This document shows positions 1-64,000 of a stretch of 64,000 nucleotides of DNA, in pieces. Both the position numbers and the translations under genes were made by a program. The notes under the pieces are model-generated. The model saw nothing but the letters and a program-made list of their open reading frames with translations. It had not been told where the DNA came from and did no database searches. The DNA is from Pseudanabaena sp. Chao 1811 (GTDB lineage: Bacteria; Cyanobacteriota; Cyanobacteriia; Pseudanabaenales; Pseudanabaenaceae): NCBI RefSeq assembly GCF_027942295.1, contig NZ_CP101416.1, positions 2,024,001 to 2,088,000 on the forward strand. Direction: 5' to 3'. The stretch's first letter is position 1; the number at the start of each line of letters is the position of its first letter.

Positions 1-2
1 TC

Positions 3-392
3 ATCTTTACCAGTAGCGCCCAGCACGCAGCAGTGAACTTTCCCCAAGGTGACTTGATGGACTATGCCCCTGCGATTCCTTTAGCTGGCTATACTCCTGC
101 GCCCACTAGTACTACTGGGGCAACCATAGATAATTTCTGGTCGATGATTCCTGCCATTGATCAGGCAAAAAGTCAGTTAACGATGACCTATATTCTCGGC
201 TCGGTCTATTACACGACTTTGGGAGATTATGGCAATGCGTATTTCACTGATGATCGCATTGAGAAGCCTCTGCGCGATTTCCAAGACAATTTGAAGGCGA
301 TCGAGTCTACGATTAAGTCTCGTAATGAACAACGAAATGTGGACTATAGTTATCTCAGACCATCGCGCATTCCTCAAAGTATTAATATCTAA
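3..392 (+). CDS. Lipoxygenase, C-terminal fragment (cut by window edge)
   Basis: This is the last 129 residues of a lipoxygenase, the non-heme iron dioxygenase that adds oxygen to polyunsaturated fatty acids. The reading frame is already open at the left edge. It contains QHAAVN, matching the family's iron-ligand stretch: the His codon is at 24-26 and the Asn codon at 36-38. The chain ends in PSRIPQSINI, like the conserved lipoxygenase tail whose terminal Ile carboxylate binds the iron. Three of the expected metal ligands are therefore visible; the first two histidines would lie upstream, outside the window. The GTG at 33 is internal and should not be taken as a start. Lipoxygenases are patchily distributed in cyanobacteria. 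Family assignment rests on the two end motifs and is fairly secure. Confidence 0.85.
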   Translation: MFTSSAQHAAVNFPQGDLMDYAPAIPLAGYTPAPTSTTGATIDNFWSMIPAIDQAKSQLTMTYILGSVYYTTLGDYGNAYFTDDRIEKPLRDFQDNLKAIESTIKSRNEQRNVDYSYLRPSRIPQSINI

Positions 393-441
393 CCCATTAG
401 AACTGCGTAAAGCGCGGTTCTAATGGAATGGGGCAACTTCA

Positions 442-1704
442 ATGATCGAGAAACTTAGCAAAAAACGTTACTCCACAAATCTGTTTGATGTTACGCAGGA
501 CATCATTGGTGCTTTGCCCCTGAAGTTAGTAGAGCAATGGCTGAGTAGCGACCAAACCTATGATGATGCTTTAAAACTCCTAGAAAGCCATCAAGTACAG
601 GGTTATAGTGTTTCCTCTGACTCCGTTGGTTTGACTAAGCTTTGTCAGCAAAAGGGACTGCTCGAAATTTTGGCAATGATCAACCAACCGAAAAAGATCG
701 TATATGGTTATGGCAAAGCGATCGCTGGTGAAAGTGTCGGTATTTGGGCGGCGGACAATACGCAAATGTTTTATCCCGATGCCATCGACGCAGCAACGTT
801 AGTTTCTACATTGCTGACGATTCAAGATGAGATTAGCAAAAGTTGTCAAATTAAAATTGGAATGGGCGCTCATTATGGCAACTTCTATCAAATTAGTGGC
901 GGTTTGTATGGTGTAGAAGCGGATGCGATCGAAGAAATTGCGGAGAATCATACCAATGGTGGAGAGATTTTAATCAGTCAAGCGATATGCGATCGCCTTC
1001 CTGCAAATCATAACTTTATCCTTGAGCAGCGCCATGATTTACCGTCATACTTAACTGCTGAGGTTGGTAATATTTATCGTGTTTTAGATGGTGAGCGGTT
1101 GGAACAACTACAACCAGTCGATCAACGTTATCCCATTCCCTATTCTGAAGATTTCTATGCTGATTTATTGGCATATGAAACTCGACTCGCTGATCAGGAT
1201 TTTGCTAATTACCTAACCCATAAATATATGCAGCAGAAAGTAGTAGTACTGATCGAGAGTAAAAGTGAGGCGGAAGATATCCATGAAATTGCTATGTTCA
1301 ATCAGCTCTCTTTTTCTGCATTAATGAAAGATATTGGGCTAAAGTTAATTGATTTTCAAAGGGAAGCAGAAATTAAAGTTATTAGTTCTTTAGGGATTTA
1401 TGCTTTTGATGAAGTGGCTACTGCGATTAGCTTTGCTAAAATCTTTCGTCAGGAACTCGCTAAGCAAGATGTCACCTGTCGCATTGGCATTGATCAAGGT
1501 GAAGTTTTGATTTTTAAACTAGCGATCGGTACTAAAGATATTGCGGGAATGCCTGTCAATATTGCCTCGAAAATGGCTCAAGACAAAGGTGAATTTGGTA
1601 AGTTATATTTGAGTGCTGCGCTCAAAGACGTAGCTGATATGAGTGGATTTAAGGAAATCAAATACACTATCTCTGGAGTGGAAATAACAGCGTATGAAGG
1701 TTAA
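442..1704 (+). CDS. Tandem degenerate class III cyclase-fold protein
   Basis: A 420-residue soluble protein that looks like two class III nucleotidyl-cyclase-like domains in tandem. The first (about residues 55-200) has SSDSVGLTKL, then GYGKAIAGESVGIWAADN, then IKIGMGAHYGNF and GEILIS. The second (about 265-420) has VVVLIES, SSLGIYAF, CRIGIDQGEV, GMPVNIASKMAQ and a closing beta region. Catalytic class III cyclases need two metal-binding Asp residues. One seems kept in domain 1 (SSDS), but the usual GDG before the second strand is replaced in both domains, so real cAMP or cGMP synthesis is doubtful. The stop overlaps the start of the next gene by 11 bp, so the two are probably co-translated. 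A sensory or scaffold role is inference only. Confidence 0.65.
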   Translation: MIEKLSKKRYSTNLFDVTQDIIGALPLKLVEQWLSSDQTYDDALKLLESHQVQGYSVSSDSVGLTKLCQQKGLLEILAMINQPKKIVYGYGKAIAGESVGIWAADNTQMFYPDAIDAATLVSTLLTIQDEISKSCQIKIGMGAHYGNFYQISGGLYGVEADAIEEIAENHTNGGEILISQAICDRLPANHNFILEQRHDLPSYLTAEVGNIYRVLDGERLEQLQPVDQRYPIPYSEDFYADLLAYETRLADQDFANYLTHKYMQQKVVVLIESKSEAEDIHEIAMFNQLSFSALMKDIGLKLIDFQREAEIKVISSLGIYAFDEVATAISFAKIFRQELAKQDVTCRIGIDQGEVLIFKLAIGTKDIAGMPVNIASKMAQDKGEFGKLYLSAALKDVADMSGFKEIKYTISGVEITAYEG

Positions 1705-3400
1705 TTGGATAACAAGGATCTGCTTAATATTCTGCTCAGTATGCTCAATATTTTTATTATGGGTGATGATATTACCTATAGCCCCATTATGGGCAATTCC
1801 CATTAGTGATATTCCTAACCCACGCAAGTTAAATGCTACTTGGGTGAGTGATGCGGCAAATATTCTCAGTGCGGAAACCGAATCTCACCTCAATCAGAGG
1901 ATTTCGCAACTAGAGTCGCGCAATGGTTCCGAGCTAGCAGTAGTAACGGTTCCTGACACCATTCCCCTACCGAGTCCTAAAGCCTATGCCACAGAACTAT
2001 TTAATACTTGGGGGATTGGAAAACGCGGTATTGATAATGGTGTGTTATTGCTGATTTCTGTAAAGGAACGTCGGATTGAGATAGAAACTGGTCGAGGAAT
2101 TACTTCGCAGATTAGTAATGAGCAAGTTGCTCAGATCATTGAGACTAAGATTAAGCCTGAGTTTAAGCTTCAGAAATTTGATCAAGGCACAATCAATGGT
2201 GTGGAAGAAATTGCTAATCGTCTAGAGCAAGTTCGTCTTCCTAATTTTGATTTTGCGCCGATTTATAACGGTATTGGGATTTTGGGTATAGCGATCGCTT
2301 TAGGTGGCATTGCTTGGATGGTCTTGAAGATTAATTCATGGTGTCAATTGTTACCCAGTGCATATAATTTCCAAAGCCCTCTGGTGTTCCAAATTAAAAT
2401 TCAGAAACTCAAGCAGTTTGCCAATGCGCCAATGAGGTTGATTGCCTTTGGTGTAGGTGCGATCGCTATTAGTGCGAGTGCGTTGCTATGGCAAGATTCG
2501 GCAACAGGTTGGGTATTACAACTAGATCGACATTTTTTAGCTCTGCTCACGATCAATGCGGCGATCGCTTTAATCAGTATTCCGATGTGGTTTGGCATCA
2601 CCTACTATTGGCTTGCTAAATTGACAAAAACCTTGTCTACAAATCTTCCTCATCCAATATGGAAGCTTTTTGGTACGACAATATTCAAAAATTTATGGCT
2701 ACTTTTATCTATCCAATGTTCGCTTCTATTTGTAGTAGCTATATTGATTTCACCGAGCATTACCTCATGGATTCCGAGTCATCTTTTGTTCATTGCAATT
2801 AGTTTGATCTGTGCGATGAGCTATCAGTTCTTTCTAATTTATGTGGTGAATAATGTCTCTGTGGATGACAAAATTGCTCTTGATCAATATTTTTGTGTCA
2901 CCTGTCGCACAACTACTCAGCGTTTAGACGAAGCTTTGTTTGATACATATCTCTCTAAACCTGAACAACTTGCAGTGCAGTTAGGCAATGCAACTTATTC
3001 CCTCTATTCTTGCGATCGCTGTCATCCTGCAACTACTCGCGATCGTCAACATATTTATTGCCATCCTAATATTCTGAAGGAAGAATCTGTATGTGCTAAA
3101 TGTCACTATCCGACGGTAATTGCTGCTGATCTTAAACAATCGCGAAAGCCCAAAAAATTTCCTAAGCAGGGTTCTAAAAATGCTATTAGCATCATGCAAT
3201 GTCAAAACTGTTTTCATGAGCAGCCAGTTTATCCCTATGTTCCTCAAACTGTGAGTTCTAGTTATTACAGTGGTAGCAGCACAGACTATAGCTCTAGTTC
3301 TTCCAGTTATGATTCCTATGATTATGGAAGTAGCTCTTCTTCTAGTAGCGATTTTGGTGGAGGTAGCAGTGATGGTGGTGGTTCTGGAAGCGATTGGTAA
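1694..3400 (+). CDS. TPM-domain membrane protein with zinc-ribbon cysteines and Ser/Gly-rich tail
   Basis: A 568-residue membrane protein. A hydrophobic signal or anchor (about residues 6-36) precedes a TPM domain (about 40-185: WVSDAANILS, SELAVVTVPD, WGIGKRGIDNGVLLLIS, IEIETGRGI), the fold shared by Psb32/TLP18.3 and YgcG-like proteins, expected outside the membrane. Several membrane segments follow (about 190-400). A cytoplasmic-type segment then carries four CxxC pairs (CVTC, CDRC, CAKC, CQNC), consistent with one or two zinc ribbons. The tail is very Ser-rich and ends GGGSSDGGGSGSDW, the Gly-rich ending typical of TPM membrane proteins. The start overlaps the preceding cyclase-fold gene, suggesting an operon. 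In related families TPM domains are linked to membrane or photosystem quality control; the role here is not established. Confidence 0.8.
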   Translation: MKVNWITRICLIFCSVCSIFLLWVMILPIAPLWAIPISDIPNPRKLNATWVSDAANILSAETESHLNQRISQLESRNGSELAVVTVPDTIPLPSPKAYATELFNTWGIGKRGIDNGVLLLISVKERRIEIETGRGITSQISNEQVAQIIETKIKPEFKLQKFDQGTINGVEEIANRLEQVRLPNFDFAPIYNGIGILGIAIALGGIAWMVLKINSWCQLLPSAYNFQSPLVFQIKIQKLKQFANAPMRLIAFGVGAIAISASALLWQDSATGWVLQLDRHFLALLTINAAIALISIPMWFGITYYWLAKLTKTLSTNLPHPIWKLFGTTIFKNLWLLLSIQCSLLFVVAILISPSITSWIPSHLLFIAISLICAMSYQFFLIYVVNNVSVDDKIALDQYFCVTCRTTTQRLDEALFDTYLSKPEQLAVQLGNATYSLYSCDRCHPATTRDRQHIYCHPNILKEESVCAKCHYPTVIAADLKQSRKPKKFPKQGSKNAISIMQCQNCFHEQPVYPYVPQTVSSSYYSGSSTDYSSSSSSYDSYDYGSSSSSSSDFGGGSSDGGGSGSDW

Positions 3401-3452
3401 TTTATTGTCGTGATAGTGCTGTAACATTCCAACTATAGCTATAGCCATTAAT

Positions 3453-3505
3453 ATGAAGCCCAAGAGAGTGGCGGCGTGAAGCGCCGCCACTCTCTTGGGC
3501 TTCAT
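3453..3505. repeat. Long palindrome, 24-bp perfect arms, TGAAG loop
   Basis: Arms 3453-3476 and 3482-3505 pair perfectly around the loop TGAAG. The inner stem GTGGCGGCG is shared with the palindrome at 55952-56006, while the outer arms differ. It lies between two same-strand genes without a clear T-tract, so a transposable palindrome is as likely as a terminator. Confidence 0.85.
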
Positions 3506-3573
3506 ACAGCTATACTTTGAGAAATATGCAAATCAATCATCAAATTGCGTACAATATGGTTAATTTTTAAATT

Positions 3574-3762
3574 ATGCAAGATACTGCCGAATATACCTGT
3601 GCTTTTTGTGGAGAACCTAATATGACGTTCGTTGACTTCAGTGCGGGAATGCAACAGTCCTATGTGGAAGATTGTCAGGTATGTTGTCAACCAAATGTGC
3701 TGTATATCCAGATTGATGAAGATACTCTAGATATTGAAATTAGCAGTGAACCAGAAAGTTAG
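3574..3762 (+). CDS. CPXCG-motif cysteine-rich small protein
   Basis: A 62-residue acidic protein with two knuckles: CAFCG at residues 9-13 and CQVCC about 20 residues further on. This pattern, with NMTFVDFSAGMQQSYVEDC between the knuckles, matches the bacterial CPXCG cysteine-rich family (Cys_rich_CPXG), presumed small zinc-binding proteins of unknown role. It stands alone between a palindrome and the AbrB/PIN remnant. Assignment is by motif and length; no function can be stated. Confidence 0.75.
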   Translation: MQDTAEYTCAFCGEPNMTFVDFSAGMQQSYVEDCQVCCQPNVLYIQIDEDTLDIEISSEPES

Positions 3763-3832
3763 TTTTTGGCATTCATCCATGACCTATGGACAAAGAGACG
3801 AAACATCTTAGAAATGCGACAATGCATTACTT

Positions 3833-3997
3833 CTAGAGATAGTTAATGATGTTGCGATCGCATTCTTCGATGACTTGTTCAGAAATCAGAACTTTAAATA
3901 GCCCAATTTCTGCCATGACGATGACAGCATGACTAGCGCCACTACGCGAACCGCAAGCTGCAATGATAACGCTTGAGTCTAGGAATATTCTACGCAC
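3833..3997 (-). pseudogene. Truncated PIN-domain toxin (VapC-like)
   Basis: A 54-codon frame starting with GTG that overlaps the stop of the AbrB gene upstream (GTGCGTAG). It reads RRIFLDSSVIIAACGSRSG and later LISEQVIEECDRNI. This is the first strand, the first catalytic Asp (LDSSV) and the conserved Glu region (EQVIEE) of a PIN-domain RNase toxin. A TAG then stops it after NYL, where a full PIN domain of about 130-140 residues would continue with further acidic residues. With no C-terminal half it is almost certainly inactive. The translational overlap with the antitoxin is the normal toxin-antitoxin layout. Confidence 0.7.
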
Positions 3998-4295
3998 TGA
4001 TTTTTTGTTGCTCTTGCCAAATTGCTTGACGCTCTTCTTGGAGGCTTTCTAGGAGTTCATCGATGGTGACATTACTTGCATTCATTAAGGATACAAAGCT
4101 TTCTGTCAGTGTTGTGACTTGGGGGATTCTGGGGACAATTACAGCAAATTCACCGATTTGGAGCAGGGTGAGGGTTTGTCCTTCTTGGGTTTGCAGGGTG
4201 TTTAGCACATCTTGAGGGATGCTAATTTGTCCTTCTTTTTGTACTTGTAGAGAGAAGACTTTCATGGAAGTATTTGCTGATTCGGTTAAGTTCAT
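3990..4295 (-). CDS. AbrB/MazE-type antitoxin-like DNA-binding protein
   Basis: A 101-residue protein. Residues 11-60 (MKVFSLQVQKEGQISIPQDV, then LNTLQTQEGQTLTLLQIGEFAVIVPR) fit the SpoVT/AbrB swapped-hairpin DNA-binding domain: a strand, the GQISIP turn and a second hairpin. The C-terminal half is helical and acidic (IDELLESLQEERQAIWQEQQ), as expected for the toxin-binding part of a VapB-like antitoxin. The start at 4295 is preferred because AGGAAG lies just upstream; an internal Met at residue 11 is an alternative. Its stop overlaps the start of a truncated PIN toxin, so it is probably an orphaned antitoxin. Confidence 0.75.
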   Translation of the reverse strand: MNLTESANTSMKVFSLQVQKEGQISIPQDVLNTLQTQEGQTLTLLQIGEFAVIVPRIPQVTTLTESFVSLMNASNVTIDELLESLQEERQAIWQEQQKISA

Positions 4296-4554
4296 CAGTC
4301 TTCCTGATTTATCTTTACAGTATAGTCTTGGATTTATGTGTTGATATTGCGATCGCCTTAATTGTAAAGTAATTGATTAGCAATTTCATCGGCTGTCGAA
4401 GCAGTGAGAATTTCCCATTATATCCTTACAATTCATCAGCTCGTTGTAGCATCTTCAACAGTTTTGTGTGGTTTTGCCAAATTGACACTCTGCTATTTTG
4501 ATAAACTTTGGCGATTAAACCCACATTCCGCTCGTAATGGAAGGGGAAAAACAA

Positions 4555-5166
4555 TTACGAAACAGTGACAGGGAGGAGATAGTAGCGTTGGCAGGAGGGA
4601 GAAAAGAAATTCAAAATGTGAATGCGAAGAGGAGACAAATTTGCAACTTGAGTCAGGTTCTGAAAAGAAACTAAATGAACCGCCATAAAACATTGAAAAA
4701 TCCAACGCAAAGTTGGCGAATTAGTGGGTTTACCCAATTGATTAGGAATAGTGTCTTGAGCGATAGCTAAGGCAAGTCTGAGTTGACGTTGAGCTAAATT
4801 ATAAACGAGCAAACACAGCACCATAATCATGCCCAAAGCTTCAATGCGTTTAGCGGACTTGAGAAAGACACTGGAAGTGAAAAACAAAGGATCTTTGAGG
4901 AAACGAAAACCACGCTCAGTGCCCTGCTGAGCCTTATATTGCCGTAAAGCGTCATCAGCCGTAAATTGTAAGGAATCAAGAATATTCGTGGCTAAAATAA
5001 ACCTGCCACAACGCTGACGCTGAGCCAAGATTTCAGAATCTATAGGAATCACGGTCGCCGTAACTCGATAACTAATGCTGATGGGTATCGCATCGGGTTG
5101 TGGCTTACCCTGACTTGGTGCATTACCGAATGAAGGCAAAACCAAAGGTAGCCCGTCCCTATAGCG
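4555..5166 (-). pseudogene. C-terminal remnant of an IS1634-like transposase
   Basis: About 203 codons open from a stop at 5167-5169 to 4555. The segment GTERGFRFLKDPLFFTSSVF, followed by KSAKRIEALGMIMVLCLLVYNLAQRQLR, is characteristic of the C-terminal part of IS1634-family transposases, including the late catalytic Glu region. The N-terminal two thirds are missing: the frame begins at RYRDGLPLVLPSFGNAP, directly beside a second, oppositely oriented transposase fragment. Inactive remnant. The downstream end towards 4490 shows no clear inverted repeat. Confidence 0.75.
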
Positions 5167-5224
5167 CTAAGCAAAACCAAGAGCAATGCGAGGACTATAA
5201 AAAAAACTCTCGGATAACCTAGCC

Positions 5225-5794
5225 ATGGTGGCTTGGTATGTCGTATCAGTGTTGGGATTAACGGGAAAAGTCCGTTTCTTTTGTCAAGACGAAACAAGGA
5301 TTGGTTTGAAAACCATCAGTGGTCGAAAAATAACGACTCGTGGGGTCAAACCCAAGGCAAAAGTCCAGTGGCAGTTTCAGGCTACATGGTTATACGGTAT
5401 CGTCGAACCTGCGACGGGAGAAAGCTTTTTCTATGAATTTAGTCATCTCAACACTGACTGTTTTCAAATATTTCTTGACCTTGTATCAGAGAAATTTGCA
5501 GACAGCATCATTATCATGCAAGTTGATCAGGCTGGTTGTCATCGGGCTAAGCGTTTACGATTACCTCACAATATCATTTTGATATTTCAGCCTGCTCATT
5601 CTCCAGAATTAAACCCAATTGAGCGGGTTTGGCTACATTTGAAGCAAGGGTTGAGATTTTCTTTACCCCAAAATATGGATGAGTTGCGGCTTTTAGTCAA
5701 GAATCGTCTCTCCGAAATGTCTAAATCTGTAATTGCTTCCCTTGTCGGTAGAGATTCCATACTGGATGCTCTATCTGTTGCCTCTCTTTTGTGA
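5225..5794 (+). pseudogene. IS630-family transposase, N-terminally truncated
   Basis: A 189-residue frame holding the DDE domain of an IS630/Tc1-like transposase: Asp in FFCQDETRIG, Asp in MQVDQAGCHRA and Glu in ELNPIERVW, with the usual spacing. The family's N-terminal helix-turn-helix half (about 120-150 residues) is absent; an in-frame TAA lies near 5198 and the IS1634 remnant begins at once upstream. The ATG at 5225 is simply the first Met of the fragment. It is not the same element as the IS630 at 60.7-61.7 kb, whose sequence differs. Confidence 0.8.
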
Positions 5795-5825
5795 TTTGGT
5801 ATAAATAGATAGATAGAAACGGAGT

Positions 5826-5902
5826 GCTAAGGGAGGATGGATGTATTTGCATCCTTTTTTGAAATGCAATAGGTGTTTTAACACCCATCCTTCCTTATTA
5901 GC
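5826..5902. repeat. Imperfect inverted repeat beside the dead transposases
   Basis: The outer arms GCTAAGGGAGGATGG and, at the right end, CCATCCTTCCTTATTAGC pair imperfectly. Two smaller hairpins (GGATG..CATCC and GGTGTTTTAACACC) lie inside. It sits between the IS630 fragment and the 3' end of sat. It could be a small non-autonomous element or a bidirectional terminator for the convergent sat gene. Confidence 0.5.
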
Positions 5903-5932
5903 TTAACATTGTCATGGCTAAGGTCTTTTTTG

Positions 5933-7135
5933 TTAGATTTCAAATCCTGTGGAAGCTTCCTCGATCGCCATTTTGTGCATTACTTTGGCAAGTTCTGCTG
6001 CCACTTCAGGACGGGAGAACTCAGGAGGAGGACATTCACCACGACGGAGCATCTCGCGGACTTTTGTACCAGAGAGATGGACTCGCTCTTCGGGTAAACT
6101 CGCACTAGTTTTAGTAGTTGCCATGCCACCAGTGCGTTTGCAATAGAAAGCATGTTCAAACATCAAAGGAATAATGCCTAGCTCACCAGTTTCAAATTCA
6201 TCGAAAATATACTGTGCGTCATAGGTTCCATAATAATCACCGACACCCGCATGATCACGACCAACAATGAAGTGAGTGCAACCATAGTTTTTACGAATCA
6301 ACGCATGGAAAATCGCTTCACGGGGACCTGCATAGCGCATTGCCGCAGGATTAATTGCTAAGGTGACACGATCTAGGGGGAAATAGTGTTCCAGCATGAT
6401 TTCATAGCAACGCATCCGCACGTCGGCAGGTACGTCGTCACTTTTAGTTGCACCCACTAGAGGATGTAGAAACAAACCATCAACAATTTCCAGCGCACAT
6501 TTTTGGATGTATTCATGGGCGCGGTGAATGGGGTTGCGGGTTTGAAAGCCAACTATAGTCTTCCAACCTTTTTGAATAAATAGTTCACGGGATTCCGCAG
6601 GATCGATTTGGTAGGTAGGAAAAAGTGGATGGGGACGACGTTCTAGTAGCCATACATCTCCAGCGAGATACACTTCACCTTGGTTATAAACAACCTTTAC
6701 CCCTGGGTGGCGATCTTCATTGGTGCGGTAAACATGAAGTGCTTCCTTGAGCTTATCGTACTTATATTTTTCGCTTAGTTCAAGCACACCGATAAAAATG
6801 CCATCGGGATCGTCGAGACGAACTAGGTTACCAACTGTCAAAGTATCTGCAACTTCAATGCTTACTGGTAAAGTGATCGGAATTGACCAAGGCAAACCAT
6901 TGGCAAGACGCATATTCATGACTACAGACTCATAGTCAGCTTTGCCCAAGAAACCTGTAAGGGGGCTAAAGCCGCCGATCGCAATTAGTTCTAGATCGGA
7001 GAGTGCGCGCTCAGTCAGTTGCACACGGGGCAAGTGGTCAGCTTTGCTATAAAAGACTTCTTTTTGTGCTTCTGAGGCAATGCGATTGATCAGTTGACCA
7101 CCATGCGGTGCGATGCTTTTGAGTTGTCGAGCCAT
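5933..7135 (-). CDS. sat: Sulfate adenylyltransferase (ATP sulfurylase)
   Basis: A 400-residue protein that activates sulfate with ATP to form adenosine 5'-phosphosulfate, the first step of assimilatory sulfate reduction in the cytoplasm. The nucleotide-binding motif [10 protein letters not shown] lies at residues 198-207 and GRDHAGVG at 292-299; the N-terminal PUA-like part includes [11 protein letters not shown]. Length matches the single-chain bacterial and archaeal-type enzyme with no APS-kinase domain attached. The C-terminal part carries [21 protein letters not shown], normal for the family. No other sulfur genes are adjacent. Very secure. Confidence 0.96.
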
Positions 7136-7591
7136 GACTTTTGAGTTTAAAAGGTTGAAATTACTAGGTTTGATTCAATATAGACAATGCTTTACATCGC
7201 CTATACCAAAAACATTTGAGGTTACAAGCTTTGGAAAGATTGCTTGGTAATATAGCAATCCTAAATGGTCTGTGGAAGTGCACCCAGCAGGGGTACGCTT
7301 CCACAGATCCCAAAATCTACAAATGATTTAGGACTGCTATATCTATAGAATTATTAAGTTTATGTTAACTTTTTTTGTCAACAAAATTTGATTTACTAGG
7401 TATTTTGCCCCAAAACTTTTTAGAGAGCCGAGGCAATCTTGGGTAATTTGCTGAAAATCCAATAGGACTATGCAAACAAGTCAATAAATCAGGGTATTAG
7501 CTCAAAGCTAAAGTTAGCTAAGGCAGACTATGAAATCCTAACTAGACCCTTTTGCTATATTTATGGCAACTATGTTTTGATTTTTTAATAT
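7136..7591. other. Gene-free stretch upstream of sat
   Basis: About 455 bp with no plausible gene. It contains the small repeat element at 7251-7344. The remainder is AT-rich and should hold the sat promoter (minus strand) and that of the small membrane protein (plus strand); I cannot place these confidently. Confidence 0.6.
7251..7344. repeat. MITE-like element with 17-bp terminal inverted repeats
   Basis: The ends ATATAGCAATCCTAAAT and (reverse complement of the right end) ATATAGCAGTCCTAAAT match at 16 of 17 positions. Inside is a second hairpin with arms TCTGTGGAAG (7269-7278) and CTTCCACAGA (7298-7307). The right end continues inward as CATTTGTAGATTTTGGG. The same end plus this inner sequence reappears at 47507-47560, and a related pair of ends at 31303-31368. 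No protein is encoded, so a non-autonomous element is likely. Confidence 0.7.
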
Positions 7592-7996
7592 ATGCAGAAA
7601 CTATTTGCAGGTATTCTTTTCTCGATTGGCTTTATATTTCTAACCGTTACAGTTGCCTCAATCAGCACGAAAAATCCTACCGAAAAAGATAGAAGTGCTG
7701 CATTAGGTGGAATAATTCTTGGTGTGCCAGCGATCGCTGGCGGAGCTTGGATTGTATGGGGATTGAGGAAAAAACAAGAACAGTTAGAAAAGGAACGTTA
7801 TAGCCAAATTGAGACTACCTTTTTAGAACTATTGCAAGCAAATAACGGAAATATTACGGCAATTAATTTCGCGATCGCCACCAAGCTCTCCTTAGAAGAG
7901 TCTAAGCAATATCTAGACCAGAAAGCTATTCAATTAAACGCGAATTTTAATGTAAGCGAAGATGGAGGTGTCAGCTATCAATTTTTTCTCTCATAA
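7592..7996 (+). CDS. Small two-TM membrane protein, unknown function
   Basis: A 134-residue protein not recognised as a named family. Two hydrophobic segments (about residues 4-24 and 37-60, the second ending GGAWIVWGLRKK) suggest a hairpin in the membrane. They are followed by a charged helix (QEQLEKERYSQIETTFLELLQ) and a soluble C-terminal domain. That domain's pattern of small helices and a final strand (ITAINFAIATKLSLEESKQYLDQKA, then GGVSYQFFLS) resembles a winged-helix fold. Codon use and HIP1 sites match its neighbours, so it looks like a genuine resident gene. No operon partner. Confidence 0.6.
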   Translation: MQKLFAGILFSIGFIFLTVTVASISTKNPTEKDRSAALGGIILGVPAIAGGAWIVWGLRKKQEQLEKERYSQIETTFLELLQANNGNITAINFAIATKLSLEESKQYLDQKAIQLNANFNVSEDGGVSYQFFLS

Positions 7997-8046
7997 AGTA
8001 TCCCAAAATAGGAGTGATCGCCAATAGCATTGGCAATAAGCGTTTG

Positions 8047-8095
8047 TTAATTGAGAATTGGCTATTAATTGAGAATAACTCTCCTTAATTGAGAA
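8047..8095. promoter_or_regulatory. Three direct copies of TTAATTGAGAA upstream of phosphoketolase
   Basis: The 11-mer TTAATTGAGAA occurs exactly at 8047-8057, 8065-8075 and 8085-8095, spaced 18 and 20 bp. They lie about 210-255 bp upstream of the xfp start inside a 305-bp gene-free stretch. Spacing near two helical turns would suit a regulator binding one DNA face; a short tandem-repeat element of no regulatory role is the alternative. Confidence 0.35.
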
Positions 8096-8301
8096 CTAGA
8101 GATTATTTGTGATCTGCTCAAGCCTATTAAATAGAGGACTGTATGGCTTAGAACCCTATGCTTGACTATAGTAATAATCAATAGATTCTCAATGTAAATC
8201 TAAAGGAAATATACATATAATAGATAGAGAGAGAAATCTCATGTAAGGTTATGGTGTGAGAAGTCAAAACAATAATTATTGACAGGAACAATCGTAATTT
8301 T

Positions 8302-10761
8302 ATGGTATCTACTCCTCTCAAATTGTCTGAGCCAGACCTATCGAATAACTCAAGTAATGGGTCGATTAGTAGCTATGGTATTGCTCGTTCCACTGTTACA
8401 GGGACTCCTCTTAGTGCTGAAGAACTCCGTAAGATCGATGCCTACTGGCGTGCTTGTAATTATTTAGCGATCGGCATGATCTATCTGCGCGAAAATCCAC
8501 TTTTGCGTGAACCGTTGAAATCAGAACATGTCAAAAATCGTTTACTAGGACATTGGGGATCAAGTCCTGGTATGAGTTTTGTCTATACCCATCTCAATCG
8601 ATTGATCAAGAAATATGATCTCAATACGATCTTTCTTGCAGGTCCTGGACATGGCGCTCCCGGAATTTTAGGCCCTGTATATTTAGAGGGAACCTACTCT
8701 GAGGTTTATCACGATATTAGCGAAGATGAAGAAGGGCTAAAGCGTTTCTTCAAGCAGTTTTCATTCCCTGGGGGAATTGGTAGCCACTGTACACCTGAAA
8801 CCCCTGGTTCGATTCATGAAGGAGGCGAACTTGGTTACAGCGTTTCCCATGCCTATGGAACTGTCTTTGATAATCCCGACTTGATCTCTGTGGTGATGGT
8901 TGGTGATGGGGAGTCGGAAACTGGCCCCCTAGCTACAGCTTGGCATTCTAACAAGTTTATTAATCCGATTCGTGACGGTGCGGTACTCCCAATTCTGCAT
9001 TTGAACGGTTACAAGATTAATAACCCTACTGTGTTATCGCGGATTAGCCATGAAGAATTAGAAAGCCTATTTATTGGCTATGGCTATCAGCCCTACTTTG
9101 TAGAAGGTTCCGATCCTGAGTCAATGCACCAAGCGATCGCAGCAACCCTAGAGCATTGCATTAACGAAATTAGAAGCATCCAGCAAGAATCGCGGAGTAC
9201 AGGCATTCCTAAACGCGCCAAATTCCCCATGATCGTATTGCGGACTCCTAAGGGCTGGACGGGACCTGCGGAAGTTGATGGGCATAAGGTTGAGGGATTC
9301 TGGAGAGCGCACCAAGTGCCACTATCGGGAATGCATAATAATCCTGAGCATTTACAATTGCTATCGGACTGGATGTTCAGCTATAAACCTAATGAATTGT
9401 TTGATGAGTCAGGTAAGTTGCTCCCTGAACTGAAGGAACTTGCACCAAAAGGCGATCGCCGCATGAGTGCCAACCCGATCGCAAATGGTGGGTTACTCCG
9501 CCGTGCTTTGAGAATGCCCGATTTCCGCAACTATGGTGTAAATATCGCTAAGGCGGGGACAACTGAGGCAGAAAATACGAAACCCTTGGGTGTATTCCTG
9601 CGCGATGTGATGCGTCAAAACATGGATAATTTCCGTGTATTTGGACCCGATGAAAATACATCGAATAAACTGCAAGCCATTTACGAAGTCAGTAAGAAGT
9701 TCTGGATTGCAGAATATCTACCTGAAGATACTGATGGCGGCGAACTTGCTACCGATGGGCGGGTGATGGAAATTCTCAGCGAACATACCCTAGAGGGTTG
9801 GCTAGAGGGTTATCTATTAACAGGAAGACATGGATTCTTCTCAACCTATGAATCCTTTGTCCATGTTATTGACTCGATGATCAACCAGCATTGTAAATGG
9901 TTGGAAATCAGTAAAGATATTCCTTGGCGATCGCCGATCGCTTCTCTAAATTTGTTAATTACTTCCACAGTTTGGCGGCAGGATCACAATGGCTTTACCC
10001 ATCAAGACCCCGGTTTCTTGGATGTGGTAGTTAATAAGAGTGCTGAAGTGACGCGCATTTATTTACCACCTGATGTAAATACATTGCTATCGGTTGCCGA
10101 TCATTGCTTGCGTAGTACCGACTATGTGAATGTAATTGTTTCTGATAAGCAATCCCATTTGCAATTCTTGAGCATGGATGAGGCGATTAAGCATTGCACC
10201 AAGGGCTTAGGAATTTGGGACTGGGCAAGTAACGATCAAGGTACGGAACCTGATGTGGTGATGGTGGGCTGTGGTGATGTCCTCACTCAAGAGGCTCTAG
10301 CCGCTACGATCTTGCTATGGGAGCATTTCCCTGAGTTGAAGATTCGCTTTATTAATGTGGTGGATCTGTTCAAGTTACAGCCTGATACAGAGCATCCTCA
10401 TGGCTTAAGCGATCGCGATTTTGATTCGCTTTTCACCACAGACAAGCCGATTATTTTCAACTTCCACGGCTATCCTTGGTTGATTCACCGTCTCGCCTAT
10501 CGCCGCACTAATCACAAAAACCTCCATGTGCGCGGTTACAAAGAGAAGGGCAATATCAACACGCCTTTGGAGTTGGCGATTAATAATCAAGTTGACCGCT
10601 TTAGTCTAGCGATTGATGTGATTGATCGCGTGCCTAAATTGCAAAATATTGGCGCTCATGCGAAGCAGAACTTACTCGATCAGCAAATCGAATGTCGTCA
10701 ATATGCCTACGAGCATGGTATTGATAAGCCTGAAATTGTAAACTGGCGTTATCCTCATTAA
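8302..10761 (+). CDS. xfp: Xylulose-5-phosphate/fructose-6-phosphate phosphoketolase
   Basis: An 819-residue thiamine-diphosphate enzyme that splits xylulose 5-phosphate (and often fructose 6-phosphate) with phosphate into acetyl phosphate and a shorter sugar phosphate, giving a carbon-saving route to acetyl-CoA. Family motifs visible: GHWGSSPG (residues 83-90), GPGHGAPG (114-121), the ThDP-binding [11 protein letters not shown] (about 207-217), and [14 protein letters not shown] in the pyrimidine domain. Length is normal. A histidine phosphatase follows 50 bp downstream on the same strand, but a 14-bp-arm palindrome sits in between, so co-transcription is uncertain. Assignment is secure; substrate preference cannot be read from sequence. 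Confidence 0.95.
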
Positions 10762-10768
10762 CTAAATT

Positions 10769-10801
10769 GCCTTTGGACGGCGCGAAGCGCCGTCCAAAGG
10801 C
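10769..10801. repeat. Palindrome, 14-bp arms, CGAAG loop
   Basis: Arms 10769-10782 and 10788-10801 pair perfectly around CGAAG. The stem top GGCG/CGCC and the loop are the same as in the palindromes at 3453 and 55952. It lies in the 49-bp gap between xfp and the phosphatase. Confidence 0.85.
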
Positions 10802-10810
10802 TAAAAAATT

Positions 10811-11449
10811 ATGAGCTTAAAATTATATCTACTCCGTCATGGCGAAACTGTCTATAGTCGCACTGGTGGCTATTGTGGCGATCTTGATCCTGATTTAACT
10901 GAAAATGGCGAGAAAATGGCAACAGCCTTTGCCAATGCCCATAAAGCGATCGCATGGGATGCCGTGTTTGTTAGCCCAATGAAACGCACGATCGCGACAG
11001 CTACACCTCTATGCCAAGCCGTTAACATAGAAATGCAATTTCGTGATGGCTTAAAAGAATTGCGCTATGGCAAATGGGAAGGATTAACTAATGAGTTTGT
11101 GAAAGAGAACTATAGCGAAGATTATCTGCGATGGCTAACGGAACCTGCATGGAATCCTCCTACAGGTGGTGAAACCGCTGTCCAACTTGCTAGCCGAGCT
11201 TCATTTGTAATTGCCGAAATCCAAGAGATGTATCCATCGGGAAACGTGTTAGTTGTTTCCCATAAGGCGACTATTCGCGTGATTCTCTGTAGTTTATTGG
11301 GAATCGATATGGGTCGATATCGCGATCGCATTGATGTTCCTGCTGCCTCACTCAGCATTGTCCAATTTGGCGCACTTGGTCCCATGCTCAAAGTTTTAGG
11401 CGATCGCAGTTTTATGGATGCTAACTTGCGATCGCTAGTTGGAACTTAA
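10811..11449 (+). CDS. Histidine phosphatase family protein (phosphoglycerate-mutase-like)
   Basis: A 212-residue cytoplasmic protein of the histidine phosphatase superfamily. The nucleophile motif LLRHGET lies at residues 7-13. The second Arg of the site is in SPMKRTIATA, the acid region is ELRYGKWEG, and the second catalytic His is in VLVVSHKATIR. This combination describes alpha-ribazole, sugar-phosphate or broad phosphatases as well as cofactor-dependent mutases, so the substrate is open. Placement after phosphoketolase could hint at a sugar phosphate, but that is inference. Confidence 0.85.
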   Translation: MSLKLYLLRHGETVYSRTGGYCGDLDPDLTENGEKMATAFANAHKAIAWDAVFVSPMKRTIATATPLCQAVNIEMQFRDGLKELRYGKWEGLTNEFVKENYSEDYLRWLTEPAWNPPTGGETAVQLASRASFVIAEIQEMYPSGNVLVVSHKATIRVILCSLLGIDMGRYRDRIDVPAASLSIVQFGALGPMLKVLGDRSFMDANLRSLVGT

Positions 11450-11453
11450 TCTT

Positions 11454-11496
11454 AAAGCGGTTTTTATTTTGCTGTAAACAAAATAAAAACCGCTTT
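11454..11496. terminator. Bidirectional terminator between the phosphatase gene and purL
   Basis: Arms 11454-11471 and 11479-11496 pair perfectly (18 bp, AAAGCGGTTTTTATTTTG on the left), with a 7-nt loop. The hairpin lies between two convergent genes and carries T-runs on both strands. Confidence 0.75.
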
Positions 11497-11507
11497 AGAT
11501 ATCACTT

Positions 11508-13835
11508 TTACAAAGTATGTCCCATCCGCTTTGGAATTGCTTCACTGAAGTTTTTCGTAATTTTAGAGAGAGAGACCGAGATCGCTTTTTCTCCTGCAAC
11601 AACAATCTCTAAATCGCAAGCAGCATCGCTTACATTACCAATATATTGCCAAGCATTACCTAGCTGACTGGTGAGATAAGCTTCCCATATAGAGCGATCG
11701 CTTTCTTTGATCGAAACAACAATCCGACTTGCACCTTCACCAAAGAGAAGTTGGGTGAGGTTTAACCCTTCAGGCAGAGATAGTTGAATCTGTGCAGTAA
11801 GTTTGCCAGAAATCGAGGATTCAGCGATCGCGATGGCAAGTCCACCTTCGGCACAATCATGGGCAGCTTGGATTAAGCCTTGGGCGATGCCTTGGCGACA
11901 GGCAAATTGCACTTTGCGCTCTAGCTCAAAATCCACAGGTTGTGGACGACCTGTGACTTCACCGATAACTGAGGCGAGATATTCTGAACCTGCGAGACTG
12001 GCGCGATCGCTACCGAGTAAATAAATGGCATCACCAACATTCTGCCAACCTTGTCCGACGACTTTGGAGACATCTTCCACTAAGCCAACCATGCCGATCA
12101 CAGGTGTGGGATAAATGGGCTGAGCGTTGCCTTCGGAGTCGATGGTTTCGTTATAAAGGGAGACATTACCGCCAGTCACAGGTGTAGACAATTCGCGGCA
12201 AGCATCGGCAATACCGCGACAAGCTTCGTGTAACTGCCAATAACCGATCGCATGTTCGGGACTGCCAAAGTTTAAATTATCGGTAACGGATAAAGGCTCA
12301 GAACCAACACAGGAGAGATTCCTAGCTGCCTCCGCAACGGCTAGTTTTGCGCCTTCATAGGGATCAAGATAGACATAACGGGCATTACAATCGACGGTAG
12401 CGGCAACACCCGCAAGGGAATCAATTTGGCATTGAGTAGAACTTACTTCTCCAGCACCAAAACCTTGACTGCGTAAACGAATTACCGCCGCATCAGCACC
12501 ACCGGGGAAGATCACTGTATTGTTTTGAACTTGATGATCGTATTGGCGATAGACCCATGCTTTAGAAGCGATCGCAGGAGTGTCAAGTAATTTCAGTAGA
12601 GCATCGTTAGGACTAATTTCTGGGAAAGAGGCGATCGCGGTTTTCTCATCCCACGCCCAAGCTTTCTTGGCATAGTCGGGCGTATCTGCTAGCTGACGAT
12701 GATAGATCGGTGTATTATCTGCCAAAGCTGTCGCAGGGATCTCCGCCGCAACTTCACCATGCCAGAGAATTCTGACAATCGGTTCCGCGAGAACTTCTCC
12801 CGCAACCACCGCATGAAGTCCCCAACGTTCAAAAATCTCAATTAGCTCTGCTTCTCTTCCCTTATGGGCAACAAATAGCATTCGCTCCTGAGATTCCGAA
12901 AGTAGATATTCGTAGGGAGTCATGCCCGATTCTCTGGCAGGAATCTTATCCAAATCTAGAACCACACCTACGCCACCTTTAGCTGCCATTTCCGAAGTAG
13001 AACAGGTCAAACCTGCTGCGCCCATATCCTGCGCGGCAACCACTGCACCAGTTTTGAAGGCTTCCAAACAAGCTTCCACTAGGGACTTTTCTAAAAAGGG
13101 ATCGCCCACTTGCACCGCAGGACGGCTTTGCTCGGATTTATCAGAAAGCTCGGCACTGGCGAAACTTGCGCCTTTCATGCCATCACGTCCAGTAGTAGAA
13201 CCCACGTAAACCACAGGATTGCCGACACCCGCAGCCCCAGATTTGACGATTTCCTTAGTTTCCATAATCCCGATCGCCATCGCATTCACAAGCGGATTAC
13301 GGTTATAAGCCTTATCAAAATAAACTTCACCGCCAACGGTGGGAACGCCAATACAGTTGCCATAGCCTGCGATACCGTTAACGATGCCATTGACACGACT
13401 CCGCACCCAAGGATCTGACAGTTCGCCAAAGCGCAGTGAGTTCAAAATGGCAACAGGACGCGCTCCCATCGTGAAAATATCGCGCAAAATACCACCCACG
13501 CCTGTCGCTGCGCCTTGGTATGGTTCGACTGCCGAAGGACGGTTATGGCTTTCAATCTTAAAACTAATCGCAATATCATCGGTAATCTTGACTACGCCCG
13601 CATTTTCCCCCGGTCCAACCAAAATGCGATCGCCTGTAGTGGGAAATTGCTTGAGCAAAGGTCGCGAATTTTTGTAGCAGCAATGCTCTGACCACATCAC
13701 GCCAAACATCCCCAATTCGGCTTTGTTGGGTTCACGACCAAGGCGATCGCAAATCATTTGATATTCGTCTAGGGTCAAACCTTCAGCTTTGATTTCGGCT
13801 GGGGAAAATTTGCGTGTTTGCTTGTCGGCGGTCAT
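11508..13835 (-). CDS. purL: Phosphoribosylformylglycinamidine synthase subunit PurL
   Basis: The large ATP-dependent subunit that converts FGAR to FGAM in purine synthesis, with PurS and PurQ as partners. Visible are the family's MWSEHCCYK near residue 50, [23 protein letters not shown], and the later [11 protein letters not shown] and HDCAEGGLA segments. The ATG at 13835 is chosen over an in-frame TTG at 13847 because the duplicated fragment at 17107-17274 also starts at this ATG ([11 protein letters not shown]). About 775 residues, normal for this short PurL type. Its first 146 bp exist a second time beyond a two-gene cassette, so the present start region may have arrived with that cassette. 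HIP1 sites are dense in the gene. Confidence 0.95.
13690..13835 (-). repeat. Left copy of the duplicated purL 5' segment
   Basis: This segment in frame with purL matches 17129-17274. I count three differences in the roughly 127 bp from GACCACATCACGCC onward. The first codons then diverge: the copy here has ADKQTRKF where the other has ANITTPKF. The two copies bracket the HEPN/ATPase cassette. Confidence 0.9.
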
Positions 13836-13903
13836 GGCTATGTGCAAAGAATTATATATCTCCTGCTAATTTTATAGTAATTGGGAGAATCCTATCTCAA
13901 CTT

Positions 13904-16675
13904 CTATAGTACATCCGTCCCCATGACTTTTCTTTTCAAGACCAATACACGAGGTCTAGCACCTGTCGCCAAGTTAAATCCTAACCCAGCACGAAAAATT
14001 TCTGGCATATAGTATCTTGCATCATCATTTCGAGCCTTATCTTCATATATAACTCCCATGATCTCAAGCATAGTTATAGTTTCAGTATCTAGTTTTAAGT
14101 CTTGCGCTTTAAATGGAATGATTTTTTGTTGCTGCGGATAGCTTGCAATAATTTCAACCCATTGTTTGAACGCAGGGTATTCGTCTTGTGCTTCCTCCAC
14201 TTTATCTTTACTGCAAGGATCTAAAGCTCTTCGTACTGATTGGGGTGGTAATAATCTAGTTGCTGACCATCTTTCAAACTGAACTTCACGAGAGTTTTCT
14301 ACTGTAATCTTCGCAGCATTAAATAAGAATCTAACAATATCTCTAGCTTGTAATCTACCATTGAAATCAGTTAAAGCTGCAAACACCCAACTTGCAGTTC
14401 TAGCCTCTTTGTCACCACCTAACTTTTCACCCCATAGCTTTTCTAGTTCCTGAAGTAACTGATCTCGTCCAAAACTATCTAACTGATCTTCACTAGTATC
14501 AAAAACTTCACCCTTAATGCAAATCCAATATACTAATTTTAAAAATGAATTAGCATCCCAAGAAAGATCATAGGAACGATATAAGCTTTCAAATTGACCA
14601 GAGTTTTGATTGAGTGCATATCTTAGAAAGTCACGGCGCAATAAAATAATCAAGCCCAGATTAGATTGCCTAACCTCTGACAGTTTATTATTGGGAATAT
14701 TTATCAAGGCCCTAAGAGCTATTTGCTGCTGGCGATTAAGAGCAATGTCTTGGAATATATCTTCTAGTCCATCTATCAGTAAGATAACCCGTGCATCTTT
14801 TTCTTTTAGATGTAAGTTTATCTTCTGTAAGGTAATATTCTGATCTTCTCCTTGTTCAACACCCAAGGCTTTGCTAATTTCAATAATCCAAAAGCGAGTC
14901 CATTCTAGTTCATCTAGATCTTCTTTTAATGCAAGTTGAATTCTTTCTTTATACTCAGACTCAAAAAAATCATCTGTTCTTAGGGCGTTCTTAACTTCTC
15001 TTCTAGAATCTTCAATAATTATTTTGGCATTATCTTTAAGATTATTAGACTGTAAAAAAGGGAAGATGTATGTATACGATAGGAATGGCAAGTCTTCTTT
15101 CAAAACATTATGAAGAAACTCCTCCCAGTATTTAAACCTTGATAGCTGAACATATATAAATGTTTTTCCTGCACCCTTTGCACCAATAGAAACCACTCTG
15201 GGTAATTCATCTCTGAAATTGTTTGCTAAATTTTTAAGTGGTTCTGTGACTAGTAAACTATCTCCTGTTCCATTTTCTGCATATTCATATTGTTGACAAA
15301 CATCTCTAAATCTTACTAAATCTTCAAATCTGCTAGTTCGTGACTCTGTTTTGTATACGGGCGTTGGGGTTAATTGTGTTGCTGCCCATTCTCTAGCAAA
15401 TTGGGCAATTTTCGAGTTAGATGATAACTTACTTGAAGCATCTTCCCAACTATTGACATATAAAAGTTCCTGTAAAAAATCGGTCTCTTGAATTTCTAGT
15501 CTTGTTTCATAAACACTAGCATCTGTAATAGCTGCATCCTGTCTATATGCATTTCTCAATCTCAATAAAATATTATAAAATTCAGGTAACTCCTTCATTT
15601 CAGAGGTTAGGAAACTGATAATCACCGTAGGATCATAGTAATTATTATTCTGCATCTCGCTATTTGTTTGAGATAATGCAGTACAACTTAACTGTTTCAA
15701 TACCAATTCTAACCCCGAAATAGACTGTGATGCAGCCGTAGTAACCAAGAAACGTTGAACTCTTGGATCAAAAATCAGAGGGCTAGATATTTCGCTCAGT
15801 CCAGCACGAAGATCAACCATGACATAATCTGCCCCCACAGACTTTCCTAACTCATAAATCGCATCACTAAAAGTCCAAACATTACCCAAACTTTTAGTAA
15901 GATTTTCAGGTAGTATAGGCGTATCTAGTAATTGATCATCGCTTAGACAGGCAGGTAAAAAATAACAGATTGACTTGCCGTTATGTTTTGGTGACCTTGA
16001 TTTTTTTACTTCTTTGGCAATGGTTTCTAGGGTTTCTTGTTTTGCTAAAGGAGAATAGTGATAGGCTTCAAGAAAGTCGAGAAATGAAATAGCTGGCTGC
16101 TGTTTCTCAGCACGATTCCAATAGGTCAGCCCAGGAGCTTCTAAGTCAGAATCTATGACTAAAACTGTAATTGGTTTATTAACTTCATCTGCACGTTTTA
16201 ACAGAGCAAATAGGTAGGCTACTAGATGCGTTGTCCTTCCGACTCCACCTTTGAATGAATAGAAAGCTACTAGCTTAGTCTTTGTCTCGTAGGGCTGTGG
16301 TAGAGGGATTTTAGGAGATGACTCAATTGTATCTGTCAAATCTTCACTCACATAGGCAATTTCTTCCCAGAATGGGCGGATCGGTCTTGATTCTTTCTGT
16401 TTGTCACCTTCAATCAAAAACTCTACTGGTAACGTGTTGTTTCCTAGATCTAGTTGAATAATCTGCTGATCGACCTGATACCATTCTTCACCAAACCATT
16501 TTTGCAATTCTGACTCTACAAACGACTGATCTTCCGCAGATATTAAGCTGATCTCTACGGCATCTGAAAAACAGTCAATACTATTAACGCCTTGAGGCAG
16601 AGATTTACCATAGGAGGTTTTTTTTCTGATTAATCTTCTTATATCAAGCCATGTTAAAAATTTTAATGATCTCAT
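13904..16675 (-). CDS. KGGVGR-type ParA-like ATPase fused to a second P-loop NTPase
   Basis: A 923-residue cytoplasmic protein. Residues 1-130 are unrecognised. Residues 135-330 form a MinD/ParA-like ATPase with the variant P-loop KGGVGRTT (142-149), VLVIDSDLEAPG (171-182) and VMVDLRAG (285-292). Residues 490-760 form a second NTPase with GAKGAGKT (498-505) and a Walker B ILLIDGLEDI (631-640), of the KAP/STAND or Sll1717-like kind. The C-terminal 160 residues may be winged-helix. It starts at ATG 16675 in a TAATG overlap with the HEPN-like gene, so translation is coupled. The gene is AT-rich and I see no HIP1 octamer in it. Such double-ATPase plus HEPN pairs suggest immunity by regulated RNA cleavage, but that role is inferred. 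Confidence 0.7.
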   Translation of the reverse strand: MRSLKFLTWLDIRRLIRKKTSYGKSLPQGVNSIDCFSDAVEISLISAEDQSFVESELQKWFGEEWYQVDQQIIQLDLGNNTLPVEFLIEGDKQKESRPIRPFWEEIAYVSEDLTDTIESSPKIPLPQPYETKTKLVAFYSFKGGVGRTTHLVAYLFALLKRADEVNKPITVLVIDSDLEAPGLTYWNRAEKQQPAISFLDFLEAYHYSPLAKQETLETIAKEVKKSRSPKHNGKSICYFLPACLSDDQLLDTPILPENLTKSLGNVWTFSDAIYELGKSVGADYVMVDLRAGLSEISSPLIFDPRVQRFLVTTAASQSISGLELVLKQLSCTALSQTNSEMQNNNYYDPTVIISFLTSEMKELPEFYNILLRLRNAYRQDAAITDASVYETRLEIQETDFLQELLYVNSWEDASSKLSSNSKIAQFAREWAATQLTPTPVYKTESRTSRFEDLVRFRDVCQQYEYAENGTGDSLLVTEPLKNLANNFRDELPRVVSIGAKGAGKTFIYVQLSRFKYWEEFLHNVLKEDLPFLSYTYIFPFLQSNNLKDNAKIIIEDSRREVKNALRTDDFFESEYKERIQLALKEDLDELEWTRFWIIEISKALGVEQGEDQNITLQKINLHLKEKDARVILLIDGLEDIFQDIALNRQQQIALRALINIPNNKLSEVRQSNLGLIILLRRDFLRYALNQNSGQFESLYRSYDLSWDANSFLKLVYWICIKGEVFDTSEDQLDSFGRDQLLQELEKLWGEKLGGDKEARTASWVFAALTDFNGRLQARDIVRFLFNAAKITVENSREVQFERWSATRLLPPQSVRRALDPCSKDKVEEAQDEYPAFKQWVEIIASYPQQQKIIPFKAQDLKLDTETITMLEIMGVIYEDKARNDDARYYMPEIFRAGLGFNLATGARPRVLVLKRKVMGTDVL

Positions 16676-17100
16676 TAATTTATATCCTGTTTAATCCATT
16701 CTGATATTTTGAGTAAATATCTTTCTAAATCACGATCTGTTGGATCATTAGCGTTGTTGCTACTAATAGCCTCGCCTCCGTAACGCCACATTTGATTGAT
16801 TTCACCTACAGATACTTCTCTCCTAGAAATTATTTTAATTTTGTTGGGAAGTCTAAGATTTTGTTCTACATGCAAATTGTCTAAGAGCCTATTAATATTG
16901 TGACCGCAGTCAATAATTTTTGGACAAGCTAATGTAGAATTTACCCTGTCTCTTTTCATTATTGATGCTTTCAATCCACATTCTATTGCATAAAATAATA
17001 ACAATCTGTGGGCATTGGTTTTAGTTTGGGCTAGTTCGTAAGCCTGAAAATTGTTTTTCCATGCTCTTTTCATTTCGCGATCACTGAAATGTATTGGCAT
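16675..17100 (-). CDS. HEPN-like small protein, partner of the downstream ATPase
   Basis: A 141-residue, mostly helical basic protein. Residues 31-50 (HRLLLFYAIECGLKASIMKR) resemble the long helix of HEPN domains, where a similar LLFYA-ECGLK pattern recurs. GHNINRLL (66-73) and MWRYGGEA (104-111) also fit HEPN-type small proteins; an ordinary RX4-6H RNase motif is not obvious. Its TAA overlaps the ATG of the 923-residue ATPase gene (TAATG), so it is the first gene of a two-gene unit. Its start lies only 6 bp from the truncated purL fragment, so transcription may be driven by the old purL promoter. HEPN assignment is by eye and moderate. Confidence 0.55.
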   Translation of the reverse strand: MPIHFSDREMKRAWKNNFQAYELAQTKTNAHRLLLFYAIECGLKASIMKRDRVNSTLACPKIIDCGHNINRLLDNLHVEQNLRLPNKIKIISRREVSVGEINQMWRYGGEAISSNNANDPTDRDLERYLLKISEWIKQDIN

Positions 17101-17106
17101 ATGTTT

Positions 17107-17274
17107 TTAAGCAGCACTTCTGAAATATGACCACATCACGCCAAACATTCCCAATTCGGCTTTGTTGGGTTCACGACCAAGGCGATCGCAAATCATTTGA
17201 TATTCGTCTAGGGTCAAACCCTCAGCTTTGATTTCGGCTGGGGAAAATTTGGGTGTGGTGATATTTGCGGTCAT
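17107..17274 (-). pseudogene. Truncated duplicate of the purL 5' end
   Basis: A 55-codon frame starting ATG at 17274, reading [19 protein letters not shown] and matching PurL up to GMFGVMWS. It then diverges to YFRSAA and stops at 17107. The break falls at the conserved MWSEHC motif. The fragment keeps the likely original purL upstream region. Together with the in-frame copy at 13690-13835 it brackets 3.2 kb of foreign-looking DNA, as expected if a circle carrying a purL 5' fragment had integrated by a single crossover, or if an element restores its target gene. Confidence 0.85.
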
Positions 17275-17422
17275 AGTTAATGCAAAAAATGTTTAGGCTG
17301 CTGCTGAGATTGCTTAGTGATTGCTCTTAGCAGCTATTAATCTAACATTTTAGTCGCTTAGTCGCAAAAAGCATAAAGAGACAGGAGCTTAATATGCAGA
17401 CTCCTTTCTCTTCTCAGAATAA

Positions 17423-17779
17423 TCAACTTCCCCAAATATAAATAGAGCCATTCTCCATCTTAAAAATTCTCGCACTTGTACCATCAGCTTGTTCTTCACC
17501 CCTTTGCTGATAGACGATACCACCACGATCATCGGTGTAGACATATGGGCGATCGCGTTTGGGTTGAAAACTATCCCTTACTCCATCTTCCCAAATAATA
17601 TCAATAAATCCTTGACGTATCGAAAATACACAGGGCATAGATACCTTGGCAAGGCTAGCTCCGTTCGGGAAGTATTGACAATAGGCTTGGATGCTATCAG
17701 CTCTTGCGGAAAGGGGAATTGCTAGGGGGATTGCGAATACTGCGATCGTCGAAATTATCCCTTTTAGAATAGTTTTCAT
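17423..17779 (-). CDS. Small secreted protein, unknown function
   Basis: A 118-residue protein starting at ATG 17779 (an in-frame TTG lies 9 bp upstream). A signal peptide is clear: KTILK, a hydrophobic stretch to about residue 24, then a cleavable site at SARADS. The mature part has two cysteines (AYCQYF and MPCVFS) that could form a disulfide, and a beta-rich body (GFIDIIWEDGVRDSF, YVYTDDRGGIVYQQ, ARIFKMENGSIYIWGS). This is a pattern common among small periplasmic cyanobacterial proteins of unknown role. No operon partner is visible. Confidence 0.6.
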   Translation of the reverse strand: MKTILKGIISTIAVFAIPLAIPLSARADSIQAYCQYFPNGASLAKVSMPCVFSIRQGFIDIIWEDGVRDSFQPKRDRPYVYTDDRGGIVYQQRGEEQADGTSARIFKMENGSIYIWGS

Positions 17780-17942
17780 AGTCTTCAATAATTTTGAATT
17801 TGAGCTTATGGATTCTAGAATATCTAGTTTATTCGTTACCCATGAGTGATTTATATCACCGAATATTTGAGATATTTTCCATGATCTTTGGGTGATATCA
17901 ATGTAAATCCAGTGCTATAATTCAGGCTAAGTCTTAAGCAAT

Positions 17943-19094
17943 ATGATTACCATGCAGACAACAGATCCAGACAAAACATTAGTAACAGTCTTGATGCCTT
18001 GTCTGAATGAGGCAGAAACATTGGCAACTTGCATTCAAAAAGCTCAAAAGTATTTCATACAAAACCATCTAAATGGTGAAGTATTAATCGCTGATAATGG
18101 TAGTAATGACGGCTCTCAAGAGATTGCAACTCAATTGCAGGCTCGTGTTGTTCATATTAAAGAAAAAGGTTACGGAAGCGCTCTTCAAGGAGGTATCGCT
18201 GCCGCAAAAGGAGAATATATCATCATGGGAGATGCCGATGATAGTTATGATTTCTCTAACCTAACTTTATTTATCGATAAACTCCATGAAGGCTATCAAT
18301 TGGTCATGGGTAATCGATTCAAGGGGGAGATTAAGGACGGAGCCATGCCCCCCTTGCATCGCTATTTAGGTAATCCCGTTCTCACATGGATTGGACGTTT
18401 ATTTTTTACCAGCTCCTGCGGTGACTTTCACTGTGGTTTGCGGGGATTTAGAAAGGATGCGATCGAGTCACTGGATTTAAGAACTACAGGTATGGAATTT
18501 GCCAGTGAAATGGTTGTAAAAGCTAGCCTTTACAAACTGAAAATCACGGAGGTTCCGATCACTCTTTATCCTGATGGACGCAGCCGACCACCCCACTTGC
18601 GAAGTTGGCGAGATGGTTGGCGACATTTAAGATTTCTACTACTCTTTAGCCCAAGGTGGTTATTCCTTTATCCTGGGACATTTTTGATGTTTTTGGGCTT
18701 GATAGCGACAATCATTTTGCTCAGTGGTGTCAAAGTGCATTCATTAATTTATTCAACTACAGCCATCATTATTGGTTTTCAGATAGTTGCATTTAGTATG
18801 TTTACAAAAGCTTTTGCGATCAGTGAAGGATTAATTCCTGAAGATATTCGCTTGATTAGATTGTTGCGCTATTTCAGTTTAGAAAAAGGATTAATCATTG
18901 GCATCCTCATTTTACTTATTGGTGTAGTTGGTTCGATTTATGCTTTAAAAATCTGGGAATCTAGTTTCTTTGGGGGCTTAAATCCTGGTGAAACTATGAA
19001 AATTGTGATTCCATCAGTTACTTGTCTAGCTCTTGGTTGTCAAGTTATATTTTCTAGTTTCTTTTTAAGTGTAATTGGTTTAAAGAGACGTTAA
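17943..19094 (+). CDS. GtrB/DPM-like family 2 glycosyltransferase with C-terminal TM helices
   Basis: A 383-residue inverting GT2 enzyme. Residues 10-230 form the catalytic domain: LMPCLNEAETL, VLIADNGSNDGS, KGYGSALQGGI and the metal-binding MGDADDSYDF, then GDFHCGLRGFR. This series is typical of dolichol- or undecaprenyl-phosphate sugar transferases. Four hydrophobic segments follow (about residues 237-260, 265-290, 315-335 and 350-378), anchoring it in the membrane. It probably charges polyprenyl phosphate with a hexose on the cytoplasmic face. A second GT2, a GtrA-like protein and a GT-C-like membrane protein follow, a gtr-type set. The sugar is unknown. A Met three codons in is an alternative start. 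Confidence 0.85.
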   Translation: MITMQTTDPDKTLVTVLMPCLNEAETLATCIQKAQKYFIQNHLNGEVLIADNGSNDGSQEIATQLQARVVHIKEKGYGSALQGGIAAAKGEYIIMGDADDSYDFSNLTLFIDKLHEGYQLVMGNRFKGEIKDGAMPPLHRYLGNPVLTWIGRLFFTSSCGDFHCGLRGFRKDAIESLDLRTTGMEFASEMVVKASLYKLKITEVPITLYPDGRSRPPHLRSWRDGWRHLRFLLLFSPRWLFLYPGTFLMFLGLIATIILLSGVKVHSLIYSTTAIIIGFQIVAFSMFTKAFAISEGLIPEDIRLIRLLRYFSLEKGLIIGILILLIGVVGSIYALKIWESSFFGGLNPGETMKIVIPSVTCLALGCQVIFSSFFLSVIGLKRR

Positions 19095-19123
19095 GTGACG
19101 TTCAATATTGCTGAGAATTAGTT

Positions 19124-20074
19124 ATGAATGATCCATGGTTGTCTGTGTTAATACCAACTTACAATGGTCAAGATTATCTCAAGTTCACGATGGAATCAAT
19201 ATTATCTCAAGGTGATGATGCGATCGAATGTATTGCGATCGATGACGGTTCTACCGATGGTACTATAGAAATCCTTAATTCATACTTAGATAAATTACCA
19301 ATTAAAATCATTCAGGGTGAGCGAAAGGGCAATTGGGTCGCTAGTACTAACTATGCCCTATCTATAGCTACAGCTAAATATGTATGCTTCTTACATCAGG
19401 ATGATATTTGGCTGGGGGAAAGACTTTGCACAATGAAGCGGTTAATAGCCAAATATCCTGAAGTCAATTTTTTCTTACATCCTTCGCTATTTATTGATCA
19501 AGCAGGTCATGTTTTGGGTGAATGGAATTCGCCCTTACCTGCTTATCCAAAATTAATCCCCCCAAGCATGATGACAGAAAGTTTACTAATTCAGAATTTT
19601 ATTTCTATGCCTGCTCCTATTTTTAAACGAGAGGTAGCAATTAATTTGCAGGGACTTGATGAAAGCCTCTGGTACACAGCAGATTGGGATTTTTGGCTAA
19701 AAATTTCTACTTTTGGCTCAACTCTCTATTATCCAAAACCACTTTCCGCATTTCGAGTTCATTCTAATTCCCAGACTGTCATGAGAAGTTCTAGTCTAAT
19801 GGAATTCCAAGAGCAAATGGAAATTGTAGTGGAGAGATATTGGAGTCAATGGCAAGCAACCCCATCTATCCGAAAAAAGATAAAACGAATTGCAAGTTTC
19901 TCAATTCAAGTAAATACAATTTTAGCAGGTATATTTCACGGCTATAAATTGAATTTTCTGAAATTATTAGTCGCATTTTTAGGGCTAGGTTTTAGAGGAT
20001 GTTATCAATATTTTCAATGCTCTCGGATCTGGGAACGGGTGTCTGCGAGATTAAAAATAAAATTCACTTCATAA
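19124..20074 (+). CDS. Family 2 glycosyltransferase (GT-A fold)
   Basis: A 316-residue soluble or peripheral glycosyltransferase. SVLIPTYNGQDYL opens the nucleotide-sugar domain. CIAIDDGSTDGT binds the nucleotide, FLHQDDIWL is the DXD-equivalent, and YTADWDFWLKIS is the acceptor-side motif with the probable catalytic base. This is the standard GT2 layout of enzymes building surface polysaccharide. It starts 29 bp after the previous gene and precedes gtrA-like, so it is likely in the same operon. Sugar donor and acceptor cannot be read. Confidence 0.85.
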   Translation: MNDPWLSVLIPTYNGQDYLKFTMESILSQGDDAIECIAIDDGSTDGTIEILNSYLDKLPIKIIQGERKGNWVASTNYALSIATAKYVCFLHQDDIWLGERLCTMKRLIAKYPEVNFFLHPSLFIDQAGHVLGEWNSPLPAYPKLIPPSMMTESLLIQNFISMPAPIFKREVAINLQGLDESLWYTADWDFWLKISTFGSTLYYPKPLSAFRVHSNSQTVMRSSSLMEFQEQMEIVVERYWSQWQATPSIRKKIKRIASFSIQVNTILAGIFHGYKLNFLKLLVAFLGLGFRGCYQYFQCSRIWERVSARLKIKFTS

Positions 20075-20112
20075 TCAACAAATTACTTACCTATTAATTC
20101 AGTAAATTATTA

Positions 20113-20535
20113 ATGAAACATATTCATTCACGTATTAAATCAAAGGTTTTAGATCGTTCGTTAAGGAATCAATTTCTTAGGTTTTTTACTGTAGGAGGAG
20201 TTTGTGCTTTTTTAAACATAATAATATTATATGTATTAACTGATTTGTGTAAATTTCATTATCTGGTATCAATTTTAATACAGAACATCTTTGTTAATAG
20301 CATCGGCTTTTATCTCAACAGATCATTCACTTTCAAGAAAGCCAAAAATAATTTTCTGCAAGGGCTAATCAAATATCACATAGTCATGATCTCAAGTTTA
20401 CTAATAGTCTCATTTCTGATGTATTTATTCGTAGATATTTTCCACATATGGTATATGACTGCTTTTATTATTGTGACTGTTATTATGATTGCTTACAATT
20501 TTATTTCTCACAAAAAATGGACTTTTAATAAATAA
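20113..20535 (+). CDS. GtrA-family membrane protein (putative lipid-linked sugar flippase)
   Basis: A 140-residue protein of the GtrA-like family (PF04138). LRNQFLRFFTVGGVCAFLNI is the signature N-terminus, four transmembrane segments follow, and NIFVNSIGFYLNRSFTFK and YNFISHKKWTF are the conserved loops. GtrA proteins are thought to flip polyprenyl-phosphate sugars across the inner membrane, handing the product of a GtrB-like enzyme to a GT-C transferase on the outside. Both kinds of partner flank it here. This stretch is visibly AT-richer than the surroundings. Confidence 0.88.
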   Translation: MKHIHSRIKSKVLDRSLRNQFLRFFTVGGVCAFLNIIILYVLTDLCKFHYLVSILIQNIFVNSIGFYLNRSFTFKKAKNNFLQGLIKYHIVMISSLLIVSFLMYLFVDIFHIWYMTAFIIVTVIMIAYNFISHKKWTFNK

Positions 20536-20610
20536 CAAGTACATTTTTATCTACTGAATTTACATATATTACGAACAAAAGTTCTATCTACATTAACAAA
20601 CTAAAATACA

Positions 20611-22173
20611 ATGAACATAAAAAAAATACAGGAATTATATGCTAGGAATATTGTCAAAGTAGTCTTAATTGCTCTACTAGTAATTACTATAGTCAATAGA
20701 GGAACGTTAGGGAGTATTGATACAACAGTAAGATTACAAATGGCTCATGCTTGGTGGACAGGTACTGAGGAAGTAGATCCGAATTATCAAGCAAAGTTTC
20801 GAGGTGATCTACAGTCTGGAGTTATAGGGGCTGGCAGTAAAAGATATTTGGCTTATGACCTCGGACAATCTATTTTAATGCTTCCAGGTGATTGGTTAGG
20901 AACTCAGTTACATCGATTTTTTCCTAACACATCATCTATGGATTTACGACAGGCGGTAGTCGCTTATTTAGTATTTGTTCCATTAAATATTGCTGCGGTG
21001 ATGGCTTGTTTCTGGCTACTAAAATTAATGGACTTCAGTGATTCAATTTCTAGTTTAACAACAGTTACTTGGTTGCTATGTACTACTGTTTTAGCCTATG
21101 CCCAAGAACCTCAACATAATAACCAAATATTACTATTTGTCACCTTAGCCTATGCCTCTATTATCGCCTATATCAAGTATGGGCAATCGCATTTTATGAT
21201 GATTAGTGGACTAGCTTCTAGCTTAGCTTTATTAATTAGATTTAGTAGTATTGTTCATATACTAACCATTGGGGTATTTGCTGTAGCCTGTTCAGTTTAT
21301 TACTATCGCAATATACCCAAATTACTTAAAGCTTTTGGTCTGTGGGTATTAGGTTTTTTACCTTTAGGTATTTTGGGACGAGTTTTTGATTATTTACGTT
21401 ATGGGAGCTTTTGGACAACTGGACAAGCATTGTCTGCACAGCAATTGACCACTGATCCTAAATGGAAAGGTTTTCCAGATTTTCCTCCTAATTATCCTTT
21501 TATCAATGAACCCCATGTTGGTATTCTAGGTGTACTTTTCTCACCAATTAAAAGCATTTTTATTTATGATCCTTTGCTTATTCCTTGCCTAATTATTGGA
21601 TTTCTTTATTGGAGAAAATTTTCTTATTATATAAAAGCATATTTATTAGTAGGAATATTAAACTTAATTCTGCATATCATTTTAACTAGTAAGCTAGTTT
21701 TCTGGGGAGGTGATTTGGCTTGGGGAGCTAGATATCATGTTACTTCTGTACATTTGTTAATCATTCCTCTTTTAGCTGTGTTGGTGCAGGAGACTTTGTT
21801 AAGTAAAGGTTGGAGGGAAAAAATACTCAGGGTGCTTTTTGCGATCGCCTTAGTTGTCCAGATTGCATCGGTCACGATTTATCATGGCATCGAAGTTTCG
21901 CAATCCCCTGTGACCAAGCAAGATTTTGCTCCAGAAATTTATTCTTCTCAGTTTCGTTTAGGGCAACGTTTTATTAACATTGCCTGTCACTTTAATTCTG
22001 CTATATCAACGGCATGTATTAAGGATCTTCCAATATTGCCATTTAGAAAAAATCCACCAGCTTTTATTTGGTTATGGAGATTTTTAGTAGCCTTTGCGAT
22101 CGCTACAATATCTTTATTTATCTACAAAAGCCAGAAAATTGGTAAAAGAGAAGTATTAGGAATTCTCAACTAG
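20611..22173 (+). CDS. Polytopic GT-C-like membrane glycosyltransferase
   Basis: A 520-residue integral membrane protein with about 10-12 hydrophobic segments. The first large extracytoplasmic loop (residues 35-90: SIDTTVRLQMAHAWW, then GTEEVDPNYQAKFRGDL) follows TM1 and contains acidic residues where GT-C enzymes keep their catalytic Asp/Glu. I do not recognise a named subfamily. By position after gtrB-like, GT2 and gtrA-like genes it best fits the GtrC role, moving a sugar from a lipid carrier to a cell-surface acceptor. AT-rich, few HIP1 sites. The operon appears to end here, converging with the chemotaxis operon. Confidence 0.6.
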   Translation: MNIKKIQELYARNIVKVVLIALLVITIVNRGTLGSIDTTVRLQMAHAWWTGTEEVDPNYQAKFRGDLQSGVIGAGSKRYLAYDLGQSILMLPGDWLGTQLHRFFPNTSSMDLRQAVVAYLVFVPLNIAAVMACFWLLKLMDFSDSISSLTTVTWLLCTTVLAYAQEPQHNNQILLFVTLAYASIIAYIKYGQSHFMMISGLASSLALLIRFSSIVHILTIGVFAVACSVYYYRNIPKLLKAFGLWVLGFLPLGILGRVFDYLRYGSFWTTGQALSAQQLTTDPKWKGFPDFPPNYPFINEPHVGILGVLFSPIKSIFIYDPLLIPCLIIGFLYWRKFSYYIKAYLLVGILNLILHIILTSKLVFWGGDLAWGARYHVTSVHLLIIPLLAVLVQETLLSKGWREKILRVLFAIALVVQIASVTIYHGIEVSQSPVTKQDFAPEIYSSQFRLGQRFINIACHFNSAISTACIKDLPILPFRKNPPAFIWLWRFLVAFAIATISLFIYKSQKIGKREVLGILN

Positions 22174-22210
22174 CTAAATTGAGTATAGGTGATATAAGAT
22201 CTTTTAATCC

Positions 22211-22723
22211 TCATATTCTAGTTGAAATTGCAGCAATAAGGTGATCGCTATCAATGGAAAATAGAGAAGGACGCTCTTTTGTAGGAAGAGTCATAGCAGT
22301 AATGAAGTCAACTTTCCACCTTTGACTATAGGTTGTAGGCAGAGCGACAAGATCATCTTGAGATATCCTTTGAAGGGCTGGTTGCGAATTACTAAGTATA
22401 CCCACTAGTTTCTCTGCCTGATTGCGGACAATGATCAAAGATGGCTTAGAAGCAACAACAGCACCATTAATTACTAACTGTTGAATATCACTACTCTGGA
22501 CTTTTGTTTGATGAAACAGCAATTTTCCAAGATCAATGATGGGAATATTGTCACCAGCAAAAGTAACTTTGGGAACATGTTTCTCAAGGGAAATAACACG
22601 ATAAATAGATTCTATTGGTAAAATAAACCACGCAATACGTAGTCGAAACGTGACATATTGCTGTCCGATATCAGGTCGAAGTTCGAGAAGTCTTTGCGAT
22701 CGCAGGGAAGAGATAGCTGGCAT
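22211..22723 (-). CDS. CheW-like adaptor, distal gene of the chemotaxis operon
   Basis: A 170-residue protein with one CheW fold: the first beta subdomain (QYVTFRLRIAWFILPIESIYRVISL), the second (KVTFAGDNIPIIDLGKLL) and the closing SLIIVRNQAEKLVGILSN strand. Adaptor proteins of this type link the MCP to the CheA kinase. It is the second CheW of the operon, following the CheA-REC gene by about 58 bp. A four-copy heptamer repeat lies in that gap. The long polar C-terminal tail after residue 120 is not typical of minimal CheW. Confidence 0.8.
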   Translation of the reverse strand: MPAISSLRSQRLLELRPDIGQQYVTFRLRIAWFILPIESIYRVISLEKHVPKVTFAGDNIPIIDLGKLLFHQTKVQSSDIQQLVINGAVVASKPSLIIVRNQAEKLVGILSNSQPALQRISQDDLVALPTTYSQRWKVDFITAMTLPTKERPSLFSIDSDHLIAAISTRI

Positions 22724-22729
22724 AGTCTA

Positions 22730-22760
22730 GGTAATTGGTAATTGGTAATTGGTAATTGGT
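22730..22760. repeat. Short tandem heptamer repeat (TAATTGG)n
   Basis: About four tandem copies of the 7-mer GGTAATT/TAATTGG, in the short gap between the last CheW gene and the CheA gene. It is the kind of short tandemly repeated heptamer (STRR) known from cyanobacterial intergenic regions. Confidence 0.8.
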
Positions 22761-22781
22761 ACAGGACATTGTCTCTACAAA

Positions 22782-25694
22782 TTATTTAGCTACAAGTTGA
22801 GATAGTGTTTGGAGAAGCTCATTATCTTTAAAGGGTTTAGAAAAATATGCCGAAGCTCCTAAACGCATTGCTAAATCACGATGTTTTGCCCCACTTCGAG
22901 AAGTGAGCATAATTACAGGAAGATCTTTACATTTTTCATCAGCACGGGATTGGACTAAGAAGCCAAACCCATCAAGTCTGGGCATTTCAATATCGCAAAT
23001 GACTGCCCTGATTCTAGATCCTTGAGATAACATTTGCAGTTTCCGCAATTTTTCCATTGCTTCGTACCCATCTTTGGCTTGCTCGACACGATAGCCAGAC
23101 TTTTCTAGAGTCATGGCTAAAAATCGCCGCACATTGATCGAATCATCAACTACGAGAACTGTCGTGCGCCGATCGCTTCTTTCTGAGGGTAAAGTAAGAT
23201 TGGGATTTGGTGGTGCATCCGCATCGTCGATCGCCCAATCAAGAAGATTGTCAATGTCCACCAATGGCACAATTTTGCCACCACCAAGAATTGCGCAACC
23301 CATAAATCCATCAGGCATAGGAATTGTACTTTGCACACCACGAATAGTGACTTCCTGTTCACCCCAATAGCGATCGACTTGCAAACCAAAGGGAACATTG
23401 TCTTTTGCCACGATTAACATTAATGGCTCATCAACAATGGGTCGAGTTGCTGTCTCAATTTGAAATTGTGGACGTGAGAAGTGGAGATGCTCGCCTAATT
23501 TGAGTAAAGGGACAGAATAGCCTTCCCAATCTAATACTTCTTGATTGGCTACGGTATAAATAGCAGTATCACGAATCAGCAAAATTTCCTCAACCGCGCT
23601 GGTGAGGATTGCCATCTGCAACCCATTACTTTCAAATAGTAGGACACGAGCAATGGATAGTGATACAGGCACTGTCAGGACAAAAGTTGTACCTTTGCCA
23701 GCTTCAGTTTCAATCCGAACATTGCCCCCAATCATACTGAGATTTGATCGCACCACGTCCATACCTACGCCACGCCCTGATAGCTCCGTCACGCGATCGG
23801 CGGTACTAAATCCCGCTTCAAAGATTAACTCTAATAAAGCTTCTTCCTCAGAATTATCCAGATCACTTTCGCTTAGTCCCATTTGTAAGGCGCGATCGCG
23901 AAGTTTAGCAAAGTTAACGCCATTGCCATCATCGCTAACGGTAATCACAGTTTGGTTGCCACGATAACCTGCGGCAATTTCAATTTTTCCTTTGGGAGAT
24001 TTACCTGCAGCGACACGAGCTTCAGGAGTTTCAATGCCATGATCAAAGGCATTACGAACTAGATGGAGAAGTGGATCTTCTAAGGCTTCTAAAACTGATC
24101 GCTCAACCAAAGTAGAACTGCCACGCACTACCAGTTCCACCTGTTTACCATAGTTGAGGGACAGATCTCTCAATAGGCGTGGAAATCTGCCTAAAATTTC
24201 ACTGAGCATCCGCATTCTTGCTTGCTCGATCGCCGTTTGCATCTGCCGTGAGGCACGCCCTAGTTCCCGTTCCGTCCCTTCAGTTTCCGTTAAAGCAGTT
24301 TCCAAATCGCTGGAAACTTCCTGTAGCTGCACCACACTATCCATAATTTCCCGTGATAGTACATGCAATTCGCTATAGCGATCCATTTCTAGCAAGTCAA
24401 AGCGACTAGCATAGGGCAGAAATTCAGCATTATTTTGCGCGTCATTAGGTACATAATTGCTAGCAATATTACCTGTAATAGGAACATTAATCGCAGTACC
24501 TAAGGGAAGTAATGATTCCGATGATGTGACAACGCGATCATAGGCTTCTCGGAGTTGAGCATTAGATTGTTCTAATCCATGCATTCTTGTATTTAACAGC
24601 TGCACCAAATCTCGCATCCGTTTTAGTTGCAGACGCAAGCCACTACGTTCAGCATTCAACTCCCCAAAGCGATCGCTCAGTGCTTCTAAATGACGGTGAG
24701 GTATACGGATTGTGGCATCCAGATTGGTCGGAACATTAGGATTAGCCTCAGTGGGTGGAGAAACAGGAGTTGTTACATCTTGAATGTTTGCTAAATTAAG
24801 AGCATGATGATCGAGAACAAATACGTCATCTTCATGTCTTAGATCTGGAGTTGGCAAATTTATTGATAAGTCGGCAATGGGCGATTTAGTAGTGGGTTTA
24901 GCACTTTGAGGAAGAGTCGAAATCTCAAAGCTGGCTGGTAACGCATCAAATTGTCCAACTAATACAAGGGCTTGCGATCGCTTCCAAACTTCCAATGCAG
25001 ATGTGGTGACGGTACGTAGATCGTTATCTTGATTCTCTAAGGCTTTACTGATACCTTCGCAAAGTTTAGTGAATGCTGGGAGTTCCAACATTTCACCAAG
25101 ACAGCCAAATTCTTGACTTGTGAGTTCAAATTCTTCGCGAAGTACCTGCGATTTAGGATCGGCGAGTACATTGGTCAACCTCTCTAAACAGGCATCTACT
25201 TCTGTAGCAAACATGAGGACACGCATATCCTGTCCTGCTTCCTCAGATAGAAGATTAGCTTCATCCTGTGCCGACAAGTCCCCCAATATTTCATGCAAAC
25301 GGTTGAACGGTGGCAGGATATGCAACTGTATCCATTCATCTCGCGGCGCTTTACGCTGTTTGTGAATAGTAGCAATTTTGCCCATGCCATCAATCACAGC
25401 CAGAAATAGACTTTCTACTTCATCAGCTATCTCTGTTTGATTATTTGCCTGTAGGATTTTAAAGAAATCTTCTAGGCGGTGGGCTAGATCACTTAGAGCA
25501 TGAAAGCCCATCATTCCTGCTCCACCCTTCATTGAGTGAGCTGCTCGCAAAATCTTGTTAGTAGCTGATTTCTGTAAGCCGCGATCGCTTAAGCCCAATA
25601 TCTCAGATTCAATATCTGCTAAAAAATCTCGAACTTCATCGAGAAATAGTAATCGAACTTCCCACTCGCGATCGCTTAAGGTATTAGTTAACAT
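22782..25694 (-). CDS. Hybrid CheA histidine kinase with C-terminal receiver (PilL/TaxAY-like)
   Basis: A 970-residue kinase; ATG 25694 is chosen because AGAGG lies just upstream, over a TTG at 25739. Domains in order: an Hpt domain with the phosphoryl His in RAAHSMKGG (about residue 53); a variable linker; a coiled dimerisation region (about 360-480); an HATPase with LVRNAFDHGIE, VSDDGNGVN and GRGVGMDVV; a CheW-like domain (about 690-830); and a receiver (about 845-968) with VLVVDDS, the phospho-acceptor in VICDIEMP and the Lys in YFSKPF. It should phosphorylate its own receiver and the CheY proteins encoded upstream. By resemblance to the Synechocystis tax2/pil locus it probably governs type IV pili or motility. 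Confidence 0.93.
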   Translation of the reverse strand: MLTNTLSDREWEVRLLFLDEVRDFLADIESEILGLSDRGLQKSATNKILRAAHSMKGGAGMMGFHALSDLAHRLEDFFKILQANNQTEIADEVESLFLAVIDGMGKIATIHKQRKAPRDEWIQLHILPPFNRLHEILGDLSAQDEANLLSEEAGQDMRVLMFATEVDACLERLTNVLADPKSQVLREEFELTSQEFGCLGEMLELPAFTKLCEGISKALENQDNDLRTVTTSALEVWKRSQALVLVGQFDALPASFEISTLPQSAKPTTKSPIADLSINLPTPDLRHEDDVFVLDHHALNLANIQDVTTPVSPPTEANPNVPTNLDATIRIPHRHLEALSDRFGELNAERSGLRLQLKRMRDLVQLLNTRMHGLEQSNAQLREAYDRVVTSSESLLPLGTAINVPITGNIASNYVPNDAQNNAEFLPYASRFDLLEMDRYSELHVLSREIMDSVVQLQEVSSDLETALTETEGTERELGRASRQMQTAIEQARMRMLSEILGRFPRLLRDLSLNYGKQVELVVRGSSTLVERSVLEALEDPLLHLVRNAFDHGIETPEARVAAGKSPKGKIEIAAGYRGNQTVITVSDDGNGVNFAKLRDRALQMGLSESDLDNSEEEALLELIFEAGFSTADRVTELSGRGVGMDVVRSNLSMIGGNVRIETEAGKGTTFVLTVPVSLSIARVLLFESNGLQMAILTSAVEEILLIRDTAIYTVANQEVLDWEGYSVPLLKLGEHLHFSRPQFQIETATRPIVDEPLMLIVAKDNVPFGLQVDRYWGEQEVTIRGVQSTIPMPDGFMGCAILGGGKIVPLVDIDNLLDWAIDDADAPPNPNLTLPSERSDRRTTVLVVDDSINVRRFLAMTLEKSGYRVEQAKDGYEAMEKLRKLQMLSQGSRIRAVICDIEMPRLDGFGFLVQSRADEKCKDLPVIMLTSRSGAKHRDLAMRLGASAYFSKPFKDNELLQTLSQLVAK

Positions 25695-25756
25695 ATCGAC
25701 CTCTAAATAACTGTTGAATTGTGTTTTGAGTTTGTGCAAAGCACAAACTTAAAACA

Positions 25757-28069
25757 CTAAGTAGCCTCAACCTTAAAGGTTTCGACAGAAGCCTGTAACT
25801 TACTAGCAACGTTAGCGGTTTCCTGTAGGGCGATCGAAACTTCCCGCGAAGTTTCAGAAGACTTTTGCGATTGCGTAGAAAGATTTTCCATAACCTGCTT
25901 CACTGATTGCGATGTTTGCACCTGCGAAATCGTCGCATTGGAAATACCTTGGAAGAGTTCATTTACCTTACGCGCTACTTCCACAATCTGACTTAAGCTC
26001 TTTCTCGCATCTTCAACCTTATTTGTACCTTCAACGACTTGTAAAGTACTAGCTTCCATCGATTCAACTACTTCACTGGTTTCCTGTTGAATACTTTCAA
26101 CAATGCGTGCAATTTCTTTGGTTGCAGTTGCAGACTGAGCCGCCAATGCACCGACTTCTTCTGCAACTACCGCAAAGCCTCGACCTTCTTCACCTGCACG
26201 CGCCGCCTCAATACTAGCGTTAACTGCGAGCATGTTCGTTTTCAGTGCAATTTGGTCGATTAAAACGACTACTTTAGAAATCTGTTGCGATGCTTCACCG
26301 AGTCTCTTTACCTTTTTAGCAGTTTCCGCAACAGTTTGGCGTAGTTGCAAGATACTGACAGCGGATTGCTCGATCGCTTGACTACCACTTTCTGCTGTTG
26401 TCGCCGCGATGTTGGATGCATCAGCCGCTTGTCTCGCATTACTTGCCACCTGTTGAATTGAACTAGTCATTTGTTCTACAGATTGCAGCGCTGCATCGAG
26501 TTGTTCTGCTTGCAGGGTCGCATCTTCGGCTAGGGTGCGAATTGACTCATTGTTCGTATTTACCGATGTATTTACCTGTAAAGTTGCTTGTTTTACCTGT
26601 GTAACAACGTCCCGTAAGCTTTCTACAATCGCGTTAAAGAAGTCAGCAACGATCCCAATTTCACCAGCCGAGATTTGAGCACGAACAGTTAAGTCTCCAC
26701 TTACCGCGCCTTCAACATCACTTAAGAGCGTGATTAACTCACGCTGAATTTCTTCACTTCGTTGACGTTCTTTCTCTGCTAGTTCTTCAGATTTCCGAGT
26801 TTGTTCTTCTTGCAGAGCGATGAAATCTTGCAACTGTCCTGCCATTAAGTTGATGTTACTACCCAACTGCGCCATTTCATCCTGACCTTGGACTGTGAGG
26901 CGAGTGTCGAGATTTCCTTTCCCTAGCTCAACCACGGCATCAGTTGCTTCGAGAATTGGGCGAGTAGCGCGACGAGATATTAATAGTGCTAATAGCGCTC
27001 CCAATATTGCGACAAATATAGTTGCTGTCGCCAAGATTACTAACAATTGCAATACAGGTTTGAGCGCGATATCACTGTCAATCGCAATTACCGCATCCCA
27101 CTTGAGATCTGGTAGACCCTCTACCTTTGGTAAAGGTGCATATCCCACAAATTGTTCTTTATTAGAAATTAAGTCAATAGAAATTGCAGAACCAAATTCA
27201 CGTTTACTAACGATCGGAGCCAGCGATGGGAAATCAGCTTTCAGTTCACGTCCAACTTGCTCTTTTTCGGCTGCCACGAAGAACTTACCATCGGATTCAG
27301 CTAAGTGATACTGTTCCCCCCCTTCGCCCAAGTCTTTGATCACCTCCTCCAGTGCTGATGCCTGCATTCTTGTCCGAATTACGGCAATAGTTTTTCCCGT
27401 GTTCGCATCTTTTACTGGTGCTGCAACAAAAATACTAACCTTCTTCGTGACAACGGAAGGTTCTGGCTGACTGATAAATGGTTTATCGGTTCTCAAAACT
27501 GTTTGAAAATATTCACGTTTGGAAATATTGGCTGGTGGTGGTTCAGGACTTGCATCAACCATCAAGCTACCATCTAGTCGATAGACTGCAATACTGTCAT
27601 AAACGCCATATCCCCTGATATAGCTATCTAGAATAGCCTTCTGCTCAGTTATGGGAATAAGTTCTCGGACTTTAGAATTGGTTAAGAAAGATAGCTGAGC
27701 AAGGGCTTGAATGTCACCGTAGCGCTCTTTCATGAAATAGGCTACCCGATAGGCTAGTACGTTAGCATTTTCTGCTTCCTTCCGTTTCGTGGATTCGGTA
27801 ATATTTTGTCCAACGTATAAGGCTGTAAAACCACTTAACGCGAGCAAAGGAACGGTAATCGCTGTAATTGCAACAAGTGTGGTTTTTGTCCTTAGACCTA
27901 GTGATTGCCACCATTTTTTGATAGGATTTTGCTTGATTGCAGGAGCTTTAGGTATCGAAACAGGTACATCACTGAGTAATGTCTCCAGATCTTCAGTTCC
28001 ATTACTAGATGATTGGGTTACATGTTTAGCCTCAGGGCTATCAACACGAGAACGTGAATCAAGAACCAT
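25757..28069 (-). CDS. Methyl-accepting chemotaxis protein with Cache sensor (PilJ-like)
   Basis: A 770-residue transducer. A 60-residue cytoplasmic N-terminus precedes TM1 (about 63-86). A periplasmic Cache-type sensor follows (about 90-340: [35 protein letters not shown]). After TM2 (about 342-370) come HAMP (370-425) and a second HAMP-like unit with DLTVRAQI. The signalling hairpin comes last (510-770), its tip holding [20 protein letters not shown]. Unlike PixJ it has no bilin-binding GAF domain, so it likely senses a small molecule or a membrane condition rather than light. The unusually long, charged N-terminus before TM1 is odd for the family. Confidence 0.92.
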
Positions 28070-28120
28070 AGTTTAAAACTCCGTTTTTCAAGGAAAAATT
28101 TACAAGGAAAATGGGGACAG

Positions 28121-28633
28121 CTAGATGCTGAGCTTGTGACTAGCGATCGCTTGTGCATCTAATACATACAAATGCTTGTTACTGTCTTCGGGTTGCGACA
28201 CCCAACCACGCAGAAATGGCACGGTTTCGATCGGTGTCTTTGTCTTCGGTAATTCCAGAGGTGAGACAATTTCTGTATCGTTAATACGGACTACACGCCC
28301 AATGCGATACACCCCTAATCCTAAAAATGCCCCACCAAATTGCAAGATCGCGATGTGAGTCTCGATCGCAGTGCCATCAAGGGGGGTAAAGCCTAGTAAC
28401 TGAGGTAAGTCTAGTACCCAAAAAACGCTACTACGATGTTCTACCAAACCCATCAAACAAGGATGGACATTGGGCATCTGGGTAAATCGATCTGAGGCTA
28501 GCACTAAGGTTTCACGCACAGATTTTAATTGTACTGCCACTACAATCTCTGGACTCAACTGCAAACTGAGATAAGGCAATCCTGCGATCGCCTGCTCCTG
28601 TTGGTCATATAATTCGATGGTCAAGGTGTCCAT
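28121..28633 (-). CDS. CheW-like adaptor (PilI-like)
   Basis: A 170-residue CheW-fold protein. The core segments GLVEHRSSVFWVLDLPQLLGF, LGVYRIGRVVRI and VPFLRGWV match the adaptor family. It starts 2 bp after the stop of the upstream CheY and ends about 50 bp before the MCP gene, so the three are one transcription unit. In the Synechocystis-type loci the gene in this position (pilI/taxW) couples MCP and kinase. Confidence 0.85.
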   Translation of the reverse strand: MDTLTIELYDQQEQAIAGLPYLSLQLSPEIVVAVQLKSVRETLVLASDRFTQMPNVHPCLMGLVEHRSSVFWVLDLPQLLGFTPLDGTAIETHIAILQFGGAFLGLGVYRIGRVVRINDTEIVSPLELPKTKTPIETVPFLRGWVSQPEDSNKHLYVLDAQAIASHKLSI

Positions 28634-28634
28634 C

Positions 28635-29000
28635 TCATCCTCCTACAGCCAGCGATCGCACTGCTTGGATAATATCCTCCTTGGTAAATGGTTTTGTAAG
28701 GTAGACATCCACACCTTGCTTCATTCCCCAAAGACGATCAAGTTCTTGATTTTTAGAAGTACAGGCAATTACAGGCACTTTTGTGGTAGCTAGCTTCTTG
28801 ATCGCTCGACATAGCTCCAAACCACTCATGCCTGGCATCACTAAATCGGTAATTACCACATTCGGTTTAGTCTTCTCAAATTTCTCTAAACCTTCTGTCC
28901 CATTAGTAGCACTTACTACAGTATATCCCCCCTGTCGTAAGTACTCACAGATCAGCTCACGTTCAGATGTCGTATCTTCTACAACTAATACTGTAACCAA
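28635..29000 (-). CDS. CheY-type response regulator (PilH-like)
   Basis: A 121-residue single receiver: VLVVEDT at the start (acidic pair), phospho-acceptor Asp in VVITDLVMPGMSG, then VIACTS with the conserved Thr/Ser and YLTKPF with the Lys. No output domain, so it acts by protein contact. It is a close paralogue of the receiver encoded just upstream, sharing DLVMPGMSGLELCR and the LWGMKQG stretch. The pair looks like a recent tandem duplication. Confidence 0.92.
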   Translation of the reverse strand: MVTVLVVEDTTSERELICEYLRQGGYTVVSATNGTEGLEKFEKTKPNVVITDLVMPGMSGLELCRAIKKLATTKVPVIACTSKNQELDRLWGMKQGVDVYLTKPFTKEDIIQAVRSLAVGG

Positions 29001-29093
29001 GATTTTTCTCCTTACTATGCTGATATATAAAGCTAATGGGATGAATTTTTGTCTCTAAAAATAATAGCTGTAATTTGCTATTACTACATTTGC

Positions 29094-29453
29094 TTAAGCC
29101 ACAGAACGAATAGCTCGAAGAATATCCTCGCGAGAGAAAGGCTTAGTCAAATACACATCAATTCCTTGTTTCATTCCCCATAATTTATCAAGTTCTTGAT
29201 TTTTAGAGGTGCAAGCAACAATTGGTACATCTTTAGTTTCGCTGTTTTTTTTCAAACTGCGGCATAGCTCTAAACCACTCATCCCTGGCATGACCAAATC
29301 TGTAATTACCACGTCAGGCTTTTTTCCCTCAATTTTTTTGAGAGCTTCTTGCCCATTATTAGCACTGATTACACTGTACCCACTTTCAATTAAATAGGTA
29401 ACAATCAAGTCCTGCTCAGAAGCAGTATCTTCAACTACAAGAACCGTCGTCAT
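29094..29453 (-). CDS. CheY-type response regulator, second copy
   Basis: A 119-residue single receiver. ATG 29453 (MTTVLVVEDT) with GGAGA upstream is preferred to a TTG at 29465. Phospho-acceptor Asp in VVITDLVMPGMSG, Lys in YLTKPFSRED. It is very similar to the next gene and is spaced 93 bp from it. Two CheY proteins with one CheA suggest an output receiver and a phosphate sink, or outputs to two motors, as in other pilus systems. Confidence 0.92.
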   Translation of the reverse strand: MTTVLVVEDTASEQDLIVTYLIESGYSVISANNGQEALKKIEGKKPDVVITDLVMPGMSGLELCRSLKKNSETKDVPIVACTSKNQELDKLWGMKQGIDVYLTKPFSREDILRAIRSVA

Positions 29454-29697
29454 AAAAGTCTCCAATTAGCTTTATTTTGGTTTTTATTTGGAATTTTGTT
29501 TGAGATTTTATTTTGGACATAAATAGAAATTTGTTAACCAGATTTCAATACAAGATAAAATCCTATTTTTGAATTCCACAATCCCTCCCAAAATACAAAC
29601 ATAGCATATAAGAGATAGGCAGGGCATGATGGAATAAGTTAACTCATGTAAAGATAGGTTTTAGGCTCACAAAAAATACTTGTATACTCACATATTT

Positions 29698-30984
29698 TTA
29701 CATCAGATGTCGCATCATCATTTTTAGCAAATCAGCTTGAGCAAAGGGTTTAGTGAGATAGTCAGTAGCTCCTGCTATGCGTGCGCGTGCGCGATCAATT
29801 ATCCCTTTATTGCCAGTCACCATCACAATTGGAATATCTTTTAAAATTGAAGATTTGCGAATTAAAGAACAAAGTTGATAGCCATCAACATTGGGCATCC
29901 CGATATCTAGCAAGATTAAATCAGGGCGAATCGAAGTGATTTTCATTAAGGCTTTCATAGAGTCTTGAATGAGTGTTACTTGAAAATCTTCACTTCCCAA
30001 GTAACTGCTAATAATACTCAGCATCGATTCACTATCATCTATACAGACAATTTTCCATGTTTTGACTGATTGACTGGCAAAAACCTGTGAAATACTAGAA
30101 ATATCATCACTCGCGCCACCTTCGTCGGCAAATGTCTCTGAGAGTCTGTCAATGTTTTCGCGTTCCTCATCTGGAGCTAAATAGTAGGTGCGCGGCAACA
30201 TATCAAACGGAGGTAATGGCTCTCTCAATAAAATTGAGCCATCGCCTATTAAGGGGCTGAGTTGTTTGGCGATCACCAAAGGATCTTTACCTAGTAATGA
30301 TCCAAGCTGACAAAAGTTAAACCCACGAAGAATCCGCCCAAGTCTATGGACAGTTTCGGTGGACATTCGTTTTTTAGCCGATGTTTGGCTAACTAGGTAT
30401 GGGCATTGATAGGGGGAACAAATTGTTGGTCCAAGGCTGTACCATGCTTGTAGTCTTTGCTCAACAACTCCTAAAATGCGATCGACAGCCAAACTGCAAA
30501 AGGTATCTTGTAATAGGTGTTCGTAATAGATCTTGTTAAACTGACCATCGGGCAAACAAAGAAAAGCTTCAATTACCTCTTGAATAACCCGAGCTACTAG
30601 CTTACTAGCCATAGAGCTAGGCAGATAGCGTTCACTAACCAACCAGAGAATGGCGTTATATTCAGTACAGAGAATTTCGCTAGTAACTTTGTACTTAGCA
30701 TTGTCGGGGGTTGGATCATCAAACATCAGGCGCAGTTGCGATCGCAGTTTGTCATCTAATGCTGGTACTTCTCGGCTGAGGGCGCGTAAATGTCTTTCTA
30801 GCCTTTCAAAACTTTCTAGAGAATGAGAGGCATATACGAGTTTGCCGCCATTTATATAGAATGACCATCGGATGCGATCGCGCACAACATAGACGCATCC
30901 GTTCTTACTTAATTCCAGACTTTTTAAAAGTTCTTTAGCAGATTGTGTTTGATCTTTAGTCATATCAGTATCAGCACAAATCAT
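29698..30984 (-). CDS. PatA/PilG-like response regulator (PATAN domain plus receiver)
   Basis: A 428-residue regulator, first gene of the chemotaxis-type operon, started at ATG 30984 with AGGAG six bases upstream. The N-terminal half (residues 10-110: AKELLKSLELSKNGCVYVV, WSFYINGGKLVYASHS) is the DUF4388/PATAN-like region. A helical middle follows (120-290). The receiver (about 310-428) has IVCIDDSES, the Asp in LILLDIGMPNVDG and the Lys in YLTKPF. PatA-type proteins head the pix, tax2 and hmp loci of cyanobacteria, where they act in polar localisation of pili or heterocyst patterning. A 232-bp AT-rich gap separates it from the next gene. Confidence 0.85.
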   Translation of the reverse strand: MICADTDMTKDQTQSAKELLKSLELSKNGCVYVVRDRIRWSFYINGGKLVYASHSLESFERLERHLRALSREVPALDDKLRSQLRLMFDDPTPDNAKYKVTSEILCTEYNAILWLVSERYLPSSMASKLVARVIQEVIEAFLCLPDGQFNKIYYEHLLQDTFCSLAVDRILGVVEQRLQAWYSLGPTICSPYQCPYLVSQTSAKKRMSTETVHRLGRILRGFNFCQLGSLLGKDPLVIAKQLSPLIGDGSILLREPLPPFDMLPRTYYLAPDEERENIDRLSETFADEGGASDDISSISQVFASQSVKTWKIVCIDDSESMLSIISSYLGSEDFQVTLIQDSMKALMKITSIRPDLILLDIGMPNVDGYQLCSLIRKSSILKDIPIVMVTGNKGIIDRARARIAGATDYLTKPFAQADLLKMMMRHLM

Positions 30985-31411
30985 GATTAGCTCCTATTAC
31001 AAAACCCATCAATGCCATAATCTATCCTCCCCACATTTCGATAATATTCAATTTTGCAAACCACAGATTAGAGCAAATTTCTATAGTCTTTTTAGAATAT
31101 ATCGAATTTTAGTTTTATCTTTAGAATAAGTTACTGCTTTTACGAGATTTTATAAAATCTGGCGATTATCTAAAATTTAGAATTTAATTTCTAAAGTATA
31201 TGTTCCCTATTAAAGCATTATTACCTTATTTATTAAGTATCCTACTAGATAATTTATCCTAAAAAATAGATATAATTTTCGCAATCAAATATTTTTTCTT
31301 AGATATAGTAAGCCTAAATAATTTGTGAAACTATATCCCTAAACCTCGAAATACTTTAGGTTTACTATGGAAAAACTATTTTCTTTCTTGAAAAATATAG
31401 ATTTTTAAACT
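30985..31411. other. AT-rich gene-free stretch between divergent genes
   Basis: A 427-bp, very AT-rich region that must hold the promoters of the chemotaxis operon (minus) and ydcF-like gene (plus). The only structure I see is the inverted repeat at 31303-31368. Confidence 0.6.
31303..31368. repeat. Degenerate copy of the ATATAG..CCTAAAT repeat
   Basis: Ends ATAGTAAGCCTAAA (31305-31318) and, inverted, ATAGTAAACCTAAA (31355-31368) match at 13 of 14 positions. The left end runs on as TAATTTGT, like the CATTTGT of the copies at 7251 and 47507. Confidence 0.55.
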
Positions 31412-32251
31412 GTGTCGCTCTTTTTATCCAAGCTTTTACCCATTTTCTTTTATCCCCTTGGGCTATCTAGTCTCCTAATTGCGATCGCTTTAGTTAATTT
31501 GTTATGGAAATCTCGGCTATCCCGCAATGCTAGTCCTGCGAAAACATCATTCACACTCTTCAAAAAAAATCGAATTTCCTCAATTCTTTTAGCAATTGCG
31601 CTAATAGTTTTGTTGTTCAGTAGTAATGAGGTTTTTTCTAAGTTTCTAGTGCGATCGCTAGAATGGCGATATCTTCCCAATGGTGAATTGCCTCAAGCTG
31701 AGGCAATTGTGGTTTTAGGTGGTGGCACGCGCCCACGTATCTCACCGAGACCTTGGTATGAAGTCAATGAAGCTGGCGATCGCATTTTATATGGGTCATG
31801 GCTATATAAACAGGGCAAAGCACCTTTGTTGGTAGTGACGGGCGGTAGGGCTGAGTGGTATGGCGATGGGGGTAATCCTGAATCGGAAGATATGGCAGCG
31901 ATCGCAGAGGTTATGGGTGTCCCCACTAGTGCAATTATCCAAGAATCGCAATCCTTTAATACCCGTGATAATGCGGTGAATACTAAGCACATCCTTGATC
32001 AACGAGACATTAATAAGGTCTTGCTCGTCACATCAGCTTTACATATGCCGCGATCGATGGAAATTTTTCGCAAGGTTGGCTTAGAGGTTATTCCTGCACC
32101 AACTGACTTTTTATCGGTAAATAATGAAAACAGTAAGGGTTTTGCAATAGTTTTAGATTTATTGCCTAGTGCTGAGGCTCTAAAAAATACAACTAATGCA
32201 ATCAAAGAATATATTGGGCTATTTATTTATCAATTAGCAGGTTGGGCATAA
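31412..32251 (+). CDS. YdcF/ElyC-like DUF218 membrane protein
   Basis: A 279-residue protein starting at GTG. Two N-terminal membrane segments (about 8-30 and 52-70) precede the DUF218 domain (about 90-260): AEAIVVLGGG, ILYGSWLYKQGKAPLLVVTGG, SFNTRDNAVNT, VLLVTSALHMPRS. The fold is Rossmann-like. ElyC-type members affect envelope polymer synthesis and possibly undecaprenyl-phosphate handling, which would suit the polysaccharide-modifying gene downstream. The exact reaction is unknown for the family. Confidence 0.88.
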   Translation: MSLFLSKLLPIFFYPLGLSSLLIAIALVNLLWKSRLSRNASPAKTSFTLFKKNRISSILLAIALIVLLFSSNEVFSKFLVRSLEWRYLPNGELPQAEAIVVLGGGTRPRISPRPWYEVNEAGDRILYGSWLYKQGKAPLLVVTGGRAEWYGDGGNPESEDMAAIAEVMGVPTSAIIQESQSFNTRDNAVNTKHILDQRDINKVLLVTSALHMPRSMEIFRKVGLEVIPAPTDFLSVNNENSKGFAIVLDLLPSAEALKNTTNAIKEYIGLFIYQLAGWA

Positions 32252-32296
32252 AACCAAAAGTAGACGCGCTTTGCGCGGCTACTTTTGGTTTTATGC
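32246..32296. repeat. Palindrome, 18-bp arms plus CGCG stem top, CTTTG loop
   Basis: Arms 32246-32263 and 32279-32296 are perfect. A CGCG/CGCG top lies above one mismatch, and the loop is CTTTG. It overlaps the stop of the YdcF-like gene and can act as its terminator, but it belongs to the palindrome family. Confidence 0.8.
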
Positions 32297-32381
32297 AAAT
32301 TCGTGATCCCTAGGTACTTGTTTACATGATGGCTGTCTGATTAAATAAGCGCTAGTAATATTAAGAAATTTATAAATCTTT

Positions 32382-34244
32382 ATGAGCAGGGGCAACGGAA
32401 AAAATAGCAGCAGCATGAACGTAATTTGGGTCGTGCTAGCATTGGCTGCCCTCGGTACTGGTATGGGCGCAGCGATCGCTTCACGGTTTGTCACCTATCG
32501 TACTTCCTCCAGCAGCGTAGAGACTCCTGACCTAAATCCCAATAATTCCGTTACCCAATCTAGAAATTCCCCATCATTCTGCCAATACAATGCGCTGGAC
32601 TCGGTAACAGCTTCGCTATATCAGGTTAGAGCCATCAATGCGATCGCCAATGATCCATTACCGACCCTTTCAAATTTAAGTAATGTGATTAATGCGGATC
32701 TCGTTGCTAGTTTTAATCCTGCCCCATTTCCCCAAATTAGCGATCGGGCGCGTGCAGCTAAAGTCCCAATCATCATGTATCACGACATTACTGCCACCAA
32801 AGATGTGGAGTGGGATGTCACTCCAGATGATCTCGAAAAGCATTTTCAAGCGCTGCAAGATGGTGGATATACACCAATTACGATGGATCGTTTAGTCAGC
32901 CATTTGCGGACTGGCGCTCAATTGCCCGAAAAGCCTGTATTGCTGACCTTTGATGATAACTATATTGGTCAATACAAGTACGCTTTCCCCTTGCTCAAAA
33001 AATATAACTATCCTGCGGTATGGTCAGTACATACCCGCTTTGTGGGTACGGCTGGTCAAAAGCCCAAGGCAACATGGGATCAACTACGGGAAATGCAAAA
33101 AAGTGGTTTGATCACCATTGCTTCCCATACGGTGAATCATCTTAATATGAAGAACCTCAGCAATGCGGAATTGGAGCGTGAGGTACTAGAGTCGAAGAAA
33201 ACTCTGGAAAAAGAATTGGGAATTACCATCGATTACTTTACCTATCCTGAAGGTGACTTTACGGAACGCGCTAAGGACAAGGTGAAGGATGCAGGTTACA
33301 AAGCGGCGCTGTCGATGAGTCTCGATCCGCGTCAAGAGCGCTCGGCTAATGAATCTGATGATTTACTTGCGATTATGCGTTTTGGACAGTCGCGCTTTAG
33401 CGATGTGATCGAGCAGGCTTCCAGTGGAACTTCCGCAAGTCAAGTTTCACTTTTGCCCACTGTCAGCAATGGTTCGATTAATTTCACCACCCCTGTAGAG
33501 AAGAAGAAGGTGACAGTTGATGGTTTATCGCTCACTTTGGTATATGGTGGTCGCGCCGTTACAGCCCATGCTGATAAACGCGCTCAGGTTGCCGAAATTT
33601 TAGCCATGACTCCCAATGCGATCGCGGCTGTTGACGGTGGCTTTTTCTCCTTAGAGCGTATTGATGGCAATACGATGATTGGACCTGTGATGAGTCAATT
33701 CTCTAGCAATGCAGGAGTTTTTAATGTCGGCAATAAAGGTGAGAATCCACTCCTCAACGGTCGTCCTCTAGTGTTGATTAGCCCCACCGCAATTAAATTT
33801 ATTCCCTTTAATGCTGTCAAGCATAATTCTTTAGAAGCAGTCAAGGCGGAGTTACCTGATGTCACTGATGCATTTGTTGCCGCAGGTTGGCTCGTCCGTG
33901 ATGGTAAACCTCAATCCGCCGAGTCCTTTGGAAAGCTCTATGGTTTTGATGCTAGTCGCGATCGCGCTTTCTGGGGAATTGATCGCTCTGGTAGACCCGT
34001 AATTGGTGTAACGATGGAAATGATCGATTCCGTTGGCTTAGGCAAGATCTTAGCAAAGGCTGGTTTGCAAGATGTCGTCATGCTTGATTCGGGAGCTAGT
34101 GCTGCCCTTGCCTATCGTGGTAAATCAGTGATGGCGTATGAGCCTCGCCCTGTTCCCCATATTGTCGCACTCCTGCCGCCCGATCCTGCCCCCGTAGAAT
34201 CTGCTGAAAAGCCCAACTGCCCAGTTAGTCTTAATCGATTTTAG
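32382..34244 (+). CDS. Polysaccharide deacetylase fused to a phosphodiester glycosidase
   Basis: A 620-residue envelope protein. An N-terminal membrane anchor (residues 12-32, VIWVVLALAALGTGMGAAIA) is followed by a CE4 deacetylase domain (about 125-310). The deacetylase has the motifs LLTFDDNY and ASHTVNHLNM, which supply the metal-binding Asp and two His, and DYFTYPEGDF. Residues 370-610 are a phosphodiester-glycosidase (NAGPA/DUF2233) domain with AAVDGGFF, VAAGWLVRDGK, RAFWGIDRSG and VMLDSGASAALAYRG. Both domains act on extracellular sugars, so the protein probably trims or modifies exopolysaccharide or peptidoglycan in the periplasm. The fusion is less usual than either domain alone. Confidence 0.88.
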   Translation: MSRGNGKNSSSMNVIWVVLALAALGTGMGAAIASRFVTYRTSSSSVETPDLNPNNSVTQSRNSPSFCQYNALDSVTASLYQVRAINAIANDPLPTLSNLSNVINADLVASFNPAPFPQISDRARAAKVPIIMYHDITATKDVEWDVTPDDLEKHFQALQDGGYTPITMDRLVSHLRTGAQLPEKPVLLTFDDNYIGQYKYAFPLLKKYNYPAVWSVHTRFVGTAGQKPKATWDQLREMQKSGLITIASHTVNHLNMKNLSNAELEREVLESKKTLEKELGITIDYFTYPEGDFTERAKDKVKDAGYKAALSMSLDPRQERSANESDDLLAIMRFGQSRFSDVIEQASSGTSASQVSLLPTVSNGSINFTTPVEKKKVTVDGLSLTLVYGGRAVTAHADKRAQVAEILAMTPNAIAAVDGGFFSLERIDGNTMIGPVMSQFSSNAGVFNVGNKGENPLLNGRPLVLISPTAIKFIPFNAVKHNSLEAVKAELPDVTDAFVAAGWLVRDGKPQSAESFGKLYGFDASRDRAFWGIDRSGRPVIGVTMEMIDSVGLGKILAKAGLQDVVMLDSGASAALAYRGKSVMAYEPRPVPHIVALLPPDPAPVESAEKPNCPVSLNRF

Positions 34245-34280
34245 TCATGCATTCAGGCTTATAGCTCTCTATAAGTAAGT

Positions 34281-34319
34281 AAAAACTGTGGCTTACGCTA
34301 TGCGTGAGCCACAGTTTTT
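34281..34319. terminator. Hairpin with T-tract after the deacetylase gene
   Basis: Arms 34281-34298 and 34302-34319 pair over 18 bp with one G-T wobble, and the right side ends in a T-run. A likely intrinsic terminator. Confidence 0.7.
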
Positions 34320-34326
34320 TGGGTTT

Positions 34327-34375
34327 TAAATAACCAGTTAGTGTGTTACCAAGCAACGCGCTAACTGGTTATTTA
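34327..34375. repeat. Inverted repeat, 17-bp arms
   Basis: Arms 34327-34343 and 34359-34375 (AAATAACCAGTTAG core) pair with one mismatch around a 15-nt loop, just after the previous hairpin. Confidence 0.65.
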
Positions 34376-34943
34376 TGTGTAAATTACGATAGCTATGCGA
34401 TACTCATGTAAGGGAAGCCAGAAATTTAGAGCAGTTTTGTGAACTGGCGATCGCTACTAGGGAGATTGCTAGGGATTTTGTATATAGCTACTTATTTTGA
34501 GTCTCCAGCACTTGGCGATCAATCAAGCTTTGGGTATTTGGTAAAAAGCCTTTAGGAGTAAAGATTTTCTGCCAAAAATATCATTTTTATTGCAGCAATT
34601 CACTCTCTCAGAACACAGAGGTTGAAACGATAGTATGGAAGATGGATTCTTCAAAACCAATCAAGAACTTCAGGCATCTGCTCTCAATATTGATCTTATC
34701 GATTGTAAGCGAGTGGAATGTTTGCATAAAGAACAAGAGGCGATATTAAGCAGTTTTTATAACTCATCTCCTTTCATGATGGGAGTAGTGGAACTTTCTG
34801 AGTGCGATATTCTGCATATTTCCGATAACATAACCACGGCAACATTTTTTCAGACTACACCAGAGGCAATGTCAGGGAAATGGGCTAGTGAGCTAGGTGT
34901 TCCTTCTGAATGTATCCAACTTTGGATGACTCACTACCACTTA

Positions 34944-35817
34944 GAAAGCATTTAAGAAAGCAAGGGCGCACTAAAAGAGGTATGAATACTGATGAAGTCT
35001 AGTATCAGCCAGCGAAAATGCGCCAACCCTATAATACCGATTTATCCAATGAAGAGTGGGAAATAATTGCACCAATGTTGCCAAAACCATCAAAATTGGG
35101 GAGACCACCAAAAACAAATTTTCGGGAAGTGCTGAATGGGATTTTCTACATAGCCAAGAATGGTTGTACATGGGAAAATCTGCCCCATGATTTGCCACCA
35201 TATTCAACGGTCTACTTCTACTTTCAAAGATGGACAAAAACAGGATTTATAGCTGAAATCAATTACCAGATAAGCACACAAGTACGATTAGCTGATGGTC
35301 GAGAAGCAACACCGAGTCTAGCCAGTCTCGATAGTCAAAGTATTAAAACAATGGATAGTGCAGGTAGTCGTGGTATTGATGGTGGAAAAAAGGTCAAGGG
35401 TCGCAAACGCTTCATCATGGTTGATACCTTGGGGTTAGTCTTTGGCGCTCTCGTATGCCCAGCAAATATTGGCGAGAGAGCAGGAGCGATGAGACTATTA
35501 GCAAATCTCAAGTATCCACTGAGACGATTACAAAAGATATTAGTTGACAAGGGATTCTCTGGCGAGGATATCACCCAGTGGGTTAAAGACAACTTTAGTT
35601 GCACTTGGGAAGTAAGCAAACGGGCTGAAGCGCAGAAAGGGTTTGTTGTTGAATCAAAGCGTTGGGTAGTGGAGAGAACCTTTGCTTGGATAGGCAAATA
35701 TCGTAGACTTAGCAAGGACTATGAATTTTATGAGAATATCTCGGAGTCGTTTATTTACATAGCTTTGATCCGAAAAATGCTTAAAAATCTTACTGCTGTC
35801 AATTCTTAAATGCTTTC
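34944..35817 (+). mobile_element. IS5-family insertion sequence (IS1031-like ends)
   Basis: An 874-bp element with perfect 15-bp terminal inverted repeats (GAAAGCATTTAAGAA at 34944-34958 and its complement at 35803-35817). It is flanked by a TTA duplication at 34941-34943 and 35818-35820. The three-base TNA target fits the IS1031 group. The transposase gene fills it. Clean ends and an intact frame indicate recent insertion. Confidence 0.93.
35018..35809 (+). CDS. IS5-family transposase
   Basis: A 263-residue DDE transposase. The N-terminal DUF4096-like part reads LSNEEWEIIAPMLP, then GRPPKTNFREVLNGIFYIAKNG. The catalytic domain follows with SLDSQSIKT (first Asp), ILVDKGFSGED (second Asp) and the Y-(2)-R-(3)-E signature as KRWVVERTFAWIGKYRRL. 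Complete in one frame, ending 8 bp from the right inverted repeat. It lies in the same orientation as the host gene it interrupts. Confidence 0.93.
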   Translation: MRQPYNTDLSNEEWEIIAPMLPKPSKLGRPPKTNFREVLNGIFYIAKNGCTWENLPHDLPPYSTVYFYFQRWTKTGFIAEINYQISTQVRLADGREATPSLASLDSQSIKTMDSAGSRGIDGGKKVKGRKRFIMVDTLGLVFGALVCPANIGERAGAMRLLANLKYPLRRLQKILVDKGFSGEDITQWVKDNFSCTWEVSKRAEAQKGFVVESKRWVVERTFAWIGKYRRLSKDYEFYENISESFIYIALIRKMLKNLTAVNS

Positions 35818-38266
35818 TTAAGCCAAGAACAAAATCTCCCTATTAAGTTTGAATATGATCACCAAAAAGAGAATCTAATTCATTGTTTATCGGTCACGGT
35901 TTCATTCATTGGCTTTGCTGTCAGTCAACGTCCGCGATTTTCCTATGTGGCTGAAGATATTAGCGATCGCAAACAATCAGAAGTTGTAATCCAAGAGAGT
36001 GAAGCGAGATTTCGCTATTTAGCAGACCATGCCCCTGTGTTAATTTGGCTTTCAGGACTAGATAAGCTTTGTTATCACTTTAACCAGAAGTGGTTAGAAT
36101 TTACGGGTCGGACAATGGAGCAGGAAATGGGGAATGGCTGGGCTGAGGGTGTGCATCCAGAGGACTTCCAACATTGCTTAGATACCTATGTTAATTCCTT
36201 TGATGCGAGACAACCATTTGAGATGGAGTATCGCCTGAAACGGTTTGATGGGGAATATCGTTGGCTTCTTGATACAGGTGTCCCCAGATTTGATGCTAAT
36301 GGAGAATTTCTCGGTTATATCGGCTCATGTATAGATATCAGCGATCGCAAACAAGCTGAAGCTGCCCTACGCGAAAGTGAAGCCCGTTGGCAATTTGCCC
36401 TAGAAGGAGCGGGAGGTGGCGCATGGGACTGGAATCTGCAAACCAATGAAGCTTTCTTATCTCGGCGATGGAAAGCGATGCTCGGTTTTGAGGAGCATGA
36501 GATTAGCAATAACTCCAGCGATTGGGATCGGATGCTCCACCCAGATGATAAAGAAGCCGTTTATGCAGAGATTAATAAACACTTGCGTGGTGAAACCGAA
36601 CAATCTGTTGTCGAATATCGCATCCAATGTAAAGATGGTAGTTATAAATGGATTTTGGGCAGCGGCAAACTGATTAGTCGCACTGCCGATGGAGCGCCTT
36701 TACGATTTATTGGTACGAATATTGATATTAGCGATCGCAAGCAAGCGGAATTATCCCTACAACAAAGCGAAAAAAAATATCGACATCTAATTAATAACTT
36801 CCATGCTGGAGTTGTTGTTCATGCTCCCGATACAAGCATCCTTTTAAGCAATGCTAATGCCTGTGAGTTATTAGGACTAACCAAAGAGCAGATGCTAGGG
36901 AAAAATGCCATTGATCCTGCATGGCATTTTTGTCGTGAGGATGGCACGGTGATGCCCTTAGAGGAATACCCAGTTCAACAAGTCCTCAGTACGGGTTTAC
37001 CTCTGAGAAATTATATATTGGGAATTAATCAACATAACCAAACAAGGGTTTGGGTGTTAGTGAATGCATTTCCAGAATTTAATGCCAATCAGAAGCTGGA
37101 ACAGATTGTGATTACCTTTGTTGATATTAGCGATCGCAAACAAGCGGAATTCGATCTTCAATTTGCCAATCAGCAGCTTAGTGATCATATTGCGGAGCTA
37201 AACCAACGCCATTGGGAAATGGTGAAGTTGAGTGAAATTAGCGATTTTCTCCAAGCTTGTTTCACTGTAGAGGAGGCTTGTAAGGCGCTTAGTCATTTGA
37301 TTGAGCCACTATTTCCCAACTGTGCGGGCAGTATTTTTATCACTAATGCTTCCCGCAATCATGTTGAGGTAATGTCATTTTGGGGAGAAGCGCTGCATTC
37401 TGAAGTCGCTTTTTTGCCTAATGATTGTTGGGCTTTGCGTCGAGGTCGTGTGCATTTTGTAGATCGGAAGTCAGGGCTATATTGCAATCATATTTTATTA
37501 GATGAGGAGATCGATGTTACTCTTTGTATCCCCATGATTGCTCAGGGTGAAACCATTGGTTTATTTCATCTCAGTAACAACAAGGCAAACGCTTTAACCG
37601 AATCGAAACAACAACTGGCAAAGACATTAGCCGAACAGATTGGATTAGCGATCGCCAATCTTCGTTTACAAGAAACCCTGAAACAACAAAGCATCCGCGA
37701 TCCTCTCACAGGTTTATTCAACCGTCGCTATCTCGAAGAAAGCCTTAACCAAGAACTATCCCGCGCCCAACGTCAGCAGCACCAGATTAGTGTAATCATG
37801 CTAGATATTGACCATTTCAAACGCTTCAATGACAGCTATGGACATGATGCTGGTGACTATGTGCTGCAAACCGTAGGAAGCTTACTCAAAGCCCATGTAC
37901 GCGGTTTTGATATTGCTTGTCGCTATGGTGGGGAAGAAATGATCCTCGTTTTGCCAGATTCATCTTTGGAAATCGCTAGTAAACGTGCTGAAGAGATTCG
38001 GGAAGCGATCGCCCAAGTCTCCTTAACCTATAATGCCCAACACTTAGGCAATCTGACCGCATCCTTTGGTGTCGCTAGCTTTCCTCAACATGGAGCAACG
38101 GGAAGCGCTGTAATGCAAGCCGCCGATTCTGCTCTCTATCGTGCTAAAGCTGCTGGACGCAATCAAGTTTTGACTGCACCATAACGCTATATTGTTATAA
38201 TGAAGAGCTAAGCCCTTCATATAGCAAGTTGCTGATTCTAAGGCTCGAATAGTTTACGATCGCGAT

Positions 38267-41200
38267 ATGCAAGATTTAAATCAAGCTACTTCAGCAGACA
38301 TACCTCTTAATTGGGGACATCTGATCGCAATGGTCGCTCTAAGAATTCGGCAATCTCTAGACTTGCCAACAATTTTGCAAACAACTGTCAATGAGGTACT
38401 TCAACTACTAGGCTGCGATCGCGTTCTACTTTATCAATTTACACCAGACTGGAGTGGACAGGTAGTAGTTGAGTCCGTATCTGAACCTCGTTGGTCATTA
38501 TTAGATCGAGTGGTGTGTGATACTTGCTTTGAAGATTGCTGGCTCAAACCTTACCATGAGGGAAAATATGCGGCGATCTCCGATGTTAATACTGCAAACT
38601 TAAGCTCCTGCTACGCAGATTTTCTGAACAACTTTGAGATCAGAGCTAATCTTGTTGTTCCATTATTGTGTGAATCTCAACTTTGGGGCTTGTTAGTTTC
38701 TCATCATTGCAGCGCTCCCCATCAGTGGCAATCAGAAGAAATCTCAGGTTTACAGGAGATAGCTGTGTATGTGGGAATTGCTATTTATCAAGCATCATTA
38801 CTAGAGCAATTGCAATTAGCAAAATTAAATCTAGAAACTCAAGTAGTGGAGCGTACAGTTGAGCTAGAGCAAGCCAATCAGAATCTTTTGGGAAAGATAA
38901 ATGAGTACAATTTAAAAGCTAATGAACTTAATCAAAATAAAAGCAAACTAGCGCAACTAGCAGTGATTGTCGAATCCTCTCAAGATGCGATCATGAGCAA
39001 AACTCTTGATGGAATTATTACCAGTTGGAATCAAGCTGCAGAGAGACTGTTTGGCTACGCAGCTGAAGAGATAATTGGCAAACATGTTACAGAGTTAATC
39101 CCACAGGAACGGCGGTTTGAAGAAGATGTGATTTGTCGAAAAATATACCAAGGCGAACGAGTTGATACCTACGAAACCCAGCGTATGCATCAAGATGGGA
39201 CGCTACTAGATGTCGCTTTGACAATTTCTCCAATTAAGGATGAAAATGGCACAGTGATTGGAGCGTCTAAAATTGCTAGAGATATTAGTGGTAGAAAAAG
39301 GCTCGAATTTGAACGCACACAAGCGGAAAAAGAACTACGTCAAAGCAAAGAACAACTCGAAGATTTTTTTGACAATGTTAGCGATCTGATTCAAAGCGTG
39401 TCTTTAAAAGACGGACGATTTTTGTTTGTAAATCGTGCTTGGCGAGAAGTTCTTGGTTATACCTCTGAGGAAATTGCTGAACTTAATGTGTTCGATCTGC
39501 TTGCTCCAGAATGTACGCTAGCCTGTCAGGTTTTATTTCAAAAACTGCGAAGGGGAGAAATTCTTGGTGTTGATCGAGCAGAATTCATCTTTCTTGCTAA
39601 AGATGGACAAAAAGTGTTTCTAGAAGGAAATATTAACGTTCGTCAGGAAGATGGAATTTCTGTCGCTACCCGCACTATTTTACGCAATGTCACTGCTCTG
39701 CGCCAAACTGAACATATTCTCAATGAGCAAACAGCAACATTACAGAGTTTTTATAATTCAGCTCCTCTGATGATGGGAGTAGTGGAGTTATCTGAAAATG
39801 ACATTCTCCACATTTCTGACAATCTTGCAACCACAAGGTTTTTTAACTTAAACCCCGATGAAATTATTGGCAAATGGTCTAGTGAACTGGGGGTTCCACC
39901 AGAACATATCGATTTTTGGTGCAAGCACTACCGCATCAGCCAAGAGATGCAGATGCCCGTACAGTTCGAGTATGAACATGTAACTGAAATGGCAAACTAT
40001 TGCTTACTGGTTACAGTTTCGTTTATTGACTTTGGTATTAGTCTGCGACCTAGATTTTGTTATGTGGCTCAAGACATTAGCGATCGCAAGCGTGCCGAAT
40101 TAGAATTACAACAAAGCGAAGCCACTAACCGCGCATTAATTGGGGCAATTCCTGATTTTTTAGTGCGAATGAATCGCGATGGCTTACAAATGGCTGTAAT
40201 TAATCAAGGATCTATTCATGCCATAAAATGTGACGGAGAGATCCAAGGACATTTGATTACTGAGTTAATGCCAGAAGCGATCGCCCAAGAGCGGATGCGA
40301 CTAGCGGAAATAGCTTTGCAAACCAGACAGGTTCAGAAGCAAGAGTATGAATTTGTCGATCAAGGGCAAACCTATTTTGAGGAGGCACGGATTGCACCTC
40401 TATGGGACGATGAAGTCTTGGTAGTTGTCCGTGATATTAGCGATCGCTTGCGAGCAGAAGCAGATCTCAAGAAGCTCTCAGAACGTTTAGCCTTATCCCT
40501 AAAATCTGGAGCGATCGGTTCTTGGGAATGGGATATTAACCAAAACATTATCCTTTGGGATGAGCGGATGTATGAGCTATATGGTGTTACCAAACAGTCT
40601 GATTCTGTGATCTACGATATCTGGGCAAATGGGGTACATCCTGATGATCGTACTGATACCGAAACATTACTTCAGCAAGCTGTTCTAGGGCAAGCAGAAT
40701 ATGATACCGAATTTCGAGTCATTCATCCCGATCACAGTATCAAATTTATAAAAGCCTATGGGGTGGTAGTGCGTGATGCTCAGGACAATCCTACTAGCAT
40801 GATTGGCGTGAATTTTGATATTAGCGCACTCAAACAAGCAGAACTCGATATCAAATCCGCTAAAAATCAGCTAGAACTAGTGCTTCAAGCATCTTCCGAA
40901 GGTTTTTGGGACTTAAATCTCGTCACTGGCGAAATCTACTTTTCACCACAATGGAAAGCCATGCTGGGCTATGCCGATCACGAACTGGAAAACACCTTAG
41001 ATATGTGGGTTTCCATATTCTTTAAAGAAGATCAAGAAGCTGCCCTGAGACTAGTAGAAGACTATAAAAGTGGCGATGTTGATCGATATACCTCCACCCA
41101 GAGATGTCGTCATAAAAATGGCTCTACTGTTTATGTACTTTCCCGTGCTATTCACCTCAAAGACGAACAGGGCATTGTGACGCGGATGATTGGTAGTCAT

Positions 41201-42652
41201 TTAGATATGACCCCACTAGTTGAGATCCAAAATGCACTCAAAATCTCAGAAATGCAACTTAGTGGAATTTTGAGTAGCTCTCTAGATGGCATCATGGCAT
41301 TTCAAGCAGTGCGCGATGAGCAAGGTGTAATTATTGACTTTAAATGTTTATTAATTAATCCAACTGCTGAAAGCATAGTAGGCAGACAAGACAAAGATTT
41401 AATCGGCAAGCGATTGCTAGAAGAGATGCCAGGAAATCGGGAAAGTGGACTATTCGATCTCTATGTGAAAGTAGTAGAAACAGGGGAACCAATGCAGCGA
41501 CAGTTCTATTACAACCATGATGGCATTGATTGTTGGCTTGAAAATATTGCTGTGAAACTAGGTGATGGCTTTACGGTTACTTTCCGTAATATTACTGCTA
41601 TGAAACAGTCGGAACTTGCCATTCAGCAAGCCAATCAGCAACTGGAAGAGCGTGTTAACGATCTCAACCAGCGCCATGCAGAAATGCTTGCCTTGAGTGA
41701 AATCAGCGACTTCCTTCAAGCTAGTCTCACTGTAGAAGAGGCTTGCATAACCCTCAGCCAATTTGTAGAAAAACTCTTCCCTAATTGTGCAGGTGGTATT
41801 TTTATTACTAGTGCTTCGCGCAATCGGGTTGAATTGATTTCCTCTTGGGGGGGATTAATTCAGTCTGAAGAGTCCTTTCCTCCTAAAGACTGCTGGGCAT
41901 TACGGCGAGGTCGAATCCATGCAGTTGAGCCTGATCGAGAGGGGTTACGCTGCAACCATATTCACGCACATGAAGCGATCTCGGCAACTCTCTGCATTCC
42001 TATGATTGCTCAAGGGGAAACGTTAGGTATGTTCTATCTGAATACTAATAATCCCAACGCTTTACGAGAAGCAAAGCAACAACTTGCCCGAACCTTATCT
42101 GAACAGGTAGCAATGGCGATCGCCAATCTCCGCTTACAGGAAACCCTCCAACAACAAAGTATCCGCGATCCACTCACAGGTTTATTTAATCGTCGCTACC
42201 TCGAAGAGAACCTTAATCAAGAGATATCACGCGCCCAGCGTCAAAAACACCAGATTGGCGTGATTATGATCGACATCGATCATTTCAAGCGCTTCAACGA
42301 TACCTATGGACATGATGCTGGTGACTATGTACTGCAAACCGTAGGAACCTTGCTCAAAAAATATGTGCGTGGCTCCGATGTCGCTTGTCGCTATGGCGGC
42401 GAAGAGATGATCCTCGTTTTGCCAGACTCAACCCTTGAATCTGTAAGTATTCGAGCTGAAGAGATTAGGGAGGCGATCACCCAGATCTCTTTGTCTCATA
42501 ATTCTCAACCATTAGGTAGTCTGACCGCATCCTTCGGTGTTGCTAGCTTTCCTCAACATGGTGCAACTGGTAGTGCAGTGATGCAAGCTGCCGATGCTGC
42601 TCTCTATCGCGCCAAAGCCGCAGGACGGAACCAAGTTTTAGTTGCACCATAA
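38267..42652 (+). CDS. Cyanobacteriochrome-like GAF / multi-PAS / GAF / GGDEF protein
   Basis: A 1461-residue cytoplasmic sensor. The first GAF (about residues 25-180) has the DXCF motif (D85-T-C87-F88) and a second cysteine at the canonical bilin site (SSCYADFL, C115). It also has the phytochrome-like WGLLVSHHCSAPHQW. A DXCF-type cyanobacteriochrome is therefore likely; Tyr replaces the usual His after the canonical Cys. About seven PAS units follow, several ending DISDRK, then a GAF domain with ALSEISDFLQ and a GGDEF domain with RYGGEEM and an RGSD inhibitory site. It should make cyclic di-GMP, possibly under blue/green light control. The C-terminal GAF-GGDEF half is nearly the same as in the preceding gene, so the two are tandem duplicates. 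Confidence 0.88.
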   Translation: MQDLNQATSADIPLNWGHLIAMVALRIRQSLDLPTILQTTVNEVLQLLGCDRVLLYQFTPDWSGQVVVESVSEPRWSLLDRVVCDTCFEDCWLKPYHEGKYAAISDVNTANLSSCYADFLNNFEIRANLVVPLLCESQLWGLLVSHHCSAPHQWQSEEISGLQEIAVYVGIAIYQASLLEQLQLAKLNLETQVVERTVELEQANQNLLGKINEYNLKANELNQNKSKLAQLAVIVESSQDAIMSKTLDGIITSWNQAAERLFGYAAEEIIGKHVTELIPQERRFEEDVICRKIYQGERVDTYETQRMHQDGTLLDVALTISPIKDENGTVIGASKIARDISGRKRLEFERTQAEKELRQSKEQLEDFFDNVSDLIQSVSLKDGRFLFVNRAWREVLGYTSEEIAELNVFDLLAPECTLACQVLFQKLRRGEILGVDRAEFIFLAKDGQKVFLEGNINVRQEDGISVATRTILRNVTALRQTEHILNEQTATLQSFYNSAPLMMGVVELSENDILHISDNLATTRFFNLNPDEIIGKWSSELGVPPEHIDFWCKHYRISQEMQMPVQFEYEHVTEMANYCLLVTVSFIDFGISLRPRFCYVAQDISDRKRAELELQQSEATNRALIGAIPDFLVRMNRDGLQMAVINQGSIHAIKCDGEIQGHLITELMPEAIAQERMRLAEIALQTRQVQKQEYEFVDQGQTYFEEARIAPLWDDEVLVVVRDISDRLRAEADLKKLSERLALSLKSGAIGSWEWDINQNIILWDERMYELYGVTKQSDSVIYDIWANGVHPDDRTDTETLLQQAVLGQAEYDTEFRVIHPDHSIKFIKAYGVVVRDAQDNPTSMIGVNFDISALKQAELDIKSAKNQLELVLQASSEGFWDLNLVTGEIYFSPQWKAMLGYADHELENTLDMWVSIFFKEDQEAALRLVEDYKSGDVDRYTSTQRCRHKNGSTVYVLSRAIHLKDEQGIVTRMIGSHLDMTPLVEIQNALKISEMQLSGILSSSLDGIMAFQAVRDEQGVIIDFKCLLINPTAESIVGRQDKDLIGKRLLEEMPGNRESGLFDLYVKVVETGEPMQRQFYYNHDGIDCWLENIAVKLGDGFTVTFRNITAMKQSELAIQQANQQLEERVNDLNQRHAEMLALSEISDFLQASLTVEEACITLSQFVEKLFPNCAGGIFITSASRNRVELISSWGGLIQSEESFPPKDCWALRRGRIHAVEPDREGLRCNHIHAHEAISATLCIPMIAQGETLGMFYLNTNNPNALREAKQQLARTLSEQVAMAIANLRLQETLQQQSIRDPLTGLFNRRYLEENLNQEISRAQRQKHQIGVIMIDIDHFKRFNDTYGHDAGDYVLQTVGTLLKKYVRGSDVACRYGGEEMILVLPDSTLESVSIRAEEIREAITQISLSHNSQPLGSLTASFGVASFPQHGATGSAVMQAADAALYRAKAAGRNQVLVAP

Positions 42653-42680
42653 AAAAAGAGGCGCTTTGCGCCTCTTTTTT
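42652..42680. terminator. Bidirectional terminator, CTTTG loop
   Basis: Arms AAAAAAGAGGCG (42652-42663) and CGCCTCTTTTTT (42669-42680) enclose CTTTG, between the convergent GGDEF and ctaB genes. A-run and T-run allow termination on both strands. It also has the triloop form of the palindrome family. Confidence 0.85.
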
Positions 42681-43692
42681 ATGGATTGATTGTTGCGATT
42701 GTAGTTTGTAACAAGGCAATCACCTGATCTCCAGAAATATGAGCAACGGGCAAACTATCAATTCCCATTGCTACACAAAGTAAAGCCAAATAAAGAATCG
42801 AATATTTGAAGACCGATCTCGCAACGGTGCGATCGCTTGGTTCTTTGAGTAACTGAGTTGCCTTGTAAATAAAGGCTATACCTAGTCCAACGGCTGACAC
42901 TGCATAAACTAGTCCCATCACATTGCAAGGAAAAACTAACAATAGAGACACAGGAATAATTAACAGCGTATAGAGCAAAATCTGCTGAGCCGTTATCTCT
43001 GCGCCCTTGACGACAGGCAACATAGGTACACCGACCTTGGCATATTCATCACGAATCATTAGTGCCAAAGCCCAAAAGTGGGGTGGAGTCCACACGAAGA
43101 TGATCGCGAATAAGACCCATGCTGCCCAGCTCAATTCCCCAGTCACGGCTGCCCAACCAACTAGCGGTGGAATTGCGCCTGCTGCCCCACCGATAACGAT
43201 ATTTTGAGTGCTAGAACGCTTGAGCCAAATTGTATAAACACCAACGTAGGTAGCAATTCCCGACATGGCGAGACAGGCAGCCAAGAGATTGGCATAGACC
43301 GCTAGCAACGTAAAGGAAATTGCAGCGAGGGCGATCGCAAAAATCAACGCATTAAGCGGCTGAATCCTGCCCGATGGGATGGGTCGCCAACTAGTGCGCT
43401 CCATTTTGGCATCAATATCGCGATCGTATAAACAGTTAATCGCATTTGCCGAAGCGGCGGCGATCGCTCCTCCCAAAACCGTAATAAACATCAAAAATCC
43501 GTCAACTTGCCCCTCCGATGCAATCCACATCGCCCCTGCGGTGGTAATGAGCAACAGCACGATAATCCGTGGTTTGGTTAATTCGGTGTAATCTTGGATC
43601 ACCTCGCGCCAGTTCCGATTCATCGATGGATTGGCGGGTGCAAAGATCTTTTCTTCGGAAATAGTTAATTCTTGAATAGCTGTTTCTTGCAT
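42679..43692 (-). CDS. ctaB: Protoheme IX farnesyltransferase
   Basis: A 337-residue polytopic prenyltransferase (UbiA superfamily) that converts heme b to heme O for cytochrome oxidase. [14 protein letters not shown] opens TM1. The Mg-diphosphate motifs are [15 protein letters not shown] and [15 protein letters not shown]. About nine membrane segments. It lies 37 bp downstream of ctaA on the same strand, forming a heme A synthesis unit. No oxidase structural genes are in the window. The upstream end starts with a short polar extension of about 25 residues, common in cyanobacteria. Confidence 0.94.
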
Positions 43693-43729
43693 TGCGCTTA
43701 ACTCCTAAAATATTTCGCAGTTCTGACAG

Positions 43730-44734
43730 TTAGCGAATTGCAGGTTGCGCTTGATTCTGTTCTGTTTGAGATGGGCTAGTGGCTTTTTGGGTGAGTCTAA
43801 AGGCTAACACAGCAAAACAAACAAGGGTTCCTAGAAATGCTGAACCTGTAGCTTGGTGAGCAATCGTGAGTGGTTCGACTTGCAAATGTAGTTTGTAAGT
43901 GGCATAGCCGATCGCTACTTGGGCAATTACTAGTAAGCCAGCCAATGAACCGACAAATCGTAGTACGGGAGCGATCGCTTTAGTTAGCAATACTGTTACC
44001 ACCAACGCAACACTAGCAAGGGTTGCAGGAATTACTCCGATTAAATGTGCATTCAAAACAATACACATATCCTGTGTGGCAAAACATTGGTGGAGCGCCC
44101 ATTGAGAGGCAACTAAAGCACCGAGAATACTTTGTAAATAAATCAAAACTGCTGCGGTTAGACCTAACCAAGCGATTTTGGGCGAAGTCCGATTCTGTTC
44201 AGAAATTGTTTGGTTAGTTAGCGCGGCAAAGATCGCCAATAAGCTAGAGAAAAATAACAACCCCGTTCCCAAGTGGGCTGTGACGATATCAAATCTGAGT
44301 AATTGCGTCACTGTCAATCCACCCAAAATGCCTTGAAAAACTACCAGAGACAGTGATCCCGAAGTTGCCCAAGGTAGCCATTTGGGTAAAGACTGCCGAA
44401 AATACCAGCTTGCCCCAAATAACACAATCGTGGCAAATCCTACAGTGGAGGCAACGAGACGATGGAACCATTCTAAAAATACTTGGAGATTCATCTGCTC
44501 CGCAGGCAACACCGATCCATAACACAGGGGCCAATCTGGACAAGCCAAGCCTGCATTCATCACACGAGTAGCACTACCGATCGCCATCACCATCCAAGTA
44601 GCGATCGCAATTCCAATCGCCATGCGACGGATGAGGATAACTGGCTCTATAAATCGGCTTTTAGCTTGAGGATTGCTATTAGCAAAGGTTTCAGATGCTT
44701 GTGCTGGTTTGGAAGAAGTTAAAGAGTCAGTCAT
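43730..44734 (-). CDS. ctaA: Heme A synthase (COX15/CtaA)
   Basis: A 334-residue membrane protein with eight predicted segments that oxidises heme O to heme A. Heme-ligand and catalytic histidines are visible in EWFHRLVAS, VTAHLGTG, NAHLIG and IAHQATGSA. A loop cysteine pair is in HQCFATQDMC, and NAGLACPDWPLCYG gives the N-terminal cysteines. The order ctaA-ctaB on one strand with a short gap supports co-transcription. Family assignment is secure. Confidence 0.93.
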   Translation of the reverse strand: MTDSLTSSKPAQASETFANSNPQAKSRFIEPVILIRRMAIGIAIATWMVMAIGSATRVMNAGLACPDWPLCYGSVLPAEQMNLQVFLEWFHRLVASTVGFATIVLFGASWYFRQSLPKWLPWATSGSLSLVVFQGILGGLTVTQLLRFDIVTAHLGTGLLFFSSLLAIFAALTNQTISEQNRTSPKIAWLGLTAAVLIYLQSILGALVASQWALHQCFATQDMCIVLNAHLIGVIPATLASVALVVTVLLTKAIAPVLRFVGSLAGLLVIAQVAIGYATYKLHLQVEPLTIAHQATGSAFLGTLVCFAVLAFRLTQKATSPSQTEQNQAQPAIR

Positions 44735-44881
44735 GCAAGTTCAATAAGTTCAGGATTTCTTCGTGAATCTCTATAAAACTCAACAGAAGTATGAATAAGA
44801 GTTACGACCCATCTTAAGAGCAGTTCCAGATTTGGTAAGGGGATTTAACAATTTCTTCGCGTTAGGTATTTACACTGATGC

Positions 44882-44912
44882 AAAAAGAGCATCGCTAAGT
44901 GATGCTCTTTTT
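44882..44912. terminator. Hairpin terminator
   Basis: Arms AAAAAGAGCATC (44882-44893) and GATGCTCTTTTT (44901-44912), 12 bp, followed by a T-run. It lies just 3' of the spy-like gene (minus) and upstream of ctaA. Confidence 0.7.
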
Positions 44913-44951
44913 CTATAAAGTTGGTGGCGCTTTGCGCCACCAACTTTATAG
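44913..44951. repeat. Palindrome, 17-bp arms, CTTTG loop
   Basis: Perfect arms 44913-44929 and 44935-44951 with loop CTTTG. The stop codon of the spy-like gene lies within the right arm. Inner stem GGTGGCG resembles those at 3453 and 55952. Confidence 0.85.
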
Positions 44952-45554
44952 GGTTGAGCGATCGCGCAGATTATCTAGCCGCTCTCTACGGTTTTCCAAA
45001 CGATTTTGCATACGGTCTTTCATGCCCTCTCTCATGCGATCGCGATTTTTTTGCATGATGTCCTTAAGTTGAGATCGCTGTTGTGGCGTGAGAATGTCAC
45101 GCATGGCTAGCATCCGCTCGAAATGTTTATTTTGTAATTCCTGTTTCAACTCCATTACTTGTGTATGCTTGGCTCGAATGACATCGCTGCCTTCAGTACC
45201 AGCTAATAAATCTTGTAGTTCCTTATTAGCTTGACGTAATTTTTGTCCCAGTTCACGCATTTGCGTTTGATCGCGATCGCGAACTGCCTTAAGTTTTTGT
45301 AATTGCTCAGGAGTGAGATTTAGCTGTTTGAGGACTTTTCCTGAAGGCATATCGGGACTATTGGCAGCAAATTTATCGGCTGAGTCGGGCAACTCGGCAA
45401 GATTATTGGGGCTTCCTAACTGGTTCTGGGTTTCGACTGCCTGAGGTTTCGGAGGCTGAGATTGCAAACTCGCAGTACTAGAGACAATCACACCACTGGT
45501 GATTGCGGCTGTAGCAGCGATCGCGCAATATTGAAAGAGCTTTGACTTAAACAT
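44946..45554 (-). CDS. Spy/CpxP-like periplasmic LTXXQ protein
   Basis: A 202-residue protein with a signal peptide (about residues 1-30, ending near SGVIVSSTASLQSQ). The Spy/CpxP/ZraP-type helical domain contains two LTxxQ repeats (LTPEQLQKLK and LTPQQRSQLK) about 70 residues apart. The C-terminus is very rich in Arg, Met and Glu (DRMREGMKDRMQNRLENRRERL). Such proteins act as periplasmic chaperones or envelope-stress sensors. It lies downstream of an ECF sigma factor and its probable anti-sigma, so it is a candidate target or regulator of that pathway. A 141-bp repeat element separates it from the anti-sigma gene. Confidence 0.8.
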   Translation of the reverse strand: MFKSKLFQYCAIAATAAITSGVIVSSTASLQSQPPKPQAVETQNQLGSPNNLAELPDSADKFAANSPDMPSGKVLKQLNLTPEQLQKLKAVRDRDQTQMRELGQKLRQANKELQDLLAGTEGSDVIRAKHTQVMELKQELQNKHFERMLAMRDILTPQQRSQLKDIMQKNRDRMREGMKDRMQNRLENRRERLDNLRDRSTL

Positions 45555-45613
45555 ATATTTATCGTTTTCTTAATTTTTAATGTTCACAGGAATTTCAATA
45601 GTCTGGGTCATAT

Positions 45614-45754
45614 GAGAGCTTGTTTGAGAATTTTTACCCCCTCTAACTCCCCCTTACAAGGGGGAGGATTTGAGTTTCCCCCCTTTATAAGGGGGGATTA
45701 AGGGGGGTAAAAGCAGAAATTCATGTTAAATAAGATACTTCTCAAACATTCTCT
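45614..45754. repeat. MITE-like element with nested G-run/C-run inverted repeats
   Basis: Outer ends GAGAGCTTGTTTGAGAA and (inverted) AGAGAATGTTTGAGAA frame two inner blocks, ACCCCCTCTAACTCCCCC and GGGGGGATTAAGGGGGGT, each with its own short hairpin. No coding potential. It sits between the anti-sigma and spy-like genes and probably inserted into their operon. Confidence 0.7.
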
Positions 45755-45768
45755 GAATTAGCAATGTT

Positions 45769-46209
45769 CTACTCGTATTCAAGGGGAGATAACTCCATCA
45801 AAAGCTGGGTATCTGTTGAAGTAGTTGTGTTTGAGGTCTGAGCAATACGAACATCCGTGGCATCCCAGCTATTAATTAATGACTGTTCGATCGCTGATTG
45901 ATCCGCTTCACTGAGGGAATTAGTAGCAATTTGGAACTGAGAGCGATTATTTGTCAAGTTGAAACCAATGCCAGTGGCGATTGCAACAGGGAGCACCAAA
46001 GCCCAAGGCAACCAGCGCTTAAGACTTCTATTTTTTGATTTTTGAGGATATTTGCTGATCTCCGCAAATAATTGCTGCTCAAAGTTGGGGGCAGGAGGTG
46101 GAGCGATCGGTTTGTTTTGCTTGAGAAAATTCACTAGAGCCATATCAGTTTGATCACGAGGATCTCCATCAAAGTTTTCTTGAGGCTCTGGAAAATTAGG
46201 ATTTTTCAT
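45769..46209 (-). CDS. Probable anti-sigma factor (single TM)
   Basis: A 146-residue protein whose start overlaps the stop of the ECF sigma gene by 3 bp (ATGA). The N-terminal cytoplasmic 65 residues include FPEPQENFDGDPRDQTDMAL and FEQQLFAEISKYP. One membrane helix follows (about 68-88, WLPWALVLPVAIATGIGF), then a short outer part. It has no zinc-binding HxxxCxxC motif, so it is not a ZAS-type factor. The assignment rests on overlap with the sigma gene, topology and size, not on sequence identity. Confidence 0.65.
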   Translation of the reverse strand: MKNPNFPEPQENFDGDPRDQTDMALVNFLKQNKPIAPPPAPNFEQQLFAEISKYPQKSKNRSLKRWLPWALVLPVAIATGIGFNLTNNRSQFQIATNSLSEADQSAIEQSLINSWDATDVRIAQTSNTTTSTDTQLLMELSPLEYE

Positions 46210-46826
46210 AGTTCGACTCCTTGCGCTTCTAAAAACTTTCTGATGGCACTACGGGCATGGAATAATCGCGATTTCACCGTGCCGACAGGAATAGACAAAA
46301 TTTCCGCGATATCTTTTTGGGGTAGCTCTTCGAGATCATGCAGTACCAATACCGCTCGATGATCTTCGCTGAGCTTAGCTAAACCTCGTTGCATGATGTC
46401 TTGATAATGCATTTGATTTAACCCTGCTTGCTGATAGCCATCACGGGCGATCGCATCATCGGAGAGGTTTTCGAGTTGCTCATCTTCGACGGAGATATTG
46501 CGCGATCGCATTTTTGCTAGCGCTTTGCGGCGATCGCTTGCCACATTAAAGGCAATCCGATAGAGCCATGTCGAGAATTGGGAAGATTGCCGAAATTTAC
46601 CTAATCCTTTCCAAGCTCTGAGGAAAACATCCTGCACCAGATCATCTAAACCATCGGAGCCACATAGCTGAAAGAGCGTTGACCGCACCTTGTGATGGTG
46701 AAGTTGATATAGCTTTTTAAAGCTATGGGCATCACCATGCAAGCTCGCTTGCACCAGATGGAGATCGGGATCAGAAGGATCAGAAGGATTAGGAGTTTCG
46801 ATATTTGTAGTTATGGTTTTGAACAT
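46206..46826 (-). CDS. ECF-type RNA polymerase sigma factor
   Basis: A 206-residue group 4 sigma factor. Region 2 spans about residues 30-100 (FKKLYQLHHHKVRS, DDLVQDVFLRAWKGL, SQFSTWLYRIAFNVASD). Region 4 spans about 150-200 (LSEDHRAVLVLHDLEELPQKDIAEILSIPVGTVKSRLFHAR). The linker carries an acidic insert. It is co-encoded with a membrane protein that probably holds it inactive, and a Spy-like periplasmic protein follows, the layout of an envelope-stress regulon resembling RpoE/Rse-Cpx systems. It may autoregulate from the AT-rich gap up to 46990, where the DUF2993 gene diverges. Confidence 0.92.
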   Translation of the reverse strand: MFKTITTNIETPNPSDPSDPDLHLVQASLHGDAHSFKKLYQLHHHKVRSTLFQLCGSDGLDDLVQDVFLRAWKGLGKFRQSSQFSTWLYRIAFNVASDRRKALAKMRSRNISVEDEQLENLSDDAIARDGYQQAGLNQMHYQDIMQRGLAKLSEDHRAVLVLHDLEELPQKDIAEILSIPVGTVKSRLFHARSAIRKFLEAQGVEL

Positions 46827-46992
46827 CGACTATCAACATCCATATCTCGGCTTATTGCGGTTTTCATTATTACCAAAATTAACCTTGTGAGCATCTATAC
46901 TTATTGAGGCAATATCGATGGCTATCAACTTATAGGTTTTGACCGCCATCACCTCAAAAAGGTTCACCCCAAAAAGGGTTACAAAAACTCAT

Positions 46993-47493
46993 ATGTCCGT
47001 TGTTAGTTCTGTATTAATTCCTATCATTAAACTGTGGCTGCGATCGCAGGTCGAACATATCGATACTCTCGAAATTGCGATCGCAGGCAAAAGTCGTCAA
47101 ATTTTAAGCGGTGATATTCCTAAAGCAAATGTGATTGGGGCGGGGGCAAAATATCAAGGCTTAGCAGTAACTAATATCGATCTATGTGCAGAAGCAATTC
47201 ATCTCAATATTGCCCAAATCCTCAAGGGAGAAGCTTTACGACTGCTTGATCCCATTCGCGTAACGATGGATGTCGAGCTATCTCCCGAAGATCTCCAAAG
47301 CTGTCTCAAGTCACCTATTTTCCTTGATGCGATCGCCCCTGATGCACCGCCTACAGCCACAACCGACGATGAGATTCGCGCTTTACTAGAGCATCTAGTC
47401 CATAAGCTCGGTGATGAATTTACATTGCATGAACTAGCGATCGCTGATGGTGGTGCGAAATGCCGTGGTGAATTTGCGATCGCCGCCACATAA
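46993..47493 (+). CDS. DUF2993 lipid-binding-like protein
   Basis: A 166-residue protein (ATG 46993 preferred to an in-frame TTG at 46939). The pattern VEHIDTLEIAIAGKSRQILSG, ANVIGAGAKYQGLAVTNIDLCAEAI and VTMDVELSPEDLQSC is that of the DUF2993/LmeA-like family, widespread in cyanobacteria, with a fold resembling lipid-binding TULIP/BPI proteins. No signal peptide is evident here, so it may act on the cytoplasmic membrane face. Function is not known for cyanobacterial members. Confidence 0.75.
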   Translation: MSVVSSVLIPIIKLWLRSQVEHIDTLEIAIAGKSRQILSGDIPKANVIGAGAKYQGLAVTNIDLCAEAIHLNIAQILKGEALRLLDPIRVTMDVELSPEDLQSCLKSPIFLDAIAPDAPPTATTDDEIRALLEHLVHKLGDEFTLHELAIADGGAKCRGEFAIAAT

Positions 47494-47896
47494 CCCACAT
47501 AACTTTATATAGCAGACCTAAATCATTTGTAGATTTTTAGTTTGTGGAAGAGCGACTCTAAAAGTTTCTTTTTCGTCAATTATTTAGCATTTTTATATGG
47601 TTTCAGGTAAGACAATTTATTGCTTTTGTCAAGCTAATAAGTTACTTAAAAGTTAGCAATAAGTTATACAGACAAAAACTTAAAACCACCTTTGAGCCAA
47701 GCTTTTAGCGATATTCAGCTAATGACTATATTTTGTTTCATACAATACACAATATTTTTTTAAGTATATGCTTAGATACTAATCATTACTGTGGTTTATA
47801 TTTTATACAAATGAAATATAACTATCTAGTATTTCTATATTTTGTTGTTTTAACTTTCTCAACATCAAAATAAGTTCAAGATGAGGATTGAGATAA
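47494..47896. other. AT-rich gene-free stretch
   Basis: About 400 bp without a gene. The first 65 bp hold a partial copy of the ATATAG..CCTAAAT repeat; the remainder is AT-rich with no structure I can name. Confidence 0.6.
47507..47560. repeat. Partial copy of the ATATAG..CCTAAAT repeat
   Basis: The end ATATAGCAGACCTAAAT, then CATTTGTAGATTTT and TGTGGAAG-GCG, follows the right half of the element at 7251-7344 (read in reverse complement). The second inverted end is not found, so this copy is truncated. Confidence 0.65.
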
Positions 47897-48196
47897 ATGA
47901 ACTCCAACAATAGCGTAAAGGCTGTTACAGCAAAAGATAGTCTAGTAATAGATATTTTGTATAGTGAGTTTGGTGTTTGTACAGTTAACCAAGCTATGAG
48001 CCACATAGATTCTTATAAGAGTTATAAAACAGAAAAAAGAAGTATCATTCAAGAACATTTCAACAAGCTCTCCTATGAATGGCAAATGGGCAATGCTAAA
48101 GGTTATCTAGAATCATTAGCCACAGAATTGAAGTACTACATTCTCTGTCATCTCATGGAAGATTATATAAACGATAAAACCAGTCAAGAAGTATAA
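47897..48196 (+). CDS. Small hypothetical protein
   Basis: A 99-residue soluble, mostly helical protein I do not recognise (SYKSYKTEKRSIIQEHFNKL, then YLESLATELKYYILCHLMEDYI). GAGG lies a few bases upstream of the ATG and a T-tailed hairpin follows 39 bp after the stop, so a genuine transcription unit is likely. No signal peptide or membrane segment. The region is AT-rich without HIP1 sites, which may mean it was acquired. Confidence 0.5.
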   Translation: MNSNNSVKAVTAKDSLVIDILYSEFGVCTVNQAMSHIDSYKSYKTEKRSIIQEHFNKLSYEWQMGNAKGYLESLATELKYYILCHLMEDYINDKTSQEV

Positions 48197-48234
48197 AGTA
48201 CATTACTGCTCTAGATATTACCTAACGGCTAAAT

Positions 48235-48271
48235 AAAAATGGGTGTGGCGCAAAGTGTCACACCCATTTTT
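48235..48271. terminator. Hairpin with T-tract, CAAAG loop
   Basis: Arms AAAAATGGGTGTG (48235-48247) and its complement (48259-48271), with wobble pairs closing on CAAAG, followed by T-runs. A terminator for the 99-residue gene that also has the triloop form. Confidence 0.75.
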
Positions 48272-48335
48272 TTGTCCTCAATAATTTGAGTATTACCAAT
48301 CAAAGTAAGTAGCTAGGCGTAATTAACAAACAGAA

Positions 48336-48378
48336 CCAAAACCTGAGGCGCACGCTGCGCGTGCGCCTCAGGTTTTGG
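48336..48378. repeat. Palindrome, 20-bp arms, TGC loop
   Basis: Perfect arms 48336-48355 and 48359-48378 with core GCACGCTGCGCGTGC. Outer arms start CCAAAACC, like several other palindromes in the window. Confidence 0.85.
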
Positions 48379-48507
48379 GGTTTTATATTTAATTGCACCC
48401 AGCTACTTAGTCAATTTTTAGCACCTTTCCAAAGAAGGGTTTTAAAATAGATAGAATTGTCTGCAATACAAAAGTTAATTTCCTTAAACTTTTGTCATTC
48501 TATATAA

Positions 48508-49044
48508 ATGTCCTTTAAATATCTTATTTTTCAGAAATTGCCAAAGTTCTTTTTAATTGTTATCGCCAACCTAGCTTGCTTAGCGATCGCCATCCAACCT
48601 GTATGGGCGCAATTTGGAGCAGTACCAATGCGGGTAAAAGTTTTTGATGGCGATAATATTACCCTTGTGGATCGGGGTATTAAAAATAAAGTCCATCTTG
48701 CCTGTATCGATGCGCCTGAGTTACTACAAGCTGAAGGGGAACATGCCCGCAAGGTATTGCAAAATATTCTTGCCGATGAAGAAATCTATGTGAGGGTTTT
48801 CAAAAAGGATAAATTTGGGCGCTACTACGGTGAAGTGATTGCAGGTGGACAAAATGCCAATAAATTAATGCTGTCCCTCGGACTTGCCCATTATGATCGC
48901 CTGCAAGAAAAGGATTGCCAAGGCTATGCAGAACTGGAAACTAAAGCACAAAGCGATCGCGTTGGTATTTGGGCAAATGGTATAGATGTAATGACACCTA
49001 GCCAATTTCGGCGTGAGAATAAATTATTAGGCGTTGGCTACTAA
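48508..49044 (+). CDS. Secreted thermonuclease-family protein (SNase-like)
   Basis: A 178-residue protein with a signal peptide (hydrophobic residues 13-32, cleavage near VWAQ). The staphylococcal-nuclease fold shows VKVFDGDNITLV, CIDAPELLQAEGEHAR and the catalytic-loop KDKFGRYYGEV. Of the three catalytic residues of S. aureus nuclease, the Glu and the second Arg (FGR) can be placed, but the first Arg, usually just before the (I/V)DTPE motif, appears to be His (KVHLACIDAPE). Activity may be reduced or use another residue. A T-tailed hairpin terminates it. Likely a periplasmic or extracellular nuclease. Confidence 0.82.
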   Translation: MSFKYLIFQKLPKFFLIVIANLACLAIAIQPVWAQFGAVPMRVKVFDGDNITLVDRGIKNKVHLACIDAPELLQAEGEHARKVLQNILADEEIYVRVFKKDKFGRYYGEVIAGGQNANKLMLSLGLAHYDRLQEKDCQGYAELETKAQSDRVGIWANGIDVMTPSQFRRENKLLGVGY

Positions 49045-49079
49045 ACAAAAAAGCTGTGCATTGCACAGCTTTTTTGTTT
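49043..49079. terminator. Terminator after the nuclease gene
   Basis: Arms 49043-49059 and 49063-49079, 17 bp, core TGTGCATTGCACA, with A-run and T-run. It contains the nuclease stop codon. Confidence 0.8.
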
Positions 49080-49089
49080 TTTATTATTA

Positions 49090-49114
49090 AGGGATTGTGC
49101 ATTGCACAATCCCT
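49090..49114. repeat. Palindrome with the same TGTGCATTGCACA core
   Basis: Arms AGGGATTGTGC and GCACAATCCCT around ATT. The core is shared with the hairpin 11 bp away but the outer arms differ. It also lies just 3' of rpsU, for which it could serve as terminator. Confidence 0.75.
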
Positions 49115-49126
49115 GTTTCTGTAAAC

Positions 49127-49318
49127 TTAGACATCGCGACGACGGAAACGACCACGACGCTTAGCATTTTCGGCTTTACGCTTACGTTTTTCGCCTGCTG
49201 TTTCATGATACTGACAGCGACGAATATCTGCTAGTAAGCCAGCTTTTTGGATTTTTTTCTTAAATCGGCGTAGTGCCGACTCAATCCCTTCATTTTCACC
49301 AACGATTATTTGAGTCAT
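49127..49318 (-). CDS. rpsU: 30S ribosomal protein bS21
   Basis: A 63-residue basic protein. [20 protein letters not shown] and the Arg/Lys-rich tail ([20 protein letters not shown] segment) are typical of bS21, which binds near the 3' end of 16S rRNA and helps start-site selection. Length matches cyanobacterial bS21. It is monocistronic here. A 27-bp-arm palindrome lies in its upstream region, about 145 bp from the start. Confidence 0.96.
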
Positions 49319-49461
49319 GCTTATTTTGGGAGCAAAGTATTGTTCTTATTATGCTTTAGTTTGGCGCATTTTAATTTAGGCGGCGACTATCTAGGTTAGC
49401 AAATCTAAGCCTATGTTGTAAAGTTTATTTTTGTATAGCGGCGATCGCCTACTTACATCTA

Positions 49462-49520
49462 GAGAAACCCAAAAGATTAGAGTCGGCACAAAGTGCCGAC
49501 TCTAATCTTTTGGGTTTCTC
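49462..49520. repeat. Longest palindrome: 27-bp perfect arms, CAAAG loop
   Basis: Arms 49462-49488 and 49494-49520 pair without mismatch around CAAAG. It lies between the divergent rpsU and GMC genes, so it cannot terminate either. Outer arms GAGAAACCCAAAAG recall those at 32246 and 55952. Confidence 0.9.
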
Positions 49521-49602
49521 AAAAAAGATTGCTCTCGCACGATCATTTTCAGTCAAGATATTTAGTTGCTAAGGTTATCCAGCAAAAGGTTTTTCAAGAA
49601 AC

Positions 49603-51261
49603 ATGAGTCCCCATCCTTCTACAGAAGTTTACGATGCGATCGTAGTTGGCTCTGGAGCCAATGGCGGCGTGGCTGCCAAGGAATTAAGCGAACGTGGTTT
49701 AAAAGTCCTTGTCTTAGAAGCAGGTCGGACTCCCGCAGCAACTGATCTCGGAAATCAGGCAAGGGATATGGCAAAGCGAGTATATAACCTTGCGATCGCG
49801 AAGCGTCAGTCCTATCAGTCCATGCATCCTGGATATTGGAAGGCAAATCCTGACCTGTTTATTGATGAAAAAGACAATCCTTATACTACGCCACCCGATC
49901 AGCCCTTTTATTGGATTCGGGGTCGTCAGGTGGGCGGCAAAAGCTTAACTTGGGGCGGGATCACTTTACGCTTATCCGATTATGAATTTAAGGCAGCGAG
50001 TCGTGATGGACATGAGCAGGACTGGCCGATCGCCTATAACGATCTCGCGCCCTACTACAGTAAGTTAGAAAAATTCTTTCAGGTGCGGGGTAGCCAAGAA
50101 GGTTTAGCGCAATTGCCCGATGGTGACTATCAGCCAACTTTGCCGCTAACGCCTGCGGAGGAGCATCTCAAGCAAATAGTCGAAAGTAAATGGTCAGATC
50201 GGCGGCTGATCCCTTCACGGGGTTTTGGGTTGCATCGACGCACACCAGAACAGCCTTGGCCCGCGTATTCCAGTTTGGGTTCTTCGCTAAAGGCGGCGAT
50301 CGCGACGGGAAATGTGACTTTGCGATCGGATGCAATGGTGAGCCATGTGATTTTTGATCCTGACACCCATCTGGCGCGTGGGGTGGGCTATATCGATCGC
50401 CAGACCAATCAAGCCTATGAAGCCTTCGGGCGGACAGTGGTTTTATGCGCCTCCACGATTGAATCGGTGCGGATTTTATTGCACTCTACTGAGAAATATC
50501 AAACTGCGGGCTTAACTAATCCTTCGGGAATGCTCGGTAGATTTTTGATGGATCATGTGTCCACCTCGACATTCTTTTTGTTACCTCAGATCAAGCAAAC
50601 TAAAACCTTTGATCTTTCAGGATGTGACAGCTTTTTCATCCCTTGCTTCTGCAATTTAGAATCGCAACAGGAGAAATTTTTGCGCGGCTATGGTATCTGG
50701 GGCGGCGTACAGCGCTTTGATTTGCCCCATATTTTACGAAAAGTTGGCGATGGCTCAATTGGTTTCCTAATTGCCCACGGTGAGGTTTTGCCCCGCTATG
50801 ACAATCGCGTGCAACTTAGTCAGGATGTTGTAGATGCGTGGGGGCTACCTGTACCGCACATTGAATGTGCATGGTCAGAGAATGAACATCTGATGCTCGA
50901 TCATATGCACCGACAGATTGATGAAATCATCAAACTCGCAGGGGGCAAGAATATGCAATTGACAGAGATGTTCCATGTACCTGTGTTTTCAGAATTTGTC
51001 AGTCGCATGGAGGAAACCATGTCATATTCTGCGCCCCCCGGCTATTACATCCATGAAGTCGGTGGTGCGAGAATGGGCAACTCCCCCGATCATTCAGTTG
51101 TCAATGCCCATAACCAAATATGGGAAGCGCCAAATCTCTTTGTCACCGATGGGGCTTGTTGGACTTCCTCTGGTTGGCAAAGTCCGACCTTAACGGAGAT
51201 GGCGATTACGGCGAGAGCTAGTGAGTTTATTGCCGAAGAAATGCGAAAAGGTAATTTGTAA
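49603..51261 (+). CDS. GMC-family FAD oxidoreductase
   Basis: A 552-residue flavoprotein of the glucose-methanol-choline family. The FAD dinucleotide motif VVGSGANGGVAAKEL is near residue 14, with the acidic end of strand two in VLEAGR. WIRGRQVGGKSLTWGGI (about residue 105) and the C-terminal HEVGGARMGN and TSSGWQSPTLTEMAI complete the family signature. It oxidises an alcohol or sugar whose identity is not readable. No signal peptide, so cytoplasmic. The stop lies in a 17-bp palindrome shared with the convergent synthetase gene. Confidence 0.88.
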   Translation: MSPHPSTEVYDAIVVGSGANGGVAAKELSERGLKVLVLEAGRTPAATDLGNQARDMAKRVYNLAIAKRQSYQSMHPGYWKANPDLFIDEKDNPYTTPPDQPFYWIRGRQVGGKSLTWGGITLRLSDYEFKAASRDGHEQDWPIAYNDLAPYYSKLEKFFQVRGSQEGLAQLPDGDYQPTLPLTPAEEHLKQIVESKWSDRRLIPSRGFGLHRRTPEQPWPAYSSLGSSLKAAIATGNVTLRSDAMVSHVIFDPDTHLARGVGYIDRQTNQAYEAFGRTVVLCASTIESVRILLHSTEKYQTAGLTNPSGMLGRFLMDHVSTSTFFLLPQIKQTKTFDLSGCDSFFIPCFCNLESQQEKFLRGYGIWGGVQRFDLPHILRKVGDGSIGFLIAHGEVLPRYDNRVQLSQDVVDAWGLPVPHIECAWSENEHLMLDHMHRQIDEIIKLAGGKNMQLTEMFHVPVFSEFVSRMEETMSYSAPPGYYIHEVGGARMGNSPDHSVVNAHNQIWEAPNLFVTDGACWTSSGWQSPTLTEMAITARASEFIAEEMRKGNL

Positions 51262-51296
51262 TTAAAAGCCATTGCTTCGCAATGGCTTTTAATTAC
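51258..51296. repeat. Palindrome, 17-bp arms, CTTCG loop, between convergent genes
   Basis: Perfect arms 51258-51274 and 51280-51296 around CTTCG. Both flanking stop codons overlap the arms. It could act as a bidirectional terminator, although the T-run is short. Confidence 0.85.
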
Positions 51297-54037
51297 ATGA
51301 CAAAGGTAGCTTTTAACATGCCTTCATCGGGATCGGGTTGGAGTTTGAATCCTAATCTGCGACAAATGCTTTGCATGGGGTCATTGCTATTGAGGATATA
51401 GCCAACGATCGCTTCTAGATTTTGTTCCTTACCAATTTCTAAAATGCGGCGTAGTAGCTCAGTGCCTAGTCCCTGATGATGATAGCGATCGCTCACAATC
51501 AGCGCAAATTCGGCTTCGTTAGTGCCATGTAACTTACTCAGCCTTGCTACGCCTAAAATCTCATGTTCAGAGGTTTCAGGATTTTTGTAATCGGCGGCTA
51601 AGACCATTTCGCGATCGTAATCAATAAAGCAAATGCGGGTCAAACGTTCATGGGCGATCCGCTTTGTCAATTTCACCGTATGGGCATAACGCAAATAGAC
51701 GCTCTCTTCCGAGAGACTCTGATGGAACTGCACCATTAATGGTTCATCTTCAGGGCGAATGGGGCGAATGGTAACGCGATCGCCTTTAAGCGATTGCCAG
51801 CACTGCACATATTTGGTGGGATAGGGCGTAATCGCAGGGATCGGACGTTGCGCGATATCTTCATCCGTATGTAATACAACTCTGGCATCAAGGGCGATCA
51901 TGCCATCTGCCGAAACTAGCAAAGGATTAATATCGATTTCGCGAATTTGGGGCTGCTCAACCACTAGCTGACTGAAGTTCACCAGTAATTGCTCAAGTTT
52001 TGCCATATCGATCGCTTTTCGACCTCGGACTCCCTGCAAGGCTTTGTAAATGCGGGTTTGTTCCATCATCCGCCTTGCAAGGGTTGTATTGAGTGGTGGT
52101 AAGGCAAGCGCCCGATCTTTAAATACTTCCACCAATTGACCACCCATCCCAAAGAGCATCACTTCTCCAAATTGCGGATCAAGACTACTGCCGAGAATCA
52201 GTTCATAACCTTCCATTTTCACCATTGGCTGTACCGTGACACCCAAAAAGGCTTCAGGATCAATGGCGCGAACTTTGGCTGCGATCGCCATAAAAGCACG
52301 GGTAACGGCCGCCGCATCTTCTAAATTCAAACGCACACCACCCACATCGGTTTTATGGGTGATCTTTTCCGAATGCAGTTTGAGAACTACGGGATAGCCA
52401 AAGCGATCGGCGATTTCTACGGCTTCAATATCACTAGTAGCGATTTCGGTCGGGACGGTGGGAATACCATAGGCGGCGAGTAAATTTTTCGATTCGTATT
52501 CAGTCAAGAGATTGCGATCGCTTTTTGTGGCTTGGGCGAGAATGCGTTCGGCTAACTGGCGATCGGGCGCATGTAAATCTGAATCCACAGGCAGGGAAGG
52601 CGTTTCATAGATTCCCTTCAGATTGTAGGTATACCGCCACATGTAGTTAAACAAGCGCACAGCCGTATCGGGATAGGGAAATGTGGGAATCTTCGCTTGA
52701 TTGAGAATTTCCGTTCCTGCGGCGATTTCCGCGCCACCCATCCAACTCGATAAAATGGGCTTGCCTAATTTGCTGTAGGACTTGAGCTTCTCTGCGGTTT
52801 GGGTGGGATTGGTCATCGCCTGTGGAGTCAAGATCACCAACATCGCGTCACTATTGGGATCATCAGCAACTACTTCAAGGGTTTGGGCATAGCGATCGCT
52901 GCTGGCATCGCCGAGAATATCAATAGGATTGTGATGACTCCATTGCGCGGGTAAAAACTGATTTAATTTCTGGACTGTCTCTGGTGCGAGTTCCGACAAT
53001 GCACCACCACCACTGATCAGCGCATCGGTAGCGATCGCCCCAGGACCTCCCGCATTGGTGACAATCGAGAGACGATTGCCCTTGGGTCTCGGTTGTTTTG
53101 CTAGAGTTTCCGCCATATCAAATAGATCGGAAATGGTATGTACTCGCAATACCCCACAGCGCCGAAAAGCCGCGTTTAAAACTTCATCACTACCCGTCAA
53201 AGCTCCTGTATGTGAAGCCGCCGCCTTTGCTGCTGCCTCCGTATGTCCAACTTTCAAGACAATAATCGGTTTATCCATCGCGACCTCGCGGGCTGCCGAG
53301 AGAAAAGCATGGGCATCACCAATGGATTCCATATAGAGAACGATGCTGTGGGTATGGGGATCATCCCCAAGATATTCAATCAAATCACCCCAACCCACAT
53401 CTAGCATCGAACCAATGGAGACGAAGGCACTAAAGCCAACATTCTCACCTAAGCTCCAATCTAAAATCGAAGTACAGAGCGCTCCACTTTGACTGATGAA
53501 CGCAACATTGCCAGACCGAGCACTTGTACCCGCAAAAGTGGCATTTAGTCCTGCAAGGGGATTCATTAAACCTAAACAATTGGGACCAATAATTCGCATT
53601 CCCCCCTTACGTGCTTCTGCTAAAACTTCCTTCTCTAGTGCTGCCCCCTGTTCTCCAATTTCCTTAAAGCCTGCGGAAATAATAATTGCCCCCTTTACTC
53701 CTGCGGCTACACATTCACGAATTACCTGTGGAACGGTTGCCGCAGGAGTAGCTATCACTGCTAAATCCACTACATCAGGGACGCTCGCAATATCAGCATA
53801 GGACTTAATTCCTAAGACGCTATGGCGCTGGGGATTGACGGGAAAGACAGTACCACCAAAGGGACTACGAATCAAGTTCCACAATAATGTGCGTCCGACA
53901 CTTCCTTCTCTTTCGCTTGCGCCAATCACAGCAACAGAACGTGGACGAAAAATGCAATCAAGAGGATGACGTTGCTTTTTCCAAATATCATGGGCGGGAT
54001 CGCTAGCACACACTTGGTTTATGAGAATTTTCTCCAT
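51293..54037 (-). CDS. ADP-forming acyl-CoA synthetase fused to a GNAT acetyltransferase
   Basis: A 914-residue fusion. A CoA-binding domain (about 28-165: [22 protein letters not shown]) and a succinyl-CoA-ligase-like domain (about 170-460) are followed by an ATP-grasp domain (about 500-735: [21 protein letters not shown]) and a GNAT domain (about 755-914: [28 protein letters not shown]). [11 protein letters not shown] keeps a His where the phospho-His of ADP-forming synthetases is expected. The order is that of PatZ-type lysine acetyltransferases. It may make acetyl-CoA, acetylate proteins, or do both. A strong AGGAGG lies 5 bases before the ATG. Confidence 0.88.
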
Positions 54038-54182
54038 GCTAACCTCCTGTTCTAAGCCACCAATTTTTATATCTTGTATGGTGTATTAACTTCCACAGTA
54101 ACTCTTTCTCCGTTGATAGCTGCAAAATTTAATCTAATTAAACTTAATTTAAGGAATATTCTTCTCAAATAAATAATGCGGC

Positions 54183-54290
54183 AATACAGCGCTTTGCGCT
54201 GTAAAGGAATATTCAAGATCATTACCTCAATCTACAAGATGAAGCTTTGCTTCATCTTGTAGATTGAGGTACAGCGCGTTGCGCTGTATT
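54183..54290. repeat. Nested palindromes: two ATACAGCGC hairpins flanking a 21-bp-arm hairpin
   Basis: Small hairpins at 54185-54203 (loop CTTTG) and 54270-54288 (loop CGTTG) share arms TACAGCG. Between them lies a hairpin with perfect 21-bp arms at 54224-54244 and 54250-54270, loop CTTTG. The layout looks like one palindrome inserted into another. Confidence 0.8.
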
Positions 54291-54296
54291 AAAAAC

Positions 54297-54347
54297 CAGA
54301 GAAATTTTTGAAAGCGCGGCGAATCCGCGCTTTCAAAAATTTCTCTG
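54297..54347. repeat. Palindrome, 23-bp perfect arms, CGAAT loop
   Basis: Arms 54297-54319 and 54325-54347 pair perfectly around CGAAT. The segment TTTTGAAAGCGYGG is shared with the palindrome at 59971. Confidence 0.88.
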
Positions 54348-54386
54348 TACTACTTTAAGCTGCAACAGGCTCTATAAGTGAACCTA

Positions 54387-54439
54387 AAGCCCAAATTGTT
54401 GTTTTGCAGGCTATGCGTGCAAAACAACAATTTGGGCTT
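54387..54439. repeat. Palindrome, 22-bp perfect arms, 9-nt loop
   Basis: Arms 54387-54408 and 54418-54439, starting AAGCCCAAATTG. The longer loop GGCTATGCG sets it apart from the others. Confidence 0.85.
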
Positions 54440-54561
54440 GGTTGATAACTATGCTGATCTACTTAGTTTTAAGATGTTAAATTTAAATCCACAAAAATAT
54501 TTGACGATTATACTTATTTAAAGTTATTATAGTGAGTTCGGAATTCTAAAACTGTAAAGCC

Positions 54562-55920
54562 ATGCCGCTACCGATTGTTGCCGTTGTCGGTCGCCCCAAT
54601 GTGGGCAAATCTACCCTTGTAAACCGCCTATCAGGAGAACAATATGCGATCGTCTACGATCAACCAGGTGTAACCCGCGATCGCGTTTATCGCGAATGTT
54701 TTTGGGGAGCCCATGAATTTCAAGTTGTGGATACAGGCGGATTAGTATTTGACGACGAGACTGAGTTTTTACCGATGATTCGTGAACAGGCTGAGATTGC
54801 CATCCGTGAATCGGCAGCAGTAATTTTTGTAGTGGATGGACAGGCAGGAATCACCGATGCTGATGAGCAACTAGGTGGCTGGTTACGTCGGCAAAATATT
54901 CCCGTGCTATTGGCAGTGAACAAATGTGAAGGTTCCAAATATGGACTCTCCTTGGCAGCAGAATTTTGGAATTTGGGGCTAGGCGAGCCAATCCCCATGT
55001 CTGGCATTCATGGTAACGGCACAGGCGAATTACTTGATGAGTTGATCAAACATTTGCCACCTCCTGACGAAGTAGTTAAGGAAAGCGACGAAATTAAAGT
55101 GGCGATTATTGGTCGTCCCAACGTTGGCAAGTCCAGCTTACTCAATTCTTTCATTGGTGAAAATCGGAGCATTGTTAGTCCAATTTCTGGGACAACTCGT
55201 GATGCGATTGATATGTCGGTGGAACGCGATGGCAAGAAATATCGATTGATTGATACCGCAGGAGTCCGTCGTAAAAAAAATATTGATTACGGCATCGAAT
55301 TTTTTAGTATTAACCGTGCTTTTAAAGCGATCGGACGTTCTGATGTCGTTTTGTTAGTAATTGATGCCCTTGATGGTGTTACCGATCAAGATCAAAAGCT
55401 TGCGGGTCGCATCAATGATGAAGGCAAAGCTTGTGTAATCGTGGTCAATAAGTGGGATGCGATCGAAAAAGATTCCTACACCATCTATGACTACACCGCA
55501 GAAGTAAAAAGTCGCTTGATGTTTGTGGAATATGCGCCAATTATTTTTGTCAGTGCATTGACTGGTCAGCGGGTCACTCAAATTCTCGATCGCGTCGATA
55601 TTGCTGCCGAGCAGCATAAACGTCGCGTCCCCACGGCAGTACTGAATGAAGCCCTCACGGAAGCAGTCACATGGCACGCACCACCGACCAGTCGTGGGGG
55701 TAAACAGGGCAAGGTTTATTACTGCACTCAAATTTCCGATAGCCCTCCAACCATCATTTTGTTCGTCAATGATCCTCATCGCTTTAACGATAACTACAAG
55801 CGTTATATCGAAAATCAATTCCGTAAGAGCCTTGGCTTTGAAGGTACTCCCGTAAGGTTTATCTTCCGAGGCAAAAAAGACCGCGAAGTTGAAAAATCAA
55901 AAAATTCAGCCCTTAGATAA
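54562..55920 (+). CDS. der: Ribosome-associated GTPase Der (EngA)
   Basis: A 452-residue protein with two GTPase domains and a KH-like C-terminus, needed for 50S subunit maturation. The first P-loop is GRPNVGKST (residues 8-16) with DTGG and NKCE; the second is GRPNVGKSS (about 183-191) with DTAG and VVNKWD. The tandem G-domain design is unique to Der. The stop codon lies within the left arm of a 21-bp inverted repeat, so that repeat inserted right at the gene's end. Secure. Confidence 0.97.
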
Positions 55921-56045
55921 ATTTATATCTGTCGCCAGTCTTGTTAGGACACAAAACCAGAAGACGAGTGGCGGCGCGAAGCGCCGCCACTCGTCTTCTG
56001 GTTTTGATTTTAATGCAAGTGACTACAGATATAAATTTATCTAAG
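55912..56045. repeat. Composite element: 21-bp inverted ends enclosing a palindrome
   Basis: Outer arms 55912-55932 and 56025-56045 (CTTAGATAAATTTATATCTGT and its complement) are perfect. Within them lies the palindrome at 55952-56006. The left arm overlaps the der stop codon. The structure looks like a small non-autonomous element, or a palindrome that landed in an older inverted repeat. Confidence 0.75.
55952..56006. repeat. Palindrome, 25-bp perfect arms, CGAAG loop
   Basis: Arms 55952-55976 and 55982-56006. The inner GAGTGGCGGCG and the loop are as at 3453-3505, the outer arms are different. Confidence 0.9.
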
Positions 56046-56145
56046 CCTGATGACGGTTGCTATGATGACTTTGCTATTTGGTACGATTGAATAATTTAAG
56101 TAGCATGAAGCTCTTACTGAAGCGCGATCGCTTGCTACCAAAACT

Positions 56146-56511
56146 ATGACAGCCTTAGAAGAAAACAAATTTGAGACTTACACCCTTGGGGCTGCTACTT
56201 TTGACTTAAGTGGACTGCCCAAGGAATACTACACCCTTGTTGACGGTAGCAAGAGCATTATCTGGGTACAGCCAATTTTCCAATCGTTGGGCTTAAAATC
56301 TTTGCTAGCAGCTTCTTTACCTGTGGAAAATTTTACCCATGCTGTTATTCATGGAAGTGACTATACTGCCATAGTGATCAAGCAGCAGGGCAACTATCTG
56401 GCACTATTGATCGATCCTAAAAGTGAAATTCTGAGCGAGAAATTTTTAAGCTGGGCGCAATCCTTTGATGCCACATCTCTCAGGAATAATCCGAAATTCC
56501 AAGTAATTTAA
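56146..56511 (+). CDS. Conserved-type small cyanobacterial protein, unknown function
   Basis: A 121-residue soluble alpha/beta protein with no signal peptide or membrane segment. FETYTLGAATFDLSGLPKEYY, then SIIWVQPIFQSLGLKSLL and DYTAIVIKQQGNYLALLID, alternate strands and helices in a way that recalls roadblock/longin-like folds, but I cannot assign a family. Codon use matches its neighbours. It precedes dxr on the same strand, with a terminator hairpin in between, so it is probably its own unit. Confidence 0.6.
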   Translation: MTALEENKFETYTLGAATFDLSGLPKEYYTLVDGSKSIIWVQPIFQSLGLKSLLAASLPVENFTHAVIHGSDYTAIVIKQQGNYLALLIDPKSEILSEKFLSWAQSFDATSLRNNPKFQVI

Positions 56512-56512
56512 T

Positions 56513-56547
56513 AAAAATAGAGGGATGCTTTGCATCCCTCTATTTTT
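56513..56547. terminator. Terminator with CTTTG loop
   Basis: Arms AAAAATAGAGGGATG (56513-56527) and its complement (56533-56547), with a T-run on the right. It ends the 121-residue gene. Confidence 0.85.
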
Positions 56548-56550
56548 TAG

Positions 56551-56587
56551 GTAAGGATAGTCTGCGCTGTAGGCAGACTGTCCTTAC
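56551..56587. repeat. Inverted repeat, 15-bp arms
   Basis: Arms 56551-56565 and 56573-56587 (GTAAGGAYAGTCTGC) pair with one wobble around GCTGTAG, immediately after the terminator and upstream of dxr. Confidence 0.75.
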
Positions 56588-56705
56588 TGATGTATGGGAA
56601 TACTCTATTTTTTTGTAGTAAATCGCGATCGCTCAAAATTTTATGCAAGACTTTAAAGCAAGACTTTACGCAAAACTTTAATAAATACTTAACAAGCCCA
56701 TTTTT

Positions 56706-57869
56706 ATGAAACGTATTACTCTGCTTGGCTCTACTGGCTCAATTGGTACACAGACCCTCGATATTGTTGCGGAATATCCTGAAAAATTTCAAGTCGTAGG
56801 TATGACCGCAGGAGGAAATATTGAGCTTTTTGCCCAGCAGATCCGTAAGTTTCAGCCCGAAATTGTGGCGATCGCTAGTGAAACTAAACTTGCCGACCTA
56901 AAAGAGGCGATCGCCGATCTTGCCGTCAAGCCGATCATGTTAGCAGGAGCCGAAGGTGTAGAAACTGTCGCTGCCTATGGAGATTCGGAAGCAGTGGTCA
57001 CAGGGATTGTTGGTTGTGCGGGACTATTGCCCACCATCGCCGCCATCAAAGCAGGAAAAAATATTGCCCTAGCCAACAAAGAAACCCTGATAGCTGGTGG
57101 TGAAGTAGTCGTGCCATTGGTGAAAAAGCATGGCGTGAAATTATTGCCAGCCGATTCGGAACATTCCGCAATTTTCCAATGTTTGCAAGGAGTTCCCGAA
57201 GGCGGACTACGGCGGATTATTCTCACGGCTTCGGGTGGTGCTTTTCGCGATCGCCCCACGGAGGAACTCGCCTCTGTCACTGTCGCCGATGCCTTAAAAC
57301 ATCCCAATTGGGCGATGGGTAAAAAGATTACGATTGATTCCGCCACCTTAATGAATAAGGGATTAGAAGTAATCGAAGCCCATTATCTCTTTGGTGTGGA
57401 TTACGACAAAATCGAAATCGTCATTCATCCCCAAAGTATCATCCATTCACTCATTGAATTAGAAGATACTTCCGTATTAGCGCAACTGGGAATTCCCGAT
57501 ATGCGTTTGCCTCTGCTCTATTCCCTCTCCTATCCCGATCGCATTCCCACCCAATGGGAACGCCTCGATCTCGTCAAGTGTGGCACACTCACCTTCCGCG
57601 CCCCCGATCATCAGAAATATCCCTGTATGGAACTAGCCTATGCCGCGGGTCGCGCAGGTGGCACTATGCCTGCGGTGCTGAATGCTGCTAATGAGCAAGT
57701 AGTAGAACTATTCCTCCAAGAGCGTGTGCGGTATGTGCAGATTGCCGATCTGATTAAGCACGTATGCGATCGGCACAATCTCATCTCGAAGCCAGAACTC
57801 GAAGATATTCTCGAAGCCGATAAATGGGCAAGAAATGCAGTGATTGAGCAAGTTATGGCTACAATTTAG
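56706..57869 (+). CDS. dxr: 1-deoxy-D-xylulose 5-phosphate reductoisomerase
   Basis: A 387-residue enzyme of the MEP isoprenoid route that turns DXP plus NADPH into MEP in the cytoplasm. The NADPH motif [13 protein letters not shown] lies at residues 6-18 and [10 protein letters not shown] at about 121-130. The metal and substrate residues are in [16 protein letters not shown] (about 146-161), SGGAFRD and [10 protein letters not shown]. The fosmidomycin-contacting loop [10 protein letters not shown] is intact. Length is standard. Secure. Confidence 0.97.
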
Positions 57870-57896
57870 CTATTAAAAATCATGTAGGAGATGGCA

Positions 57897-58153
57897 ATGA
57901 TTAACAATTTAACGGCTGAAGAAGAAGATATTCTTGATAGTTATGAGCGTGGTGAGTGGCAATCAATTGATAATCTTCAGGAAGAACTGAATGCTTATCG
58001 GCAAGCTGCTGCTACTTGGATGAAAAAAATCATACAATTAGTTTGACTTTGCCTGAGCAGGAGTTTGAGCAGTTTCAAGAGAAAGCACTCAGCACAGGAG
58101 CATCTTCGCAAACGGTCTTGATCAATTTAATTCGGCAATTTATTGCTTCCTAA
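57897..58153 (+). pseudogene. CopG/RHH-like antitoxin gene with a frameshift at A7
   Basis: Frame 1 from ATG 57897 (GGAG upstream) reads MINNLTAEEEDILDSYERGE and on to AAATWMKK before stopping at 58046. Frame 2, entered at the A-run 58023-58029, continues NHTISLTLPEQEFEQFQEKA and ends QFIAS at 58153. Joined by one extra A they give an 86-residue protein of the usual antitoxin design: a short acidic head followed by a ribbon-helix-helix-like domain. Either one A was lost from an A8 run, or ribosomes or polymerase slip on the run. No toxin gene is adjacent. Confidence 0.6.
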
Positions 58154-58183
58154 AAAAGAGACTCGCTTAGCGAGTCTCTTTTT
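58153..58183. terminator. Bidirectional terminator, CTTAG loop
   Basis: Arms AAAAAGAGACTCG (58153-58165) and its complement (58171-58183), loop CTTAG, with A-run and T-run. It sits between the antitoxin-like gene and convergent desC. Confidence 0.85.
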
Positions 58184-58192
58184 GGTTTGAGA

Positions 58193-59044
58193 TTATTTGG
58201 CGATCGCTGGAGGCATGATTACCTTTGTTGCTAAGCCCAAAGCTCTGAGTACTTGAATCGCCCACCAAGTCACATCAACTTCCCACCAACGCCAGCCCGC
58301 CTTTGCCACATTAGGATAAGCATGGTGATTATTGTGCCAACCTTCGCCATAGGTAACGATTGCTGCCCACCAAAGATTGCGCGAATTATCATTAGTCTCA
58401 AAGGTGCGATAGCCCCACATATGGGTAACAGAATTAATAAACCAAGTGCTATGCCATAAAAATACTGAACGTACACACATTCCCCAAATGACGTAAGACC
58501 AACCGCCCAGCAAATATAAACCAACACCTACAGGAATTTGCAGTAAGAGAAAGTACTTATCTAACCAAAGATAGAAGGGGTCACGCGCCAAATCAGGAGC
58601 ATATCTGAAATACTTATCCGCATCGAAAAAGTCTGATTTAGGGTAAAGAATCCACAACATGTGACTCCACCAAAAACCTTTACGTGCCGAGTAGGGATCT
58701 TTCTCTTCATCTTCAGTATGGGCATGATGTAAGCGGTGTCCTGCAATCCAAAAGATGGGACCTCCTTGTAAAGCTGCCGCACCAATCAAGGCAATCATAT
58801 ATTCCAACCACTTTGGCACTTGGAAACTGCGATGACTCAGCAAGCGATGGTAGCCCAAGCAAATACCAATGCTGCCTAAAAACCAATGCAGTAGGATTGT
58901 GATTCCTAAAGCTGACCATGAAAAGAACCAAGGGGCTAAAAGGGCTAGAGCATGAACAATAGTAAAGAAACCTACCGATACCCAACTCAGTTTTAGTTGT
59001 TCAGGTTGAGGATCAGGAATGATATCTGAAAATAGTCTTGTCAT
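58193..59044 (-). CDS. desC: Acyl-lipid delta-9 fatty acid desaturase (DesC-like)
   Basis: A 283-residue membrane desaturase that puts the first double bond into membrane fatty acids. Three His clusters are in place: HRLLSH (residues 66-71), HRLHHAH (103-109) and HNNHH (about 236-240), with hydrophobic segments at about 25-60 and 160-200. The spacing matches cyanobacterial DesC-type enzymes, which act on glycerolipids with ferredoxin, or stearoyl-CoA-like desaturases. Which lipid and position it acts on is taken from the family. Monocistronic. Confidence 0.92.
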   Translation of the reverse strand: MTRLFSDIIPDPQPEQLKLSWVSVGFFTIVHALALLAPWFFSWSALGITILLHWFLGSIGICLGYHRLLSHRSFQVPKWLEYMIALIGAAALQGGPIFWIAGHRLHHAHTEDEEKDPYSARKGFWWSHMLWILYPKSDFFDADKYFRYAPDLARDPFYLWLDKYFLLLQIPVGVGLYLLGGWSYVIWGMCVRSVFLWHSTWFINSVTHMWGYRTFETNDNSRNLWWAAIVTYGEGWHNNHHAYPNVAKAGWRWWEVDVTWWAIQVLRALGLATKVIMPPAIAK

Positions 59045-59369
59045 ATTTTAAGCGTCTATATCTAAATGGCAGTGCTAAAGGTTTTGAGAAGAAGAGAAGA
59101 ATCGCTAATTCTCAATCTAAAAATTTGGATAAGTTTGTGATCAAAAATTGTAAGCACAACCCTTTCCCATCATGCTCAGGAAGGATATCCAGCACAAAGC
59201 GCCGCCTATCCTATGCAAAACTTGCGTTAGCAAATGATGGCTATTTGAATTTGATGAACTTATGAAATTATTTTTTAGTGAGCTATAAATACAAGGCTAG
59301 CCACTGAGCGATCGCCTATGAAACCTTAACCCGCAGAGGCTCAGTGGTGTGTGAAGTAAAAACTGCCAA
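59045..59369. other. Gene-free stretch between desC and the merR gene
   Basis: About 325 bp upstream of desC and downstream of the merR-like gene. One HIP1 site lies near 59310. I see no convincing gene, repeat or RNA. Confidence 0.55.
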
Positions 59370-59858
59370 TCAATTCACAGCTAAAACCTGTTCTTCAGAT
59401 TTAGCAAGCCCTTGCCAAGAACTACAAGCTTTCTGAAAGTCATGACGAGGATCATCTGATACTGCGCAAGATTCTTTGGGACTGGAACAATCTTGGCACT
59501 CAATATTTTGATGACAGTGATTAATGAGGGGATGAAGTTCATCCAGTAAGATTTGTAGTTGCTGAATGGTTTCCTCGATCGCTCTTGCTTTTTTTGACAA
59601 ACAATCATGCACTGTTTGACAAGTCGGCGATTTGCTATCCTTAGCAGCCAAGATTTCTCTGATGTCATCTAAGCTCAATCCCATCGATTTGGTATGGGTA
59701 ATGAAAGATAGACGATCTACATCTTCTTGACTAAACAAGCGATAGCCAGATTCAGTCCTATGAGGAGGAGGAATTAGCCCAATCCGCTCATAAAAATAAA
59801 GTGTCTGAGGATTAAGACCTAATTTGCGAGAGACTTCACCAACTTGCAGCATTGCCAT
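59370..59858 (-). CDS. MerR-family metal-responsive regulator
   Basis: A 162-residue regulator (ATG 59858; a TTG at 59879 is in frame but less likely). The winged HTH is MLQVGEVSRKLGLNPQTLYFYERIGLIPP, then GYRLFSQEDVDRL. The coiled dimerisation helix follows (LSKKARAIEETIQQLQILLDEL). A Cys in SPTCQTVHDC before the helix and a Cys/His-rich tail (HCHQNIECQDC, then ESC) suit soft-metal sensing like ZntR or CadR. The perfect dyad at 59891-59914, just upstream, is its likely operator, implying self-control. No metal-efflux gene is adjacent, so its other targets lie elsewhere. Confidence 0.85.
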   Translation of the reverse strand: MAMLQVGEVSRKLGLNPQTLYFYERIGLIPPPHRTESGYRLFSQEDVDRLSFITHTKSMGLSLDDIREILAAKDSKSPTCQTVHDCLSKKARAIEETIQQLQILLDELHPLINHCHQNIECQDCSSPKESCAVSDDPRHDFQKACSSWQGLAKSEEQVLAVN

Positions 59859-59890
59859 CTTTGTTTTCACATCCAACAATTACAAGCTTA

Positions 59891-59914
59891 GACCTTATAC
59901 TATGGTATAAGGTC
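59891..59914. promoter_or_regulatory. MerR-type operator dyad
   Basis: The arms GACCTTATAC and GTATAAGGTC are perfect, with four bases between. On the minus strand a TTGACC -35-like box overlaps the dyad edge, leaving about 19 bp to a weak -10, the long spacer typical of MerR-activated promoters. It lies 32 bp upstream of the merR-like ATG. Confidence 0.75.
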
Positions 59915-59970
59915 AAGGGTTTTAGTCAAGTTTCTGGATTGTAAAGAGTTTTCTGTAAATAAAATTCACA

Positions 59971-60017
59971 TATAAAGTTTTGAAAGCGTGGCTTTGCCGC
60001 GCTTTCAAAACTTTATA
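59971..60017. repeat. Palindrome, 21-bp arms with one wobble, CTTTG loop
   Basis: Arms 59971-59991 and 59997-60017 around CTTTG, between the divergent merR-like and Uma2 genes. Shares TTTTGAAAGCGYGG with the palindrome at 54297. Confidence 0.85.
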
Positions 60018-60082
60018 GCGCAACGCACTGAAGGCGATCGCTATATCATTAAGATCATGAAGATATTAACTAAGAGGGCGTT

Positions 60083-60667
60083 ATGGTAACGACAACGAAA
60101 CTCGCTGCAATATCTACACCAGCAAAATATCGCCTTTCGGTGGAGCAGTATTACAAAATGGCAGAGGCGGGCATTTTGGGAATAGAACAGCGTACAGAAT
60201 TAATCGAAGGAGAAATCATTGAAATGTCGGCAATTGGCACAAAACATGCGATTTGTGTTTCTAATCTTGCAGAATTACTGACTGTCCAAACTATCCAAAT
60301 TGCCCATGTGCGCCAGCAAAATCCTATACATTTAAGCGATCGCTCTGAGCCACAACCTGACATTGTTCTAGTGAAACGCCCTAGTAGTCGCTATGCTGAT
60401 TGCCATCCCCAACCTGAAGATATCTTTTTATTGATCGAGGTATCCGATTCCACATTGAAATACGATCGCGAGGTTAAACTTCCCCTGTATGCCAAGGCTG
60501 GAATTGCTGAAGTATGGATTGTGAATATCGACGAGCAAGTATTTGAAGTTTATAGATCGCCTAATCAAGACAGATATGAGCAGGTCAAGATTTATGGCAA
60601 AGGTGAATTGGTTCAGATTAAAAATTTAGGAGTATCAATCCTTGTTAATGAAGTTTTTCAAATTTAA
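60083..60667 (+). CDS. Uma2-family (DUF820) putative restriction-endonuclease-fold protein
   Basis: A 194-residue protein of the Uma2 family, which is greatly expanded in cyanobacteria. The PD-(D/E)XK-like core is visible: ELIEGEIIEMS, then the Asp in EPQPDIVLVK and the Glu in LLIEVSDSTLKYD, and the Lys region VKLPLYAKAGIAEVWIVN. Members are thought to be nucleases, often of unknown target. The start at 60083 is supported by AGAGGG upstream. An IS630 copy lies only 8 bp after its stop. No partner gene is evident. Confidence 0.85.
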   Translation: MVTTTKLAAISTPAKYRLSVEQYYKMAEAGILGIEQRTELIEGEIIEMSAIGTKHAICVSNLAELLTVQTIQIAHVRQQNPIHLSDRSEPQPDIVLVKRPSSRYADCHPQPEDIFLLIEVSDSTLKYDREVKLPLYAKAGIAEVWIVNIDEQVFEVYRSPNQDRYEQVKIYGKGELVQIKNLGVSILVNEVFQI

Positions 60668-60675
60668 GATCAATA

Positions 60676-61704
60676 CAGTCCATTGAGGGATTAAGTAGTA
60701 CAGTAACAACACTTAGTAAACCAATTTTTGAAGAAATCTTTTTCTAACAAGTAAGGGAAAACGTTGATTAAATGCTGAAGTAGTTTTTGAGAATGAGGTC
60801 TAAGCAATCTAATAAAATATTTGAGAACCGACCACATCATCTCAATTGGATTAAAATCAGGAGAATAGGTGGGTAAGTACAAAATCTTAGCACCTGTCGC
60901 TGTAATTGCTTTTGCGACCCCCTCAACTTTATGGCAGTTGAGGTTATCCATGATGATCCTATGCTCAGGACGTAATTTAGGTACTAGGTCATCTTGGACA
61001 AAGGTGAGAAAATCTGCTCCTTTCATAGAACCCTGAATCGTTTTCAGGCAAACAATCCCATCAACTGAAATAGCGCCAATTATTGTGTATTTCTGACCTT
61101 TGTAAAAGGGACGAAGACTGAATACTCTTTTGCCACATTCACTTCTTGCCACAGAGCGTTCCATCCCCTGCCATACTCCCGTTTCATCAATACAAATCAG
61201 ATCTTCAGCTTTCACTTCATTCAATGCTTCCCAAAATTCACATCTTTGCTGTTGTACTGCCTCACTTTTTACCTTTTCATGGCGATAGGTCTTTTTTTTA
61301 GAGTGATGTTATGCCTCTGGAAAAATCGGCACATGCTGCCTGTGGTCACTGATACTCCTGTTTGTTCTGCTACTTCTTCACAGTACTGCCATAGTGTCCA
61401 ATCTGGATGCTCTGAGACAATTTCGAGGATTTTCTCCTGATGCGCTTCGAGGGGACTTTTGATTGGACTACCTAATGGTTTGTGGTTTAGTTCTCCTGTC
61501 TCTCGGTATTGATTCAGTAGTTTTTGCACTGTTTTCGTCGCGACTTGAAATTGCTTCGCTACTTCCCGAATCGATGTATTTCCTGCTTCGTAGTTTGCTA
61601 CGATCTTTTCTCTGAGATCTAGTGAGTAAGGTGCCATTTTTTACTCTCTTTTGGGTTTTGCTATCCTAGCTTATCTTGTACTACTCTTTCCCTCAATAGG
61701 CTGT
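60676..61704 (-). mobile_element. IS630-family insertion sequence
   Basis: A 1029-bp element. Its ends CAGTCCATTGAGGG and (inverted) CAGCCTATTGAGGG continue as similar inverted repeats for about 30 bp including AGTAGTACA. It is flanked by TA on both sides (60674-60675 and 61705-61706), the target duplicated by IS630/Tc1 elements. It contains one transposase gene in two frames. Confidence 0.88.
60691..61637 (-). CDS. IS630 transposase, two frames joined by -1 frameshift
   Basis: The first frame (61637-61269) gives the HTH half: MAPYSLDLREKIVANYEAGN, SIREVAKQFQVATKTVQKLL, ending near ITLKKRPIAMKR. The second (to 60691) gives the DDE half: Asp in ICIDETGVW, Asp in IIMDNLNCHK and Glu in DFNPIEMMW. 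An A8 run on the coding strand near 61292-61299 lets a -1 slip carry KKKTYRHEK directly into the second frame, as expected for programmed frameshifting in this family. The ends are intact, so the element may be active. Confidence 0.85.
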
Positions 61705-61752
61705 AATCGTAATTGTGTACATAAATATATAAACTGTATTTTTAGATAATTC

Positions 61753-62430
61753 CTAAAAATTATATGTAATTTTCTTGGATTGATCTAAGGATATTTTTTT
61801 GTCGCTGATTAACTGTTGATAAATTTTATTAACTACAGGTGTTAAATCTTTTAGCCCGAGCTGCGATTTAATATGATTTTTTAAGGATTCTTCTGATTTA
61901 GGTCTTTTGATCTTGTTGACGACAGTAAGCTTTTTAATTACTAAGTCGTACTGATTAATTTGTTTGTTTTTAGATTGTGATTCTTTATCTTTTGCTGTGG
62001 AAGATTGATTGACTGAAGAAGGATTTGATTGAGGGATTAGTCCACTTTGCAAGCTTGTTTGTATAGCTTCTATGAGTAATACAATATCATCGCTACGCTT
62101 ACAGAATATTTTCTGAGATTTCATATAACTAATCAAGGGATCATATCCTGTATCTTTAGAAATTATATGAAAAAATGATTTTGTCTCTTTCCCAACTAAC
62201 TTGCCTAATTCAAAGGCAATATGAAAATCAAGAGCATTTTTACCATTACCATTAATTTGAATCCATTCAATTTGACTACCTAGTTTTTGAGATTTGATAA
62301 CTAAGTCAGTTGGTATATTATTTTGCTTACTACCAATAAACATTTTAATGTAAATATTTTTATCCTTGATACAGGTGAGATCTATATTTTGGATGTTTTC
62401 ATAATCTACTAGGATGTAATTGGTTAGCAT
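61753..62430 (-). CDS. NYN/PIN-like domain protein
   Basis: A 225-residue protein. The N-terminal 115 residues fit a PIN-like/NYN nuclease domain: YILVDYENIQNID with its first Asp, IYIKMFIGSKQ, ALDFHIAFELGKL, and HIISKDTGYDPLISYMKS with the later acidic residues. A polar linker rich in Ser, Lys and Gln follows (about 130-160). The C-terminal helical part (VIKKLTVVNKIKRPKSEESL to ITYNF) could be a small RNA-binding HTH. AT-rich, without HIP1 sites and beside an IS, so probably acquired. Activity as an RNase is likely from the fold but untested. Confidence 0.65.
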   Translation of the reverse strand: MLTNYILVDYENIQNIDLTCIKDKNIYIKMFIGSKQNNIPTDLVIKSQKLGSQIEWIQINGNGKNALDFHIAFELGKLVGKETKSFFHIISKDTGYDPLISYMKSQKIFCKRSDDIVLLIEAIQTSLQSGLIPQSNPSSVNQSSTAKDKESQSKNKQINQYDLVIKKLTVVNKIKRPKSEESLKNHIKSQLGLKDLTPVVNKIYQQLISDKKISLDQSKKITYNF

Positions 62431-62613
62431 TTATAAATAGATATACTTAAAGTGATTTGAAAGCGAGTATTTCGCGTAACAGATAAATTAGCACTACTGT
62501 GAAGAAAAGCAAAGTAACTTGCTATATCTCCGCCATGAATCATAAATTAAGTTGAATTATCGAAAGATTTGGCGATCGCAAGGATTAAGATCTGATGTAT
62601 ACAAACTGATATA

Positions 62614-62648
62614 GCGAGTTTGAGCTTACCAATGGCAAGTTTGAGCTT
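62614..62648. repeat. Direct repeat GCRAGTTTGAGCTT, 21 bp apart
   Basis: Two copies at 62614-62627 and 62635-62648, one mismatch, starting two helical turns apart and 32 bp before the aldehyde dehydrogenase start. Possible regulator site; it may be chance. Confidence 0.35.
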
Positions 62649-62679
62649 GATGTAGCTACTCAGGAATGGAGAAAAGATC

Positions 62680-64000
62680 ATGGCGATCGCATCAATAAAT
62701 CCTGTAACAGGAGAAGTGTTAAAGACCTTTGAGCCTTTGACGGATGAGCAACTTGAACATAAGCTAGCACTCGCCGATCGCACCTTTGTCACCTATAAAC
62801 ATACGAGTTTTCGCGATCGCGCCCAATGGATGCACCAAGCCGCCGATATTCTGGAAGCGAAGAAAACCGAATTCGGGATTATTATGACCCTTGAGATGGG
62901 GAAAACGCTCAAAAGTGCGATCGCCGAAATTGAGAAGTGCGCCAATCTTTGCCGTTTTTACGCCGAACATGCACCGAGTTTTTTAGCCGATACCCCTGCT
63001 CAAACCGATGCTAGTCGCACGATTATTTGCTATCAACCTTTAGGAATTATCCTCGCAGTCATGCCTTGGAACTTTCCTTTTTGGCAGGTGTTTCGCTTTG
63101 CTGTCCCTGCACTCATGGCAGGGAATGTGGGACTACTAAAGCACGCCTCAAATGTGCCGCAATGTGCCTTAGCGATCGCTGAAGTCTTCCATGCCGCAGG
63201 CATACCTGAAGGTGCATTTCAAACCCTTTTAGTGGGGGCGGATCGCGTAGCAGGAATAGTTGCCGACTCAAGGGTAAAAGCTGCCACATTGACGGGAAGT
63301 GAACCTGCGGGACAAAGCCTAGCTGCGATCGCAGGGCATCATCTCAAAAAAGTAGTATTGGAACTTGGGGGTAGCGATCCGTTTATTGTGCTTAAAAGTG
63401 CGGATTTGGAATTGGCTGTAAATACTGCGGTAACGGCGCGAGTCATGAACAATGGGCAGACCTGTATCGCAGCAAAGAGATTTATTATTGAAGAAGCGAT
63501 CGCGGATCAGTTCATTTCTAAATTTGTTGATAAGTTCAAAGCATTGAAAGTAGGAGATCCGATGCAGCCTGAAACTGATGTGGGGCCTCTTGCCACGCCG
63601 CAAATCTTAAATGAACTGGATGCACAGGTAAAAACAACAGTGGATTTAGGGGCTAAGGTTTTAGTCGGGGGCTATCGACTCAAGGAAAAAGGGAATTTTT
63701 ATGCACCAACGATTCTTGATCAGATTCCGCTTGGTGCGCCACCCTATCAAGAAGAATTTTTTGGTCCCGTGGCTTCAGTATTTCGGGTGCAGAATCTTGA
63801 TGAGGCGATCGCGCTTGCAAATAGTACTAGTTTTGGTTTAGGGGCAAGCTTTTGGAGCAATGATCCACAGGAAATCGAACAGGCGATCGAACAAATTGAG
63901 GCGGGAGCAGTCTTTGTAAATGGGATGGTCAAATCCGATCCGCGTGTTCCCTTTGGTGGCATCAAGCGATCGGGCTTTGGACGTGAATTGGGAATTGAAG
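62680..64000 (+). CDS. Succinate-semialdehyde dehydrogenase-like aldehyde dehydrogenase (3' end outside window)
   Basis: 440 codons are visible before the right edge. The start ATG 62680 follows GGAG with a short spacer ([13 protein letters not shown]). The NAD(P)-dependent ALDH fold is clear: the oxyanion-site [26 protein letters not shown], the catalytic Glu in [10 protein letters not shown] and the catalytic Cys in [12 protein letters not shown], then [13 protein letters not shown] and [14 protein letters not shown]. The overall pattern is that of succinate-semialdehyde dehydrogenases, which in cyanobacteria complete the TCA bypass from 2-oxoglutarate. The partner decarboxylase gene is not in view, and substrate is inferred from resemblance only. 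Confidence 0.85.

Follow-up and report, generated by a model that had tools for sequence, protein, structure and literature searches.

Two overlapping genes in the window (the whole 64,000-nucleotide stretch of cyanobacterial DNA that was analysed) probably constitute an anti-phage defence module of two genes that was acquired horizontally and corresponds to the predicted system PDC-M28 in fused form (A + BC). A defence function is predicted from context, which strongly suggests it: a truncated purL copy lies beside the pair and purL remnants recur in the genus; the two genes stay together in homologous loci even where ATPase identity falls to about 31%; their presence is patchy in genus and phylum; relatives occupy the P4 int-psu and P2 gpQ-gpA slots, both described as defence hotspots in a published study (PMC9122126), or adjoin type II restriction-modification genes (L047, L049). 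The same reading draws on the kinship with PDC-M28, on the HEPN fold predicted for the small protein, and on phage-borne ATPase fragments that are under purifying selection. As a relative of an already predicted candidate family the pair is ordinary; what is new, and makes it notable, is the fusion, the location at purL and in P2/P4 elements, and a cyanophage family of ATPase fragments (Mic1 gp05).

Both open reading frames were present as the sequence-only reading had described them, with a common TAATG in which the overlap is one base:

16675..17100, minus strand: small gene, encoding a 141-aa protein with a predicted HEPN fold whose sequence fits the HEPN-T/AbiV type
13904..16675, minus strand: large gene, encoding a 923-aa fused ATPase with a KGGVGR module and a Sll1717/Cdc6-like module

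Insertion of the pair at purL

The strongest sign of insertion, overlooked in the sequence-only reading, is that the start of purL is repeated as a 152-nt direct repeat (91%) at 17128-17279 and 13689-13840. The features of the site are:

11508..13847, minus strand: intact purL, the insertion target
13689..13840, minus strand: second copy of the 152-nt direct repeat, at the start of intact purL
13841..13903, minus strand: 5' region that intact purL has in place of the native one, from which it differs
17107..17274, minus strand: truncated purL remnant with an open frame of 55 aa, which stops 6 nt short of the small gene
17128..17382, minus strand: native purL 5' UTR and start (first 49 codons), 94.9% identical to the uninterrupted purL of a relative, G021

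Since the pair lies between a truncated and an intact copy of purL, it is an insertion, and its foreign origin is supported. Intact purL was an equally good match to the G021 gene from a few codons in, and its 5' UTR and first codons differ. The native 5' region beside the remnant and the different one at the intact gene indicate that the native start was left behind and that purL was given a new start. Because the remnant ORF ends so close to the HEPN gene, the pair is probably transcribed from the captured purL promoter, and the remnant could act as its leader ORF. No integrase was seen at the purL insertions, and homology-assisted recombination is our guess at the route.

The same layout was observed in a decaying state in another genome of the genus (G017), with a purL remnant, a HEPN gene containing two stops and an ATPase gene cut short; this decayed pair occupies L056 152-1430, and its ATPase is broken by foreign sequence. 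Truncated purL 5' copies were also detected in G011, G024, G012 and G001, which brings the total to six genomes of the genus. Loci with such copies are:

L092 3659-6316
L093 2829-3784
L094 5036-8928
L096 1-2350

Recurring in this way across genomes, the remnants mark the start of purL as a recurrent insertion site in the genus. Their neighbours include a type IIG restriction-modification enzyme in G012 and a similar gene start in G001, Uma2 in G024 and G001, and an ATPase-led cassette in G011; restriction-type genes adjoin the remnants in 3/6 genomes. What makes the site interesting is that truncated 5' ends of the target gene are left behind again and again, with the intact gene kept and restriction-type cargo adjoining. 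Flanking direct repeats, which give the look of a duplicated gene, are not general among the homologous loci and were found only in the window and in L047, where a 482-bp piece of a restriction enzyme gene is duplicated (97%) at 4253-4734 and 9342-9822 and flanks the methyltransferase gene and the pair.

The small protein

The small protein had been called HEPN-like, and structural realignment of its AlphaFold2 model (pLDDT 83) bears out the fold: the 18 best entries were all HEPN-type (Z 9.1 to 4.4), with the first unrelated row at 3.8. The small protein is thus predicted to have a HEPN fold. Only the realignment was clear in this respect; a Foldseek search with the HEPN model was weak in the PDB and in viral models, and a sequence search against the PDB returned nothing useful (best match dethiobiotin synthetase, E 0.17).

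A role as an RNase effector of the ordinary HEPN kind was not supported, the Rx4-6H motif being missing from the C-terminal part (the last 40% of the protein) in 22/22 homologues. The invariant residues are E40, K44, H67, W105, R106 and Y107, and the polar ones (E40, K44, H67, R106 and Y107) have counterparts in PDC-M28A-like proteins. HEPN-T members without the motif histidine keep a different one, and in AbiV that histidine is found at the same position (Anantharaman et al., PMC3710099). With a common fold, an alternative conserved histidine and no Rx4-6H, the small protein fits the HEPN-T (PF05168)/AbiV type by residue pattern. It differs from HEPN-T in that PF05168 matches only 2/22 members of its family, and weakly (best E 0.097), and in that the HEPN-T partner is a nucleotidyltransferase whereas the partner here is not.

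The large protein

Two different NTPase modules had been proposed for the large protein, and both were recovered, with KGGVGRTT at residues 142-149, GAKGAGKT at 498-505 and the Walker B of ILLIDGLEDI at 635-638:

15689..16279, minus strand: MinD/ParA-fold module, residues 133-329 (NF047398, E 2.1e-46, above cut-off; ParA/MinD structures, Z 15-19)
16232-16252, minus strand: KGGVGRT P-loop, within the MinD/ParA-fold module
14093..15196, minus strand: AAA module, residues 494-861 (NF047389, E 4.6e-18; Cdc6/Orc1 2qby, E 1.5e-4)
15161-15184, minus strand: Walker A GAKGAGKT of the AAA module
14762-14773, minus strand: Walker B DGLE of the AAA module

The NCBIfam models for the two modules, NF047398 (KGGVGR ATPase) and NF047389 (Sll1717 ATPase), name domains only, and the match of the AAA module to the latter scored 65.6 bits, below the cut-off of 75. 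In the comparison with STAND proteins nSTAND1 reached E 0.002, below cut-off, Cdc6/Orc1 was matched and no repeat array was seen. Walker A and Walker B of the AAA module are of normal form. Across 21 homologues KGGVGRT and DGLE do not vary, and neither do the lysine and glycines of the second Walker A. The KGGVGR module is alike in fold to the ParA/MinD partition ATPases, but their deviant Walker A, KGGxxGK(T/S), has a P-loop lysine, which an arginine replaces in every form of the large protein examined.

Relation to PDC-M28

PDC-M28 is a computed three-gene candidate of PADLOC (M28A/B/C) which, like the pair, combines a small HEPN-like protein, a KGGVGR ATPase and an Sll1717-type ATPase in one operon. 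Its B and C components are separate genes, whereas here they form one 923-aa ORF, and the sequences are far diverged. The large protein matched M28B (E 2.3e-15, with the best stretch over the P-loop region) and had no match to M28C at E<=1; the small protein had none to M28A. For the prophage homologue of the pair, a weak match to M28A (E 0.004), a match to M28B and one to M28C (2e-9) were obtained, and fused intermediates, for example L124, match all three models. Profile comparison of the small protein with M28A-like proteins gave a probability of 93.5 (E 2.2e-7), the E-x3-K, H and RY positions being common to both. A complete split set is present in the same genus (L117: A 1e-12, B 2e-68, C 7e-82). 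By sequence comparison the pair is best classed as a fused, divergent variant of PDC-M28, and is not filed as a strict member. The sequence-only reading had recognised no described system; this holds for the fused form, which is new, and not for the components, since the modules have NCBIfam models and the pair is related to a PADLOC candidate. In the literature searched, no discussion was found of 'KGGVGR' as a protein family, of 'Sll1717' or of 'PDC-M28'.

Linkage, distribution and genomic context

In nearly all of the homologous loci that were read, including those whose ATPase is only 31-34% identical, the small gene immediately precedes the ATPase gene (in L049 it is at 5872-6339, and the L048 family is near-identical). 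The proposed recurring, linked pair is therefore real, with decayed or incomplete exceptions only, such as L050, which has a broken ATPase and its small gene at another place in the stretch. An intact ATPase was found in 1/26 genomes of the genus, the window's own, and a decayed one in a second; the HEPN profile matches 21/386 genomes of the phylum. A housekeeping function for the pair was rejected because its presence is patchy even within the genus. The tree places the window pair beside other close cyanobacterial pairs, with the enterobacterial pairs branching next.

Among the close cyanobacterial loci, 13/17 have a gene on the same strand, often recG, 31-454 nt ahead of the pair; these upstream genes are mostly housekeeping genes and not obvious defence islands. 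The position just behind recG recurs in different cyanobacterial genera (L004, L005, L006, L038, L046).

The proposed defence context was supported at other loci. Type II restriction-modification genes stand next to the pair in L047 (control protein, REase, MTase) and L049 (BanI type). In E. coli the pair occurs in 11/5,426 complete genomes, and at the four loci read it lies in a P4-like satellite between the integrase gene (int) and psu, adjoining tRNA-Leu; the P4-borne pair in L115 spans 11235-14337. In the P2-like prophage L113 it lies between portal gpQ and replication gpA; the packaging genes of this prophage are 97% identical to those of a Klebsiella phage whose own gpQ-gpA slot holds other cargo, including a UvrD helicase. 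Rousset et al. (PMC9122126) found both slots to be reservoirs of anti-phage systems. PARIS uses the same slots and likewise joins an ATPase to a partner protein, but the protein families of hotspot systems such as PARIS differ from those of the pair. In E. coli 2018-01-1CC (L153 4431-7102) the ATPase is split into two reading frames.

A cyanophage family of ATPase fragments

Gp05 of Microcystis phage Mic1 (206 aa, L108:6031-6651) corresponds to a piece of the ATPase, residues 473-708 (41%, 4e-38). Relatives occur at the same place in four IMG/VR contigs (L109-L112), the L109 and L110 copies being identical, and among cellular sources of the family, the ATPases of G348 and other members of its genus come closest (up to 68%). 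The phage fragments are under purifying selection. From its sequence features, gp05 could well be an anti-defence decoy, a good reading of the family and a possible one.

That the family represents decaying relics of a captured host gene has a chance only a little short of even. Relics could account for the destroyed Walker A (GEDVAKKT, GEGVAENT, GADVAEYT), for the loss of a block of about 50 residues from the L109-L112 homologues, and for a dN/dS of 0.29-0.44 that is higher than that of the neighbouring genes (0.08-0.26). Against decay, however, the reading frame is open in all copies, the position is identical in all phages, Walker B is kept, and dN/dS is below 1 (Fisher P 1.5e-5 and 9e-5 for Mic1 gp05 against two relatives).

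Function of the pair

For the defence module favoured here, the HEPN protein and the ATPase would form one complex. Its Cdc6/STAND-like AAA module would sense an infection cue and assemble on ATP, and the KGGVGR module, with arginine in place of the P-loop lysine, would bind nucleotide and serve as a dimerisation switch whose hydrolysis is altered. On activation, the HEPN-T-type protein would stop growth, probably either by binding RNA or a nucleotide or by a cleavage that uses the alternative histidine H67. A possible cyanophage countermeasure is a piece of the AAA module with a dead Walker A, which would poison assembly. The full picture, a widespread machine of HEPN-T protein, KGGVGR switch and Cdc6-like AAA sensor in cyanobacteria and enterobacterial mobile elements, countered by a dedicated P-loop-dead cyanophage decoy, is tentative, and we lean somewhat against it being right in every part.

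If the defence reading is true, an anonymous database candidate becomes a testable system, whose E. coli copy in a known hotspot is open to direct phage test. The system would couple three parts: a MinD/ParA-type switch with an altered P-loop, an AAA sensor resembling replication initiators, and a HEPN protein that lacks the usual active site. The fragment carried by cyanophages would be a dominant-negative inhibitor produced by natural evolution, and would point to the assembly step. Against defence stand the missing canonical RNase motif, the status of PDC-M28 as itself a computed candidate, the mostly housekeeping genes ahead of 13/17 close cyanobacterial copies, and the small protein's lack of an M28A match. 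No phage challenge of any family member was found in the literature. None of the outcomes that the sequence-only reading had named as speaking against it (no HEPN fold, housekeeping homologues without the partner, a match to a chromosome-partition family) appeared.

It is unlikely that the pair is a toxin-antitoxin module, in which a ParA-type ATPase would be the antitoxin that restrains a HEPN toxin, the module being kept by addiction and not defence. Co-occurrence and mobile location fit such a module, and a dyad of this kind, the HEPN gene MAE_18760 adjoining a ParA/Soj ATPase gene as in the pair, was proposed as one in 2013 (PMC3710099). That HEPN protein, however, keeps Rx4-6H, and its ATPase gene, for which no AAA module is described, is in the antitoxin-gene position; here the motif is missing and the HEPN gene comes first. 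A 923-aa protein with two NTPase modules would also be an unusual antitoxin, and both genes decay together in G017. DUF499-HEPN systems are described in a BREX paper (PMC12839542), in which no mention of KGGVGR was found.

It is very improbable that the pair serves replicon maintenance or satellite biology, as a ParA/MinD- or Orc-like ATPase for partitioning or regulation together with a helper protein: module 1 has a ParA/MinD fold, module 2 resembles Cdc6/Orc1 and RefSeq names relatives 'ParA family protein', but all members have the P-loop arginine, presence is patchy, no parB-like partner was seen, and the pair is chromosomal with no close plasmid relative (plasmid searches gave weak partial matches for the ATPase modules and none for the small protein).

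Composition of the pair and the window

The pair is AT-rich, as had been noted, with a GC content of 36%, compared with 42% in the window and 49% in purL. It also lacks GCGATCGC, of which purL has 7 copies (at least six in the earlier count). This absence (0 observed against 5.3 expected, P about 0.005) is mildly unusual; the window has two other GCGATCGC-free gaps, of 3.4-4.3 kb, so that of the pair is not unique, and it carries little weight as evidence. Long gaps coincide with AT-rich stretches, for example the glycosyltransferase genes at 17.9-22 kb. Over the whole window GCGATCGC is about 200-fold over-represented (106 sites against 0.46 expected). Between the purL remnant and the glycosyltransferase genes, the window encodes a 121-aa protein with a signal-peptide-like start (17423-17788, minus strand).
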